The notes beneath the pieces were generated by a model. That model was not told where the DNA came from. It was given only the letters and a program-made list of their open reading frames with translations, and did not search any database. From positions 1 through 47,791 of the IMG/VR virus record IMGVR_UViG_3300036850_000027: a stretch of 47,791 nucleotides of DNA. The stretch is one strand, 5' to 3'. The stretch is from a virus. Both the position numbers and the translations under genes were made by a program. Positions 1 through 47,791 of this stretch are shown here, piece after piece. The stretch's first letter is position 1. Every line of letters begins with the position of its first letter.

Positions 1-57
1 GGTCGCCTCGCGCGGCCGCGAATTCAGATACCGCTAGAAATCAAACAGTTTTCGTAG
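1..57 (+). CDS. possible C-terminal part of a tiny ORF crossing the contig ends
   Basis: Reading from base 1 in frame 1 gives 18 codons and a TAG at 55-57. If the contig is circular, this joins in frame to an ATG at 47765 preceded by a G-rich SD-like tract, giving a 27-residue peptide with a basic, proline-containing C-terminus. It would lie between the HNH gene and terS. No family is recognised. The call depends entirely on circular closure, so confidence is low. Confidence 0.25.
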   Translation, partial: GRLARPRIQIPLEIKQFS

Positions 58-92
58 GCGGGCCGGGTTGACCATGGGTAAGGGGTAGCTAT

Positions 93-569
93 ATGCCACG
101 TGGAGGCGCGCGTGTTGGGGCTGGCAGGCCGCGGAAGGACGAGCGGGCGAGGCGGCTTGATGGGGGGGTGGATCGTCGGGGGTCTAAACCTGGTACGGCT
201 GTGGAGCTGGGCGAGACGGTTGTGGTTGAGCCACCGGACACGCTGACGCCAGGGGAGCTTGCGGCGTGGTTGGTGAATGCTCCGCATGCCGCAGCGGCTG
301 GGACACTCACCGCAGCGACCGCCGATGACTTTGCGGCGCTCTGTGCGCTGGAGGTTGAAATGGTGGCTGTGCTGGCTGAACGTCGTCTGGAAGGCTGGAC
401 GAATTACGGGCTGGCGCTGGCACGGGAGTATCGGGGCCTCGTGACCCGCGTGGAGAACAAGCGGCGGGCGTTTCGGCTGGCTCCGATGGGCAAAGAGATG
501 GTGGCGTCGGCTGCTCCAGCCGATGACTTTTCCGAGTTTGATGGCCCGCGGCTGGTTAAGGGCGCATGA
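93..569 (+). CDS. terS: terminase small subunit
   Basis: This 158-residue protein is the DNA-recognition subunit that binds phage DNA and hands it to the large terminase for packaging. The N-terminus has the Gly/Arg/Pro/Lys-rich stretch (GAGRPRKDERARR) common in P27-type small terminases. A helical middle and C-terminal part (about 60-140) fits the oligomerisation region. The ATG follows an AAGGGG Shine-Dalgarno, and the last bases overlap the terL start by 4 nt, so the two are translationally coupled. Assignment rests on position directly before a clear terL, on length and on the N-terminal signature. Confidence 0.85.
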   Translation: MPRGGARVGAGRPRKDERARRLDGGVDRRGSKPGTAVELGETVVVEPPDTLTPGELAAWLVNAPHAAAAGTLTAATADDFAALCALEVEMVAVLAERRLEGWTNYGLALAREYRGLVTRVENKRRAFRLAPMGKEMVASAAPADDFSEFDGPRLVKGA

Positions 570-2281
570 ATCCGATTGATGCCTACGCGCGGGCGGTGGT
601 GGCCGGGGACGTACCGGCCGGGAAGTATCACCGTCTCGCATGTGCTCGGCATCTCCGGGATCGGCAACGAGAGGGCACGCCTGGCTTTCCGTATCGATTC
701 GAGTTCGTACGTGCGGAGCGATTCTTCCGGTTTGCGAGTAAGCTGAAGCATTACAAGGGGGAATGGGCGGGACAGTTTATCGTCCTGCAGCCCCATCAGC
801 AATTAAGGTTGGGGTCGCTGTTTGCGTGGGTGCACATCGACACTGGGCTACGTCGGTTCAGGACAGCCTACAACGAAATTCCCAGGAAAAATGGCAAGTC
901 GCTCGAGGCGGCGATCGTCGCGCTGTATGTGACGTTCTTTGATGGCGAGCCCGGCGCTGAGGGGTATTGCATCGCCACAAAACGCGAGCAGGCCAAGGTT
1001 GTCTTCAATGATGCGAAGCGGTTGGTCAAGCGGAGTGGATTGAAGTCGCGGGTGACGGGGTCTGATCAGAAGCACGGCAATTTGTACCGAGAGGATTCCG
1101 AGTCGAAGCTGGAGCCACTCGGGGCTGATTCTGAGTCGACGGACGGCCTCAACCCGAACCTGTTGATCAACGACGAATTTCATGCACAACAGAATCGCGA
1201 TTTGCTGGACGTTATGGAAACGGCCACGGGTGCCCGCAGTCAGCCGGTCAACTTTCAGATTACGACCGCTGGATCAGATCCCGTCTCGCCATGTGGGGAT
1301 CAGCACGATTATGCATGCAAAATCTTGGATCAGGTCATTGCGGATGAGACGTTCTTCGCGTTCATCGCGCATGCGGACATCGCAGACCCGGATCGACAGA
1401 CAAAAGCCGATGACTGGACGGACGAGCGGACATGGCGAAAGGCAAACCCAAACTACGGCATTTCGGTAAAACCAGACGACCTCAGGGCGTTGGCAACCAA
1501 GGCGACGCACATGCCAGCGGCGGCGGCAGCGTTTCAGCAAAAACGCCTGAATTTATGGGTCAACGCCACCGCGCCGTGCCTCTCGATGGATGGCTGGCGG
1601 CAGGGGCAAAGCGACTGGTCAATTGAGGACATGAAACACGAGTCCTGCTATGTCGGGGTGGATCTGGCGTCCAAGATCGACCTCTGCGCGCTGTCGTTCG
1701 TCTTTCCGCCGGTGGTTGGTCGGCCGTCCTGGCGGCTCCTTCAGTACATCTGGACCCCTGAAGCCACGCTGAAAGAGCGGGGCCGGCGAGATCGGGCGCC
1801 GTATGACGTGTGGCTGAAACAGGGCTGGCTCCGAACACAGCCAGGCGTCGAGCTCGATCACAACGCCATTCGGGAGGTGATCGTCCAGCACCGGGAGGAT
1901 TTCGATATCGAGCAGATCGGCTTCGACCCGTGGCATGCCCATGACGTGATCCGGGACTTGAAAGTCGAGGATGGATTCGCCGAAGACAAGGTCATCGCGG
2001 TTCCGCAAACCTACGCCGGTATGAGCGCGGCAGAGACCACTTTTCAAGCCGCCGTGCTCGGGGCCCACGTCGACGCGCGCGGGTGTCCAGTGACAACGTG
2101 GTCGGCCTCAAATGTCGTGAAGCAAGAAGACGGGAAGGGCAACATCTTCTTTACTAAGAAAAAGAGCCGTGGGCGCATCGACCCGATCAAGTCGGCCACG
2201 ACTGCGATGAGCCTGGCGCTACGTGCGCCGGCTGTACGTCAACCGGCATTTCAGATGCTCGTGCTCGGAGGGGCGCGGTGA
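566..2281 (+). CDS. terL: terminase large subunit (ATPase/nuclease)
   Basis: This 571-residue packaging motor pumps DNA into the prohead and cuts the concatemer. The N-terminal ATPase carries a Walker A-like PRKNGKS (about 106-112), an aromatic-rich adaptor just before it, and Walker B LLINDE (about 199-204) with the catalytic Glu. The C-terminal RNase H-like nuclease shows GVDLAS (D365) and a second acidic strand IGFDPWH near 450. Length and motif spacing match HK97-type large terminases. The start overlaps terS by 4 nt and the end overlaps the next GTG start by 4 nt. No truncation is seen. Confidence 0.97.
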   Translation: MNPIDAYARAVVAGDVPAGKYHRLACARHLRDRQREGTPGFPYRFEFVRAERFFRFASKLKHYKGEWAGQFIVLQPHQQLRLGSLFAWVHIDTGLRRFRTAYNEIPRKNGKSLEAAIVALYVTFFDGEPGAEGYCIATKREQAKVVFNDAKRLVKRSGLKSRVTGSDQKHGNLYREDSESKLEPLGADSESTDGLNPNLLINDEFHAQQNRDLLDVMETATGARSQPVNFQITTAGSDPVSPCGDQHDYACKILDQVIADETFFAFIAHADIADPDRQTKADDWTDERTWRKANPNYGISVKPDDLRALATKATHMPAAAAAFQQKRLNLWVNATAPCLSMDGWRQGQSDWSIEDMKHESCYVGVDLASKIDLCALSFVFPPVVGRPSWRLLQYIWTPEATLKERGRRDRAPYDVWLKQGWLRTQPGVELDHNAIREVIVQHREDFDIEQIGFDPWHAHDVIRDLKVEDGFAEDKVIAVPQTYAGMSAAETTFQAAVLGAHVDARGCPVTTWSASNVVKQEDGKGNIFFTKKKSRGRIDPIKSATTAMSLALRAPAVRQPAFQMLVLGGAR

Positions 2282-2949
2282 GTTTAGCTGCCGACAATCT
2301 CTTGGCGGAACGGCGTCAATTAATTGCGATGCGCGCTACGTATGTCTCTCAAATGAACGAATTGATGCTGAATGCCTTTGGGCGCGGCGAGCCTCTAACC
2401 GAGAGGGACGGAGAGTGGTTCGATTGGTTGATGGCGCGAACCAGAGAGCTGGAAGCAACAATAGAGGACTTATGGATTCAAGAAAGCGCAGAACGCGACC
2501 GCGACTTTCGAGTCCATGCTGAACGTATCGCAACAGCGTCTCTGGCGTCGCAGCCATGGACGTGGACTCCTCCGAAGTCTCGGCCCCATGCTATCCGTTG
2601 TTCGGATCGAAATGGCGGCTCACAGTGCATGAATGCCGCGAAAGATGGACTCACAATTTGCGGTTGGCATGCAGCACGCCAGAAACAGCAACGGCCACAA
2701 TCGCTGAGACGCGAGCCCGCGCCAGCGCTGCCACGCGGTCGTATCTGGACTCGGGACGATCAGTTCACGCTGCCTGTTGATGACAGAACACCTGTCCCGA
2801 TCCGTGAGCTTGACGAAGACGCCGATCATGCGACACCGCTCATTGACATTGAACTAGAACAACGCGCTAACTCGTTGATTTCGCATCACTACAACACGAT
2901 GGGACGTCGGCGCAGTCGGCGGTACGAAGGATACGGAGGCGCGCGGTAA
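2278..2949 (+). CDS. terminase-linked protein with a C-C-C-H zinc-knuckle-like motif
   Basis: This 223-residue protein has no recognised function. It begins with GTG overlapping the terL stop, preceded by GGAGGGG. Residues about 5-75 look helical and charged. Around residue 105 there is a compact Cys pattern (RCSDRNGGSQC, then ICGWH) with the C-x7-C-x9-C-x2-H spacing often seen in small metal-binding knuckles of phage and bacterial proteins. The C-terminal third is rich in Asp, Glu and Arg and ends in a basic RRRSRR segment. Position between terL and the capsid gene suggests a packaging or head accessory role (inference). Confidence 0.75.
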   Translation: MSLAADNLLAERRQLIAMRATYVSQMNELMLNAFGRGEPLTERDGEWFDWLMARTRELEATIEDLWIQESAERDRDFRVHAERIATASLASQPWTWTPPKSRPHAIRCSDRNGGSQCMNAAKDGLTICGWHAARQKQQRPQSLRREPAPALPRGRIWTRDDQFTLPVDDRTPVPIRELDEDADHATPLIDIELEQRANSLISHHYNTMGRRRSRRYEGYGGAR

Positions 2950-3144
2950 ATGGCTCGACCTCCAGGTCGCCCGCCGCTCGACGAGCACGACTCTTCCGTG
3001 CAGGTGGGCGTGACCTTGCCTTCCAAACAATTCGACGAACTCTGCAAGCGGGCACTCCGTGAGGATGTCAGCGTACCGGAGATTGTCCGGCGCCTGCTGT
3101 ACGGCAACACCTACGCCATCCAAGAGAAAAAATCCAAAAAATAG
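2950..3144 (+). CDS. small ribbon-helix-helix-like protein
   Basis: This 64-residue basic protein has a short Pro/Arg-rich N-terminus, then a beta strand (VQVGVTLP), then two predicted helices (KQFDELCKRALRE and VPEIVRRLL). That is the order of a CopG/Arc-type ribbon-helix-helix fold. It could be a DNA-binding regulator or a head accessory protein. It starts immediately after the previous stop. Its TAG stop at 3142-3144 is in frame with the following capsid gene, with no other stop between them (see findings). Confidence 0.7.
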   Translation: MARPPGRPPLDEHDSSVQVGVTLPSKQFDELCKRALREDVSVPEIVRRLLYGNTYAIQEKKSKK

Positions 3145-3177
3145 GCGGTTGCGCAAGCCAAGGCCCAGACTTTAGGC

Positions 3178-5103
3178 GTGCAGCACCGCGCCTGGGCGAC
3201 GCTCGAGATCAAAGCGGTCGATGCCGAACAGCGCATCATCGAAGGCATCGCCAGCACACCCTCGCCTGATCGCGGCGGCGATGTCATGGAGCCGTCTGGG
3301 GCGCAATTCACGCTGCCCATTCCGTTCCTCTGGTTTCACAACGACGAGGATCCCATTGGCGAGGTGTTCGCGGCGGATGTGCGGCCAGATGGCATCTACA
3401 TCAAGGCGCGCGTCTCCATCGTTACCAAGCCTAGCCGGCTGAAGACACTTGTCGATGAGGCATGGTCCGCCTTCACCGCGCAACCGCCGCTTGTCCGTGG
3501 CCTCAGTATCGGCTGGAAAGAACTTGCCTCCGAACCCATTCAGGGCACGCGGTTTACCCGTGTTCTGAAGTGGATCTGGGGTGAGTTGTCCGCCGTGACG
3601 GTCCCGATGAACACCGACGCCACGATTCTTTCCGTCAAGCAATTCGATCTGGCCGCGTCAGGCCGTCACTCGCCCGGCGATACGGGCACGCTCCCTGTCG
3701 TGCGCGTGCAGAAAGACGCGCAAGCTATGCCCACTACCGTTCCAGAACAAATCACGGCTTTTGAGAATACCCGCGCGGCGAAAGCGGCGCGGATGACCGA
3801 GCTGATGACCAAATCCGCCGAGGCCGGCGTCACACTCGATGCGGCGCAGGCCGAGGAATATGACGGACTCGATGCTGAAGTAAAAAGCATCGATGTGCAT
3901 CTCACGCGCCTGCACAGCCTGGAGAAAGCGAATCTGGCGACGGCCACGCGGGTTACGAATACGACCAGCACCGTCACGGCCTCCGACATGCGCGGCGGCG
4001 CATCGAATCCAGTTATCACTGTCAAGGCGAATGTCCCGAAGGGGACGGCGTTCGCCCGCATGTGCATGGCGCTGGCAGCCGGGCATGGGGATTCCTACCT
4101 GACCCTGCAGTACGCGAAGCAGTGGAAGGACTCGACGCCGGAAGTCGAGCAGATGGTCGAGTATATGTGGCGGACCAAGGCCGCCGTCGCAGTTGGAACA
4201 TCAACTGATGCAACGTGGGCAGGCCCGCTGGTCGTCACGCAGCCGCTCAATGAGTTCTTGGAAATGCTCAGGCCGCGCACGCTGCTCGGGCGGATCCCGG
4301 GCCTCCGGCAAGTTCCGTTCAACGTGTCCATTTCCACCCAGACGACGGGCGGAACCTATGGATGGGTGGGCCAGAACAAGCCCAAGCCGGTCACGAAAGC
4401 CGACTTCTCCACCATCACGGTGCCGTTCGCCAAGGCGTCAGGAATCATCGTGATGTCGGAAGAGCTGGTGAAGCTGTCCACGCCATCCGCAGAAAACCTT
4501 GTCCGCGAGGAAATGATTGCGGGCATGGGGGCATTCCTGGATGTGCAGTTCCAGGACCCGGCGGTCGCGGCGGTGGCCAACGTCAACCCGGCGAGTATCA
4601 CGAATGGCGCATCCACCGCGGCGGCGACCGGCGTCACGGGCGCGGCGGCCAAGGCCGATCTCGCGGCCTCGGTGGCAGTCTTCACGGCGGCCGGCATTCC
4701 GCTGGAGGGCTCCGTGTGGTTGATGAACGATTCGAACGCATGGGGGTTGAGCATTGCGGTGAATGCCCTTGGGCAGCCGTTGTTCCCAGGCATGACCGCG
4801 ATGGGCGGCACGCTCATGGGGATGCCGGTCATCGTCAGCAACAGCTTAAGCACGCGCGTGGTGCTCCTGCATGCCCCGTCGATCCTATTCGCCGATGACG
4901 GCGGCGTGAGCATCGATGTCAGTCGGGAAGCGTCGGTGCAGATGGACAGCGCGCCGACCGATGTGGTGGACGCGACGACGGTGTACTTGAGTTTATGGCA
5001 AAGAAACCTCGTGGGATTGCGTGCAGAACGCATGATCACCTGGATCAGGGCACGTACCGCAGCTGTCCGTTACATAACGGCAGCTGCGTATATTGGAACG
5101 TAG
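3178..5103 (+). CDS. prohead protease fused to HK97-type major capsid protein
   Basis: This 641-residue polyprotein combines the maturation protease and the capsid subunit, which are separate genes in HK97. Residues 1-155 are a U35-type protease: EIKAVDAEQRIIEGIASTP at the start, then His54 (WFHNDED), Ser110 (RGLSIGW) and Glu136 (WGELSAVTVPMN) as the likely catalytic set. Residues about 185-255 form a charged coiled coil equivalent to the delta/scaffold domain. From about 275 to the end is the HK97 coat fold, ending in the typical RAERMITWIRARTA. The start is GTG with a poor Shine-Dalgarno; homology to the protease N-terminus supports it. Confidence 0.93.
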   Translation: MQHRAWATLEIKAVDAEQRIIEGIASTPSPDRGGDVMEPSGAQFTLPIPFLWFHNDEDPIGEVFAADVRPDGIYIKARVSIVTKPSRLKTLVDEAWSAFTAQPPLVRGLSIGWKELASEPIQGTRFTRVLKWIWGELSAVTVPMNTDATILSVKQFDLAASGRHSPGDTGTLPVVRVQKDAQAMPTTVPEQITAFENTRAAKAARMTELMTKSAEAGVTLDAAQAEEYDGLDAEVKSIDVHLTRLHSLEKANLATATRVTNTTSTVTASDMRGGASNPVITVKANVPKGTAFARMCMALAAGHGDSYLTLQYAKQWKDSTPEVEQMVEYMWRTKAAVAVGTSTDATWAGPLVVTQPLNEFLEMLRPRTLLGRIPGLRQVPFNVSISTQTTGGTYGWVGQNKPKPVTKADFSTITVPFAKASGIIVMSEELVKLSTPSAENLVREEMIAGMGAFLDVQFQDPAVAAVANVNPASITNGASTAAATGVTGAAAKADLAASVAVFTAAGIPLEGSVWLMNDSNAWGLSIAVNALGQPLFPGMTAMGGTLMGMPVIVSNSLSTRVVLLHAPSILFADDGGVSIDVSREASVQMDSAPTDVVDATTVYLSLWQRNLVGLRAERMITWIRARTAAVRYITAAAYIGT

Positions 5104-5106
5104 TAC

Positions 5107-5173
5107 AGTGGTGGGGCGCGTCTAGGCTTAGCGGCCGAAAACCTGTTTCCTAGCAGGCTGACGCGCAACCACT
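5107..5173 (+). other. long hairpin between capsid and HNH genes
   Basis: Just after the capsid stop, AGTGGT (5107-5112) plus GCGCGTC (5116-5122) pairs with GACGCGC (5160-5166) plus ACCACT (5168-5173). This gives 13 base pairs with a small internal bulge. Inside it, CTAGG (5122-5126) can pair with CCTAG (5149-5153), sharing one base with the outer stem. No T-run follows, so it is not a canonical intrinsic terminator. It could be an mRNA-stabilising or processing structure at the capsid 3' end, or a mark left by insertion of the HNH gene. Confidence 0.6.
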
Positions 5174-5201
5174 CTAGGAGCAGCTTCTATAGGAGGAAGC
5201 C

Positions 5202-5738
5202 ATGCAACGCATTACGCGCAAAGCCGCGAAGGCGGCCGGTCTCAAGTATTACTTCACCGGCAAGCCGTGCAAGCGCGGCCACATCGACAAGCGGTTTGTT
5301 GTTACTAGGCGGTGCATGACTTGCAATTCCTTTAACGTGAAGGAATGGGTAATCAGGAATCCTGAGGCGAATCACGCACGCGTTAGGAGATACCAAGTTA
5401 GTCATCGTGAAGCGATGCGTCGGATTGATAAAAAATGGTCCTCGACTCATCGAGGAGCTAGGCGGAAGAACGAGATCTCACGGCGCGCCAGAAAGAAGCG
5501 CGCGTTTATTGAGCATGTTGATCCGTTGGTTGTATTTGAGCGCGACAAAGGCATGTGTGGGATATGTGGAATTACAGTGAATAAAAACAGCTACCACATA
5601 GACCACGTGATCCCTCTCTCTAAAGGCGGAGCGCATTGTTACGCTAACGTTCAGCTGGCTCACGCGCAATGCAATATTGCCAAGAGAGATGCACTGCCTA
5701 AAGGACAAGCGACACTATTTCAAGTGGTCACTAAATGA
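5202..5738 (+). CDS. HNH homing-type endonuclease
   Basis: This 178-residue protein is probably a free-standing HNH nuclease. The N-terminus has a zinc-ribbon-like CKRGH...CMTCN pattern seen in phage HNH proteins. The C-terminal HNH core shows CGICG, then YHIDHVIPLSKGG, then NVQLAHAQCNIAKRD (about 125-165), giving the His-Asn-His/Asn metal finger. An excellent AGGAGG precedes the ATG. Local sequence is visibly richer in A and T than the flanking head genes, consistent with recent acquisition. It sits between the capsid gene and a glycosyltransferase, whose ATG overlaps its stop. Confidence 0.88.
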   Translation: MQRITRKAAKAAGLKYYFTGKPCKRGHIDKRFVVTRRCMTCNSFNVKEWVIRNPEANHARVRRYQVSHREAMRRIDKKWSSTHRGARRKNEISRRARKKRAFIEHVDPLVVFERDKGMCGICGITVNKNSYHIDHVIPLSKGGAHCYANVQLAHAQCNIAKRDALPKGQATLFQVVTK

Positions 5739-6370
5739 GGCTCGCTATTGGCGGCCCTACTCGCGACACCGTGCCGGCTTCCTTCGCCGTCGATCTCGCG
5801 CAGCTCTATGCGAAGACGAAAGCATGTGGCCTGTGGTCGACGGTGACCATCGGCTTTATCTCAGCAACCTATATCCATGCGGGCCGGGAATTTTTCTTGG
5901 AATCGACGCTGAAGCAAGGCGCGACGCATGTGCTCTGGCTCGATACCGATATGAGTTTCCCGCCGGAGACGGCGATCCGGTTAGCGCTGCACGATCAGCC
6001 GATCGTGGCGTGCAATTACACGACGCGTGACGGGTCCGGGCAGTTCACTGCGATGCGCAGAGAGACTGACGCGCATGTCCCGACACGCGTGGAGACACGG
6101 GCGGAATCGACCGGGCTCGAGGCCGTGGATGCCGTGGGCATGGGCGTGTTTCTGATGCGGGCGGATGTCGTGGCGACGATTCCACAGCCGTGGTTCGTCC
6201 ACGGACAGAACACGATCACGCGGCGGGACATCGGAGAAGACATCATGTTCTGTCGAGCCCTGCGCGCGGCGGGGCACACGATTTACATCGACCACGATCT
6301 ATCGAAAGAGATTGGGCACATTGGCCAGTACACCTACCGAGCGCCCCTTGAGACTCCGGTCGCCGTTTAA
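5735..6370 (+). CDS. GT-A-like glycosyltransferase
   Basis: This 211-residue protein resembles small GT2-like glycosyltransferases. It shows an N-terminal Rossmann-like start (MRLAIGGPTRD), a DxD-type metal and nucleotide-sugar motif VLWLDTDMSFPP (about 67-78), and an acidic IGEDIMFCRALRAAGHTIYID motif near 165-185 in the place of the catalytic base region. No membrane segment is visible. It overlaps the HNH stop by 4 nt and is followed by a small ORF and a methyltransferase. Placement within the head operon suggests it modifies a virion protein rather than DNA (inference). Confidence 0.8.
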   Translation: MRLAIGGPTRDTVPASFAVDLAQLYAKTKACGLWSTVTIGFISATYIHAGREFFLESTLKQGATHVLWLDTDMSFPPETAIRLALHDQPIVACNYTTRDGSGQFTAMRRETDAHVPTRVETRAESTGLEAVDAVGMGVFLMRADVVATIPQPWFVHGQNTITRRDIGEDIMFCRALRAAGHTIYIDHDLSKEIGHIGQYTYRAPLETPVAV

Positions 6371-6497
6371 CGGGTTGCCGTGGACCGTGCCGGCTGATGC
6401 GACGCCTGAACTGGTCGAGGAGTTGCTGAGGCGTGGCTTCACGCGGATCGAGGATGAGCCGGAGCCGGTGAAGGCCAAGGGGAAGCGCGATGTTTGA
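6348..6497 (+). CDS. small hypothetical protein
   Basis: An approximately 49-residue ORF fills the gap between the glycosyltransferase and the methyltransferase. No ATG is available. TTG at 6348 (overlapping the upstream gene) or TTG at 6375 are the likely starts. The conserved-looking core (VPADATPELVEELLRRGFT) resembles the short proteins often found in phage head operons whose C-terminus follows a beta-strand/helix pattern. It overlaps the next ATG by 8 nt. Function is unknown. Confidence 0.5.
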   Translation: MRLRSPFNGLPWTVPADATPELVEELLRRGFTRIEDEPEPVKAKGKRDV

Positions 6498-7143
6498 CGG
6501 CGTTCATGCCAGCGCAAGGATGCCTGAGTCCTTCGCGTACACCGCTCGAGTTGAGACGCCATCTGGCATCACCGTGAACGATCCGCTGACACAGGGCTGG
6601 TTTCATCATGGCGCCAAGATTCTGTCGTTGGTGGAGCAGCATCGGCCGGTGGTCTGTGTTGAGCTGGGCTCGTGGCTGGGCGCATCGGCGATTCCGGTGG
6701 CTCGATCCATTCGACGTTGGGGCGGGACGCTGACCTGTGTCGATACATGGTCTGGCGATGTGTACCGGGCGCCGAATGAACCGCAGGCCCCGCTGATGAT
6801 TCTTAGTTGCGCGCGGAACATGGTACAGGCCGGCGTGAGCGCCAATGTGCGGTTGATTCCATCGTCCACGCTCGATGCCGCGGCGTGGTGGGACCAGCCG
6901 ATTGATTACCTGTACGTCGATGCGGATCACAGCTACGAATCAGTCTTGGCCGATCTGCTCGCGTGGGTGCCGCATGTGAAGCCAGGCGGCCTCATTCTTG
7001 GCGACGATTACGGGAGCGATATGTACCCTGGCGTGCTGACAGCCTGGGACGAATTTGAGTGTCTGTATGGACTCAGGCTGACGCGGTATCAATCGAATCC
7101 TCCTGACACGCACGGCATCCAGTTGATTTATGGCACGGTCTAA
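6490..7143 (+). CDS. class I SAM-dependent methyltransferase (family 24-like)
   Basis: This 217-residue Rossmann-fold methyltransferase shows the SAM-binding glycine loop VELGSWLGASAIPVA (about 57-71), an acidic strand end LTCVDTWSGD (about 82-91), motif-like IDYLYVDADHSYESVLADL (about 138-156) and KPGGLILGDDYG (about 164-175). This layout is typical of Methyltransf_24/CmcI-type enzymes, which often act on sugars or small molecules and travel with glycosyltransferases. Together with the upstream glycosyltransferase it may decorate a virion glycan. It is not a DNA methyltransferase: no DPPY or NPPY motif is present. Confidence 0.82.
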   Translation: MFDGVHASARMPESFAYTARVETPSGITVNDPLTQGWFHHGAKILSLVEQHRPVVCVELGSWLGASAIPVARSIRRWGGTLTCVDTWSGDVYRAPNEPQAPLMILSCARNMVQAGVSANVRLIPSSTLDAAAWWDQPIDYLYVDADHSYESVLADLLAWVPHVKPGGLILGDDYGSDMYPGVLTAWDEFECLYGLRLTRYQSNPPDTHGIQLIYGTV

Positions 7144-7483
7144 ACCGAAGGCGCGACCGGCGGTGAAGAGGCGGCCTATGGCCACGGCGCGACCGCGGCC
7201 GCGGCCGAAGGCACCACCCACCAAGAAGGCACAAGTACAGAAAAGGACTCGACCGATGGCTGACGCGAAACCGAAGACCGTCTCCGTGACGGCGCTCAAG
7301 TACCACACGCTGAACGGCAAGGAATACAAGGAAGGCGCCACGTACGACGTCGATGAGACGCAGGTCGAGAACCTCGTCGCTCAGGGGATGGCGAAGCCGA
7401 CCGAACAGGTCGAACAGGAAGCCGCCGCAGCGAAGGCGGCAGCCAAAGCTGCAGCCAAGGTCATGACGAAGGGCGGCACGTAG
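7130..7483 (+). CDS. small head-operon protein with basic N-terminal extension
   Basis: This 117-residue protein has no named function. The first 42 residues are almost only Lys, Arg, Pro and Ala. The core (about 48-80) has a beta-rich pattern (VTALKYHTLNGKEYKEG) common in short head-region proteins. The C-terminus is an Ala/Lys helix. A strong AAGGA with 8-nt spacing precedes an internal ATG at 7256, so a 75-residue form may be the main or an additional product. The long form starts inside the methyltransferase gene. Confidence 0.65.
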   Translation: MARSKPKARPAVKRRPMATARPRPRPKAPPTKKAQVQKRTRPMADAKPKTVSVTALKYHTLNGKEYKEGATYDVDETQVENLVAQGMAKPTEQVEQEAAAAKAAAKAAAKVMTKGGT

Positions 7484-7487
7484 GGCG

Positions 7488-7709
7488 ATGACGAGCCGAG
7501 AGACCGCTGTCAAGCTGGCGCCTTGGCTGCAACATTCGCGCGAGTGTCCGCGCAGGACTGACACGTCTGAGGAGTGCGCGTGCGGGCTCAATGCGGTCCT
7601 CCGACGCGCGCGCGATGAGACGAGCGGATCCTCGTATATCCAGCTCACAGATAAGCGTATCGCGGAGTTGAAAGCATCGTGGACACGCGCATCGATCGGT
7701 AGAGACTGA
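7488..7709 (+). CDS. small protein with possible zinc site
   Basis: This 73-residue ORF is packed between the previous gene and the portal (its last base is the first base of the portal ATG). A HSRECPRRTDTSEECACG segment offers His and three Cys in a tight cluster, suggesting metal binding. The remainder is helical and charged. Function is unknown, and no similarity beyond other Cys-containing small phage proteins is apparent. Confidence 0.6.
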   Translation: MTSRETAVKLAPWLQHSRECPRRTDTSEECACGLNAVLRRARDETSGSSYIQLTDKRIAELKASWTRASIGRD

Positions 7710-9121
7710 TGCAGATCGGCCCGTTCACCATCGCGCGCACGAAGGCGCTCCAGCTTGCGCCGCTGAGCCAGAGCGGTAATGGCTGGTTTCCGTGGGGCAT
7801 CATCCGCGAATCGTTCACGGGCGCCTGGCAGCGGAACGTTGAGTTACGTCTTGACGATGTCATGACGAATCCGACGTTGTTCGCGTGCCAGACACTGATT
7901 GCGGCGGATGTCGCCAAGTTGTGCCTGCGGTTGGTCGAGCAAGACGAGCATGGGGTATGGACACCGATCGAATCGCCGGCTTTTTCGCCCGTGCTGCGTC
8001 GGCCGAACCATTACCAGATCGTCACCAAGTTTGTCGAGCAGTGGATTCAGTCGAAGCTCTCGCAGGGCAACACGTACGTCTTACTCCAACGCGACAACAG
8101 GCGCATCGTGCGTGCCATGTATGTACTGGACCCCAGTCGCGTGACACCGCTGGTTACTCCGGCCGGAGACGTGTACTACGAGCTGAAGCGCGATGACCTG
8201 TCTGGTATCACGCAAGCACGATTGGCGGTGGATGGTATCGCTCCGGATCGAGTACTGGTTCCAGCCAGCGAGATTATCCATGACCGTATGGTCTGCATCT
8301 TCCATCCCCTTATTGGGGTAACGCCGATTTACGCGTGCGGGCAGGCGGCGTCGCAAGGGCTGACCATCCAGAGCAATTCCAATAAGTTCTTCAGCAACGG
8401 CAGTACGCCCGGTGGTGTGCTGACGGCACCAGGCGCTATCGCGCAGGAGACGGCCGAACGGCTCAAGGCGTATTGGGAAGCGAATTACACCGGAGACAAC
8501 GTTGGGAAGATTGCCGTCCTCGGTGATGGCTTGAAATATGAGGCGATGCGCCAGACGGCGGTCGATTCGCAGCTGATCGATCAGTTGAAGTGGAGCGATG
8601 AGCGCATCTGCTCGACGCATCACGTCCCGCCGTACATGGTGGGCGTTGGTCCGCCGCCGCCGTATGCGAACGTCGAACCGCTGCTGCAAGCCTATTACGC
8701 GCAGTGCATTCAAAGCCTGCTGGTGAATTTCGAGAACTGTCTTGATCACGGGCTCGGCCTGGACGAAAAGATCGAGGGCAAGCAGTACGGGACCGAGTTC
8801 GATATTGATGATCTAATTTGGATGGATACCGCTACCCGTAGTGCTGCGGCCCAGACTGCGATCACCAGCGGGCTGTCGTTCAACGAAGTTCGGAAAAAAT
8901 ACTACGGTGTTGGCCCCGTCAAGGGCGGGGAGTCGCCGTTGTCACAGCAACAGAATTATTCAATCGCCGCGCTGGCGGAACGGGATGCCAATGATCCCTT
9001 TGCCAAGCCTGCGCCAACACTCCCGCCTGCTGATAACGACGACACCGCGGATGACGATGACGAGATGGCGGCCAGCGTCGGCGATCTGCTCCGGAAAGAG
9101 CTGGAGTTGACCGCGGCATGA
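7709..9121 (+). CDS. portal protein, HK97 family
   Basis: This 470-residue protein forms the dodecameric portal at the capsid vertex through which DNA passes. Typical HK97/SPP1-type features are visible: an early region with TNPTLFACQTLIAADVAKLCLRL (about 51-73, read in two parts), the LRRPNHYQ segment, the helical stem, and AYYAQCIQSLLVNFENCLDHGL before a C-terminal barrel and crown. The C-terminus is acidic (NDDTADDDDE). It lies about 2.6 kb after the capsid gene, not before it as in HK97, with glycan-related genes in between. Confidence 0.93.
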   Translation: MQIGPFTIARTKALQLAPLSQSGNGWFPWGIIRESFTGAWQRNVELRLDDVMTNPTLFACQTLIAADVAKLCLRLVEQDEHGVWTPIESPAFSPVLRRPNHYQIVTKFVEQWIQSKLSQGNTYVLLQRDNRRIVRAMYVLDPSRVTPLVTPAGDVYYELKRDDLSGITQARLAVDGIAPDRVLVPASEIIHDRMVCIFHPLIGVTPIYACGQAASQGLTIQSNSNKFFSNGSTPGGVLTAPGAIAQETAERLKAYWEANYTGDNVGKIAVLGDGLKYEAMRQTAVDSQLIDQLKWSDERICSTHHVPPYMVGVGPPPPYANVEPLLQAYYAQCIQSLLVNFENCLDHGLGLDEKIEGKQYGTEFDIDDLIWMDTATRSAAAQTAITSGLSFNEVRKKYYGVGPVKGGESPLSQQQNYSIAALAERDANDPFAKPAPTLPPADNDDTADDDDEMAASVGDLLRKELELTAA

Positions 9122-9849
9122 CCGGCAAGGACCTGGCGGTGGTCGTGCGCGGGATCGCGCCAGTCGTCCGCGAGTACGTGACGCTTGGTCTCAGCGGGTT
9201 GTCGGCGCGGTTGGACGCGCTGGAACAGAAGACGATCAGCGTGGGCCGCGATGGGCGCGACGGGGCGCAGGGTGAGAAAGGTCTCGACGGCCAGCCTGGG
9301 GCGCCTGGGGAACGTGGCGCGGAAGGGCCAGCCGGCCCGCCAGGACGCGACGGAGCGGCAGGCGAGCGCGGAGCTGATGGTCAGCCTGGGATCGCCGGCG
9401 AGAGAGGACCAGAGGGTCCGGAAGGCAAGCCTGGGCGAGACGGCCGCGACGGCTTACCGGGTGTGCCAGGGCTAGCGGGTGAAAAGGGCATGGACGGACG
9501 CCACGGAAACGACGGGGCTGATGGGCTGGGCTTTGACGATCTGGCCGTACTCCACGACGGGGAGCGCGCCTTTACGTTCCGGTTCACGAAAGGGGATCGG
9601 GTGAAAGAGTTCGCCTTCTCCATGCCGGTTGAGCTGTACCGCGGGGTGTACGTGGAAGGGAAGACGTACGACCGCGGCGATGGGGTGACATGGGCTGGGT
9701 CCGAATGGCACGCGAACGAGACCACGAACACCAAACCCGGTGACGGCTCGAAGGCATGGACGCTGAAGGTCAAGCGCGGACGTGACGGCAAGGATGGCCG
9801 TGATGCGCCACAGGCACCGCCAGTGGTGTCGATCGGAGTGCGGTCATGA
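9118..9849 (+). CDS. collagen-like protein with CBM5/12-like C-terminal module
   Basis: This 243-residue protein starts with a short helix/coiled coil (about 1-40), then about 30 Gly-X-Y triplets (about 42-138). A compact beta region follows, with a motif like the carbohydrate-binding CBM5/12 fold (YRGVYVEGKTYDRGD, then WAGSEWHAN). The tail is a second short GRDGKDGRD run. Collagen-like phage proteins form trimeric fibres, and the CBM-like module could bind surface glycans. Its place between portal and connector suggests a capsid- or neck-attached fibre. The start overlaps the portal stop by 4 nt. Confidence 0.85.
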   Translation: MTGKDLAVVVRGIAPVVREYVTLGLSGLSARLDALEQKTISVGRDGRDGAQGEKGLDGQPGAPGERGAEGPAGPPGRDGAAGERGADGQPGIAGERGPEGPEGKPGRDGRDGLPGVPGLAGEKGMDGRHGNDGADGLGFDDLAVLHDGERAFTFRFTKGDRVKEFAFSMPVELYRGVYVEGKTYDRGDGVTWAGSEWHANETTNTKPGDGSKAWTLKVKRGRDGKDGRDAPQAPPVVSIGVRS

Positions 9850-9983
9850 GTCTCTATATGGCGTACGTCCTTTCGCACCAACCAGACGGAACGCGCCAGC
9901 CGATGCACTCATTGTTGGGATGGGTGTGCGTCTTAGTGCTGGCAGTAGTGATATTCGGTCTCACTTGGTTGGCGGTGTCGTAA
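9846..9983 (+). CDS. 45-residue single-pass membrane protein
   Basis: This short ORF overlaps the collagen-like stop (ATGA) and shares a base with the next start (TAATG), so it is well embedded in the operon. The N-terminal 22 residues are polar. Residues about 24-44 form one strong hydrophobic helix rich in Val, Leu and Trp. A tiny membrane protein in a neck operon is unexpected. It might act on the host membrane during infection or be a moron-like insert. Function is unknown. Confidence 0.6.
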   Translation: MSLYMAYVLSHQPDGTRQPMHSLLGWVCVLVLAVVIFGLTWLAVS

Positions 9984-10492
9984 TGGCCCTCGTCTCCTTC
10001 ACCGTCGCCAAGGACCATCTGCGGATCACGGACACCGATCACGATGGCGACATCCAGACGAAGCTCGAACAGGCCAGCGGGATCGTTCTGGACTATCTCA
10101 AGAATCGGCTGACCGCCATCGCGTTGATCTCCGTGGCGAACCCGACTGTTATCACGACCAGCGTGCCGCACAGCCTGATCTCTGGCGGGACATATACGTT
10201 GGCTGGGACTACGACGACGCCGACGGTGAATGGTCCGCGCGTGGTGACGGTGACGAGTCCGACCACGTTTACGGTGCCGGTGGCTGTCACGATCGGGCAG
10301 GCGGACGCGGCTGGAACGGTGGGGTCGCCAGCGTGGACGGAAGAGACCGCGCCGCTTCCCCTGCAGTCCGCGACGCTGCTGATGTTGACAAGGTTGTATG
10401 AACACAGGGGAGACGATGAGAAGGCGGACGAAGATTGCTGGCTTGCCATTGAGCGTTTACTGATCCGGTCTCGCGACCCGGCCCTGGCATGA
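9983..10492 (+). CDS. head-tail connector (gp6-like adaptor) with inserted beta domain
   Basis: This 169-residue protein starts at the ATG that overlaps the previous stop. The N-terminal MALVSFTVAKDHLRITDTDHD and ASGIVLDYL are the classic start of HK97 gp6-like/QLRG connectors, which form the ring under the portal. The C-terminal half resumes the connector pattern (LPLQSATLLMLTRLYEHRGD). Between them, residues about 50-110 are a Thr/Val/Pro-rich beta segment that standard connectors lack, suggesting an inserted Ig-like or decoration domain. Confidence 0.85.
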   Translation: MALVSFTVAKDHLRITDTDHDGDIQTKLEQASGIVLDYLKNRLTAIALISVANPTVITTSVPHSLISGGTYTLAGTTTTPTVNGPRVVTVTSPTTFTVPVAVTIGQADAAGTVGSPAWTEETAPLPLQSATLLMLTRLYEHRGDDEKADEDCWLAIERLLIRSRDPALA

Positions 10493-10824
10493 CTCGAGGA
10501 CAACGGCGCCATCTCGTGACGCTGCAGGGCCCAGGGGTCGCAGTACAGGACGGGGACGGGGGATGGACACGGGCTTATACGAATCTCTCACCGGCGACGA
10601 TGGCGGCTTCGATCGTTCCTGCCACCCAGCGAGACCTGGAGCGCCTCGTCGCCGGTACCGTCCAGTCGTCGGCCACGCATGTGGTGACTATCGACTATCA
10701 CCCCCAGGTCACGACGCAGACACAAGTGTTGTTCAACGGGCGGACCTTGCATGTGAACAGCGTCCAGAACCTTGAGGAGCGGAATATCGAACTCGTGCTG
10801 ATCTGCGAAGAAGTGGTGCCGTAA
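10489..10824 (+). CDS. head closure / head-tail joining protein
   Basis: This 111-residue protein matches the head-tail joining family (SPP1 gp16/HK97 gp7-like). It starts with RGQRRHLVTLQGPG, has a conserved W (DGDGGWTRAY), continues with ATQRDLERLVAGT, and ends with the typical HVVTIDYHPQV...LFNGRTLHVNSVQNLEERN beta-barrel pattern. It stops the channel after packaging and provides the tail docking site. It overlaps the connector gene by 4 nt and lies in the expected position. Confidence 0.88.
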   Translation: MTRGQRRHLVTLQGPGVAVQDGDGGWTRAYTNLSPATMAASIVPATQRDLERLVAGTVQSSATHVVTIDYHPQVTTQTQVLFNGRTLHVNSVQNLEERNIELVLICEEVVP

Positions 10825-10977
10825 ATGGGGCTGCTCGAGCTGCTCATCGTGATTCTCATCTTGATGTGGATGGTCGGGTACTTCGTCGTACCCGTGGGCG
10901 GATCACTGATCCATCTGCTGCTCGTGATCCTTGTCATGGTGATTCTCGTGCGTCTTATTCAGGGACGGGCGGTCTGA
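10825..10977 (+). CDS. 50-residue lmo0937/DUF5670-like membrane protein
   Basis: This ORF follows the head-closure stop without spacing, and its TGA overlaps the next ATG. The protein is nearly all hydrophobic: helix 1 (about 3-23), a GGSLIH turn, and helix 2 (about 31-46), then a short basic RLIQGR end. This arrangement strongly resembles the small bacterial lmo0937/DUF5670 family. Such proteins are chromosomal and unexpected in a phage neck operon, so this looks like a captured host gene. Its role is unknown. Confidence 0.72.
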   Translation: MGLLELLIVILILMWMVGYFVVPVGGSLIHLLLVILVMVILVRLIQGRAV

Positions 10978-11411
10978 TGGCGAGCCGAATGGTCTGGACC
11001 GGCATGGCCGAATTCAAGCAGCAACTGCGCAACCTGCCTGCGGAGTTGGTCGGCGAAGCCTCGCGCATCGTCGAAGGGGCCGGGAACGCGGCGGCCTTTG
11101 ACATCAAATCCGGGTACGGCGTGCATCGTCACACCGGCAACCTGCAAGATCACGTGACGGTTGAGCACAAGACGGGCGGCTTCATCGCCAGCGCGATTGT
11201 GAAGTCGACGGCACGCCATGCGCATATCTTCGAGTTCGGGTCGCAGGCGCGGTACACGAAGTCCGGCAGCTTTCGCGGACGGATGCCGCCGGGGAACATC
11301 TTCATCCCGCGGATGATCAAGTGGCGGCGGCGGATGTTCGAGGAGCTCAAGGCGATGCTCCAGCGGCACGGCCTATTGGTCACGGGTGAGGCGAACGCGA
11401 GGGCGGCGTAA
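10977..11411 (+). CDS. HK97 gp10-like tail completion protein
   Basis: This 144-residue protein starts at the ATG overlapping the preceding stop (MASRMVWTGMAEFKQQL). It has the HK97 gp10 family pattern: an N-terminal helix that counts subunits, YGVHRHTGNLQDHVTV (the conserved R-TG-L region), and ARHAHIFEFGSQAR (H-x-x-x-x-E-x-G). It caps the neck and joins head to tail. It overlaps the following gene by 1 nt. Position, size and motifs all agree. Confidence 0.9.
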   Translation: MASRMVWTGMAEFKQQLRNLPAELVGEASRIVEGAGNAAAFDIKSGYGVHRHTGNLQDHVTVEHKTGGFIASAIVKSTARHAHIFEFGSQARYTKSGSFRGRMPPGNIFIPRMIKWRRRMFEELKAMLQRHGLLVTGEANARAA

Positions 11412-11851
11412 TGCCGGACTCCTCCGACATTGATGCCGCTTTGGTGTCCAAGCTGGGCGCCGATGCCGCGCTGCTGAATCTGATGAAAAACGGTGTGTAC
11501 GTGGACCAAGCGCCGCCTGGGTCAGAGCGATTCGTAATCATCTCGTTGGTCGAGGAAGTCGATGATCGGCAGTTCGGCGGGCGGTCACACGAAGACGCGC
11601 TGTATCTGGTCAAAGCGGTGGCGCTCTCGACAGCCACGCCACCAGTCGGAGCCAGCATTAGCGCAGACGCCAAGAGCGCTGCAGCCCGGATTGATGCACT
11701 GCTCGAGGGTGGGACATTGACGGTGGCCGGCTACACGCTGATGGCGTTACACCGGGAGAGTCGGATTCGGATCACGGAAGTCGACGACGTTGACCCGGCG
11801 ATTCGCTGGTTCCATCGGGGTGGGCAGTACCGCCTCGTGATGAGCACGTAA
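11411..11851 (+). CDS. tail terminator protein (DUF3168-like)
   Basis: This 146-residue protein resembles the tail-terminator family that ends tube polymerisation. It begins with a helix (DIDAALVSKLGADAALLNLM), then NGVYVDQAPPGSERFVIISLV, and later ARIDALLEGGTLTVAGYTLMALHRESRI. The alpha-beta layout is that of lambda gpU/DUF3168 proteins. It lies between tail completion and tube genes as expected. No oddity is seen. Confidence 0.85.
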   Translation: MPDSSDIDAALVSKLGADAALLNLMKNGVYVDQAPPGSERFVIISLVEEVDDRQFGGRSHEDALYLVKAVALSTATPPVGASISADAKSAAARIDALLEGGTLTVAGYTLMALHRESRIRITEVDDVDPAIRWFHRGGQYRLVMST

Positions 11852-11861
11852 GGAGCAGATC

Positions 11862-12362
11862 ATGCCGCTTGAAGCGGATATTCACCTCAGTGTCACTGGC
11901 CGTCACACCGGTACGCTCGATCTTGGCACGCCCGTGCTCCCGTTTGCCCTCGCGACTGCCATCAGCCTGACGAATGGCACCGGGGCAGCCCAGGCGGATC
12001 GCGTGTTCACCGACACACGAACGCTGGCCGCCAGCGCGACGGAAGATCTCGACCTCGCAGGCGTCCTCACGGATGCCTTCGGCGCAGTGATCACGTTCGC
12101 GAAGATCAAGGCGGTCGTGATCAAAGCGGCCAATGGGAATACGAACGACGTTAACGTCGCTCGGGCGGCTGCGAACGGTGTGCCGCTCTTTGTCGCAGCT
12201 GGCGATGGGCTGGGCATCAAGCCGGGCGGGAGCTTTGCTTGGTTCTGCAGCGGCACCGGGGTGACGGTGACGGCGGCCACAGGCGATCTATTGACGATCA
12301 CCAACAGCGCTGGCGGCACGGGCGTGACGTACGACGTCGTCATCATTGGGACGAGTGCCTAA
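11862..12362 (+). CDS. putative structural protein of the neck/tail junction
   Basis: This 166-residue beta-rich protein (Ala, Gly, Thr, Val) has no signal or membrane segment. The motif TRTLAASATEDLDLAGVLTDAFG and FAKIKAVVIKAANG occurs in uncharacterised virion proteins of similar phages. The C-terminus (SFAWFCSGTGVTVTAATGDLLTITNS) resembles a jelly-roll edge. A GGAG Shine-Dalgarno precedes the ATG. It may decorate the tail tube or act as a second tube-like protein. Structural role is inferred from position. Confidence 0.7.
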   Translation: MPLEADIHLSVTGRHTGTLDLGTPVLPFALATAISLTNGTGAAQADRVFTDTRTLAASATEDLDLAGVLTDAFGAVITFAKIKAVVIKAANGNTNDVNVARAAANGVPLFVAAGDGLGIKPGGSFAWFCSGTGVTVTAATGDLLTITNSAGGTGVTYDVVIIGTSA

Positions 12363-12380
12363 GGCACTGGAGGAGAGCAC

Positions 12381-12785
12381 ATGGCACGACGACATGGCAG
12401 CACGGGGCAGATGTTGATTGACCCAGCCGGCGGCACGGCCTATGTCGCCGTGGGCGCCATCAACGCCTGGACGCTGGACCAGACGCGCGACACGGTCGAC
12501 GTGACGGCCTTTGGCGACGCGAACAAGCAGTACGTCGTCGGCCTGCCAGACGTCAAGGGCACCTTCGGCGGCTGGTGGGATGACACTTCGACGCCGACGG
12601 CGGTGTTTGACGTGGCGGGCGGGGCGACACCGGTCGGGCTGAAACTCGTGCCGACGTCGCTGACCGCGACGATCTTCTTCAGCGGGCTGGCGTACCTGGA
12701 CGCGTCCATCGATGTGAGCGCGACTGGGGCGATCGGCATCAGCGGCAACTGGGTCGCGGCCGGCCCGTGGACGCTCGCGCCGTAA
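12381..12785 (+). CDS. major tail tube protein
   Basis: This 134-residue protein fits the short siphovirus tube proteins. It has an N-terminal strand and loop (GQMLIDPAGGTAYVAVGAINAWTLDQTRDTVDV, read in parts), then VTAFGDANKQYVVGLPDVKGTFGGWWDD, the characteristic T-A-F-G-D-x-x-K and G-x-x-G pattern. The C-terminal beta strands end in SGNWVAAGPWTL. Its place just before the chaperone genes supports the call. A GGAG Shine-Dalgarno is present. Confidence 0.87.
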   Translation: MARRHGSTGQMLIDPAGGTAYVAVGAINAWTLDQTRDTVDVTAFGDANKQYVVGLPDVKGTFGGWWDDTSTPTAVFDVAGGATPVGLKLVPTSLTATIFFSGLAYLDASIDVSATGAIGISGNWVAAGPWTLAP

Positions 12786-12788
12786 GCC

Positions 12789-13088
12789 GTGCTGCGCGGC
12801 AGTATTCGTGGCGTCGTGGGCTACGTCCGGTGGGCGTACTACGACGCCGCCCGCATCGATGGCTACACGATCACGCGCGAGGGTTCACGGTGGACCGTGA
12901 CCGGACGTGTCGTGTTCTCCGATTCGTTCAAGATGACGCGTCGGCCGCTGATCTTTGTCGCGCCTCACAAGCACGGCGAATGGCGCTGGCCGATGCAGGA
13001 GTTCGAACTCAGGGACGGCGTGGTGACGGCTCAATTGGGTGCGCCCGAGGAGGTGAGTCATGGGGTCCAGTCGGTTCGTTCGGCCTGA
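12789..13088 (+). CDS. small tail-operon protein
   Basis: This 99-residue ORF uses a GTG start 3 bases after the tube gene. It is beta-rich, with many Arg, Trp and Tyr (VGYVRWAYYDAARIDGYTI, WRWPMQEFEL), suggesting a small barrel that may cap or decorate the tube. It overlaps the chaperone gene by 29 nt. No family is recognised. Confidence 0.65.
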   Translation: MLRGSIRGVVGYVRWAYYDAARIDGYTITREGSRWTVTGRVVFSDSFKMTRRPLIFVAPHKHGEWRWPMQEFELRDGVVTAQLGAPEEVSHGVQSVRSA

Positions 13089-13503
13089 AACAACCACACT
13101 CCAGATTTCCAACGGGGACTGGCTGCTCGTCAAGCGGCGGTTGAATCACGGCGAGCGCTCTGCTGCCTACAACCGTCTCGCGGTGGCGCGTGAGAACGGC
13201 ACGTACGCGGCCACCCGCTTTCTGGTGCAAGTCACGAATTACCTGATCGATTGGTCCCTGACTGATGAGCAGAGCGCGCCAGTCATCGTTCGTGGCAAGT
13301 CATTCGATGAGCTCACCGCGATCCTCAACGCGCTGGATCCTGATGACTTCACTGAAATCAATGACGCCATCGTGGCGCATGAGACGGCCATGGCGGCCGA
13401 GCGCGCCGAAGAAAAAAAAACCAGCTCTGGCGTGACGGCGTCATCAGTGATCTCGTCATCGCCAGGCATTTTGGTTGGCGCTACGAGTGGGTCCGTGAGC
13501 TAG
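13060..13503 (+). CDS. tail assembly chaperone, unshifted (gpG-like)
   Basis: This 147-residue protein occupies the lambda G position between tube and tape measure. It is helical and acidic, with the conserved-looking NGDWLLVKRRLNHGERSAAYNRL start and a linker rich in Glu and Lys (AAERAEEKKTSS). The A9 tract at 13412-13420 falls on Glu-Lys-Lys codons and provides a slip site. The 0-frame tail after the slip is low-complexity Ser/Val/Gly, as typical for a terminated short form. Confidence 0.88.
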   Translation: MGSSRFVRPETTTLQISNGDWLLVKRRLNHGERSAAYNRLAVARENGTYAATRFLVQVTNYLIDWSLTDEQSAPVIVRGKSFDELTAILNALDPDDFTEINDAIVAHETAMAAERAEEKKTSSGVTASSVISSSPGILVGATSGSVS

Positions 13504-13559
13504 ACCAGGACGTCCATACCATCATCGTGGAAGAGTTGAATAAAGCCCATGCCGATTAG
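13060..13559 (+). CDS. tail assembly chaperone, -1 frameshift product (gpGT-like)
   Basis: Slipping -1 at the A9 tract gives an open frame through to TAG 13557-13559 with a clearly protein-like extension (LWRDGVISDLVIARHFGW, then YEWVRELDQDVHTIIVEE). This is the T domain that binds the tape measure in lambda-like phages. The product is about 165 residues and the stop overlaps the tape-measure ATG by 11 nt. Only a minority of ribosomes should shift. The slippery heptamer is A AAA AAA at 13413-13419. Confidence 0.85.
13412..13420 (+). promoter_or_regulatory. programmed -1 ribosomal frameshift slip site
   Basis: Nine A residues in the chaperone gene place two in-frame AAA codons (13414-13419) after an A, the ideal context for tandem tRNA-Lys slippage into the -1 frame. 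The -1 frame after it encodes the gpT-like extension; the 0 frame ends 28 codons later. Confidence 0.85.
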
Positions 13560-14889
13560 CGGAAAGCTGATCGCTGATTTCGACAGTTTCCATATCGCCA
13601 CGGACAAGGCGCTGGGCGACTTGCGCTCGCTTGAAGCTGGTGCCGGCAAGGTCGGTCCTTCACTGGACCGGATGACGACACAGGGTACGAGTGGCTTGAC
13701 CACATTCCATCAGGGGTTGAGTCAGGCGGATAAGGTACTCGCCGCCTTCGGCGTACGCATCGGTCCTGAAATCCAGGCTATTCGCGAACTCGGGGATGCC
13801 TCCAGCAAGACGGCGCAAGAGATCGGATTGATCGGCACGGCTGGCTTGGCACTCGGTGCCGGCTTGGCGGGATGGAAAGTCGGCCGGATGATCGCGGATT
13901 TCTTCGATCTGGACAAGACGATTGCCGATGCAACGGCAGCGATGATGGGGTGGGGCGACGTGGCTGGCGAAGAGGCCGGGGCCAAGATGGACGTGTTGGC
14001 ACGCGCCACAGCCACGGCTGGCCGGGAGATCACCGATCTCACCGAGGCTATGCGTATCAACGCTGAAGAGGCGGCGAATCGGTTCGTGCCCAGCTTTGAG
14101 CGGTTCATGCAAACGGCGTCCGGGGCGCAACGGGAGTTCCGCGGATTAAGCGAGGCCACCCGCGAGAACATGCGGACGATGCTCGAGGCTGGGGCCACGG
14201 AGAAGGAAGTCGCGGCGGCCTTCAAGGTGTCCGCAGGCGCCATTGACGTGCTGGTCGACCGGGACAAGCTCCGCGCCGAGCAGCAAAAGATCAACATTAA
14301 ACTGAACGATGACCGCACCGCAGCCGAACTGAAGCTGGCCAAGGCGATCGACACAATGACCCGCGAAGAGTTCAGGCAATTGGCCGCTATCACCGCCTCA
14401 GGGAAGATCATCGTTGACGACGTGCTCCCCAAGGTGCTCCAGAAAGAAAACGAAGTCGGCGTCGCGGTGGATGATGTGACGCTCCGCGTGCGTGCCCAGC
14501 AGGCAGCCTGGGAAGCCGGCCAGGCGCAGTTCAACCAGGAAATGAACAGCGGGCTTGTCATTATCGGCCAGGTGGGACCAGCGACCGAAGGGGCCGCAGG
14601 ACAAGGCGCGGCGGCATTGAACCTGATGACTGAGGCGGCCATCGAGCTTGGCACGCAACTGAAACTGGCCGTGCCACGCGACTTCAGCTTCGAGAAGGCG
14701 TACTCGGATGCTGGCTTCGTGGTTCATGGCTCGCTCGCCGGAGGGAACGTCCACCGTGGGCCGATGGGCGGCGGGGGTGGCACCGTCACCAACAATTTCA
14801 ACATCATCGACACGGCAGATAACCTAGCGCGGCGCGTCAGCGACGAGCTCACGCGGAACGTGTACTCCGGGCGGAAGGCGTCGATCTAA
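13549..14889 (+). CDS. tape measure protein (short)
   Basis: This 446-residue protein sets tail length and is ejected with DNA. It is largely helical with many Ala, Glu and Lys. It holds a hydrophobic Gly/Ala stretch (IGLIGTAGLALGAGLAGWKVG, about 92-112, read in part) that could insert in membrane. The C-terminal motif (GGGGGTVTNNFNI, then VSDELTRNVYSG) is the one typical of tape measures that bind the tail tip. Using about 0.15 nm per residue, the tail would be near 65 nm, on the short side for a siphovirus. Confidence 0.88.
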   Translation: MPISGKLIADFDSFHIATDKALGDLRSLEAGAGKVGPSLDRMTTQGTSGLTTFHQGLSQADKVLAAFGVRIGPEIQAIRELGDASSKTAQEIGLIGTAGLALGAGLAGWKVGRMIADFFDLDKTIADATAAMMGWGDVAGEEAGAKMDVLARATATAGREITDLTEAMRINAEEAANRFVPSFERFMQTASGAQREFRGLSEATRENMRTMLEAGATEKEVAAAFKVSAGAIDVLVDRDKLRAEQQKINIKLNDDRTAAELKLAKAIDTMTREEFRQLAAITASGKIIVDDVLPKVLQKENEVGVAVDDVTLRVRAQQAAWEAGQAQFNQEMNSGLVIIGQVGPATEGAAGQGAAALNLMTEAAIELGTQLKLAVPRDFSFEKAYSDAGFVVHGSLAGGNVHRGPMGGGGGTVTNNFNIIDTADNLARRVSDELTRNVYSGRKASI

Positions 14890-17510
14890 TGCCAACGCAG
14901 CCTGCGATCCTCGGCACGGCCCGCCTCAATAACTTCAGGCTGGGCTATCAGCCGGCAGCGCTGGCTGCAGCTCGTGAGTCGCGTGCTACGGTGCTGATCG
15001 CTGGTGCACTCGCCAAGGTGAGGAAGGGCTCCGTCACGATCCGCGACATCCTGAACGACGCGCCGAACACCTGCAGCCTGATCGTGAACAAAGAGACGCC
15101 GCCGATCCAGGGGCAGCGTATCCGGATCACTGTCAACAGCGACACTCCGGTGCTGCTCTTTGAGGGGGCGCTCGAGACGGTTGCGGAGAGCTATGAAGGC
15201 GGGCGATCCGTCAACCTCGCGTACTCCTGCACGGCTCAGGATGACACGCCACGCGCCAACCGGCGCATTCCTTTGGGGTACTGGTCGCTCGTCTCCGCGA
15301 CCACGGTCGCTCAGGAACTCGTGGCGAACTTTGCGCCTGGCTTCACAACCACGAACGTGCAGGCCGGCCTGCCAGCCATCACGGTACATTTTGAGGGCAG
15401 CGAAGCCGGCATGAATGGCTGCTTGCGGCAGATCGCCAAGCTGATCGGCGGGTACTTCTACTGGGAGTCGCGCGATCTGCATCTCTTCACGGCAGAGACG
15501 ACCAACCTGCCGGATGACATCGACACCACGCCCAATAGGTTCCTGAACGACCCCGCAATTACCATCCGCTACGACGACAGCCAGATCAGGACGCGGGTGT
15601 TCGGCAAGGGCCATCAGGAATCGTCGCTGGCCGATATTGCCGTTGGGGTCACGGTCATCCCGTTGGGCGATGTGTCGATGTACAACCCGGCTGGCGGAAA
15701 GGTGATTAGCGAGTCACAAATCCTCACGTACACCGGCACGGCGGTGGGCGGTGGAGGGGCGCTCGTCGGGACGACGGTGACGCCGACGAGTGGCCCAACG
15801 GTTGCGAAGCGCGCCACGACGGGCCTCTCCTCTGGCACGCATCAGTGGGCGTTTTTATTTGGCACCGCATCAGGCCGCACGTTGCTCGGTCCGGCGACGT
15901 CGGCCACGTTGGGGGATGCCGTCGCAGCGCCGGCGAGTACGCCAACCGTGGCGAGGACGGCTGGCGGAAATCTGACGGCCTCCGGCATCTATAAATGGAA
16001 GGTCGCGTATCTGACGGCGCTCGGGGAGACGCTGGCAAGCATCGAATCGGCCGCACTCACGATGGATCCAGCGATCGCGGCGCCCACCAACGCCCCGATC
16101 ACCGCGCGTACCCAGCGGGCCGGGGCGCAACTGGACGTGGATCCAGCGCTGTACCAATACAAATACACATTCTGGGATGGCGCCACGCGCGAGACGACGC
16201 CGAGTCCAGCCAGCATCGCACAATCAACCGATGCTACGGACGCAGCGTTTGCGGTGCAGATTTCGACGCTTGACGCGCCGCCGTCCGGATTCCAACACCG
16301 GTTCTATCGCACCGAAGGGAGCGGCTCCACCTATCTCCGGCTGCCAAGCGGACAGGCGCAGGGCCAATTCTCTGAGATCTCGGCCGGGTTCTACATCGAC
16401 ATCAAATCGGATACGGAGCTTGGCGCGGCTGCGCCGACGAGCACCTCGGTCTATCGTTCGGCATCGCTGACAGCCATTCCCGTCTCGTCGAATGCACTCG
16501 TCACCAAACGTCGGATCTACCGGACCGCAGCGAACGGGAGTACGTTCAAGGTCGTGGCAGACATCAACGACAACGCCACGACCACGTACGCGGACTCCTT
16601 GGCGGATGCCTCGCTCGGATCAACGGAACTCAGCACGGCAACAGCCCTGAATAATGCCGCAGACCTCACCGGCATTACCGCGGGTCCGAGCGGCACCACG
16701 TACCGGGAGGTGTATCGCAAGCCGCCCGGTGGCGCCGACTTCAAACTCCTGACGACGCTCGCGAACAACACGACGACGACCTTCACCGATACGACACCCG
16801 ATGCGTCTCTCGGCGCCGTGGCGCCTACAACAGACACCTCTGGCTTGGTGGCGCAAAGCGGTGATGTGCCGGCGGGCTCCACCTCAATGCTGGTGACATC
16901 GACCGGGTTTGCCGTGTCGGGTGGCGGGTGGGCGTTCATTGGCTCACTGCCTATTCGCTACACCGGAACCTCTGGGAATTCCATCACGGGGATTCCGGCG
17001 TCAGGACCTGGTAGCCTGACAACGACCGTTCGCTACGGCTCCGAAATCATCGCGACCTCGATGCTCACGGGCGTGTCGGGCCTCGTGCGTCCACTGATCA
17101 AAGGCGCCCCGATTCACATCTGGGTGCAGCGCGACGACACGGCGGCTCAGGCTGAACTTGCGGCGCGGGAAGGGGAAGGCGACGGGATCATCGAACATCG
17201 CATCGTGGACGAGCGCCGCGGGGAAGCCTCACTGATTGCGCTGTGCAATGCGGACCTCGCGCAGTTCAGCCGACCGCTCGTGACGGTCACGTATGCCACG
17301 CGCGACCTGAAGACGAAGAGCGGCAAGCCGATCGTCATCGACCTGCCGAGTCCGGTCATCAACAAGACGCTGACGATCCAGGAAGTCACGATCGACCAGA
17401 TCGACATTGCGCCCGGTCTCGCGCCACGATTCTCCGTCGTGGCGAGCAGCCTGCGGTACACGGTGGACGATTTACTCCGACGGATGGCCTCGGCCTTGGA
17501 GGGCCAGTAG
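14889..17510 (+). CDS. tail hub / tip protein with FN3-like repeats
   Basis: This 873-residue protein follows the tape measure. Residues 1-280 look like a hub domain related to distal tail/baseplate proteins (GYQPAALAAARESRATVLIAG, GYFYWESRDLHLFTAE). Residues about 310-650 contain several FN3-like units with recurring patterns (HQWAFLFGTASGRTLLGP, YKWKVAYLTALGETL, KRRIYRTAANGSTFKVVAD, YREVYRKPPGGADFKLL). The C-terminal part returns to a hub-like fold (FSRPLVTVTYATRDLKTKSG). It probably forms the tip spike and host contact. The start overlaps the tape-measure stop. Confidence 0.8.
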   Translation: MPTQPAILGTARLNNFRLGYQPAALAAARESRATVLIAGALAKVRKGSVTIRDILNDAPNTCSLIVNKETPPIQGQRIRITVNSDTPVLLFEGALETVAESYEGGRSVNLAYSCTAQDDTPRANRRIPLGYWSLVSATTVAQELVANFAPGFTTTNVQAGLPAITVHFEGSEAGMNGCLRQIAKLIGGYFYWESRDLHLFTAETTNLPDDIDTTPNRFLNDPAITIRYDDSQIRTRVFGKGHQESSLADIAVGVTVIPLGDVSMYNPAGGKVISESQILTYTGTAVGGGGALVGTTVTPTSGPTVAKRATTGLSSGTHQWAFLFGTASGRTLLGPATSATLGDAVAAPASTPTVARTAGGNLTASGIYKWKVAYLTALGETLASIESAALTMDPAIAAPTNAPITARTQRAGAQLDVDPALYQYKYTFWDGATRETTPSPASIAQSTDATDAAFAVQISTLDAPPSGFQHRFYRTEGSGSTYLRLPSGQAQGQFSEISAGFYIDIKSDTELGAAAPTSTSVYRSASLTAIPVSSNALVTKRRIYRTAANGSTFKVVADINDNATTTYADSLADASLGSTELSTATALNNAADLTGITAGPSGTTYREVYRKPPGGADFKLLTTLANNTTTTFTDTTPDASLGAVAPTTDTSGLVAQSGDVPAGSTSMLVTSTGFAVSGGGWAFIGSLPIRYTGTSGNSITGIPASGPGSLTTTVRYGSEIIATSMLTGVSGLVRPLIKGAPIHIWVQRDDTAAQAELAAREGEGDGIIEHRIVDERRGEASLIALCNADLAQFSRPLVTVTYATRDLKTKSGKPIVIDLPSPVINKTLTIQEVTIDQIDIAPGLAPRFSVVASSLRYTVDDLLRRMASALEGQ

Positions 17511-17511
17511 C

Positions 17512-18414
17512 GTGCCGATTGATCGCACGGCGTTTAACGCCCTCGTCGATGACGACGGCAGCAATACCATTGGCTCGGTCTGGAACAAGACAGCCATTCA
17601 GAATGTGCTGCTCGATCCGATTGATGCGGTGATCAATAAGCTGGGCGCTGCGACTGAACTCACTCTTGCGACTGATACCGTGACGGTCACGGCCCATCAT
17701 CATCGGATCGATACGGAAGCGGATGCCGCATCCGACAATCTCGCCACGCTCACGGCCGGATCGGGTGTCACCGACGGGTTTCTCTTGGCGCTCAAGCCGG
17801 AGAACGCCGCCCGCGTGGTCACTGTTAAGGATGCGACGGGCAACATCTTGTTGAAAGGCGGGGATCTTATCCTGAATGACGCTGAGAGTCGGCTGCTCCT
17901 GATCAAGGATGGCGCGAACTGGTACGAGTTGGCGCGCAACACGGCTGGCGGTGGCGGTACACCTGGGATCACCACTGACGGCACGCACGTGCAACAGATT
18001 GCGTTCACGGCCACACAGGCTGCTTCTGCTGACGGGAATACATTCGATGATTATGAGGAAAACATCTGGACGCCAACTGATCAGAGCGGCGCAGCTCTAA
18101 CGTTTACGTCCGTAAACGGCACCTACGTCAAACTGGGGCAACTGGTGTTTGCAAGGGGTGAACTGACATTTCCAAGCACAGCAAATGGATTAAGTGTGCG
18201 TATTGGCGGGCTCCCGTTTACTGCGCTTAGTTCAGGTAGTTCGGCTGGTGGAGTCATCGTTAACTACACAGATTATGGGTCTGCGTTTAACGGTTACGTA
18301 ATACCTAACTCAACCAATATCGATCTCCATGCGTTTTCAGCGACACGTTTAACAAATGCAAACTTGTCCACGAAAGCCGTTTGGTTTACGGCCGTATATC
18401 GCGCGTCTGCATAA
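17512..18414 (+). CDS. tail fibre-like protein
   Basis: This 300-residue protein starts at a GTG just after the hub gene. The N-terminus is short and helical (RTAFNALVDDDGSNTIGSVWNK). Residues about 45-145 are a beta region (VTVKDATGNILLKGGDLIL). The C-terminal 120 residues match the terminal domain of many phage fibres (YVKLGQLVFARGELTFPS, then a receptor-binding-like end). The last 400 bases are clearly less GC-rich than the N-terminal part, consistent with exchange of the binding tip. Confidence 0.75.
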   Translation: MPIDRTAFNALVDDDGSNTIGSVWNKTAIQNVLLDPIDAVINKLGAATELTLATDTVTVTAHHHRIDTEADAASDNLATLTAGSGVTDGFLLALKPENAARVVTVKDATGNILLKGGDLILNDAESRLLLIKDGANWYELARNTAGGGGTPGITTDGTHVQQIAFTATQAASADGNTFDDYEENIWTPTDQSGAALTFTSVNGTYVKLGQLVFARGELTFPSTANGLSVRIGGLPFTALSSGSSAGGVIVNYTDYGSAFNGYVIPNSTNIDLHAFSATRLTNANLSTKAVWFTAVYRASA

Positions 18415-18460
18415 TGTCAGTCCCAATTCAAACTACATCGCAGAAAAGGGCTGTGCTGTC

Positions 18461-18760
18461 ATGGCTGAGCAAGTGACGTTCACGACGGCGGTTGATTCGC
18501 CAAAAACAGTATTCCGCGTGACAGTGTTAGCGCTGGATTGGTTGAATCGTCGTATTGACGTGCGGCTGCGCGATTGGGACGGCGAGATATTTGGCCAGCG
18601 GGAACTGAGCGCGAATTACACTGGCGAGACGGCGACGAATCTCATGATCGCGTTGAATAAAGCCAATCTGACGACGACGAGCTTGCAGAAGCGGGTGATT
18701 CAGCAGCTCGTCACGGATGGCAAGTTGCCAGCCGGATCGGTGACAGGCACGCCAGACTAG
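18461..18760 (+). CDS. small protein after tail fibre
   Basis: This 99-residue protein has an AAAGGG Shine-Dalgarno at suitable distance before ATG. It is beta-rich at first (EQVTFTTAVDSPKTVFRVTVLALDWLNRRIDVRLRDWDG, read in parts) and then helical (LMIALNKANLTTTSLQKRVIQQLV). It resembles small tail-operon end proteins of related phages and may assist fibre assembly. It meets the lipoprotein gene tail to tail with a 4-nt overlap, leaving no room for a terminator between them. Confidence 0.7.
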   Translation: MAEQVTFTTAVDSPKTVFRVTVLALDWLNRRIDVRLRDWDGEIFGQRELSANYTGETATNLMIALNKANLTTTSLQKRVIQQLVTDGKLPAGSVTGTPD

Positions 18761-19926
18761 AAGTCAACGATGATCTGCCCCATGGCGTTTCCGCTCTTGC
18801 CGTCCGCCGTGAAGACACGAACCTCCACCGTCTTGACGCCTTCAGACGTGTACCGATGGGACACGCGCGAACTCGTCGTGGTCTGCGCCTGCCCATCGCC
18901 AAACGACCATTCCCAGCGCACGGGCGGCGAGCTGTAGTTCTCCACAAAGGCACTGAACTCCCACGTCTCGGACGATGATGTGCGCTCGCGTCGTATCGAA
19001 GACAGCACGGGGGCAATGGGAATAGCGGGCCGCTCGACGACGACGACCTGCCGCTGACCAGATGTGGACCAGCCGTTCTCCGCCGTGGCGGTGGCGCGTA
19101 CGGTGAAGGTGCCAAGGCGACCAAAGTTGCACGGCATCATCTGCATACCGATGAACCCATCCACCGTTCGCGGGGCACCCACGCCGCAATCCAGCGTCAC
19201 GCGCACGGGCCGCGGCGGCGAGATGGCGTCTCGATTGACCACGACGGCGACCGGGGCCATCCATTGATCACTGTAGATGATGGCCTCGAAGGACTGCTGG
19301 ATCTCCACGCTGAACGGGGCGACGCCGGCCAGAGACACGCGCTCGGTTTTGTCCTCAGCCGAAACCGACACCGTGGCGCTGGAGCTCGCCGTCAGCGTCG
19401 TGGACGCCTCGCCGTTGGCGTCTGTCGTGACATCGCTGGCCTCGAGCGTGCCGGCGGAGGTGGCGAAGCGCACCGGCACACCGGGCCGACGCACGCCGTC
19501 CGTGGTCAGCACCCGGACCTGAAGCTGTACCGTGCTGCCGCTCAGCAACACGGCCGCTGGCGTGGCGGTGACAGTGACGGTGCCGACTGCCGTCGAGCGG
19601 GAGGGCGCGGTCGGCAGATCGGCCGCACAGCCTGTGAGCAGCGTTAGGCCGAGCAACACGATCATGGCAAGCTGGCGCTCACGTCGCAATCCGTGTCTAT
19701 CCGCGAACGTGTCGGATACTTCGAATGTCTGGAACTCAGGCGCCTGCTTAGCCTTAGAGTCCCATCGTACCCACGCTTCGACGTACCGCCCCTTGCCGCG
19801 AAACCGGCCGACGCACAACGCCGCGAGTGCGCCGGTGATCTGCACGATCCAGACACGCTGGTTGGCGTTGAAGTGCGCTGTCGCAAACGGCATCTTGAAC
19901 ATCTGCACCACAGCCATGGCACTCAT
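18757..19926 (-). CDS. Ig-like/PKD lipoprotein with N-terminal extension
   Basis: The 389-residue ORF has two parts. Residues 1-80 are a soluble basic region (NQRVWIVQITGALAALCVG, FRGKGRYVEAWVRWDS). Residues 88-101 then form a signal-peptide core with lipobox LLTGC, preceded by RRERQLA. After that come a Big_1-like domain (TATPAAVLLSGSTVQLQVRV, DANGEASTTLTAS) and a C-terminal PKD-like domain (WEWSFGDG). A lipoprotein of about 302 residues starting at ATG 19665 (or TTG 19689) is likely the functional product. It is on the opposite strand to the late genes, so it is probably a lysogenic-conversion moron. Alternative first start: ATG 19917, with AGGA upstream. Confidence 0.75.
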   Translation of the reverse strand: MSAMAVVQMFKMPFATAHFNANQRVWIVQITGALAALCVGRFRGKGRYVEAWVRWDSKAKQAPEFQTFEVSDTFADRHGLRRERQLAMIVLLGLTLLTGCAADLPTAPSRSTAVGTVTVTATPAAVLLSGSTVQLQVRVLTTDGVRRPGVPVRFATSAGTLEASDVTTDANGEASTTLTASSSATVSVSAEDKTERVSLAGVAPFSVEIQQSFEAIIYSDQWMAPVAVVVNRDAISPPRPVRVTLDCGVGAPRTVDGFIGMQMMPCNFGRLGTFTVRATATAENGWSTSGQRQVVVVERPAIPIAPVLSSIRRERTSSSETWEFSAFVENYSSPPVRWEWSFGDGQAQTTTSSRVSHRYTSEGVKTVEVRVFTADGKSGNAMGQIIVDF

Positions 19927-19997
19927 TCCTGGTCGGGTTGCCTGTATTTCATCGGAAGTCTTGTCAGGGTAACAGGCCCGTCAATCGAACGGATGGT

Positions 19998-20016
19998 GAA
20001 CTGGCAAGGCCAGTTC
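19998..20016. repeat. perfect 7-bp inverted repeat in candidate attP
   Basis: GAACTGG (19998-20004) and CCAGTTC (20010-20016) flank a 5-base centre CAAGG. This is the geometry of a tyrosine-recombinase core site: two inverted arms around a short overlap. It lies next to the integrase gene in the only larger gap of the lysogeny block. The core cannot be proved without an attB. Confidence 0.45.
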
Positions 20017-20036
20017 CAATCACGTGAGCACGCTGG

Positions 20037-20078
20037 CACTGATACGATGGCACCTCGATAAGACACATCGAATCAGTG
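20037..20078. repeat. 12-bp inverted repeat near int
   Basis: CACTGATACGAT (20037-20048) pairs with ATCGAATCAGTG (20067-20078) with one mismatch and an 18-base spacer. It could be an alternative recombinase site, an excisionase site, or a hairpin in the int 3' region. It lies within the 213-bp non-coding gap 19927-20139. Confidence 0.45.
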
Positions 20079-20114
20079 ACTTACAGCCGCAGATCCGGCC
20101 ATACAAGCCGAGCC

Positions 20115-20126
20115 ACTACCGGTATT
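20115..20126. promoter_or_regulatory. TACCGGTA palindrome, operator copy 4
   Basis: ACTACCGGTATT matches 11 of 12 positions of the perfect palindrome AATACCGGTATT found in the promoter at 33829-33840. It lies just downstream of the int stop and upstream (minus sense) of the lipoprotein gene, so the same regulator could touch lysogeny-block expression. Confidence 0.45.
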
Positions 20127-20139
20127 GATCCATGAGTTT

Positions 20140-21384
20140 TCAGGAGATTTCGCGCCGTTTCGTCGTCGATGCGCCTTTTGGGGCCTGAGACAGATCCGCA
20201 CGTTTCCGGCCAGAAACGGCCTTACTCGGCATAGAGGGTGGCACCGCGCTGGCACGAGTGCGGGCCTTCTGTACCGCCTCGAGCGCCGATCGACTCATCT
20301 CATCGACCGCGGAGGTGATGTACCGCTCCGAGGTATGCAGGCTCGAATGCATGAGCAGATCCTTGACGGCTTTGAGGTTCGCGGAATGCCGGTAGACGTC
20401 CGAGCCAAAGCTGTGGCGCAGATCGTACGGCCGCAGGTCGGCGAGCCGGCGCTGCAGTTCGTCAAGTGTAGCGGCGCCGATCTTCGCAGCCCGCATCTGG
20501 ACGATGAACCGCCGCTTCGCCCGTTGCCAGGCCATCCAGGGCCCGGCGTTGCTGTAGGAGCCGTACGCGTCGGCCTCGTCGAAGGCGCGCAATGCGGCGA
20601 TGGCGCCATCAAGGAGCGGGAGCCGTCGAGCGCGGACGCCCTTCCCCTTGCGCCGCGGGGCGACATCGAGTTCGCGGCTCTCCCAGTGGATATGCTCCGG
20701 CTTGATCTGTCGAATGAGGGCCGGGGGAAGTCCGGTCCAGGCCATCACGCGCAGCCGTGCCTTCGTCTTGCTGATCGCTGGGCGCTCAACGCCGCTCGCG
20801 CTGTAGCCGACATCAGGCAGGCAAGCGAGGATGAGTACGATGATCACATGATCGATACCACGCGGCTCCGGGTCCGGTTCGCGGTACCGTGGAATCTTCC
20901 TGCACGGATTGGAGGCCTGGTCATCGTCGCCGTTGATGACATCGTACAGCCGTCGAAGCGCGCGCACGAGGTGATTCAGCGTGCTCGCGGCGACGCCCGC
21001 CGCTTCCCAGCTCGCGAGCTGCGTTAGGATCTGCAGGCGCTGGATCGCTGGCATCGGCAGCGCGGCGAGCGGCGTCTCGAGCCATCGCGCGAGCAGCTTC
21101 TCATAATCGTAGCGGACCGACGAGCCGGCCGGCAGCGTCGCGAGGAACCGCGGCACGGCTGCGGCGAACGTGTCATGGTTCGGCCTGAGCGGTTGATCGC
21201 CGATCAGCTCCGCGCGCATGCGGAGCTGCCATCGCTGCATCCGCAGCAAATCGGCTTGGTGATCACCGCTCGGCCTGAATCGCTTCTCGCGCTGACGGTC
21301 GCCAACTTTCACGGTCGCCGACAGGCCGGTCCCGTCAGCGTAGATGCCGTCAGCGATCCGGTGGCGTGCGCCCCTGCGTCCCAT
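20140..21384 (-). CDS. int: tyrosine-type site-specific integrase
   Basis: This 414-residue protein integrates the phage. It has an N-terminal arm-binding-like region (1-65), a SAM-like core-binding domain (about 70-160) and a C-terminal catalytic domain (about 190-370). Visible catalytic elements are YDLRHSFGS (R323), LMHSS (H346) and the nucleophile in SERYI (Y355). The usual first Arg in the TGLR position is Pro here (TGLPPALIRQ), with R225 close by. The C-terminal 45 residues are basic. The excisionase-like gene lies 10 bases upstream. Confidence 0.93.
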   Translation of the reverse strand: MGRRGARHRIADGIYADGTGLSATVKVGDRQREKRFRPSGDHQADLLRMQRWQLRMRAELIGDQPLRPNHDTFAAAVPRFLATLPAGSSVRYDYEKLLARWLETPLAALPMPAIQRLQILTQLASWEAAGVAASTLNHLVRALRRLYDVINGDDDQASNPCRKIPRYREPDPEPRGIDHVIIVLILACLPDVGYSASGVERPAISKTKARLRVMAWTGLPPALIRQIKPEHIHWESRELDVAPRRKGKGVRARRLPLLDGAIAALRAFDEADAYGSYSNAGPWMAWQRAKRRFIVQMRAAKIGAATLDELQRRLADLRPYDLRHSFGSDVYRHSANLKAVKDLLMHSSLHTSERYITSAVDEMSRSALEAVQKARTRASAVPPSMPSKAVSGRKRADLSQAPKGASTTKRREIS

Positions 21385-21394
21385 GGCCTTGCGG

Positions 21395-21811
21395 TTAGAC
21401 GGCTGGCGGGATCTCGCCGCGTCGCTGCGGATCCGGTTCTTCGAGCGGCCACGCCCGACAGAAGTGAAGGAGATCCACCAGCCGAAAACGATAGGGCGTA
21501 CATCGACGATGCGGCAGCGGGGCTATAGGGAACCGGCCGCGCACGAGCATATCCCGTCCCGTGTGCGTCGCGATGCGGAGGACGCGACAGACCTCGGGCA
21601 ATCCCACCGTTGCACAGAATGTGGTGTTGGATGTGCGGTCCTGCTCGCCCGTGTCCGCTGAAGTCGCGCTGGCGGTGACGTGGTTGGTGGATGGCTGGAT
21701 GCCGTCGACTGCTATGCTCCGAGTTTCCCCTGCGCCAGGAGGATCATGATGTTTCGCTTTCCTGTCCCCCCCCCCCCGCGGCGAAAGGTCGGTACGGCTG
21801 CGGGCCATCAT
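21395..21811 (-). CDS. excisionase-like HTH protein
   Basis: The 138-residue ORF ends 10 bases before int. Residues about 70-118 have the MerR/excisionase-type winged helix pattern (GLPEVCRVLRIATHTGRDML, then YRFRLVDLLHFCRAW). This binds DNA and directs excision. The first 64 residues are low complexity and include a G12 tract on this strand, so the real start may be the GTG near 21625 instead of ATG 21811 (which has an AGAGGA Shine-Dalgarno). Product length is therefore uncertain. Confidence 0.6.
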   Translation of the reverse strand: MMARSRTDLSPRGGGDRKAKHHDPPGAGETRSIAVDGIQPSTNHVTASATSADTGEQDRTSNTTFCATVGLPEVCRVLRIATHTGRDMLVRGRFPIAPLPHRRCTPYRFRLVDLLHFCRAWPLEEPDPQRRGEIPPAV

Positions 21812-22060
21812 GGTGTGAGTCCTCTGGTACTTCTTCCGAGCCCGGCCACGATCAGCCCCGCCTCCGTCTTGGAAGATTTTTGCGCATTGTCGCCAGAGCG
21901 GCAGGCTTACTTTGCAGCTCGTATCGCAGCCAGCCGTTTAGCCGCATCTGTTGTACGACGTCTGAAAATGCGTCGACTGCGAGAGCTCGCGCATCGTCAG
22001 GAACAGAGCGGAGGATCTCTAACACGTCTTCCTCTTCCTTCGTCTGAGGTGGCAGAGTAA
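21746..22060 (+). CDS. doubtful antisense ORF with strong RBS
   Basis: An AGGAGG with good spacing precedes ATGATG at 21746-21751, and the frame runs 104 codons, including a polyproline coded by a C12 tract. It lies opposite the excisionase N-terminus and the repressor C-terminus. The repressor frame looks real throughout, so this ORF may be spurious. It is recorded because of its unusually good ribosome-binding site. Confidence 0.25.
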   Translation: MMFRFPVPPPPRRKVGTAAGHHGVSPLVLLPSPATISPASVLEDFCALSPERQAYFAARIAASRLAASVVRRLKMRRLRELAHRQEQSGGSLTRLPLPSSEVAE

Positions 22061-22259
22061 TCAATTCCGCGGGTTTGCAACCGAGAACAGTTGCGAGCCG
22101 TAAGACGGAACTTGGTCGCGGCCGTGGCCTTCGTTCTGCCTCCCATGCCTGAACTGTGGACGGGCGTTTGTGCCCGAGCAGTTCCGCGAGTTTTTCCTGC
22201 GACAACCCTCGTTTGGCGCGTTGCGTTCGCAGTTTTGCGCCGAACGTCCGCGCAGGCAT
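21852..22259 (-). CDS. XRE-family repressor
   Basis: This 135-residue protein is the likely lysogeny repressor. Residues about 4-60 are a classic XRE helix-turn-helix (FGAKLRTQRAKRGLSQEKLAELLG, read in parts, then VQAWEAERRPRP). The C-terminal half (EEEDVLEILRSVPDDARALAVDAF) is helical and may mediate dimerisation. There is no LexA-type peptidase domain, so induction would not be by self-cleavage. The start is taken at ATG 22259. An in-frame ATG at 22325 exists, but it lies upstream of the likely promoter. Confidence 0.85.
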   Translation of the reverse strand: MPARTFGAKLRTQRAKRGLSQEKLAELLGHKRPSTVQAWEAERRPRPRPSSVLRLATVLGCKPAELITLPPQTKEEEDVLEILRSVPDDARALAVDAFSDVVQQMRLNGWLRYELQSKPAALATMRKNLPRRRRG

Positions 22260-22274
22260 AGCACTCACGCTGAG

Positions 22275-22304
22275 AGCATCACTCGCGAAGTGTAAGCGTG
22301 TCAA
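22275..22304 (-). promoter_or_regulatory. repressor promoter
   Basis: On the minus strand a perfect -35 TTGACA (plus 22299-22304) is followed after 18 bases by GATGCT (plus 22275-22280) as a weak -10. Transcription would start about 9 bases before the repressor ATG at 22259. The -35 lies in the spacer of the inverted repeat at 22292-22312. Confidence 0.55.
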
Positions 22305-22312
22305 CGGCTTAC
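22292..22312. promoter_or_regulatory. operator candidate, GTAAGC dyad
   Basis: GTAAGC (22292-22297) and GCTTAC (22307-22312) form a perfect 6-bp dyad with 9-base spacing around the repressor -35. This is the right size and place for an XRE dimer to autoregulate. Confidence 0.5.
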
Positions 22313-22331
22313 AGGAAATCATCATTGACTA

Positions 22332-22360
22332 TTGACAGTCACGCACAATTTGTAGATACT
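22332..22360 (+). promoter_or_regulatory. rightward early promoter
   Basis: Perfect -35 TTGACA (22332-22337), 17-base spacer and -10 GATACT (22355-22360). The expected start point is 22367-22369, at or one to two bases from the GTG of the Cro-like gene, so its mRNA would be leaderless or nearly so. ACAATTTGT, a near-palindrome, sits inside the spacer. Confidence 0.7.
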
Positions 22361-22374
22361 CACAAATCGTGAGT
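22358..22374. promoter_or_regulatory. operator candidate over start site
   Basis: ACTCAC (22358-22363) and GTGAGT (22369-22374) are perfect inverted arms with a 5-base spacer. They cover the end of the -10, the predicted start point and the GTG start codon of the Cro-like gene. Bound repressor would block both polymerase and ribosome access. Confidence 0.55.
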
Positions 22375-22593
22375 CAGTGGAAAACGAATCGCCTCCGAGT
22401 CATTCGAGCTGAGAAGCGCATCACGCAACGCGCAGCGGCTCAGCGCATGGGAATCTCTCAAGGCACCTGGTGGAAATGGGAGAACGGCTACGACGAACCT
22501 GACGCCAAGGAACGCGCGCAGATCGCGCGCGCGCTGAGGGTGCCCGTAGCGGCCCTGCTACCAGCAGATGTCTCAGAATTCGCGGCGCACTAG
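22369..22593 (+). CDS. Cro-like XRE regulator
   Basis: This 74-residue protein is one XRE helix-turn-helix (RLRVIRAEKRITQRAAAQRMG, read in parts, then ISQGTWWKWENGYDEP) plus a short C-terminus. It is divergent from the repressor, as Cro is from CI. The start is GTG, the first codon available, only 8 bases after the -10, with no Shine-Dalgarno. Leaderless initiation would explain this. It probably represses the lysogeny promoter and its own. Confidence 0.85.
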   Translation: MSQWKTNRLRVIRAEKRITQRAAAQRMGISQGTWWKWENGYDEPDAKERAQIARALRVPVAALLPADVSEFAAH

Positions 22594-22601
22594 AGAATGC
22601 C

Positions 22602-23015
22602 ATGGCGAACAACAGTGTGCAATTGAACCTGCCGCCAGGTCTGCTTCCAAAAGAGACGCGGACCACGGGCACGCGTGTGAATCACACGCAGAACGACGCG
22701 CTGCGTCCAGAACGGACGCATGAAGAGATCGACGCCGACTCAATGGCTTCTGAGCTGTTCGACGAAGCGCTCACGGCTGCACGGATCACAACGGCTGAAG
22801 TCGCGTATCTGTTCGGGTGTTCAGAGAGCGTCGTTCGACGCATGCGCTCGAAAGACGCCCGCGAGCGCGTCTCGTTCGCGCAGCTCCTCAGGCTCCCCCC
22901 AGCCTTTCACATCGAACTGCATCGTGTGATGAACCGCCGATTCGGCTTCGGCCGGGCGGCCCTGCTGCGGCTGCTCGACGCGGTCGGGGACCTCGCCTCT
23001 GTGGCGCAGTTATGA
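22602..23015 (+). CDS. early regulatory protein with HTH-like core
   Basis: This 137-residue protein has an unstructured N-terminus (about 1-45), then a helix-turn-helix-like segment (TAEVAYLFGCSESVVRRMRS, about 66-85) and a helical C-terminus (PPAFHIELHRVMNRRFGFGR). The position second in the early operon recalls CII-type activators, but sequence similarity is not evident. It overlaps the next ATG by 4 nt. Confidence 0.65.
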   Translation: MANNSVQLNLPPGLLPKETRTTGTRVNHTQNDALRPERTHEEIDADSMASELFDEALTAARITTAEVAYLFGCSESVVRRMRSKDARERVSFAQLLRLPPAFHIELHRVMNRRFGFGRAALLRLLDAVGDLASVAQL

Positions 23016-23164
23016 CAGAAGTGCTGATCGGAGCGGTGATCGTTGGACTCTGCGTGATCGGCACGGTGGCGCTGATCGGGTCGCTGCGGCTCTGGTGGTG
23101 GCGCCGTCGGCGGTACAAGGCGGTGGAGCGCGCAATCCGTCTCTCGCAATGGAGGTCTCGGTGA
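23012..23164 (+). CDS. 50-residue single-pass membrane protein
   Basis: The ATG overlaps the previous stop. Residues about 4-27 form one strong hydrophobic helix (GAVIVGLCVIGTVALIG), followed by WWWRRRR and a basic amphipathic tail, so the C-terminus should be cytoplasmic. Small early membrane proteins of phages often exclude superinfection or tune lysogeny; that role here is only inferred. Confidence 0.65.
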   Translation: MTEVLIGAVIVGLCVIGTVALIGSLRLWWWRRRRYKAVERAIRLSQWRSR

Positions 23165-23430
23165 GCGAACTGGTTCTCCACGACGCCTCGCTGTGGCCGT
23201 TGCGTATGGTGCGTCGCGAAGTCGCCGCGGCGCTCCGCATCTCTGAGCGGGAGCTGCGGCGCCGCATCGCGCAGCACCGCTTCCCGGCTCCAGACGACGG
23301 TCGCACTTGGTCGCGCGAGATGGTCAAGCGGTATGCCGAGGGCGGAGTGAAAGAGTTCGAGCGCGCGTATGCGCGGAACATCGAGGCGCAGCAGCGGAAT
23401 GCAGTGCGCGTTGTCGGAGGCCGGAAGTGA
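23161..23430 (+). CDS. small HTH (excisionase/MerR-like) protein
   Basis: This 89-residue protein starts at GTG 23161, 5 bases after GGAGG (ATG 23149 is a weaker choice). Residues about 18-60 have the winged-helix pattern REVAAALRISERELRRRI, then FPAPDDGRTWSREMVKRYA. It may be a second DNA-architecture or regulatory protein of the early operon. Confidence 0.7.
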   Translation: MSELVLHDASLWPLRMVRREVAAALRISERELRRRIAQHRFPAPDDGRTWSREMVKRYAEGGVKEFERAYARNIEAQQRNAVRVVGGRK

Positions 23431-23741
23431 ATCTGAAGGCGCTGGCGACGGACCTCGGGATCGAAGGTCGAAACCACCGTGCGGATTCGGAGAACGGCTT
23501 GAGTGCCACCCACTACCCGCATCCGACGAAGCCCGGCGTCCTTGTGACGCAGGCGCGGATCTGCCAGTTGCGGCACATCGCGGCCGGCAACTGCCAGCGC
23601 TGCGGGCGCACACGCGAGCACTACGCTGGCAACTGCGATGAGTGCCAAGCGCGCTACACCGCGATGAATCGCACGTACCGGGCTGGGCAGCAGCCGTGGC
23701 AGCCGGGGAGCCGCGGGCGCAAGCCGTATGTGAGGACATGA
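23427..23741 (+). CDS. zinc-ribbon protein
   Basis: This 104-residue protein starts at a GTG overlapping the previous stop. A four-cysteine ribbon CQRCGR...GNCDEC lies near residues 52-70, and the C-terminus is basic (GSRGRKPYVRT). It probably binds nucleic acid. Function is unknown. Confidence 0.65.
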   Translation: MNLKALATDLGIEGRNHRADSENGLSATHYPHPTKPGVLVTQARICQLRHIAAGNCQRCGRTREHYAGNCDECQARYTAMNRTYRAGQQPWQPGSRGRKPYVRT

Positions 23742-23748
23742 GCAGAAG

Positions 23749-23934
23749 ATGTACGACATTTCAGGCCACTGGATACCCCCGTGGGACGAGGACGGAAACG
23801 GCGTCGGCGCAGCCCTGCCGCTGGTGGTCAGCAACATGGCGCAGCGCCTTCGCGAGCTGCGCACACGGATCGAAGACGAGCGGTTGACGATTTCGATCAT
23901 GGAAGCGCGGAAGAGACCGGCGGAGGCACGGTGA
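23749..23934 (+). CDS. small early protein
   Basis: This 61-residue ORF has ATG 7 bases after the previous stop and overlaps the next ATG by 1 base. The N-terminus is Trp/Pro/Gly-rich (SGHWIPPWDEDG) and the C-terminus is a charged helix (AQRLRELRTRIEDERLTISIM, in part), likely a short coiled coil. No family is recognised. Confidence 0.55.
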   Translation: MYDISGHWIPPWDEDGNGVGAALPLVVSNMAQRLRELRTRIEDERLTISIMEARKRPAEAR

Positions 23935-24260
23935 TGGCGACAGAGACAAAGACGAGGCATACGCCGGGACCGTGGCTCGTGAGTGATCTCGATCATCGCG
24001 TGATCGGCCCAAAGCGGCAGTTGCAGGACTGCCATTCGGGCACACAGATCGGGCAGCTACTTGGCGTTGCACGCGTGCTTGAGCGCATGGACGAAACACA
24101 GGCCAACGTGAGCCTGATTGCTGCCGCGCCGGACATGCTCGCTGCGCTACGGGACACGCTTGACTACTGGGAGTCGACCGGATTTGCGGAATGCGCCGAT
24201 GGCTGCGACTGCATCGTTGAATCCGTGCGCGCTGCCATCGCTCGCGCTGAAGGCCAATGA
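23934..24260 (+). CDS. conserved phage protein with IAAAPDML motif
   Basis: This 108-residue protein contains NVSLIAAAPDMLAALRD, a signature of a widespread but uncharacterised phage family in early regions, plus TPGPWLVSDLD near its start. A cysteine cluster (CADGCDC) near residue 90 is unusual. Its ATG overlaps the preceding stop, and its end overlaps the next start. Confidence 0.75.
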   Translation: MATETKTRHTPGPWLVSDLDHRVIGPKRQLQDCHSGTQIGQLLGVARVLERMDETQANVSLIAAAPDMLAALRDTLDYWESTGFAECADGCDCIVESVRAAIARAEGQ

Positions 24261-24664
24261 GCGCCCTCGTCGTCTCGGCTGTCGTGCGCGAGGGCGACGT
24301 CCACGTGACCGACGAGTTTTACAGGACACGTCGACAGCGTGCGGCGAAGCGGTGGGGAGATGGAACCATCATCACGATCCGAATCGAGCCTGAAGACGAA
24401 GCGTCCAAGCACCATCACTACAAACATCTGTTCGGCCACTACCTGACGCCGGTCTCCGACTATACCGGCTACACCGTGACCGAGTTGAAGGACGAAATGA
24501 AAGCCCGGTTCCTCCCGGACGGCATGACGTCGTTGACGGACATGAACGCGGAGCAATTCGAGGAATTCAATCGGAGCGTCGAGCAGTGCATCCGAGAAGA
24601 GATCCCGGAAGCCTTTGAACGGTGCGCCGATGCGATGGCGCTTTACGACCGGAGAACGGCCTGA
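24257..24664 (+). CDS. hypothetical early protein near recombination genes
   Basis: This 135-residue protein has an acidic helical C-terminal half (TVTELKDEMKARFLPDG, LTDMNAEQFEEFNRSVEQC). The middle segment KHHHYKHLFGHYLTPVSDYTGYT resembles a phage family found beside annealing and exonuclease genes, where a short His/Tyr stretch is followed by such a helical tail. It may be an accessory to recombination. Function is not established. Confidence 0.65.
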   Translation: MSALVVSAVVREGDVHVTDEFYRTRRQRAAKRWGDGTIITIRIEPEDEASKHHHYKHLFGHYLTPVSDYTGYTVTELKDEMKARFLPDGMTSLTDMNAEQFEEFNRSVEQCIREEIPEAFERCADAMALYDRRTA

Positions 24665-24700
24665 AACAAAACGGCCCGTCACGCTGCAACATGACGGGCC
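24665..24700 (-). terminator. intrinsic terminator facing left
   Basis: GGCCCGTCA (24673-24681) and TGACGGGCC (24692-24700) form a perfect 9-bp stem with a 10-base loop. On the minus strand the stem is followed by GTTTTGTTTC, a T-rich tract, so it should terminate leftward transcription. On the plus strand it is followed by AAACCC and would only be a hairpin. It sits inside a rightward operon between two genes. Confidence 0.6.
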
Positions 24701-24729
24701 AAACCCAGCGCGAAGGAGGCGCTGAGTCC

Positions 24730-24969
24730 ATGAACCTCATTCTCGCACGAGATGAATCCTTTTGGCCACCGAAAGAGGAAACCGTCAGGCCGCATCCGAT
24801 ACACGTGGTCAGGGCCACGCATGCCCTGATCGCAGCCCTGCACACCTATCACCTGATCTTGACAGGTCGGACCGAGGAGTTCGTGAACTGGTCGGAGATG
24901 ACGACGGCCGAGCGGGACTTTCTGAATCAGCGCGTCCCGATGGTGGAACGCGCGGTGTGGGGAGTGTGA
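24730..24969 (+). CDS. small early protein before ERF gene
   Basis: This 79-residue protein has an AAGGAGG Shine-Dalgarno at 24712-24718. It is helical (VVRATHALIAALHTYHLILTG, read in part) with an acidic end (TTAERDFLNQRVPMVERAVWG). It overlaps the ERF gene start by 1 base. The upstream hairpin separates it from the previous gene. No family is recognised. Confidence 0.6.
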   Translation: MNLILARDESFWPPKEETVRPHPIHVVRATHALIAALHTYHLILTGRTEEFVNWSEMTTAERDFLNQRVPMVERAVWGV

Positions 24970-25742
24970 TGGCGCCACAGCCGCAAGTTCTCGCCGTCGC
25001 TCCGGTTGAATCGATGGTCCCAGCAGAGAGCGCGGACGCCGTGCAGATGTTCGAGCGGCTCGCGAAAGATCCGAACGCCTCGGTCGAGAAGATTGAGAGG
25101 CTGATGGCGCTGTGGGAGCGGATGGAGGGTCGCCGGGCCGAGGCCGAGTTCAACGCCGCGATGTCTTCGGCGCAAAAGGGTATGCGGCCGGTATTGGCCG
25201 ATGCGTCGAACCCGCAGACCAAGAGCCGCTATGCCTCCTACGGAGCCCTGGACCGAGCGATCCGCCCGATCTACACCTATCACGGCTTCGGGCTGTCCTT
25301 CGACACTTCGGACGGCGCTCCACCGGACCACGTCCGAGTGGTCTGCCACGTGACGCACGGCGCCGGATACTCCAGGCTCTATCACATCGACATGCCGGCA
25401 GACGGGAAGGGCGCCAAGGGCGGCGACGTCATGACGAAGACGCACGCCGCCGGCTCTGCCGTGACCTACGGGATGCGCTACCTGCTGAAGATGATCTTTA
25501 ACATAGCGGTTGGCGAGGATGACGATGACGGAAACCGCGCCGGGAAGAAAGCCGACGACAAGATTCCGGCCGGTTTCGATTCGTGGTTCACCGATATGAC
25601 TGCCGTTGCGGACAACGGCCTGAAGGCGCTCGACGCCGCGTGGCGGGCGAGCAAGCGCGACTTTAGGGCATACATCAACGACCACAAACGCGCGGAATGG
25701 GAAGCACTCAAGGTCAAGGCGGCCAAGGTGAAGGCGTCATGA
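24969..25742 (+). CDS. erf: ERF-family single-strand annealing protein
   Basis: This 257-residue protein resembles ERF recombinases, which anneal complementary single strands during phage recombination and circularisation. The ERF core is visible: EFNAAMSSAQKGMRPV, then SRYASYGALDRAIRPIYTYHGFGL (read in parts), then KGGDVMTKTHAAGSAVTYGMRYLLKMIF. The C-terminal region is acidic, then Lys-rich. It precedes a YqaJ-type exonuclease, the usual partner. The start is the ATG overlapping the previous stop. Confidence 0.9.
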   Translation: MAPQPQVLAVAPVESMVPAESADAVQMFERLAKDPNASVEKIERLMALWERMEGRRAEAEFNAAMSSAQKGMRPVLADASNPQTKSRYASYGALDRAIRPIYTYHGFGLSFDTSDGAPPDHVRVVCHVTHGAGYSRLYHIDMPADGKGAKGGDVMTKTHAAGSAVTYGMRYLLKMIFNIAVGEDDDDGNRAGKKADDKIPAGFDSWFTDMTAVADNGLKALDAAWRASKRDFRAYINDHKRAEWEALKVKAAKVKAS

Positions 25743-26422
25743 GTTTCACCGTCATCGAATGCGAGCAGCGGACGCCTGAGTGGGTCGCCGCGCGGCTCGG
25801 GCTGCTGACGTCGTCGTGTGCGGCTGAGATGTTGGCCACGATTTCCAAGGGAGAAGCCGCCGGCCGACGCAACCTCCGGGTACGGCTCGTGCTGGAGCGC
25901 ATCACGGGCCGGTGCCACGAACGCGGCGGAATGACCCAAGCCATGCAGGATGGCGTCGACCGCGAAGCCGACGCGCTGGCGCTCTACGAGGTCCTGACTG
26001 GCAACCTCGTCTCCAGGGCTGGCTTCGCGAGGCTGGATGGCGTCATGGCTGGTATGTCTCCGGATGGGGTCGTCGGTGACTGGGAGGGGCTCGTCGAGGC
26101 CAAGTCGCCCATCCCGGCGACGCATCTCGAATACATCCGGACAGGCATGGTGCCGGGGGAGTACATGAAGCAGATCATCCATGGACTTTGGGTCACCGGC
26201 GCCCTCTGGTGTGACTGGCTCTCCTACAACCCGGATTTTCCGGAACGGCTCCAATCCAAGGTGGTTCGCGTCGAGCGGGCCAATGTCGACATCACCGGAT
26301 ACGAGAAGAAGGCCAAAGCCTTCCTTGCTGAAGTGGACGCTGAAGTGAATTCGATCTCGACGCTGGCGAACCTCGGAGCGGCGTTTGGGACGGCGGCCGA
26401 CGAAGTCTTCGCGAGGCGATGA
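25739..26422 (+). CDS. YqaJ / lambda-exonuclease-like nuclease
   Basis: This 227-residue protein matches the YqaJ viral recombinase domain. It shows QRTPEWVAARLGLLTSS (substrate entry), TQAMQDGVDREADALALYE, and the PD-(D/E)XK core GMSPDGVVGD...LVEAKSP (about 102-121). It should resect double-stranded ends to give the single strands that ERF anneals. It overlaps ERF by 4 nt and the next nuclease by 4 nt. Confidence 0.9.
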   Translation: MSFTVIECEQRTPEWVAARLGLLTSSCAAEMLATISKGEAAGRRNLRVRLVLERITGRCHERGGMTQAMQDGVDREADALALYEVLTGNLVSRAGFARLDGVMAGMSPDGVVGDWEGLVEAKSPIPATHLEYIRTGMVPGEYMKQIIHGLWVTGALWCDWLSYNPDFPERLQSKVVRVERANVDITGYEKKAKAFLAEVDAEVNSISTLANLGAAFGTAADEVFARR

Positions 26423-27063
26423 TGGCGACACCACGATATGGCAGTTGTTGGATTTGGCCCACGTGGATAACGGGCCTGCTCTCAGGCGACAAGCAATGCC
26501 ACTTCGCTGCCTGGTACCGAAGCCATTACAAGTACGACAAGCGCCAAGATTCAACGTTCGATTCTGCTGCGTGGACGGCCCAGCACAACGCATTGGTGAT
26601 CAGCCGGAAGGACGAGCTCGAAGCCGATGGCTGGACCGTCACGCTTGAAGGCCAGAACGATTTCAAGTTGAAGGGCAAGTCGGCGGTTCTCTCCGGTAAG
26701 CCTGACATCATCGCGACGAGGAACGGCCAGACGCTCGTCGTCGACTGCAAGACTGGAAAGAAGCGCAACTCGGACTGGTTTCAAGTCCTGCTGTACATCC
26801 TCGCGCTGCGGCGACTGAGGCCGGAGCTGAAAGCCATCGGCGGGGAGGTCTGTTATTCGGACGGGCCTGTCCCTGTTCACCCTGAAGATCTGACACCTGA
26901 GCGGGAGGAGCAAATCTTCGCGATGCTGCGCCTAGTCGGCGGAGACGAACGCCCGGCGCACGTGCCGAGCAAGTTCGAATGCTCATTTTGTGATGTCGCT
27001 GAATGTACCGAGCGGTGGACTGCGCCGGACAAGGAACCGGAAACCGTAGCGGCGGAGTTCTAA
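26419..27063 (+). CDS. Cas4-like PD-(D/E)XK nuclease with Fe-S cysteines
   Basis: This 214-residue protein carries the Cas4/AddB-type signature. It has an N-terminal Cys27 (SGDKQCHFAAWY), His56, the nuclease core GKPDIIA (D96) and VVDCKTGK (D109, K111), and C-terminal C188-x2-C191-x4-C196. Four such cysteines normally hold a 4Fe-4S cluster. There are no Cas1/Cas2 genes or CRISPR array in the window, so the role is more likely end processing in recombination or replication. It is the second PD-(D/E)XK enzyme in a row. Confidence 0.85.
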   Translation: MMATPRYGSCWIWPTWITGLLSGDKQCHFAAWYRSHYKYDKRQDSTFDSAAWTAQHNALVISRKDELEADGWTVTLEGQNDFKLKGKSAVLSGKPDIIATRNGQTLVVDCKTGKKRNSDWFQVLLYILALRRLRPELKAIGGEVCYSDGPVPVHPEDLTPEREEQIFAMLRLVGGDERPAHVPSKFECSFCDVAECTERWTAPDKEPETVAAEF

Positions 27064-27066
27064 CAC

Positions 27067-27507
27067 GTGGGTGCGAGCAACTGTCCTCAATTGGCGTACC
27101 CAAAGGGCGACCCGCTTCTCCTGGTTCGACGGGCCAAGGAGAAGGCAGAGGCCGCGGAATGGCGACGCCTCTGCAAGAAGGTCGACCGTAGGGATAAACG
27201 CGTCTGCCAGGTCACGGGCAAGCACCTCGAGCCGGGCGCGGTCGATGAATGGGAGGCGCTAGAACGGCATCACCTCGAGTTTCGCAGCCAGAACAAAGGC
27301 CGCCGGCACGACTGGCAAAACGTGTGGACGGTGTCGAGGGGCGTGCATCGGTTGATTCACGGCGGGTACCTGAAAGTGCTCGACAAGCACGGCGAGAAAG
27401 CCGAGGACGTTCGCGACATCTATTCGGTCGAGTGGAATTATGCCCGGATCGACAAAGGACGTGAACCATGTTCAGTCTTGCGCGGCCTACGGAAGCGCGC
27501 GGCATAG
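27067..27507 (+). CDS. HNH-like protein of the recombination block
   Basis: This 146-residue protein starts at GTG 27067. It contains RRDKRVCQVTGKHLEPG, then EALERHHLEFRSQNKG, then NVWTVSRGVHRLIHGG. This gives an HNH-like arrangement (HH...N...H) with one Cys-x2-Gly turn. It resembles phage proteins placed where resolvase or nicking functions are expected. Catalytic competence is uncertain because the second Cys pair is missing. Confidence 0.72.
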   Translation: MGASNCPQLAYPKGDPLLLVRRAKEKAEAAEWRRLCKKVDRRDKRVCQVTGKHLEPGAVDEWEALERHHLEFRSQNKGRRHDWQNVWTVSRGVHRLIHGGYLKVLDKHGEKAEDVRDIYSVEWNYARIDKGREPCSVLRGLRKRAA

Positions 27508-27704
27508 TCGGCCAGTTGACGCTGACCTCCCTGATTAACTGCCTGGAAGCCAGGGTCGTGGTGCTCCGAGAAGCCGGGGATATGCCAGTGAAGATTGGCG
27601 GCCTCGCGGACCTGCTCGAGCAGGCCGTGCACTATCTGCATGAGATGGATGCGCGCGCCGTGCGCGTGGTCGAAGAGGCTGGGCGCGATTACGGAGATCA
27701 GTAA
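27468..27704 (+). CDS. small hypothetical protein
   Basis: This 78-residue ORF overlaps the previous gene by 40 nt in another frame. It is helical (LTLTSLINCLEARVVVLRE, GLADLLEQAVHYLHEMDARAVRVV in parts), probably dimeric. No motif is recognised. The short gap after it (27705-27746) holds no clear signal. Confidence 0.5.
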   Translation: MFSLARPTEARGIVGQLTLTSLINCLEARVVVLREAGDMPVKIGGLADLLEQAVHYLHEMDARAVRVVEEAGRDYGDQ

Positions 27705-27746
27705 AGCGATCGGGTTTAGGCGAATGCTTTCTGGGCTGGTGAAACA

Positions 27747-28562
27747 ATGGCGTACATCCAAGTTGAGGCCAGCGTCCGCACGCACAAGAAGTTCCTTAAG
27801 GTCGGCCCGGCCGCCTCTTGGCTGTGGCTGTGTGGGGTGGGGTATTGCCAGGATGGCCTCACGGACGGATTCATTCCCGCTGAGGCCCTGAAATACCTCG
27901 GCGTGAAAGCGCCGAGCTCGCTGAAAGATCAGCTCGTCGCGGTCGGCCTCTGGGATGAGGCGCCTGGCGGCTGGCTTGTGCATGATTACCTCCAGCACAA
28001 TAAGTCGGCCGCTGCCGTGGCTGATGTGAAGCACTCGAAACGGGCCGCTGGGGCCGCAGGGGGGCGGGCCTCTGGGGAAGCCCGTCGTGAAGCACACAGC
28101 GAAGCAGGTGCTTCAGCAGGTGCTGAAGCACCTATTGAACCACCCCGCGAACCCATCTCATCTCATCTCTGCTCTACTCATCTCATCTCATCTCAGCTCG
28201 GCTCGAGTACGGATAGCTCCGAGCCATCGAATGGCTCGAAGCCGGCTGCCTCAAATGGCTTCGTGATTGAATTTTCCACTGTCGGCAAAGGCGCAAAAAC
28301 ATGGGGGTTAACGCTCGAACAAATCGAATCGTGGCGTTCAGCCTACCCCGGCGTCGACGTCGAAGGCGAGTGCCGAAAAGCCCTCGCGTGGACCGAGGCG
28401 AACCACCGGAAGACGGCGAGCGGGATGCCGCGGTTCCTCGTGTCGTGGCTCAATCGCGTGGTCGATCGTGGCCGCAACGGCTTCGTAGTCTCGCCGTCGC
28501 CGTCGAAAGCTCTCCCAAAGTGGGCGCTTGAAGCGCAAGCGCGGAAGGCGAACGGCCAATGA
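27747..28562 (+). CDS. replication initiator / replisome organiser
   Basis: This 271-residue protein has a winged-helix N-terminus (AYIQVEASVRTHKKFLKVG, DGLTDGFIPAEALKYLGV, in parts) of the type seen in phage replication initiators. A low-complexity linker follows (about 100-165), then a C-terminal helical domain (TLEQIESWRSAYPGVDVEGE, then SGMPRFLVSWLNR) like DnaD/GntR-type organisers. The linker DNA carries an inverted repeat and a tandem 25-mer, as in origins embedded in initiator genes. It precedes a loader-like gene. Confidence 0.8.
   Translation: MAYIQVEASVRTHKKFLKVGPAASWLWLCGVGYCQDGLTDGFIPAEALKYLGVKAPSSLKDQLVAVGLWDEAPGGWLVHDYLQHNKSAAAVADVKHSKRAAGAAGGRASGEARREAHSEAGASAGAEAPIEPPREPISSHLCSTHLISSQLGSSTDSSEPSNGSKPAASNGFVIEFSTVGKGAKTWGLTLEQIESWRSAYPGVDVEGECRKALAWTEANHRKTASGMPRFLVSWLNRVVDRGRNGFVVSPSPSKALPKWALEAQARKANGQ
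28103..28132. repeat. inverted and direct repeats in the initiator gene
   Basis: GGTGCTTCAGC (28107-28117) and GCTGAAGCACC (28122-28132) form a perfect 11-bp inverted repeat with a 4-base centre. AGCAGGTGCT occurs directly repeated at 28103-28112 and 28115-28124. These look like initiator binding sites or a hairpin at an origin. Confidence 0.6.
28154..28203. repeat. tandem 25-mer built of CATCT units
   Basis: Two 25-base units start at 28154 and 28179, each with three CATCT pentamers followed by a variable 10-base end; 22 of 25 positions agree. The period is not a multiple of 3, so it is not a peptide repeat. Iteron-like origin elements are the simplest explanation. Confidence 0.55.
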
Positions 28563-29107
28563 CGCGCGTCTGGTTCGACTCGCAGATGGAGCGCATGCTC
28601 TCGCTCAAGGCGATGCCTGGGGACACCGACGAGTATTTCGCGGCCCTCTCCGACATCCCCGACGAGGTGCTCATGGCCGCGGTGAGTCACGCGCTGAAGA
28701 CGCGCACATGGTTCCCGGTGGCCGCTGAGCTCCGCGCCGATGCGGATGCGGTTGTGCGTCACCGAGAGGTTGAGCCGGAGCAATTCAAGCTGGTGGACGT
28801 GAAACACGCGCGCCAGGTCTACATTCCGAATCCGTTCGGCGGCCGAGGGCTCACAGTAGTCGTCACGAAAGAGTGGAGGCACGACTGCGACGTCTGTGAG
28901 GACACCGGATGGGCGCCGCGCGTCTGCGGCATGAGTGCACCGGAGTACCTACCAGAGGCGATCCGGCGCTTCTGTGAACGACGCATCCCGCATGGCCCGC
29001 ATGCGTGGGTCGAGCGCTGCGCATGTTTGAAAACGAACCCGACGATTCAACGCCGGCAGGCGGCGCAGCAGCGGTACTCCCAGTCCCCGGAAAAGGTAGG
29101 CGCATGA
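28559..29107 (+). CDS. helicase-loader-like replication protein with zinc site
   Basis: This 182-residue protein has an N-terminal helical part (WFDSQMERMLSLKAMPGD, DEVLMAAVSHALKTRTWFP) like phage P/loader-type N-domains. A cysteine cluster follows (CDVCEDTGW, CGM, then CERR and CAC), fitting a zinc-binding module. No Walker motif is present, so it is not a DnaC-type ATPase. Position after the initiator supports a loader or primosome role (inference). Confidence 0.7.
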   Translation: MTRVWFDSQMERMLSLKAMPGDTDEYFAALSDIPDEVLMAAVSHALKTRTWFPVAAELRADADAVVRHREVEPEQFKLVDVKHARQVYIPNPFGGRGLTVVVTKEWRHDCDVCEDTGWAPRVCGMSAPEYLPEAIRRFCERRIPHGPHAWVERCACLKTNPTIQRRQAAQQRYSQSPEKVGA

Positions 29108-29355
29108 AAAGCACCACGCGGTTTCGGCGGCGCTGTGCGTGCGGCAAGCAGTTCGGCGATAAGCGGGGCAATCAGTCGCAGTGTGTCACGTGCCGTCCGC
29201 CACGCGATCGCGAGCTTGCACCTCCGCTGTCGGAAGAGGAGCGCTGGCGCCGGTGGTTGCTGGCGGAGCTCGAGCCGTTCCATGGGCTGACCGTGCGCGT
29301 GAATGACCTGATCCTGCACCTGCGGGAACAGGCGAGCAAGGGGCGGGCGGCATGA
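29104..29355 (+). CDS. small zinc-ribbon protein
   Basis: This 83-residue protein starts at the ATG overlapping the previous stop. The N-terminus holds RRRCACGKQFGDKRGNQSQC and CVTCRPP, a four-Cys ribbon; the rest is an acidic/aromatic helix (EEERWRRWLLAELEPFHG). It probably binds nucleic acid or a replication partner. Function is unknown. Confidence 0.65.
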   Translation: MKSTTRFRRRCACGKQFGDKRGNQSQCVTCRPPRDRELAPPLSEEERWRRWLLAELEPFHGLTVRVNDLILHLREQASKGRAA

Positions 29356-29837
29356 TTGTGCTGGCGATCGATCCCGGTTGCGAGCAGAGCGCATGGGTGC
29401 TCTATGACGGCGAGCGGGTGCTGAAACACGGCATTACCGATAACTGCGAAATGCTCTCAGATGTGCTGATGGACGCGCTTGTGAACGGAAACCGCGTAGT
29501 GCTCGAGCAGATCGCCAGTTACGGGATGCCGGTCGGCAGAGAGGTATTCGATACGGTGTTCTGGACAGGCCGGTTTGCCGAGCGCGTCGGGCTGTTCGAT
29601 CTCCTGCTCCGCCGCGACGTCAAGATGCATCTGTGCAATAGCGCCCGCGCCAAGGACGCCAACATTCGTCAGGCGCTCATGGATCGCTTCGGAGGGGAGA
29701 AGGCCGCCAAGGGAAAGAAAGCCGCTCCTGGGCCGCTCTACGGGCTCAGAAAGGACGAGTGGCAAGCGCTGGCGCTGGCGGTGACATGGTGGGATGTGAA
29801 TCGCACCTCACAAGTCAAGGCGGAGTGCAGCACATGA
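29352..29837 (+). CDS. RuvC-like Holliday junction resolvase
   Basis: This 161-residue protein has the RNase H-fold resolvase pattern: MIVLAIDPGCEQSAW with D7, VVLEQIASYGMPVG with E52, and a C-terminal KDEWQALALAVTWWD supplying the last acidic residues. It resembles phage RuvC-like enzymes that resolve branched replication and recombination intermediates before packaging. It overlaps neighbours by 4 nt on both sides. Confidence 0.87.
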   Translation: MIVLAIDPGCEQSAWVLYDGERVLKHGITDNCEMLSDVLMDALVNGNRVVLEQIASYGMPVGREVFDTVFWTGRFAERVGLFDLLLRRDVKMHLCNSARAKDANIRQALMDRFGGEKAAKGKKAAPGPLYGLRKDEWQALALAVTWWDVNRTSQVKAECST

Positions 29838-30028
29838 CGCCTCTGAGTTGGTGGGCAAACCCGGCCCTCCGCGATGATCGCGAAGCCTTCTATCTGCGAG
29901 CCGATATTGAAGGCGAGCGGATACAGCGGGCTGCGAAACAGAGCTTGGCGTACGTCACGGCCATCGGGGACCGAGCGGACTATTGGAAGAAACCGAAGGC
30001 CACGGCGTATCACGACGAGGCGGCTTGA
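29834..30028 (+). CDS. small hypothetical protein
   Basis: This 64-residue ORF starts at the ATG overlapping the resolvase stop. It is helical and charged (LRDDREAFYLRADIEGERIQ in part) with Trp residues at the N-terminus. No motif is recognised. It is the first gene of the small-gene array. Confidence 0.6.
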   Translation: MTPLSWWANPALRDDREAFYLRADIEGERIQRAAKQSLAYVTAIGDRADYWKKPKATAYHDEAA

Positions 30029-30038
30029 GGGGTAGCAT

Positions 30039-30410
30039 ATGAGTTGTGATGTCTCGCTCGGTGACTACGACGGTGACGAGGCGCAGTTTTTCAACACGCA
30101 GGAAGTCACCGCGCGAAAGCCGCACACCTGTTACGAGTGCCGTGACGCCATCCAGCCGGGCACGCGCTACGAACGCGTCAGCGGCAAATGGGACGGCGAG
30201 GTCCGGACGTATAGCTTTTGTCTGGCGTGTTCAGAGATTCAGCGTGAGTTTGCGGAGCACGGTCGCACGTTTGGCAACACGTGGGACGAGTTCGAGAACG
30301 CGTGGACGGATGGAGCGAACCTACAAGCGTGCATCAATCGCGTCCAGACGGTTGCGGCGAAAGAGAAATTGCGCCAGCAGTGGCTGAAATACAAAGGGTT
30401 GGCCAAGTGA
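30039..30410 (+). CDS. Cys-rich conserved phage protein
   Basis: This 123-residue protein has a four-Cys zinc finger: CYECRDAIQPG, then FCLACSE (about 31-68), separated by YERVSGKWDGEV. The pattern (ARKPHTCYEC, GTRYERVSGKWDGE) occurs in a widespread phage family of unknown function. Its C-terminal half is helical. A GGGGTA Shine-Dalgarno-like site precedes the ATG. Confidence 0.78.
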   Translation: MSCDVSLGDYDGDEAQFFNTQEVTARKPHTCYECRDAIQPGTRYERVSGKWDGEVRTYSFCLACSEIQREFAEHGRTFGNTWDEFENAWTDGANLQACINRVQTVAAKEKLRQQWLKYKGLAK

Positions 30411-30616
30411 CCCGCCGCGATCGCTCCATCCGTCACGCCCTCGACAAGCTGGCCATGCCCGAGCGGTGCGCCCGAGAGGCCAGCGAAGCGTTGGCTGGCG
30501 AGTCTTACGACGATCGGCAGATCGGCGCGGCGCTCCGGTGCTGCGTGACGTGCGGCAAGTCCTATCACTTCACTGAGGCGCGGCGGATTCCGGTGTGCGC
30601 GGGGTGCAAGAGGTGA
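30407..30616 (+). CDS. small zinc-ribbon protein
   Basis: This 69-residue ORF starts at a GTG overlapping the previous stop. It has a helical N-terminus (RSIRHALDKLAMPERCAREAS in part) and a C-terminal four-Cys ribbon (CCVTCGKSYHFTEARR, then CAGCKR). It overlaps the methyltransferase start. Confidence 0.62.
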   Translation: MTRRDRSIRHALDKLAMPERCAREASEALAGESYDDRQIGAALRCCVTCGKSYHFTEARRIPVCAGCKR

Positions 30617-31368
30617 CGCCGTACTTTGAAGATCCAGCCGGGATCGTCATCTACCACGGGGATTGCCGAGACATCCTGCCGCAGCTCGGGCCGGTAGACC
30701 ATGTGATAACAGATCCGCCGTATGCCGTCAGCAATGAAGGCATGTGGCATATCGGGCGACCTGGTAAGGGCAAGAGGCGCTTCGACTTCTTCCCTGGCGA
30801 TACCGATTGGGCGGGGATGGTGGAGACAGTGATCGAGGCCGCTAAGCTGACATTAGACAAAATCGGCCCGCGCGGGTCGGCGTATTGGTGGGTCGGCCAT
30901 CGCGAGTTCGGGCCGCTTGTCAAACTGTTTGAGGACGCCGGGTGGAAAACGCGGTTTTGCGTGTGGGCTAAAGCTGTGACGTCACCGCCGCCGCCTGGCT
31001 CCGGATGGCCGAGCGGGGCAGAGTTGTGCGTCTACGCGTTCAGGTCAGGTAGGGTCTGGAATCATACCGGCACAAACATGCCTCCGAACAACGTATTCAT
31101 AGCCGATTCCCTGAGGCACGGCCAGCCTGGCAAGGTGGATCATCCAACACAGAAGCCCGAGGCGGTCATCAAGCCACTAATCACGGCTTCGACGCGACCC
31201 GGCGAAACCATCCTCGATCCCTTCATGGGCAGCGGCACCACGTTAGTAGCTTGCAAGCGGTTAGGCCGGAAAGCCATCGGCATCGAGATCGAAGAGAAGT
31301 ATTGCGAGGTGGCCGCAAAGCGCCTCTCCCAGGGCGCACTGAACCTGTTCGCGGAGGTACCAGCCTGA
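30613..31368 (+). CDS. orphan DNA methyltransferase (DPPY type)
   Basis: This protein of about 251 residues is an N6-adenine or N4-cytosine DNA methyltransferase. The catalytic DPPY (TDPPYAVSN) lies near residue 36, and the SAM-binding DPFMGSGTT lies near residue 205, so the motif order is catalytic first (beta class). VDHPTQKPEAVI, typical of this class, precedes the SAM site. No restriction gene is adjacent. It probably protects phage DNA or marks sites for regulation. The start is GTG 30613, overlapping the upstream stop; GTG 30595 is an alternative. Confidence 0.92.
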   Translation: MTPYFEDPAGIVIYHGDCRDILPQLGPVDHVITDPPYAVSNEGMWHIGRPGKGKRRFDFFPGDTDWAGMVETVIEAAKLTLDKIGPRGSAYWWVGHREFGPLVKLFEDAGWKTRFCVWAKAVTSPPPPGSGWPSGAELCVYAFRSGRVWNHTGTNMPPNNVFIADSLRHGQPGKVDHPTQKPEAVIKPLITASTRPGETILDPFMGSGTTLVACKRLGRKAIGIEIEEKYCEVAAKRLSQGALNLFAEVPA

Positions 31369-31703
31369 TGCCGATCCGAGCCAGCGAGCGCGCACGGTAT
31401 CCGAAGGACTGGGCTGCGATCAGTCTCGCTGTGCGTCAAGAGGCCGGGTGGCAGTGCGAGGGTTCGCCGTGCTATCCGGACTGCCGCGCGACGGACGGGT
31501 TCCCGCACCCAGTTACTGGTGCTACGGTAGTGCTGACGGTAGGCCATCTTGATCACCAGCCGGAGCATTGCGAGCGGGCAAATCTGAAAGCGTGGTGTCA
31601 GAGGTGTCACAACACGTACGACCGAGCGCATCGTCGGCAGACCATCGCGGCAGCGAGACGGACAGCCGCTCAAACGCATGAACTCTTTCCAGAGGCGCGA
31701 TGA
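31368..31703 (+). CDS. HNH endonuclease-like protein
   Basis: This 111-residue protein begins at the ATG overlapping the methyltransferase stop. It shows WQCEGSPCYPDC and LTVGHLDHQPEHCERANLKAWCQRCHNTYDR, with the His, Asn and His of an HNH finger and two Cys pairs holding a structural zinc. It lies beside the DNA methyltransferase, so a restriction-like pairing is thinkable, but phages often carry such HNH genes alone. Confidence 0.8.
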   Translation: MPIRASERARYPKDWAAISLAVRQEAGWQCEGSPCYPDCRATDGFPHPVTGATVVLTVGHLDHQPEHCERANLKAWCQRCHNTYDRAHRRQTIAAARRTAAQTHELFPEAR

Positions 31704-31918
31704 CGCACACCCATCCTCGTTGTCAGCGCTGCGAACGCCTGCTCCTGGCATCGTGCGTGATCGCGCGGACCGGAGTCCGCCGTGTGAAGCATCCCCGCGG
31801 CAGCGAGAAGGATATTCCGCTGTTTGAGTGGCGCTGCCGACGCTGCGGGCATGTCTGGTGGAGCACGTATGCGTGGCGGCCTGATGTCACGAAACGTCGA
31901 GGAGGATTGCATGGGTGA
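31700..31918 (+). CDS. small zinc-ribbon protein
   Basis: This 72-residue protein has CQRCERLLLASC near the start and CRRCGHVWW at about 46-54, a rubredoxin-like ribbon. It overlaps both neighbours. Function is unknown; nucleic-acid binding is a guess. Confidence 0.6.
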   Translation: MTHTHPRCQRCERLLLASCVIARTGVRRVKHPRGSEKDIPLFEWRCRRCGHVWWSTYAWRPDVTKRRGGLHG

Positions 31919-32150
31919 GGATGTCCGGATCGAATTCTGGGATTGCACCGAGACGATGCTTCGCGAGATCGCGCATCCTAGCATTCGACAGAAGCATGTC
32001 GCGCAGTCTTACGCGCTGGCGATTCGCTCATCCTATCCGACGGACTGGGCCGTAATCAACCGCGCCATTATCGCGCGCTGGTCCGTGAGCGGGCTCGAGC
32101 GCATCAAGAACCTGGCGTGGAGCGGAAAGGCATTCAATGGAATCCGCTGA
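31911..32150 (+). CDS. small hypothetical protein
   Basis: This 79-residue ORF has GGAGG and a 5-base spacer before its ATG. It is helical, with several aromatic residues and a basic end (HPSIRQKHVAQSYALAIRSS, WSVSGLERIKNLAW). Similar short proteins occur in phage early arrays. No function is known. Confidence 0.62.
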   Translation: MGEDVRIEFWDCTETMLREIAHPSIRQKHVAQSYALAIRSSYPTDWAVINRAIIARWSVSGLERIKNLAWSGKAFNGIR

Positions 32151-32502
32151 CACTCCTGTGGCACAGGCTGACCACGCGCGAGACGTGTTTGACGACGTCA
32201 TTGCGGAACGAGACGCCTTGCAGCAGCAGGTCGCCACGCTTCGTGACGCATGTTGTGGCACATGTGGCCGTGCGTGTGCCCCAGACGGGGATTGCTACGG
32301 GTGTGCGTATGACCAGGCTGTCGAGCAGGTCGCCACACTCACCGAGGCGCTGAGTATCGAAAAGTTGCAGCGGCTGTACAGTCTCGTGGCGAATCTCGCG
32401 CACCCGAGAGGCGATCACCGCGAGAACCCGTTAGAAGACGAGGCGCATGACCTGATTCGGGAGATTAGGGCCGCCCTCGCCGCCGTCCGTGGGGAGCGAT
32501 AG
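32137..32502 (+). CDS. coiled-coil protein with Cys cluster
   Basis: This 121-residue protein has a coiled-coil N-terminus (DDVIAERDALQQQVATLRD), a Cys-rich insert (CCGTCGRACAPDGDCYGC) and another helical part. Its last residues AAVRGER are coded by the first copy of the start-associated repeat, which also supplies the Shine-Dalgarno for the next gene. Confidence 0.65.
   Translation: MESADTPVAQADHARDVFDDVIAERDALQQQVATLRDACCGTCGRACAPDGDCYGCAYDQAVEQVATLTEALSIEKLQRLYSLVANLAHPRGDHRENPLEDEAHDLIREIRAALAAVRGER
32481..32502 (+). repeat. start-associated repeat copy 1
   Basis: A 22-base element (core GTCCGTGGGGAGCGATAG) ends one gene and gives GGGGAG as Shine-Dalgarno to the next start codon. The same 22 bases recur exactly at 32683-32704 and 33225-33246. 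Confidence 0.8.
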
Positions 32503-32503
32503 G

Positions 32504-32704
32504 GTGCCGGTCTGGAAAATGTCGTGGGTGTTGTCGATGGCGCGCCGCGTGCGTGCTGAAGTGGTGATCGTCTCCGCCACAGAAGACGTGCGGCGCGAGG
32601 ACGTGGAGCGGCTGAAACAACAGATCGAATTTCTGCTCGCGAGCTTCGACGACGATCCGCCAGCAGACGCGCCAGCAGACGCCGCCGTCCGTGGGGAGCG
32701 ATAG
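32504..32704 (+). CDS. small array gene product
   Basis: This 66-residue protein starts at GTG 32504, 8 bases after the repeat's GGGGAG. It is basic and helical with a Ser/Ala/Asp-rich C-terminus (FDDDPPADAPADAAVRGER). The final VRGER comes from repeat copy 2. Function is unknown. Confidence 0.58.
   Translation: MPVWKMSWVLSMARRVRAEVVIVSATEDVRREDVERLKQQIEFLLASFDDDPPADAPADAAVRGER
32683..32704 (+). repeat. start-associated repeat copy 2
   Basis: Identical over 22 bases to copies 1 and 3; it is followed directly by ATGGCT, the start of the next gene. Confidence 0.8.
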
Positions 32705-32923
32705 ATGGCTAGGACCAAAAAGCCGAAGCCGATCACCTGCGAATGGACGCAGGACGACTACGGCGGAGATTGTCACTGGGAGACGCAGTGCGGCAACGCC
32801 TTCGAGTTCAACGATGGCGGGCCGGTGAAGAACCACGCCGTCTTCTGCTGTTACTGCGGCGGGCGGCTGGTCGAAGTGCGAACCAGTGAACTACGGGCCC
32901 GTCCCCGTGGGGAGCGCCAGTGA
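32705..32923 (+). CDS. small Cys-containing array protein
   Basis: This 72-residue protein contains CEWTQDDYGGDCHWETQCGNAFEFNDGG and a later FCCYCGGRLVE (read in parts), giving a likely zinc-ribbon. Similar proteins of about 70 residues are common in phage early arrays. Its end is coded by a variant of the repeat. ATG directly follows repeat copy 2. Confidence 0.68.
   Translation: MARTKKPKPITCEWTQDDYGGDCHWETQCGNAFEFNDGGPVKNHAVFCCYCGGRLVEVRTSELRARPRGERQ
32901..32916 (+). repeat. start-associated repeat variant
   Basis: GTCCCCGTGGGGAGCG is a variant of the element with a CCCCGTGGGG palindrome. It provides GGGGAG before the GTG at 32920. Confidence 0.65.
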
Positions 32924-33246
32924 ACGTGCCGCACGGTGTCAGCGGATACTCGAACCATAGATGTCGATGTCAGACCTGTAAGGACGCATGGTGTCGATAT
33001 ATGCGCACGGCCTATCAGCGAAAACGTGACGTCGGGATATGCGTGGCGTGTGGCAAGCGCGCGGCGGTTGAGGCGCGCTGTGATCGGTGTAAAGCGATCT
33101 TGGCTGCAGGCCGTGGCGGGAAGCGCCGAGCGGTCCAGTGCGGCTCCCATCCGTACACACCAGACGACGCGGGCATGTGTACTGGCTGCGGAGGTACCGG
33201 GCCTGAATCGCATTGGGGGCACGCCGCCGTCCGTGGGGAGCGATAG
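32920..33246 (+). CDS. zinc-binding array protein
   Basis: This 108-residue protein starts at GTG. It carries several Cys pairs (CRCQTCKDAWC, CVACGKRAAVEARCDRC, CTGCGG), enough for two zinc sites, and a start (HGVSGYSNHRCRC) seen in phage proteins of HNH-associated or DNA-binding type. No catalytic motif is seen. The C-terminus is coded by repeat copy 3. Confidence 0.65.
   Translation: MNVPHGVSGYSNHRCRCQTCKDAWCRYMRTAYQRKRDVGICVACGKRAAVEARCDRCKAILAAGRGGKRRAVQCGSHPYTPDDAGMCTGCGGTGPESHWGHAAVRGER
33225..33246 (+). repeat. start-associated repeat copy 3
   Basis: Exact 22-base copy immediately followed by ATGGGA, the start of the next gene. Confidence 0.8.
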
Positions 33247-33471
33247 ATGGGAACGAAGAATAATCCAGGCCAGTACGACTGTTACGCGAACGCGCATCCT
33301 GACGAGCCGATGTTCGTCCTGCTGGCGCGTGACCCGCTCGCCCCGATCCTGGTGCGGATGTGGGCCGACCTGCGCGCGCATCTCGCCGGCAACCCGTCGA
33401 AAGTCACTGAAGCCCGGAAGTGCGCTGAGGACATGGTGCAGTGGCGGGCCGTCCGTGGGGAGCGAACCTAG
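33247..33471 (+). CDS. conserved phage protein (MGTKNNPG family)
   Basis: This 74-residue protein contains MGTKNNPGQYDCYANAHPDE and PMFVLLARDPLAPILVRMWA, a pattern recognisable in many unrelated phages. The family is small and uncharacterised. The ATG directly follows repeat copy 3, and the C-terminal RGE comes from repeat copy 4. Confidence 0.78.
   Translation: MGTKNNPGQYDCYANAHPDEPMFVLLARDPLAPILVRMWADLRAHLAGNPSKVTEARKCAEDMVQWRAVRGERT
33448..33465 (+). repeat. start-associated repeat copy 4 (partial)
   Basis: GCCGTCCGTGGGGAGCGA is an 18-base match to the element, then diverges (ACCTAG) before the next ATG at 33472. Confidence 0.72.
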
Positions 33472-33798
33472 ATGACGACAGACCAGCAAGACGAGGCGCG
33501 CGGGGTCGAGCCAACGGACGCAGAACGCGCGGCGCTTCTGAAGATGTTCGAGGCCTATCAAGAACTGAAGCGCTTGGGCTGGAACGATGCGATTTACTGC
33601 CCGAAGGACGGGAGCATGTTCCTAGTGATTGAGCCTGGCAGCACGGGCGTGCATCTCGCTAAGTACGAAGGATCGTGGCCGGATGGTCACTGGTGGGTCT
33701 ACGACGGCGATGCCTGGCCGTCACGGCCCTGTCTCTGGAAGCCGCGTGCCCGTGAGGATCGCCCCCAGGAACAGCCAGACCAGGAGACGCGCGGGTGA
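33472..33798 (+). CDS. small array protein
   Basis: This 108-residue protein has a helical start (DAERAALLKMFEAYQELKRLG in part) and a beta-rich aromatic middle (YEGSWPDGHWWVYDGDAW), then an acidic/basic tail. Similar DUF-type small proteins occur in phage early arrays. It is the last gene before the regulatory region at 33807. Confidence 0.65.
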   Translation: MTTDQQDEARGVEPTDAERAALLKMFEAYQELKRLGWNDAIYCPKDGSMFLVIEPGSTGVHLAKYEGSWPDGHWWVYDGDAWPSRPCLWKPRAREDRPQEQPDQETRG

Positions 33799-33806
33799 GA
33801 AAATAA

Positions 33807-33818
33807 AATACCGGTAAT
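33807..33818. promoter_or_regulatory. TACCGGTA operator copy 1
   Basis: AATACCGGTAAT lies just upstream of a -35 box, centred 22 bases from copy 2 (two helical turns), a spacing suited to cooperative binding. Confidence 0.65.
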
Positions 33819-33820
33819 GC

Positions 33821-33849
33821 TTGACATTAATACCGGTATTGTGTAGTAT
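33821..33849 (+). promoter_or_regulatory. strong promoter with operator inside the spacer
   Basis: -35 TTGACA (33821-33826), 17-base spacer and -10 TAGTAT (33844-33849). It lies in a short A/T-rich island, unlike the surrounding GC-rich DNA. The start point would be near 33856, close to the GAGG Shine-Dalgarno of the next gene. Confidence 0.75.
33829..33840. promoter_or_regulatory. TACCGGTA operator copy 2 (perfect palindrome)
   Basis: AATACCGGTATT, a perfect 12-bp palindrome, fills the spacer between -35 and -10. A protein bound here would block polymerase. Confidence 0.7.
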
Positions 33850-33868
33850 GTCTATAGAGGACATGACG

Positions 33869-34057
33869 ATGACAACTTCACAGCGCGACTTGGTCAAGAC
33901 CTGGAAGATTCAAGTGACGGCGAAGGGTGTGGCGATCACGCTGAATGGGCAGGCGTTCGAGGTTCCGATGGCGACCGCCCACTCGATGTTGTTCGATTTC
34001 GAGCGTGCCGTGGCCGGCTACGCGGTTCCGGGTCACGACGAGGCGAAAACTGCGTGA
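33869..34057 (+). CDS. small protein from the operator-controlled promoter
   Basis: This 62-residue protein is read from ATG 33869, 8 bases after GAGG; ATG 33848 and 33863 are less likely. It is beta-rich at first (WKIQVTAKGVAITLNGQAFEV in part) then helical (MATAHSMLFDFERAVAGY). It shares an operon with the ribbon-helix-helix gene. A toxin, antitoxin or antirepressor partner is conceivable. No family is recognised. Confidence 0.62.
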   Translation: MTTSQRDLVKTWKIQVTAKGVAITLNGQAFEVPMATAHSMLFDFERAVAGYAVPGHDEAKTA

Positions 34058-34290
34058 ATACCGGTACACTCGCGGGCATGGCAAAAAAGCGTGGCTATTC
34101 CCGCGAGTTCACCCCAAGAACCGAGCGGCGCATCAAGCGCGAGATCGACCGGGTGCCGCCGTCGCTGGATGAGAAGGTGCAGGCGAAGTGCAAGCGCGAC
34201 GGCGTGTCGCTGCGGGCGCTGACGCTGACGCTCTGGCGCATGTGGGCGGACGGCGAGATCCCGTTACCAGCTCCCCGTGGGGAGGAGTAG
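34054..34290 (+). CDS. ribbon-helix-helix-like regulator
   Basis: This basic protein of about 78 residues contains PPSLDEKVQAKCKRDGVSLRALTLTLWRMWADGEI (read in parts), matching the RHH/CopG order: strand, helix A, GVSLR turn, helix B. The start is either GTG 34054, overlapping the previous stop, or ATG 34078. TACCGGTA copy 3 lies between these. RHH proteins bind short palindromes cooperatively, so it is the best candidate for the TACCGGTA sites. The C-terminus comes from a repeat variant. Confidence 0.7.
   Translation: MNTGTLAGMAKKRGYSREFTPRTERRIKREIDRVPPSLDEKVQAKCKRDGVSLRALTLTLWRMWADGEIPLPAPRGEE
34059..34066. promoter_or_regulatory. TACCGGTA operator copy 3
   Basis: AATACCGGTAC lies over the junction of the two operon genes, at the start of the ribbon-helix-helix gene. 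A protein bound here could act as a roadblock or silence an internal promoter. Confidence 0.6.
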
Positions 34291-34297
34291 CGCATGA
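34271..34297 (+). repeat. start-associated repeat variant (CCCCGTGGGG)
   Basis: This is a CCCCGTGGGG palindrome, then GGAGGAGTAGCGCATGA with the next ATG at 34294. The final 18 bases recur exactly at 34568-34585. Confidence 0.7.
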
Positions 34298-34578
34298 ATG
34301 ATTTCAAATACCCCGGTGGCGCAGTGCCATACACGCCTGACACTCCAATGTTGCGCATTAAGCGCCTTGCGTGCTGCGCGGTGAATCACATGCCGAGGCT
34401 CTACGACGGCTCTTGGTGCTTCGGCTACAACTATGTGTGTTCACGATGCTCCATGTATGTGGGTCCATGGTCGCACAAGCGCATGGACCGAGCAGCGACT
34501 GCCCTTGGCCATAACCCGGATCAGATGGATGTAGCTGCGGCATGCGGCGGTGGTCCCTCGCGTCGCCGGGAGGAGTAG
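34294..34578 (+). CDS. small Cys-containing array protein
   Basis: This 94-residue protein begins right after the repeat GGAGGAG. It has a Cys-containing middle (CCAVNHMPRLYDGSWCFGY, CSRCSMYVGPW), probably a zinc fold. The C-terminus is Gly/Arg-rich and is coded by the next repeat variant. Function is unknown. Confidence 0.62.
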   Translation: MNDFKYPGGAVPYTPDTPMLRIKRLACCAVNHMPRLYDGSWCFGYNYVCSRCSMYVGPWSHKRMDRAATALGHNPDQMDVAAACGGGPSRRREE

Positions 34579-34585
34579 CGCATGA
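34568..34585 (+). repeat. start-associated repeat variant
   Basis: An exact 18-base copy of the element at 34280-34297, including the GGAGGAG Shine-Dalgarno and an ATG. Here the ATG (34582) opens only a 10-codon ORF, so this copy may have lost its gene. Confidence 0.65.
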
Positions 34586-34663
34586 GCGACTGGTTAAGGG
34601 GCGGCGGCCGCTAGCACGGGAAAGTCGTCCACGCGCGACTCTAACTCTTTGAAGGATTAGTGG

Positions 34664-34993
34664 ATGACCCCTGCTGACGTGAAGGCGCTGGAAGCGTTGC
34701 GGGACTACATACGGCACAAACCGACATGTCCGCGCTTCATTCAAGTTCGGTTCGCGCCAGAGCCTGGGTGGGTGTCTAGCTCCTACGTGAAACCGTGTAA
34801 TTGTGGCCTGGAAGCCGTTCTGGACGCCCTCCTCCAAGGAGCCGGACGCCAGACCAAGACTCCGCAGGCCCGTGCGCTGCTGGGTCAATGGCTAGAAGAG
34901 GACGCCACAGCGTCAGACGTGCCCGTGCCCGATCCACCTCGGATGTCGTTACGCCAAGGAGCCGCACACCTAGATGGAGAGACGCAGAAATGA
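34664..34993 (+). CDS. small array protein
   Basis: This 109-residue protein has a helical start (PADVKALEALRDYIRHK), a Cys pair plus CNCG (TCPRF, KPCNCGLEAVLDALL) fitting a phage family of small Cys proteins, and a disordered Pro/Thr-rich tail. The gap before it (34579-34663) holds a short AGTCG/CGACT hairpin and a GAAGGA Shine-Dalgarno. Confidence 0.62.
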   Translation: MTPADVKALEALRDYIRHKPTCPRFIQVRFAPEPGWVSSSYVKPCNCGLEAVLDALLQGAGRQTKTPQARALLGQWLEEDATASDVPVPDPPRMSLRQGAAHLDGETQK

Positions 34994-35349
34994 CCGCACT
35001 GTTCCTGGCTGTCCTGCTCGCGGGTCCGACCGAGCCTGTCTATCAGTACCGTGCCACCTTGGCGCGCGTGATCGACGGGGACACATACGAGATGAACATT
35101 GATCTTGGTTTCCACGTGCATGTGATCGAGGCAGTCCGGTTGTATGGCTGGGATTGCCCAGAACGGTATACGGTCGAAGGCAAGGCGGTGACGTTGGAAG
35201 CGACAGAGATATTCAAGGCAGCGACTGTGATCATCGTGGAGAGCTACCGCGGCGAGCGGTCGTTTGACCGTTGGATCGCGAAAGTCTGGGTAGATGGCGT
35301 GGACATCGGCGAACGTCTGGCACCGGCCTGTACGCAGAGGCTGCGCTGA
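34990..35349 (+). CDS. SNase-like nuclease with signal peptide
   Basis: This 119-residue protein starts at the ATG overlapping the previous stop. The first about 15 residues (MTALFLAVLLAGP) look like a signal peptide. The rest is staphylococcal-nuclease-like: ARVIDGDTYEMNIDLGF with the metal Asp residues, EAVRLYGWDCPE, and IAKVWVDGVDIGERL. It may degrade nucleic acid outside the cytoplasm, for example incoming competitor DNA or periplasmic DNA. It is short compared with full SNases, so activity is uncertain. Confidence 0.78.
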   Translation: MTALFLAVLLAGPTEPVYQYRATLARVIDGDTYEMNIDLGFHVHVIEAVRLYGWDCPERYTVEGKAVTLEATEIFKAATVIIVESYRGERSFDRWIAKVWVDGVDIGERLAPACTQRLR

Positions 35350-35528
35350 TGAAGATCTACCGTCTTATGGCCGATGCGGTGTTCCGTGCTGAGAGCGTGG
35401 ACGATGCGTTCATCGTACTCGCCGAGCATCTGACGCGCCTGGTGAATCGTGTGGGCGAGATCCCGCAGGTGTTGCTGGCCGGCAGTCTGAAGATTGAGCC
35501 ATACGAGCAAAAGAAACGCGAATTATGA
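35349..35528 (+). CDS. small hypothetical protein
   Basis: This 59-residue ORF is locked between neighbours by 1- and 4-nt overlaps. It is helical (DAFIVLAEHLTRLVNRVGEI, in part) with a SLKIEPYEQ strand at the end, resembling short phage early proteins. Function is unknown. Confidence 0.58.
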   Translation: MKIYRLMADAVFRAESVDDAFIVLAEHLTRLVNRVGEIPQVLLAGSLKIEPYEQKKREL

Positions 35529-36730
35529 AGACCCGCCGTATCGCGCTCCGCTCGCTGGCCAACGGGAAGATCGTCTGCGCCGAGAATGGCGGTGAGCAAG
35601 CGCTCATCGCGAACCGTACTGAGATCGGCGCATGGGAAACCTTTGAATTGATTGAGCTCGATGAAGGCAACGGCTATCCCGCCCCTGCCCCTGATCTGCC
35701 ATTCGTGCCTCCCCAGCCAGCGCCGGCCCCTAGCCCGCCCGATGTCCGGCCCCTATCCGGCTCGGGCTGGTTCGCCCTTGATCGGCTGGTGCGCGTGACG
35801 ACGGAGGCCGACGGCGAGTTCATCAATCGCGGCTATTCCTACTGGAGCCAAGCCGTCATTCTCGGCGATGCGGCCTACGTGTTCGCCGGCAACGCCGACG
35901 GCGAGGTGTACTTCTTTCAAGTCACGGCGAACGGGCACGTGGCGCGGCTGGGCGCGCTGCTACCCTACCGCGGCACCGGCGAAGGATGGTATCTCGACGC
36001 GGAGGGCTGGGTGTATTTACTTGAGGGACCGCGGCTCAGGCGCGTCAACCCGCTCAGCGGTGAGAACCGCGTCGTCTTCGACATCAGCGACGAGCACCCT
36101 GGCTGCGTTCTCTGGCAATCGCACAGCAGCGACTCGGGGCAGACGCACTGCGCGACAGTCAAGCGCATCGTGAACGACGGCTCGTATCCGGCCATCGGGA
36201 CCGTGGTATTCCGAAACGGCCGGCAAGAGTACTTCCCGGCACAGGGCACGCTGGACGAGTCAGCGCTGGCCGGCGACGAGTGGCTGATTATCAAGGAAGA
36301 CGACGACAACAGGATCATCAACCTGCAGACGCGTGAGACGCGGCTGATTCGCGACCGCGAACGCGCGCTCGGGCATTCTGATTGTGGGCCGGACTTCATG
36401 GTGGGCGAAGCGGACAAGCCGGATCCTGGTGCCTGCGTGATCTGGAATCTGCGTGATCTGAATAGAGGGCCGCGGATCTTGTTCCACACGACGAACATGG
36501 GCCATGTCTCGGTGAGGAACGGCATCTGTCTATTGAGCGATGACACACACCTCAGTCTTGTGTCACTGGCGGGCGGCAGTGTCGTGTCGTTTCTCGCGCA
36601 CGGAATGATTGGGAGCGGGTACAACTATCAGTGCATAGCGAACTTGTCACCGTGCGGGCGGGTGGCCTGCTACATGTCCAATCAGGGCAGCGGGCGGTTT
36701 GATGTGTTTCTGACGCCAATACCGGCGTAA
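35525..36730 (+). CDS. fascin-like domain plus beta-propeller-like protein
   Basis: In this 401-residue protein, residues 1-45 match one blade of a fascin-like/beta-trefoil fold (RIALRSLANGKIVCAENGGE, then IGAWETFELIEL). A Pro/Ala linker follows (about 50-75). Residues about 80-400 contain repeated aromatic/Gly strands (AAYVFAGNADGEVYFFQV, GWVYLLEGPRLRRVNP, EWLIIKEDDDNRIINLQT, FMVGEADKPDPG, read in parts) that suggest a TolB/WD-like propeller. No signal peptide is seen. It is larger than its neighbours and looks like a binding protein, yet it lies in the early array. Confidence 0.7.
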   Translation: MKTRRIALRSLANGKIVCAENGGEQALIANRTEIGAWETFELIELDEGNGYPAPAPDLPFVPPQPAPAPSPPDVRPLSGSGWFALDRLVRVTTEADGEFINRGYSYWSQAVILGDAAYVFAGNADGEVYFFQVTANGHVARLGALLPYRGTGEGWYLDAEGWVYLLEGPRLRRVNPLSGENRVVFDISDEHPGCVLWQSHSSDSGQTHCATVKRIVNDGSYPAIGTVVFRNGRQEYFPAQGTLDESALAGDEWLIIKEDDDNRIINLQTRETRLIRDRERALGHSDCGPDFMVGEADKPDPGACVIWNLRDLNRGPRILFHTTNMGHVSVRNGICLLSDDTHLSLVSLAGGSVVSFLAHGMIGSGYNYQCIANLSPCGRVACYMSNQGSGRFDVFLTPIPA

Positions 36731-36749
36731 ATGTGAATGGAGCGACAGC

Positions 36750-37043
36750 ATGAGCAACGACGTAAAGATGAACGATCTTGTTGGGAAGGCCATCGATTCA
36801 CTGCACGAGTTTTTCGATAACAAGGGGCAACGAACATCGAATGACATCGCGGCAGCCCGTGTTGCGTCCAGTCTCTTAGCTACGAATGCGCGAGAGAAGC
36901 AAGCGGCTGGGGCTCGCGACGCGCTGAGTTTCATGATCGCGCGTGAGCTGTCGACTGATAAGTCTCAGTTGGAGAATTTCCTGACGGCGGCCATGCCGAA
37001 TGCCGCAGTGTTGAAGGCATTGCCGACCGCTAGCGAATCATAA
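36750..37043 (+). CDS. conserved small phage protein
   Basis: This 97-residue protein has a helical acidic N-terminus (NDLVGKAIDSLHEFFDNKGQ) and a longer helix (DIAAARVASSLLATNAREKQ). It resembles uncharacterised phage proteins found near recombination genes. A GGAG Shine-Dalgarno precedes the ATG. It is followed by a repeat-rich non-coding segment. Confidence 0.65.
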   Translation: MSNDVKMNDLVGKAIDSLHEFFDNKGQRTSNDIAAARVASSLLATNAREKQAAGARDALSFMIARELSTDKSQLENFLTAAMPNAAVLKALPTASES

Positions 37044-37151
37044 GTAGTAGCAGCCCAGCACTGCTCAGCGACGCGACGCGATGCGGCGCAGAGCTAAGCT
37101 TAGCAAGGCTTAGCACAGTTCAGCAAAGCGATGCGATGAACTTATCGAAAG
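37044..37151. repeat. short degenerate repeats in a 108-bp gap
   Basis: This segment holds runs of AGC- and GCGATG-type pieces. GCTTAGCA occurs at 37098-37105 and 37108-37115, ten bases apart, and CGATGCGATG-like units occur at both ends. No promoter box is clear. Such patches occur in other phages between early genes; a binding or recombination role is open. Confidence 0.5.
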
Positions 37152-37169
37152 ATGGTTGGAAGGGCACAA

Positions 37170-37763
37170 ATGTATCAGATTGATGGAACTCTGAAAGGGA
37201 AAGCGCCGTTTCTGTCGAACCGCTATACAGAGAAGGCGCGGTCAGGAAAACTGAGGCCAGAGGAATTGCTGGAAGAAGCGACACGGCGTGTGTACCGTGA
37301 CGAAGAGACGCAAGCTCTTATCTGGCCATCGTGGAACATCAAAAAGTGTTTCATGGATGGCGCGCGTTTGGGGGAAGTCAAGCACGGCAAGAAGTCCATC
37401 GTCCAATATCTGCAAGCTCTCATGATCGTGGACGGTGATGGCCAGTTCGGAAGAGTCGATTACGATGGGCTCCATGTGTGCATGGGCCGCATTCCTCCAA
37501 AGACTGGGCCGATGGTGAAGTTGTATCGACCGAAGCTTGATCCAGGATGGGAATTGTCGTTCCGGCTATTGATTGCTGACACAACGCTTCACCCTGACAC
37601 GATGAAGCAAATCATCAACTTCGCTGGACTGCTCGCCGGAATCGGCGCGTGGCGTCCAGAGTACGGGCGCTTTGTGTTGGAACGCTTCGTGGTGTCAGGT
37701 ATGGACGGAACCAAATCGACAGAGCCGGTCAAGGCAAAGGCGAAGCGGGCGGCGGTTGCCTAA
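37170..37763 (+). CDS. conserved phage protein of unknown function
   Basis: This 197-residue protein uses ATG 37170, with GGAAGG 6-9 bases upstream (ATG 37152 is the longer alternative). It starts with a beta strand and loop (YQIDGTLKGKAPFLSNRY), then IWPSWNIKKCFMDGARL, and ends with a conserved-looking LLAGIGAWRPEYGRFVLERF. The same arrangement of an upper strand, a W-x-x-x-x helix and a G-x-G-x-x-RPxYGRF motif is found across phages and in RAMP-like proteins. Function is not established. Confidence 0.7.
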   Translation: MYQIDGTLKGKAPFLSNRYTEKARSGKLRPEELLEEATRRVYRDEETQALIWPSWNIKKCFMDGARLGEVKHGKKSIVQYLQALMIVDGDGQFGRVDYDGLHVCMGRIPPKTGPMVKLYRPKLDPGWELSFRLLIADTTLHPDTMKQIINFAGLLAGIGAWRPEYGRFVLERFVVSGMDGTKSTEPVKAKAKRAAVA

Positions 37764-37768
37764 CTGAC

Positions 37769-38272
37769 ATGACGGACGAAGAGATCATCACGCAGATTAA
37801 AGCATCAGAGGGCTGGCCCGCTTTCACGATTCATCCGCACGACTTCGGGGGGCCAACGAAAGGCGGCGTGACGCTCGAGACGTTGCGGCTGTGGCGGCGC
37901 GATCCGCAAGTCACCGTCAACGAGCTGCGGAAGCTGACCGAAGAGGAAGCCGACGCCATCTATGCGGTGTTGTATCTCAAGCCGTTCGAGGCCATCCAGG
38001 ACGCTGAGCTCCGCCACTACCTCGTCGACCTCGGCGTGTTGCGTGGCCCGCGTAAGGCGGCACAGATGTTACAGGACATCGTCGGCGCAGAGTCTGACGG
38101 CTGGATCGGCCCGAAGACGCTGGCGGCGATGTCGCATTTCGAGCCGCACGATCTGCTCGTTATGCTGATCGGGGCGCGCTTCGCCCACATTGCCCAGCGG
38201 GTACGGGACGATCCGACACAGCGACGGTGGGAGCCTGGCTGGCGGGCACGGAATCGGGAGTTTCTGACGTGA
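37769..38272 (+). CDS. GH108 endolysin
   Basis: This 167-residue muramidase has E14 (SEGWPA) as the likely catalytic Glu, then the signature HPHDFGGPTKGGVTLETL. The C-terminal half holds a PG_binding_3-like motif (GAESDGWIGPKTLAAM). It degrades peptidoglycan at lysis. No signal peptide is seen, so it relies on a holin. It opens the lysis cassette. Confidence 0.92.
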   Translation: MTDEEIITQIKASEGWPAFTIHPHDFGGPTKGGVTLETLRLWRRDPQVTVNELRKLTEEEADAIYAVLYLKPFEAIQDAELRHYLVDLGVLRGPRKAAQMLQDIVGAESDGWIGPKTLAAMSHFEPHDLLVMLIGARFAHIAQRVRDDPTQRRWEPGWRARNREFLT

Positions 38273-38493
38273 CAGGCGTGGATCGGATGGAGGCCCTTGG
38301 GCGATCTGGGATCACGGTTTCTGTGTGTTGCGGGCCGTGTGGATCAAATGCGTTCGCGTGGACAGTTCAGGTACTGACGCGAGATGGTCAGGAATTTGAG
38401 CGTCCCTTTGCGGCGAAGAGTTTTGACCATGCGATTGATATTGTTGAAATTGAAATAGCCCAGCGCGGATGGGGGCCGCAAAGCCATGGCTGA
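38269..38493 (+). CDS. small hypothetical protein
   Basis: This 74-residue ORF starts at GTG 38269, overlapping the endolysin stop; ATG 38287 with GGA upstream is an alternative. It is beta-rich (ITVSVCCGPCGSNAFAWTVQV, read in part) with a Cys pair, then a helix (AKSFDHAIDIVEIEIAQ). Function is unknown. Confidence 0.6.
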   Translation: MTGVDRMEALGRSGITVSVCCGPCGSNAFAWTVQVLTRDGQEFERPFAAKSFDHAIDIVEIEIAQRGWGPQSHG

Positions 38494-38770
38494 TCTGAAA
38501 CCCTTACCGCCGTCGCTCGCAAGCAAGCCTGGCGTTGCCTTCACGGACCCGCCCGCGAAGTTGATCCTCGATGTCAGCCGGCACATCAACGAAGTCTTGG
38601 CGACCTTGCCAGCCGATACACAAGGGGCCATTGTGGCCGTGGGCACGGATCGCGGGATCAACGTGGCAGTCGTGCATAAAGTGAATGATCGATTCGCGGT
38701 GAGCGCCTGGATCGGGAAAGACTGGGGCAGTAAGGTGACGGGCGGGGCGATGGTGCGCGCGACGTGGTGA
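38486..38770 (+). CDS. small hypothetical protein of the lysis cassette
   Basis: This 94-residue ORF overlaps the previous gene by 8 nt. It has an amphipathic helical start (SRHINEVLATLPADTQGA), then VAVGTDRGINVAVVHKVN and WIGKDWGSKVTGG. It resembles small soluble proteins seen near holins. It is followed by a 206-bp gap. Confidence 0.6.
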   Translation: MADLKPLPPSLASKPGVAFTDPPAKLILDVSRHINEVLATLPADTQGAIVAVGTDRGINVAVVHKVNDRFAVSAWIGKDWGSKVTGGAMVRATW

Positions 38771-38830
38771 GTCTTCGTGCTTGTAAATGGCTGATTCTGT
38801 GAGACTATTTGCGGAGAGGGAAGACGAGTC

Positions 38831-38866
38831 GGCCCCCCGGCGCTGTGTGGCAGCCACCGGGAGGCC
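38831..38866 (+). other. long imperfect hairpin in a 206-bp gap
   Basis: GGCCCCCCGG (38831-38840) pairs with CCGGGAGGCC (38857-38866) with one mismatch, and GCTG/CAGC (38842-38845, 38851-38854) closes an inner stem around a 5-base loop. No T-run follows. A weak promoter-like pair, TTGTAA and GACTAT, lies about 25-50 bases upstream (near 38781-38808). The hairpin may control read-through to the holin genes. Confidence 0.5.
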
Positions 38867-38976
38867 TGAGCCGAAACCGGCACCGTGGCAAGCGGCGCCT
38901 TTTCCGGCCTGACAGGAGCGTACAACGAAATCGCGTGGCCAACCGTACACGGCCACGAGACAGGACGTGCCGGGGC

Positions 38977-39342
38977 ATGACCTGGCCCCAGTGGTTTGAC
39001 ATGCTTTTCAAGCTCATCACGGTCATCGTGATGGGGTACCTCTTTTTTTTCCGCACCGGACATCGCCTCGGTGTACGTGACACGACTGTGGACATCAAGA
39101 TCGCTGAAATCGACCGCTTTGACGCGAAGCTCGCTGAAATCCGGAAACTGGTCGCGGAGGCCGGCAAGCGGATGTCCGACAAGTTATCGAGCTTGCAGGG
39201 TATCTCTGGATCCATTGAGCTGGTCGTCCGAGAGATGACCTCCATGCAGCGCGAAAACGAGAAGATCAGCGACATGCTCGGCAACATGCGGGAACGGATC
39301 GCGAAGTGCGAGGCGCGGCAGTGGCCACAGGAACAACGATGA
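38977..39342 (+). CDS. membrane-anchored coiled-coil protein (i-spanin- or holin-like)
   Basis: This 121-residue protein has one N-terminal membrane helix (about 8-26, LFKLITVIVMGYLFFF) and a long charged coiled coil after it (about 40-110, IAEIDRFDAKLAEIRKLVAEA in part). This is the layout of inner-membrane spanins, though no nested o-spanin is visible. The C-terminus contains one Cys. The ATG chosen follows a GGGGC tract. Confidence 0.65.
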   Translation: MTWPQWFDMLFKLITVIVMGYLFFFRTGHRLGVRDTTVDIKIAEIDRFDAKLAEIRKLVAEAGKRMSDKLSSLQGISGSIELVVREMTSMQRENEKISDMLGNMRERIAKCEARQWPQEQR

Positions 39343-39369
39343 GCCGAGGCGTCTTGTGGCGAGCCATTG

Positions 39370-39573
39370 ATGCGGGTCACCATGACGATCCTTGAAGCGG
39401 CAAAATGGATTCAAGATGTCGGTGTGTACGGCATCCTTATCCTCATTATCTATGGTGGGTGGAAACAGTGGTGGGTGTTCGGATGGCAATATACAGACAA
39501 AGCTAAAGAGTGTGAGTCGTGGAAAACGATCGCACTGAAGGGCCTCTTTGTGGCGGAACGGATTGTGACATGA
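39370..39573 (+). CDS. small single-pass membrane protein, holin-like
   Basis: This protein of about 67 residues (ATG 39370 or 39382) has a hydrophobic helix VYGILILIIYGGW followed by KQWWVFGWQYTDKAKECESW. That second pattern (WWV-G-x-x-Y then a charged helix with W) is common in short phage proteins near holins. It may be an accessory holin or a membrane tether. Confidence 0.62.
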   Translation: MRVTMTILEAAKWIQDVGVYGILILIIYGGWKQWWVFGWQYTDKAKECESWKTIALKGLFVAERIVT

Positions 39574-39734
39574 AGAAAGCCTTAAATTGGTTCGGGCGTA
39601 TGTGGCGCTTTATTTTCAGCCTCGGGCACGTGGCCGTGGTCAGCGATGCCGAGCTTGAGGACGCAGAATTACGCTTGCGCGGCCTCGAAGCACGGGTCGC
39701 TGCCAGCAGATATCGGTCCAGGCCAGGTCAGTAA
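39570..39734 (+). CDS. small amphipathic protein of the lysis cassette
   Basis: This 54-residue ORF has ATG 39570 overlapping the previous stop. The N-terminal half is aromatic and weakly hydrophobic (WFGRMWRFIFSLGHVAVV), enough for membrane association. The C-terminal half is a charged helix (AELEDAELRLRGLEARVAAS). It shares a base with the next start. Function is unknown. Confidence 0.58.
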   Translation: MKKALNWFGRMWRFIFSLGHVAVVSDAELEDAELRLRGLEARVAASRYRSRPGQ

Positions 39735-40477
39735 TGAGCGTGCGCGATATATTATGGATACAATTAGTTATTTCGTGTGTGGGCTTATGCGTGAGCGCAT
39801 GGACATTACGAGATGCGTGGCATAACCACCTCGCATGTAAAGCCGATCCAGCACACTCAGGTGAGCGGATTGTCGCGCGGGGCGACCTGATCGGAGAGGC
39901 AGGAAGGGTCATTGCACATGCATTCATTGTGATTTTATCAACGATCGTCCTGATGGCCGTGCTGAGTAATCGCTCGACGTTGGTCTTATTGAGAATTAGT
40001 GTCTTGATCGGGATTACGACGGTGTTGGCCGTGAATTCTATTAATAGCTTACTGACACGTTGGAAGCTCGCGAGATTCTTCCAAGCCATGGATCACATCG
40101 AGGCGGTTCAACGTGTCGTATGGGCAACTGTCGCTGAATTGATCGTCAGCAATGATGCAGCCGGCATTATTCGCGACGCCTCCGCGCCAGCCGGAAAGAT
40201 GTTCGGTTATGCACATGCGGATTTGATCGGTCGCCATGTGGATGATTTAGTTCCGCATGATCTCAGAACGACGCATGCAGCGCATCGCGCTGACTATGCG
40301 ATGCATCCGAGATTGCGACCGATGGGGCAAGAAGGGTCGACGATCCGTGGCCGCCGGCGCAATGGCACCACGTTTCCAGTCGCGATCCAGTTGTGTCCTG
40401 CGACGATTCGTGGTGAATCATGCGTGCTGGCAATCATCGCAGACATGACGAAATGGGTGGATAACGGTGTCAAATAA
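39734..40477 (+). CDS. membrane protein with PAS sensor domain
   Basis: This 247-residue protein has three membrane helices (about 6-25, 59-77 and 82-100). A PAS domain follows (about 130-243), with the usual pattern GIIRDASAPAGKMFGYAHAD, then LIGRHVDDLVP, then RGRRRNGTTFPVAIQL and LAIIADMTKW. No kinase, GGDEF, EAL or DNA-binding output is attached. It is locked in the lysis cassette by a TAATG overlap. A sensory role, for example sensing redox or ligand to time lysis, is inferred from the fold and the neighbourhood only. Its DNA is richer in A/T than flanking genes. Confidence 0.85.
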   Translation: MSVRDILWIQLVISCVGLCVSAWTLRDAWHNHLACKADPAHSGERIVARGDLIGEAGRVIAHAFIVILSTIVLMAVLSNRSTLVLLRISVLIGITTVLAVNSINSLLTRWKLARFFQAMDHIEAVQRVVWATVAELIVSNDAAGIIRDASAPAGKMFGYAHADLIGRHVDDLVPHDLRTTHAAHRADYAMHPRLRPMGQEGSTIRGRRRNGTTFPVAIQLCPATIRGESCVLAIIADMTKWVDNGVK

Positions 40478-40502
40478 AGAGTCGCACTGAAGGAGACCAT
40501 AG

Positions 40503-40817
40503 TTGAATCCCTTACTGATCGAAGCCACGGCGTCCATTCTCCGGCATGTCTTGACGAGCGGTGCGGTGTATCTCGTGGCGCGTGGCATCTGGACGCCAGA
40601 GGAAGCCAGCACGTACGCAGCAGCTGCCGCGATGGGTCTCATTGGGATCGGCTGGTCGCTGTACCAAAAGCATGAGGCTCGGATCAAATTGGTTACGGCG
40701 CTGGCGATGCCGATCGGGACGACGGAAGAGACCTTGGAGAAGACGATCGCGCAGGGCGAGCAGGCAGCCGTGAGCACGCCGAAGACGGAGATCCCGTTTC
40801 GCGAGGCCAAGCCGTGA
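40503..40817 (+). CDS. holin
   Basis: This 104-residue protein starts at TTG, 5-8 bases after AGGAG. It has two hydrophobic helices (HVLTSGAVYLVARGIW and ASTYAAAAAMGLIGIGW) and a KHEARIKLVTALAMP end, matching a holin family found beside such endolysins. It should make the hole that frees the endolysin. It overlaps the next GTG by 4 nt. Confidence 0.82.
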   Translation: MNPLLIEATASILRHVLTSGAVYLVARGIWTPEEASTYAAAAAMGLIGIGWSLYQKHEARIKLVTALAMPIGTTEETLEKTIAQGEQAAVSTPKTEIPFREAKP

Positions 40818-40996
40818 CGATATTGTTGAGGCTCGCGGAAGTGGCCCGCCGGCTGGGCGTTGATGTGCAGACCGTGCGTCGGTACATCGAAAAGGGAGCC
40901 TTACCAGCAGTCAAGCTGCCCTCAGGACATTGGCGCGTGCGCGAGGATGCCGTAAAGGCTTGTCTGAGCGAGCGCCCTGCCGATCGCTCCACGTAG
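40814..40996 (+). CDS. excisionase/MerR-type HTH protein
   Basis: This 60-residue protein is one winged helix: LAEVARRLGVDVQTVRRYIEKGALPAVKLP, then GHWRVREDAVKACL (read in parts). It starts at GTG overlapping the holin stop. The direct repeat CTATCAAAC follows immediately downstream, so this protein may bind there, for example to control the late fibre genes. Confidence 0.75.
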   Translation: MTILLRLAEVARRLGVDVQTVRRYIEKGALPAVKLPSGHWRVREDAVKACLSERPADRST

Positions 40997-41005
40997 CACA
41001 TAACC

Positions 41006-41024
41006 CTATCAAACGCTATCAAAC
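41006..41024. promoter_or_regulatory. direct repeat CTATCAAAC x2
   Basis: CTATCAAAC occurs at 41006-41014 and 41016-41024, a 10-base period that puts both copies on one face of the helix. It lies in the 156-bp gap between the HTH gene and the fibre module. It is likely an operator or activator site; the matching protein is not proved. Confidence 0.5.
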
Positions 41025-41152
41025 TGGCCCCACCACCCTAGTATCTCACTCGACATCGGCGCAGAATTGACCGCGGATTGCCCCCGATCCCCGCATAAGA
41101 ACTGTCGGCGGGCAATGTCGGAACCTTTGCGGCCTGACGCGGTAGTGAACTG

Positions 41153-41995
41153 ATGCCATTTGTCCAGGTGGCGAGCGGCGAGAGCAATACCACATCGTTA
41201 GCCGTCAGCTTTACCAATCCTGTGACGGCTGGCAATCTCCTGGTGTACTGCCTCAATAAATTCCCAGGTGCTGACGACACCATTACCGACAATCGGAATA
41301 CCGTCGTCAACGACCGAGCCGAAATAGAGACGACCGATAACGCCGCCGCCGTCTGGCGCGTGGCGAATGCGGCAGCAGGCACCACGACGGTGACGGCGAC
41401 CGGTGGCGGCTCAGGCGCACGGTTGTTGATCATCGCAGAATATGACCAGATCGCGACCGTTGCGCCGATCGACCGGACAGCTGGGGGCTCCGCCTTCGGG
41501 GCCACGCTCACCTCCGGTCCGACGGTCGCCACGACACAAGCCGATGAATTGGTGATCGGATTCGGGGCCTGTGGAAACAGCGCTGCGTCGCCGCTGACGG
41601 CCGGCAGCGGCTACACGTTGCGGCTCAGCGTCGCGAGCGCACAGAACAAGGTCAACGGCTTAGAAGACAAGATCGTCTCGGCAACGGGCGCGCAGACCGC
41701 GACCTTCACGGCGGCCAGTAGTTCCAATTATGTGTGTATCTGCGTCACGTACAAGATCCAAGTGCTCGTCGCCACGCTCGATCAGGAAGGCTACCGGTGG
41801 CGCAATGATGATGGGAGCGAAACAACCGCGACCTGGAAGGCTGCGCAGGACACCACCGTTACCTTGAATCCGAGTGACGTAGCACGGCTACGCGTGATCG
41901 TCAACGCGACGAACGATCCGGCGAGCGCGAATTACAAGCTGGAGTATCGCAAGGTGGGTAATGCGAGTTGGAAGAATATCGATACGTTCAATTGA
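41153..41995 (+). CDS. virion fibre/decoration protein
   Basis: This 280-residue beta-rich protein starts with MPFVQVASGESNTTSLAVSF and contains strands typical of fibre or decoration proteins (VTAGNLLVYCLNKFPGAD, LLIIAEYDQIATVAPIDRT, SNYVCICVTYKI). The C-terminal 70 residues (YRWRNDDGSETTATWKAAQD, then YKLEYRKVGNASW) form a fibronectin-like unit. It starts the distal structural module. No catalytic site is seen. Confidence 0.78.
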   Translation: MPFVQVASGESNTTSLAVSFTNPVTAGNLLVYCLNKFPGADDTITDNRNTVVNDRAEIETTDNAAAVWRVANAAAGTTTVTATGGGSGARLLIIAEYDQIATVAPIDRTAGGSAFGATLTSGPTVATTQADELVIGFGACGNSAASPLTAGSGYTLRLSVASAQNKVNGLEDKIVSATGAQTATFTAASSSNYVCICVTYKIQVLVATLDQEGYRWRNDDGSETTATWKAAQDTTVTLNPSDVARLRVIVNATNDPASANYKLEYRKVGNASWKNIDTFN

Positions 41996-42010
41996 TGATG
42001 GGTTGATGCT

Positions 42011-42688
42011 GTGACACTCGCGAACGATTCGATACTGGTGACGCCCGGTAGCGGTAGCACTGTCGCGACGCATGTTGTCTCAGGTAAAGAGCATCAGGTC
42101 GTCATGCAGGCCGATCCAGATGGTCATTTACAGGGCTCAGCCCCGTCGTACATTTTCTATCAACACCCCAGAGTCACCACGGCTGCAGCTACTGATTTCT
42201 TTGATATCTTCAACGCGACTGGCAGCGGCAAGATCATCCGACTTCGCGCGATCTATCCGATTCAGTTGATCACGGCGGCCAACGCGATTGTCCCATCCTT
42301 TGAGTTCCAATGCTTCCGTACCTCTGCGGTTGGCACCGGCGGCACAACAGCGGCGTTTGAAGGCGCTGCAGCTCCTGCGGCTGGCGCCGGAAATATATGT
42401 CGTCTGTCCACGGCGGATGCTGGCACGCTGCCAGCGCAAATCACAGCGCGCACGTTGCCGACTGGCGGTGCCACGGCTGCGGCGTTCCTGTTTAACATTC
42501 CCTTGCTCACCGAAGAAACGAACGCGGCCCCGTACTTGACGCAGGGGATCAATTGGTTTCCGCAACTGCCGTATAACCCGCCCTTTGAGTTGCAGGAAAA
42601 CCAAGGGTTCAAGGTGCGGCAGATCACGGCGACCGCATCCACTGGGTGCAACTTCGGCTGGTTGTTGGCTTTTGCGGTGATTCCATGA
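42011..42688 (+). CDS. virion structural protein
   Basis: This 225-residue beta-rich protein is annotated from GTG 42011. It contains GKEHQVVMQADPDGHLQGS, a motif recurring in phage fibre-module proteins. The remainder (FFDIFNATGSGKIIRLRAIY, PYNPPFELQENQGFKVR) resembles a jelly roll. It overlaps the next ATG by 4 nt. Confidence 0.72.
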   Translation: MTLANDSILVTPGSGSTVATHVVSGKEHQVVMQADPDGHLQGSAPSYIFYQHPRVTTAAATDFFDIFNATGSGKIIRLRAIYPIQLITAANAIVPSFEFQCFRTSAVGTGGTTAAFEGAAAPAAGAGNICRLSTADAGTLPAQITARTLPTGGATAAAFLFNIPLLTEETNAAPYLTQGINWFPQLPYNPPFELQENQGFKVRQITATASTGCNFGWLLAFAVIP

Positions 42689-43071
42689 TCCCGATTACGA
42701 CGAAGCGGTGGGTATTCACGACGGCGAAGACGAACTTTCTCATGGAGGACGTCGACGCGACGCACGCGATGGTCGTGTATTTTGTCATCGCCACCTGTGC
42801 CAAATCCAATACTGGTAATGTGGCGGCGGATATTGGCCTGGCGACGGCAACGCTACCCACGATCGTCAATGACAACGCGACTGGCGGGCTCGGCATCGCG
42901 TTTACTCATGGGGGCATCGCTTCGGGCGGTGGGGCGGTGGCTAATCTTGGCGGTGCGCCGTTGGTCATTGGCGCGGCTGGTGAAGATTTGCGCGTGACGT
43001 GTTCGGCTGCAACGGGCGGCGACGTGCGCTTCACGGTTGGGTATCAGATGCTGAATTTGGCAGAAAGCTAA
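42685..43071 (+). CDS. small virion structural protein
   Basis: This 128-residue ORF starts at ATG 42685, overlapping the previous gene. It has aromatic strands at the start (TKRWVFTTAKTNFLMEDVDA), then a Gly/Ala-rich beta region, and ends with RFTVGYQMLNLAES. Probably a small fibre or decoration protein. Confidence 0.65.
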   Translation: MIPITTKRWVFTTAKTNFLMEDVDATHAMVVYFVIATCAKSNTGNVAADIGLATATLPTIVNDNATGGLGIAFTHGGIASGGGAVANLGGAPLVIGAAGEDLRVTCSAATGGDVRFTVGYQMLNLAES

Positions 43072-43086
43072 ACCGTGGTTTAGGCC

Positions 43087-44961
43087 ATGGCCACACCGAT
43101 ATATCTCGTCTCGACTGAAACCACCCCCTATGACTCTGTCAACACGACAGCCGTGGAGGATGGTCAGATTCGGGATGCGCTGCGCGCGACGAAATCGGGC
43201 GCGTTTCAAGCGCGCATGGATGCGACCGCCGGAGGCACAGAGATACGCGCCTATCTGAGCGATCCGGCGCTTGGATCTGTCGCGTGGTATTCGGAACGGA
43301 TCGCCGCGGAGGTGACGATCAGCGGCGCCATCACGGTGGCGGTCTACGCCAAGATCTCGGTGTCCACGGTGAATGCGCGTCTCCGGTTCAAGCTATGGAA
43401 ACGCACGGCTGGCGGGAGCGAGATTGATACGTTCATCGGGCAAGGCGACGGGGATGCCGCGCTGACGATCACGACGGCGTTGCACACGTTGACGATCACC
43501 CCACCGACAGCCATTACCCTTGCGCCAGAAGAACGCCTGATCGTCCGCGTGTATGCGATTCCGTCTGCAGGGCAGACCATGGACGTGGGTCTCGTGACGA
43601 TGTTTTATAACGGGACCGTGGCGCAATCAGCCGAAGCGAAACTCACGTTCACGGAAACCCTCACCTTCTTCAATAATCAAACGACGCTGTATCTGCGTTC
43701 ATCTCAGACGATAGGGGTCGGATCCTTCTATGATCTCTTGCCGGCTCAGGGATCCGCCACGACCTGGGCGACGGTCGCGGTGAATGGTGCTGAACAGCAA
43801 TGGACGATAGCCCCAGGCGCGACGTATGCGAAGGATTTCGTTGGCATCGGATTCGCAGATACGACGAACGCCACCACGTATACGTCTGGCGGATTCGTTC
43901 CGGAACTCAATCGCTTATATCTCTTAGCAGTGTTGCATTCTGATGCGGCTCCTGAGGCGACGGTTCCAACCATCACGACGGATACGGGCTTGAATTTCGT
44001 ACAAATAGCGACGGTCCCATTCAATACGATCGCCTCGAATGTTCATCGTCTGACGTTGTTCAGGGCCATGAAAGCCTCAGGGGTGGCATTTGGAACCGTC
44101 ACGGTGAATCTGGCCGACGCGGCGACTGGGTGTTGTTTCCATCTCACGGAAGTGGATGGTGTGGTCGCGACTGGAACCGATGGGGCGGACGCGGTCCGGA
44201 ATATCGTGACGGGGAGTGTGAACGCAGGAGCGAATCCATCGATTACCCTTGCATCGTTTGCGAATGCCGCCAACGGAACCTATGCATGTTTCGGGTCGGA
44301 CATCGCGACTGTGCCCACGGCTGGATCTGGGTTCACCACGCTCTTGCACACCACCTATAGCACCCCGACGACCGGGTTATTCACAGAATGGAACACAGCC
44401 AACGACACCACGGTGGATTGTACCATCGCATCGTCCGATTGGGGAGGCGTGGCCCTTGAATTGGTCGCGGCGGCTGCGGGATCGCCCTTGGAATGGATCA
44501 CGAAACGGTTTCGAGATGGCTTCACGTTACGGCCTGTCACGGGATCGTATTCCTGCCGGTTTGATGCACACGAATCCAATAGTTTGGCCAATGCCACGCC
44601 ACGACTGAAGCTGTTTCGCTGGCGGGATGGGGTCGAGACGGAATTTCTGAATGTGAAACATCCCAGCTTTGAGTTATTGCTCGGTGTGGCGACTGGGGTC
44701 AACATTACGAGCGAAATAGCGGGCCAACTCACACAAATGGATTTCTCGCCAGACGATCGACTGGTTCTGCGGCTGTTTGCTACCAATGCGGCGGCCTTGA
44801 CGTTGGGGACTGGCTATACCGCGACTGTGCGCTACAACAATGTCTCTCCGGATACGACCTCGCTGACGTTGTTGCAAACTGCGACGTTCAAAGAAGAAAG
44901 CGATCCGGCTGAGACAGGCGTGATTCCAGATGGGCTCTCTATGGGCGGCATAGGCAACTAA
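43087..44961 (+). CDS. large fibre-module protein with duplicated domain
   Basis: This 624-residue beta-rich protein has two similar jelly-roll-like parts. One (about 35-190) has RDALRATKSGAFQARM, RLRFKLWKRTAGGSEIDTF and EERLIVRVYA. The other (about 470-610) has RFRDGFTLRPVTGSYSCRFD, RLKLFRWRDGVETEFLN and DDRLVLRLFA. A different central domain (about 200-460) separates them. It looks like a receptor-contact or decoration protein. No enzyme motif is seen. Confidence 0.75.
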   Translation: MATPIYLVSTETTPYDSVNTTAVEDGQIRDALRATKSGAFQARMDATAGGTEIRAYLSDPALGSVAWYSERIAAEVTISGAITVAVYAKISVSTVNARLRFKLWKRTAGGSEIDTFIGQGDGDAALTITTALHTLTITPPTAITLAPEERLIVRVYAIPSAGQTMDVGLVTMFYNGTVAQSAEAKLTFTETLTFFNNQTTLYLRSSQTIGVGSFYDLLPAQGSATTWATVAVNGAEQQWTIAPGATYAKDFVGIGFADTTNATTYTSGGFVPELNRLYLLAVLHSDAAPEATVPTITTDTGLNFVQIATVPFNTIASNVHRLTLFRAMKASGVAFGTVTVNLADAATGCCFHLTEVDGVVATGTDGADAVRNIVTGSVNAGANPSITLASFANAANGTYACFGSDIATVPTAGSGFTTLLHTTYSTPTTGLFTEWNTANDTTVDCTIASSDWGGVALELVAAAAGSPLEWITKRFRDGFTLRPVTGSYSCRFDAHESNSLANATPRLKLFRWRDGVETEFLNVKHPSFELLLGVATGVNITSEIAGQLTQMDFSPDDRLVLRLFATNAAALTLGTGYTATVRYNNVSPDTTSLTLLQTATFKEESDPAETGVIPDGLSMGGIGN

Positions 44962-44966
44962 AATTC

Positions 44967-46640
44967 ATGTCGCTCCTGATCTTCTGGCCCACCGGGACAG
45001 CCGCTGAAATCGTCCTCAAGACGAGCGCGAATATCGCCGCGTCTGGTGAAGCGACAACCGCGCAGCTCACCGCGCCGGCCGGCAAGACGAGTGGCGGGAA
45101 TTTCCAAGCCGGTCGAATCCAAGACGACGAGAATCCCCCCGACGCAATCGATCTTGCAGCGGACAAGTACACCGAGCTCGAGTGGTCAATCCAGGTCACA
45201 GCCACCGCCGAAGTTGGGGCGCAATACGAATTCCGGGTTACGAATAACGGCATCCCGCTCGATACCTACACCGTCACGCCCACCCTGACAGCGGGATCGG
45301 TCGGGTCGGTCGCGGCGGCCTCTGGCGTTGGCGCAGCAACGGCCGTTGGTGCGGCCACCGTCTCATCGACCGCTGCCTCTACTGGCATCGCTGTCGCCTC
45401 TGCTGTTGGTGGATCCACCGCAGCGACGACGGTCACGGCCGCAGGGGTAGGCACGGCGAGTGCCGTCGGTGGGTCGGTCGTCGAGACGGGTGGGGCCTCC
45501 GTAGGAACGGGAACAGCCAGTGCGGTCGGTGTGCACATTGGCACCGGTGACGGGGCCTCAGCGGGAATTGGGACAGCGTCCGCCGCGGGTATTGCGCTGG
45601 GCACCGCGGCCACCGTCGGTTCAAGTGCCGGCCTTGGAGCGGCGACTGGCGTGGGCAGTTCCACCGCCGCTGCCACCGCCGCAGCTTCGGGCACCAGTGT
45701 TCCGGTAGCCGTGGGCGCGTCGACAGCCGCCTCCACCGCTAGTGCGGCCGGCATCGGTACAGCCTCGGCGGTTGGCCGGCAGATTCTGAGCGTTGTCGCA
45801 GCGGCGAGCGGCGTCGGTACGCCCGCCGGCGTAGGGGCCGTGACGGTTGCCGCGACTGGGGCGGCGGCTGGGCAGGCGACCGTGTCAGGAGGCGGTCTTG
45901 CCCTCGGGACCGCGGCGACTGTCGGATCCAGTGCCGGGACGAGCACGGTGCTTGCGACCGGTCAGTCCACGGCTGCATCACCAGCCACCAGCGCTGGCGT
46001 CGGCATGGCGTTGGCTGTCGGCACCTCCACCGCCACGACGACCGCGACGGCCGCCGGCACCAGCACAGTGGCGGCGGTGGGGCGTCTGATTCTTGAGGCC
46101 GCCTTCGCCTCGAGTGGTGCATCGACGGCGACCGGGATCGGTGCGGCCACCATCGCAGGAACAGCTACCGCCACAGGTCAGAGCACCGTCACGGGCGCTG
46201 GCTTGGCCATGGGCACGGCGGCGACGGCCGGCACCAGCGCTGGCCTCGGTACGGTGGCCGGGGTCGGACGCTCGACGCATGCCGCCACGGCGGCGGTGGC
46301 CGGCGTCAGTCCAGTGTCAGGGGTCGGAACCCGGATCCAATCCAGTGTAGCGGCGGCAGCTGGCATCTCCACTGTCACGGGAACCGGGCACGCATTCGCT
46401 GGTGCGACGGCAACCGCCTCTGGCACGGCCACAGTTGTCTCGGTTGGTGCGGCCACGTTCGCAGGGACCGGCTTCAGTGCTGGGCAAGCGCTGGTCATTG
46501 GGCTGAGCGTCCCGCCTGTTCCGTCTGAGCCGACCGACTTCTTTACCGTGCTGATGCAGGATCGCTGGTTTGACGTCGAGACGTATCCGCACTGGGCTAT
46601 CGTGCCTGAGCAAGTCCGAGAATTTGAGGTCATGGCATGA
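44967..46640 (+). CDS. 20-residue-repeat fibre protein
   Basis: This 557-residue protein has an N-terminal beta domain (about 1-95). From about 105 to 525 it has some 20 tandem units of 20-22 residues with the pattern A-x-G-x-G-T-A-x-A-V-G-x-S-T-A-A-x-T. The repeats are mostly Ala, Gly, Ser, Thr and Val with almost no charge, consistent with a beta-solenoid or extended fibre shaft. The C-terminal 40 residues (DFFTVLMQDRWFDVETYPHW) form a distinct end. Very GC-rich and repetitive DNA makes unequal recombination likely. Confidence 0.78.
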   Translation: MSLLIFWPTGTAAEIVLKTSANIAASGEATTAQLTAPAGKTSGGNFQAGRIQDDENPPDAIDLAADKYTELEWSIQVTATAEVGAQYEFRVTNNGIPLDTYTVTPTLTAGSVGSVAAASGVGAATAVGAATVSSTAASTGIAVASAVGGSTAATTVTAAGVGTASAVGGSVVETGGASVGTGTASAVGVHIGTGDGASAGIGTASAAGIALGTAATVGSSAGLGAATGVGSSTAAATAAASGTSVPVAVGASTAASTASAAGIGTASAVGRQILSVVAAASGVGTPAGVGAVTVAATGAAAGQATVSGGGLALGTAATVGSSAGTSTVLATGQSTAASPATSAGVGMALAVGTSTATTTATAAGTSTVAAVGRLILEAAFASSGASTATGIGAATIAGTATATGQSTVTGAGLAMGTAATAGTSAGLGTVAGVGRSTHAATAAVAGVSPVSGVGTRIQSSVAAAAGISTVTGTGHAFAGATATASGTATVVSVGAATFAGTGFSAGQALVIGLSVPPVPSEPTDFFTVLMQDRWFDVETYPHWAIVPEQVREFEVMA

Positions 46641-46948
46641 GGAAGCCTGGCGACTTGATCATGAAAGATCCCACCGCGGACGAGCCGCAAGGGTTCGACT
46701 GGACCGCATGGCTCGCAGAGCTCGGCGTTGGCACCATTGTCGTGACGAGCAGTTGGACTGTGGCGGGTTCCGATGCGCTGTTGACCACCCATGATCCCAT
46801 CATTGTCACTGGCGGACTGAAAACACAGGTATATCTCGCGGCTGGCACACTCGGCGTGAAGTACGAAGTCACGAATCGGATCCAAACGAATAGTGCGCCA
46901 CCCGTCGTGGATGAGCGCTCATTCAAAGTCTTAGTCACGAATCGCTGA
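46637..46948 (+). CDS. fibre-tail adaptor-like protein
   Basis: This 103-residue protein shows KDPTADEPQGFDWTAWLAELG and VTSSWTVAGSDALL, then TQVYLAAGTLGVKYEVTNRI and ERSFKVLV. This pattern (D-P-x, then F-D-W-x-x-W-L, then a Y-E-V strand and an E-R-x-F end) is that of small phage fibre-tail adaptor proteins. It overlaps the repeat protein by 4 nt. Confidence 0.75.
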   Translation: MRKPGDLIMKDPTADEPQGFDWTAWLAELGVGTIVVTSSWTVAGSDALLTTHDPIIVTGGLKTQVYLAAGTLGVKYEVTNRIQTNSAPPVVDERSFKVLVTNR

Positions 46949-46967
46949 GAAGAACTGAGAGGACGAT

Positions 46968-47399
46968 GTGTCGAAAGGCGATACGTTCGAGGCCGATCTC
47001 TTAAAGCTGACGTTTCAAGCTGTGGCGATTGCCAACATCGCAGACAACGCCGCCACGTCGCCCCTGGCGAGTCTCTTTGTCAGTCTGCATACGGCTGATC
47101 CAGGAGAAGCAGGCACGCAAGCGACGAGCGAGATCTCGTACACCGGGTACGCGCGTGTCGCGGTTGCACGCACCACTGGTGGCTGGGCCATCACGGGTAA
47201 CAGCATTTCGCCAGTCGCCAACGTGGATTTTGGGGCGATGACCGGTGGTACTGGCGGAACGGTGACGCATTTTGGTGTGGGAGTCGCGGTGTCTGGTGCG
47301 ACGAAGTTGCTGTACAGCGGCACGGTGACCCCAAATATTGCGGTGACCACTGGTGTCACTCCACGCATCACAACGGCCTCGACCATTACGGAAGACTAA
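46968..47399 (+). CDS. virion protein of the distal module
   Basis: This 143-residue protein starts at GTG 46968 after a GAGAGGA Shine-Dalgarno. It contains FVSLHTADPGEAGTQATSE and SYTGYARVAVARTTGGW, a motif well known in phage virion proteins. It is beta-rich and probably part of the adsorption apparatus. No oddity is seen. Confidence 0.78.
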   Translation: MSKGDTFEADLLKLTFQAVAIANIADNAATSPLASLFVSLHTADPGEAGTQATSEISYTGYARVAVARTTGGWAITGNSISPVANVDFGAMTGGTGGTVTHFGVGVAVSGATKLLYSGTVTPNIAVTTGVTPRITTASTITED

Positions 47400-47404
47400 C
47401 GCTG

Positions 47405-47737
47405 ATGCCGACCGCTCCGATGCGCCCGTGCGCGGAACCCAACTGTCCCGAGCTGGTGCAGAGGGGTCGGTGTGCCCAGCATGCGGTCCAGCAGGAGCAC
47501 CAGCGCAGCAATTACGAGGTACGCCGCTGGTACCGCACCGCACGGTGGAGACGGCTACGAGAGCAGGTACTCAGGGATCAGCACCATGTGTGCGCACGCT
47601 GTCGCAGGGTGGAAGCGGTACTTGAGGTCGACCACATCGAGAAGCATGGTGGCGAAGAACACCGATTCTTCAATCGTGCAAATCTTCAAGGATTGTGCAA
47701 GATCTGCCACAGTGCAAAAACCGGTAGAGGTGAGTGA
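47405..47737 (+). CDS. HNH endonuclease of the packaging block
   Basis: This 110-residue HNH protein has CAEPNCPELVQRGRCAQH at the start, then CARCRRVEAVLEVDHIEKHGGEE (read in parts) and FFNRANLQGLCKICHSAKTG, a complete HNH finger with two Cys pairs. In HK97-type phages such an HNH gene lies next to terS and works with terminase at cos cleavage. On a circular map it sits directly before the terS at 93. Confidence 0.88.
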   Translation: MPTAPMRPCAEPNCPELVQRGRCAQHAVQQEHQRSNYEVRRWYRTARWRRLREQVLRDQHHVCARCRRVEAVLEVDHIEKHGGEEHRFFNRANLQGLCKICHSAKTGRGE

Positions 47738-47764
47738 ACGATATGGGAATGGGGGGGGATCGCA

Positions 47765-47791
47765 ATGTTCGTAAGTGATGCACGCGCGAAC
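47765..47791 (+). CDS. possible start of a tiny ORF crossing the contig ends
   Basis: The ATG at 47765 lies 5-12 bases after a GGGGGGG tract and stays open for 9 codons to the last base. In a circular contig it continues in frame from base 1 to TAG 55-57. See the entry at 1-57. Evidence is weak because the peptide is only 27 residues. Confidence 0.25.

Follow-up and report, generated by a model that had tools for sequence, protein, structure and literature searches.

Why would a phage tether a PAS domain to the membrane, without any output domain, and place its gene among the genes for host lysis? This question is raised by a gene at positions 39734 to 40477 (plus strand) of the window, i.e., the whole stretch of 47,791 bases analyzed here, a phage record that also carries terminase, portal, and major head genes.

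Architecture and genomic context of the gene

The first-pass annotation of this gene was correct in its coordinates, reading frame, and product length (247 amino acids), and its description of the product as three transmembrane (TM) helices plus a full PAS domain, with no output domain, was upheld by hydropathy, AlphaFold2, Pfam, NCBIfam, and Foldseek, as well as by matching PDB sequences. The hydropathy profile contains three peaks (residues 6, 59, and 82). The AlphaFold2 model, based on an alignment of window- and locus-derived proteins, consists of helices at residues 3 to 37, 42 to 78, and 82 to 132 and a PAS fold at residues 135 to 237, with pLDDT values of 93 to 97 for the PAS domain and a mean of 86 for the whole protein. 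On the basis of hydropathy, the modeled helices, and similarity to the three-TM part of a protein encoded on another phage contig (L174; see below), residues 3 to 132 (positions 39740 to 40129, plus strand) were assigned to a three-helix membrane anchor, of which the third helix (82 to 132) runs unbroken into the PAS linker in the model. The PAS domain itself occupies residues 133 to 240 (positions 40130 to 40453, plus strand) and ends 7 residues ahead of the stop codon. From the positive-inside rule and the charges of the segment following the third TM helix (RWKLAR), the anchor is predicted to have an N-out, C-in topology, which would place the PAS domain in the cytoplasm.

Membership of the PAS domain superfamily, with one complete domain at the C terminus, was confirmed at the level of profiles and predicted fold. 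Both PAS_9 (PF13426; 3.3e-9; 37 bits versus a curated cutoff of 27) and PAS (PF00989; 1.4e-7; 32 bits versus a curated cutoff of 22.6) were found with Pfam, and the NCBIfam model TIGR00229 matched above its curated cutoff (1.2e-12). The closest PDB sequence was FixL (3e-10), and a Foldseek search with the PAS model also returned FixL as the top match (5e-11), followed by FG214 and DosP, all of which are heme-PAS proteins. Searches of the chain with Pfam and NCBIfam revealed only the PAS domain and no HisKA/HATPase, GGDEF, or HTH output domain, while the three-TM part yielded no holin-family match in Pfam, PHROG, or NCBIfam.

The location inside a lysis cassette, likewise proposed earlier, was borne out by the flanking genes. 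Upstream lies an endolysin gene (37649 to 38272, plus strand; likely start at an internal ATG at 37769) encoding a glycosyl hydrolase 108 (GH108) domain and PG_binding_3 (Pfam PF05838, 1.3e-11, and PF09374, 4e-5; PHROG 315, endolysin, 3e-23), and downstream lies a holin gene of the Pam3 gp28 family (40503 to 40817, plus strand; PF23987; Pfam, 5.4e-13), which has a TTG start after a strong SD (AAGGAGA). Between the endolysin gene and the PAS gene, on the same strand, are two small uncharacterized open reading frames (ORFs), followed by an ORF at 38809 to 39342 (plus strand; likely start, ATG at 38977), the product of which has one TM helix (hydropathy peak at residue 63) and then a long coiled-coil-like stretch. 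This product had no family match in Pfam or PHROG, and its layout resembles that of TM/coiled-coil genes adjoining PAS genes in other phages; XhlA was considered for these neighbors, with no profile in its favor. Next come a gene for a small single-TM protein with the motif WVFGWQY...(9)...WK (39367 to 39573, plus strand) and a 54-amino-acid ORF that overlaps both of its neighbors (39570 to 39734, plus strand). The overlap of the PAS gene with its neighbors that had been reported thus holds on the upstream side, where it shares 1 nucleotide with the 54-amino-acid ORF (TAATG), but not on the downstream side, where 25 nucleotides separate it from the holin gene. Similarly, of the holin- and spanin-like neighbors that had been named, the holin was supported by its Pfam match, whereas a spanin assignment was without profile support in Pfam and PHROG.

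Several other genes of the window deserve mention. An 88-amino-acid uncharacterized protein is encoded directly after the endolysin (38227 to 38493, plus strand) and has strong relatives (8e-29 and 1e-23) in terminase-related contigs (L045/L120 and L080), which indicates that its gene is better conserved than the surrounding lysis genes. The end of the holin gene is overlapped by 4 nucleotides by an ORF (40814 to 40996, plus strand) for a 60-amino-acid HTH_17/MerR-like, excisionase-type DNA-binding protein (1e-13), an unusual location for such a gene; an analogous 62-amino-acid HTH-like ORF precedes a g41153-like gene in L024. Finally, an ORF directly after the portal gene (9118 to 9849, plus strand) matched a portal C-terminal family (phrog_1289), and residues 40 to 140 of its product gave many collagen-like/tail-fiber matches.

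Related PAS proteins and membrane modules in other phages

A PAS sensor without output had been called unusual for a phage. This holds for cultured phages, with none in INPHARED or PHROGs, but not for metagenomic phages, in which such proteins form a recurring family. A scan of 2.9 million viral contigs in IMG/VR with a DNA pattern for FGYxxxE..G-x7-PxxxRxxH gave 27 stretches, and all but four of these were short PAS ORFs without a recognizable output domain (the exceptions were two large bacterial-type sensors, one false match, and one duplicate), so that about 23 further proteins of this kind were found in phage contigs. Those tested matched neither a PHROG nor an INPHARED record. Most are soluble; one has a single TM helix (L157), another has two if the longer ORF is taken (L160), and, besides the window, three-TM PAS fusions occur in L150 (the L125/L174 protein) and L143/L169, the latter (6351 to 7703, minus strand) being a 451-amino-acid phage protein in which three TM helices and a PAS domain are followed by a charged, coiled-coil-like tail of about 200 residues. 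All of these relatives come from metagenomic contigs, and their gene calls are simple ORF picks and their TM calls hydropathy based. The large multidomain sensors of bacterial type (L138/L149) were set aside, L161, L189 to L193, L196, and L197 were false matches of the two IMG/VR motif scans (the second is described below), and L135, the sole genome_contigs match, was a chance match within an amidohydrolase-like reading frame. Single-sequence IMG/VR scans with P0001 and with the holin yielded no relatives, nor did tblastn in INPHARED, where weak matches of the N terminus to Microbacterium phages proved to be antisense over unrelated short genes.

A small TM gene lies directly beside the PAS gene in 16 of 22 loci, compared with 34% for the other genes of those loci (P = 2e-4), a rough figure given that not every locus is independent and that a simple ORF caller was used. 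The PAS-gene neighbors in L142/L168, L152/L176, L136/L163, L187, and L195 resemble a single family, in which a TM helix and a coiled-coil-like stretch are followed by a small soluble part bearing SPHTPELD or RAxSE motifs; for one of them, a comparison with PHROGs gave no clear match. Proximity to lysis genes, the other expectation for homologues, was seen in L172, L167, L174, G070, and G082, with endolysins 0 to 4 kb away: a GH19 endolysin gene adjoins the PAS gene in L172 and lies at 0.1 kb in G070, and an M15 peptidase gene lies at 3.3 kb in G082. Amidase_2 was found at 1.3 kb in G053 and 3.9 kb in G061, and the only GH108 match in G069 lies 28 kb from the PAS gene. The endolysins that were identified lay usually at most 4 kb from the PAS gene. 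With the four families tried, most PAS-bearing contigs had no endolysin close by; linkage to lysis genes is shown in a minority of contigs and suggested for the rest.

The small WVFGWQY gene just upstream in the window offers a second line of comparison. It has relatives in 12 IMG/VR loci, and in most of the loci read, a three-TM protein of about 130 to 180 amino acids without a PAS domain is encoded nearby. In L122, L124, and L126, the pair of WVFGWQY and PAS-less three-TM genes lies ahead of matches to CHAP, M23, and peptidoglycan-binding domains (CHAP and peptidoglycan binding being below the Pfam cutoffs). In a 205-kb phage contig (L125/L174), the three-TM protein encoded after the WVFGWQY gene is fused to a PAS domain, just as in the window, and an Amidase_2 gene lies about 4 kb away. 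This protein can be aligned with that of the window over both anchor and PAS domain (27% identity over 176 amino acids; 8e-12 in a single comparison), and its AlphaFold2 model likewise consists of three helices plus a PAS domain. Against shuffles that preserve the hydrophobicity profile, the similarity of the three-TM anchors reached z scores of 6.1 (window and L174), 7.9 (L174 and L169), and 6.8 (L174 and L124); for several pairs not involving L174, it was weak (z, 0 to 4). In the same 205-kb contig (IMGVR_UViG_3300018962_000001), one WVFGWQY gene is flanked by genes for two different three-TM proteins, of which only the second is PAS fused.

Candidate ligand and history of the PAS domain

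Sequence, fold, and literature place the window PAS domain in the FixL/DosP/FG214 group of heme-PAS domains, and heme binding is predicted from this family membership and from two residues. His181 (codon at 40274 to 40276, plus strand) aligns with His200 of FixL and His156 of FG214, the position of the proximal heme histidine on the F helix, and Met197 (codon at 40322 to 40324, plus strand) aligns with Met172 of FG214. In FG214, a protein of Fimbriimonas ginsengisoli (PDB 10jx), heme is held proximally by His156; on the distal side, His175 is the ligand in the ferric form, and Met172 can serve instead, as observed in the reduced crystal (preprint PMC13060918). The window protein shares with it the PAS subfamily motif R..H..HR..Y..PR.R.MG, and a sister phage PAS protein (L167) has FG214 as its best match among solved structures (3e-22). 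However, FG214 is soluble and binds DNA as an HTH-PAS protein, whereas the phage protein is membrane anchored, has no HTH, and has a glutamate at the His175 site. FixL and DosP, both oxygen sensors, have the heme-PAS fold and the proximal histidine in common with the window protein, for which heme is a prediction, but they carry kinase or phosphodiesterase outputs, while the window protein has none. Since neither His175 nor Arg220 of FixL (a serine in the window) is conserved, the ligand chemistry is presumably closer to a DosP-like His-Met pair.

The histidine was required by the first motif pattern, and its conservation among those matches is thus a matter of selection. A second IMG/VR pattern, in which the methionine was required and the histidine was not, produced four further true PAS domains, all four with the histidine. 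Conversely, the methionine, not required by the first pattern, is present in 18 of the 23 distinct PAS domains found with it, although the fused or linked PAS domains of L174, L178, and L181 are without it. The R..H motif was also found in PAS domains of unassigned ligand.

In a maximum-likelihood tree of PAS domains, that of the window groups with soluble phage PAS proteins (L179, L180, and L185; 98/96), while the other three-TM fusions, L174 and L169, both long branches, fall on the same side as FixL of a split with moderate support (88/91). Because the tree separates these PAS domains although the anchors are related, it suggests that a PAS domain was joined to, or exchanged on, a three-TM anchor more than once; if the tree is right, such repeated coupling would argue that sensor and membrane module are functionally linked. 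The GC content of the PAS gene is 52%, versus 61% for the window, and its GC3 is 0.56, versus 0.73 to 0.77 in the endolysin and holin genes. The stretch from 39367 to 39734 is also low in GC (53%), and from this shared property, the genes there may have been acquired together with the PAS gene. A search of 48 terminase-related records, many of which are fragments, revealed no relative of the PAS gene, and where their lysis regions are visible, they differ from that of the window.

Proposed role in lysis

What, then, might the protein do? Our best reading remains the one first proposed, namely, that lysis is gated by a ligand or redox signal, for which the heme-ligand residues of FixL/FG214 type now argue. 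We give about an even chance to the specific form in which the protein is an accessory of the lysis cassette, a cytoplasmic heme-PAS sensor of redox state or gas that uses its membrane anchor to modulate lysis proteins; we infer the binding of heme, the topology, the contact with a partner, and the effect on timing. In this scheme, a holin-like anchor of three helices (N-out, C-in) would bear a single cytoplasmic heme-PAS domain at its C terminus, with His181 holding the heme and Met197 serving as a displaceable sixth ligand. A change in heme redox state, or the binding of O2, NO, or CO, would shift the PAS domain, and this movement would travel along the continuous helix (82 to 132) to the membrane helices. 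Lacking a kinase or DNA-binding output, the protein would signal by touching its membrane partners directly, possibly the WVFGWQY protein, the adjacent Pam3-type holin, or both. Lysis would then be held back or triggered according to the oxygen or redox state of the host; the sign could be either. Given that a separate holin is present in the window, the three-TM part need not be a holin itself.

PAS domains frequently act as dimerization modules. This general role favors a reading in which the domain carries no heme and serves as a scaffold (or binds another small molecule) that oligomerizes the anchor, with the three-TM protein acting as a holin or antiholin with a fixed clock, and so do the lack of the methionine in L174, L178, and L181 and the existence of three-TM homologues without any PAS domain. 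A pure scaffold would, however, need neither a proximal histidine that is invariant even where unselected nor a methionine kept in 18 of 23 domains, and the closest structures are heme-PAS domains; we regard this reading as rather unlikely, although it is the most serious competitor to a heme-based sensor. We consider it less probable still that the target lies in the host, where the protein might titrate or block a FixL-like PAS histidine kinase by heterodimerization in the membrane or might cause superinfection exclusion. The closest nonphage relatives of the domain are indeed bacterial sensor proteins, the protein is membrane anchored and without output, and accessory genes are often sited near lysis genes. 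Set against this are the linkage, in distinct phages, with small TM genes and with such endolysins as were found, the apparently repeated coupling to the same three-TM anchor, and the identity of the domain to the PAS domains of FixL and FG214 (about 28 to 34%), which is low for mimicry. Very improbable, finally, is a recent moron, i.e., a fragment of a bacterial membrane-PAS protein without function in the phage: the low GC and GC3 of the gene and its absence from the terminase relatives would fit, but the ORF is intact and overlaps its upstream neighbor, the ligand residues are kept, and the 205-kb contig repeats both the architecture and the neighboring partner gene.

The timing of lysis is among the classical traits of phages, and the main known case in which it responds to the environment is lysis inhibition driven by superinfection. 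We know of no earlier redox or gas input to lysis, and a heme-PAS domain wired to membrane proteins of a lysis cassette would, if the heme-sensor reading is true, be the first; the lysis clock would then differ with and without oxygen, and the difference would hinge on one histidine and one methionine. In T4, RI detects superinfection on the periplasmic side and lacks a PAS domain. The window sensor, by contrast, is predicted to be cytoplasmic and of the heme-PAS type. What it would share with lysis inhibition, as brought about by the RI antiholin of T4 or in ICP1 (PMC7182436), is a phage membrane system that shifts lysis timing on an environmental signal. With class I holins of the lambda S105 type and the Pam3 gp28 holin family, the protein shares a location in the lysis cassette and would share three TM helices in an N-out, C-in topology, as predicted, but it is 247 amino acids long and has a folded PAS domain in place of a short charged tail. 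Searches of open-access full texts for PAS domains in connection with lysis cassettes, holins, or genomes of phages turned up no account of such genes; the phage PAS regulator that we did meet there, VqmA of vibriophage VP882 (PMC8284805), also ties an outside signal to a lytic decision but is a soluble transcription factor whose output is DNA binding, responds to a quorum signal, and is neither membrane bound nor encoded in a lysis cassette.

More broadly, these comparisons provide a label for a recurrent, unannotated family of phage genes and their small membrane partners, and the recurrence near lysis genes is a hint that lysis may, in some phages, be timed according to the redox state of the host. 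We tentatively propose, with less confidence than for the window protein itself, a class of phages in which heme-PAS sensors of gas or redox state, soluble or on holin-like anchors, gate lysis at the membrane without a kinase or transcriptional output.

A search of BFVD gave fold matches to two proteins of Cellulophaga phages, R9ZZL0 (phi19:1) and S0A2B2 (phi18:3), which we assigned, by protein length only, to gp108 of phi19:1 (L200, 6203 to 6925) and gp090 of phi18:3 (L199, 39102 to 39620). Both have a hydrophobic N-terminal part with a single TM helix and no Pfam PAS match, and they match two related uncharacterized PHROGs (31932 and 10199). The gene for gp108 lies near that for a predicted lysozyme (gp113), and the gene for gp090 lies near that for a GH108 endolysin (gp092). 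A relationship to the window PAS family, suggested by fold only, is a lead, and the domain may face the periplasm in these proteins.
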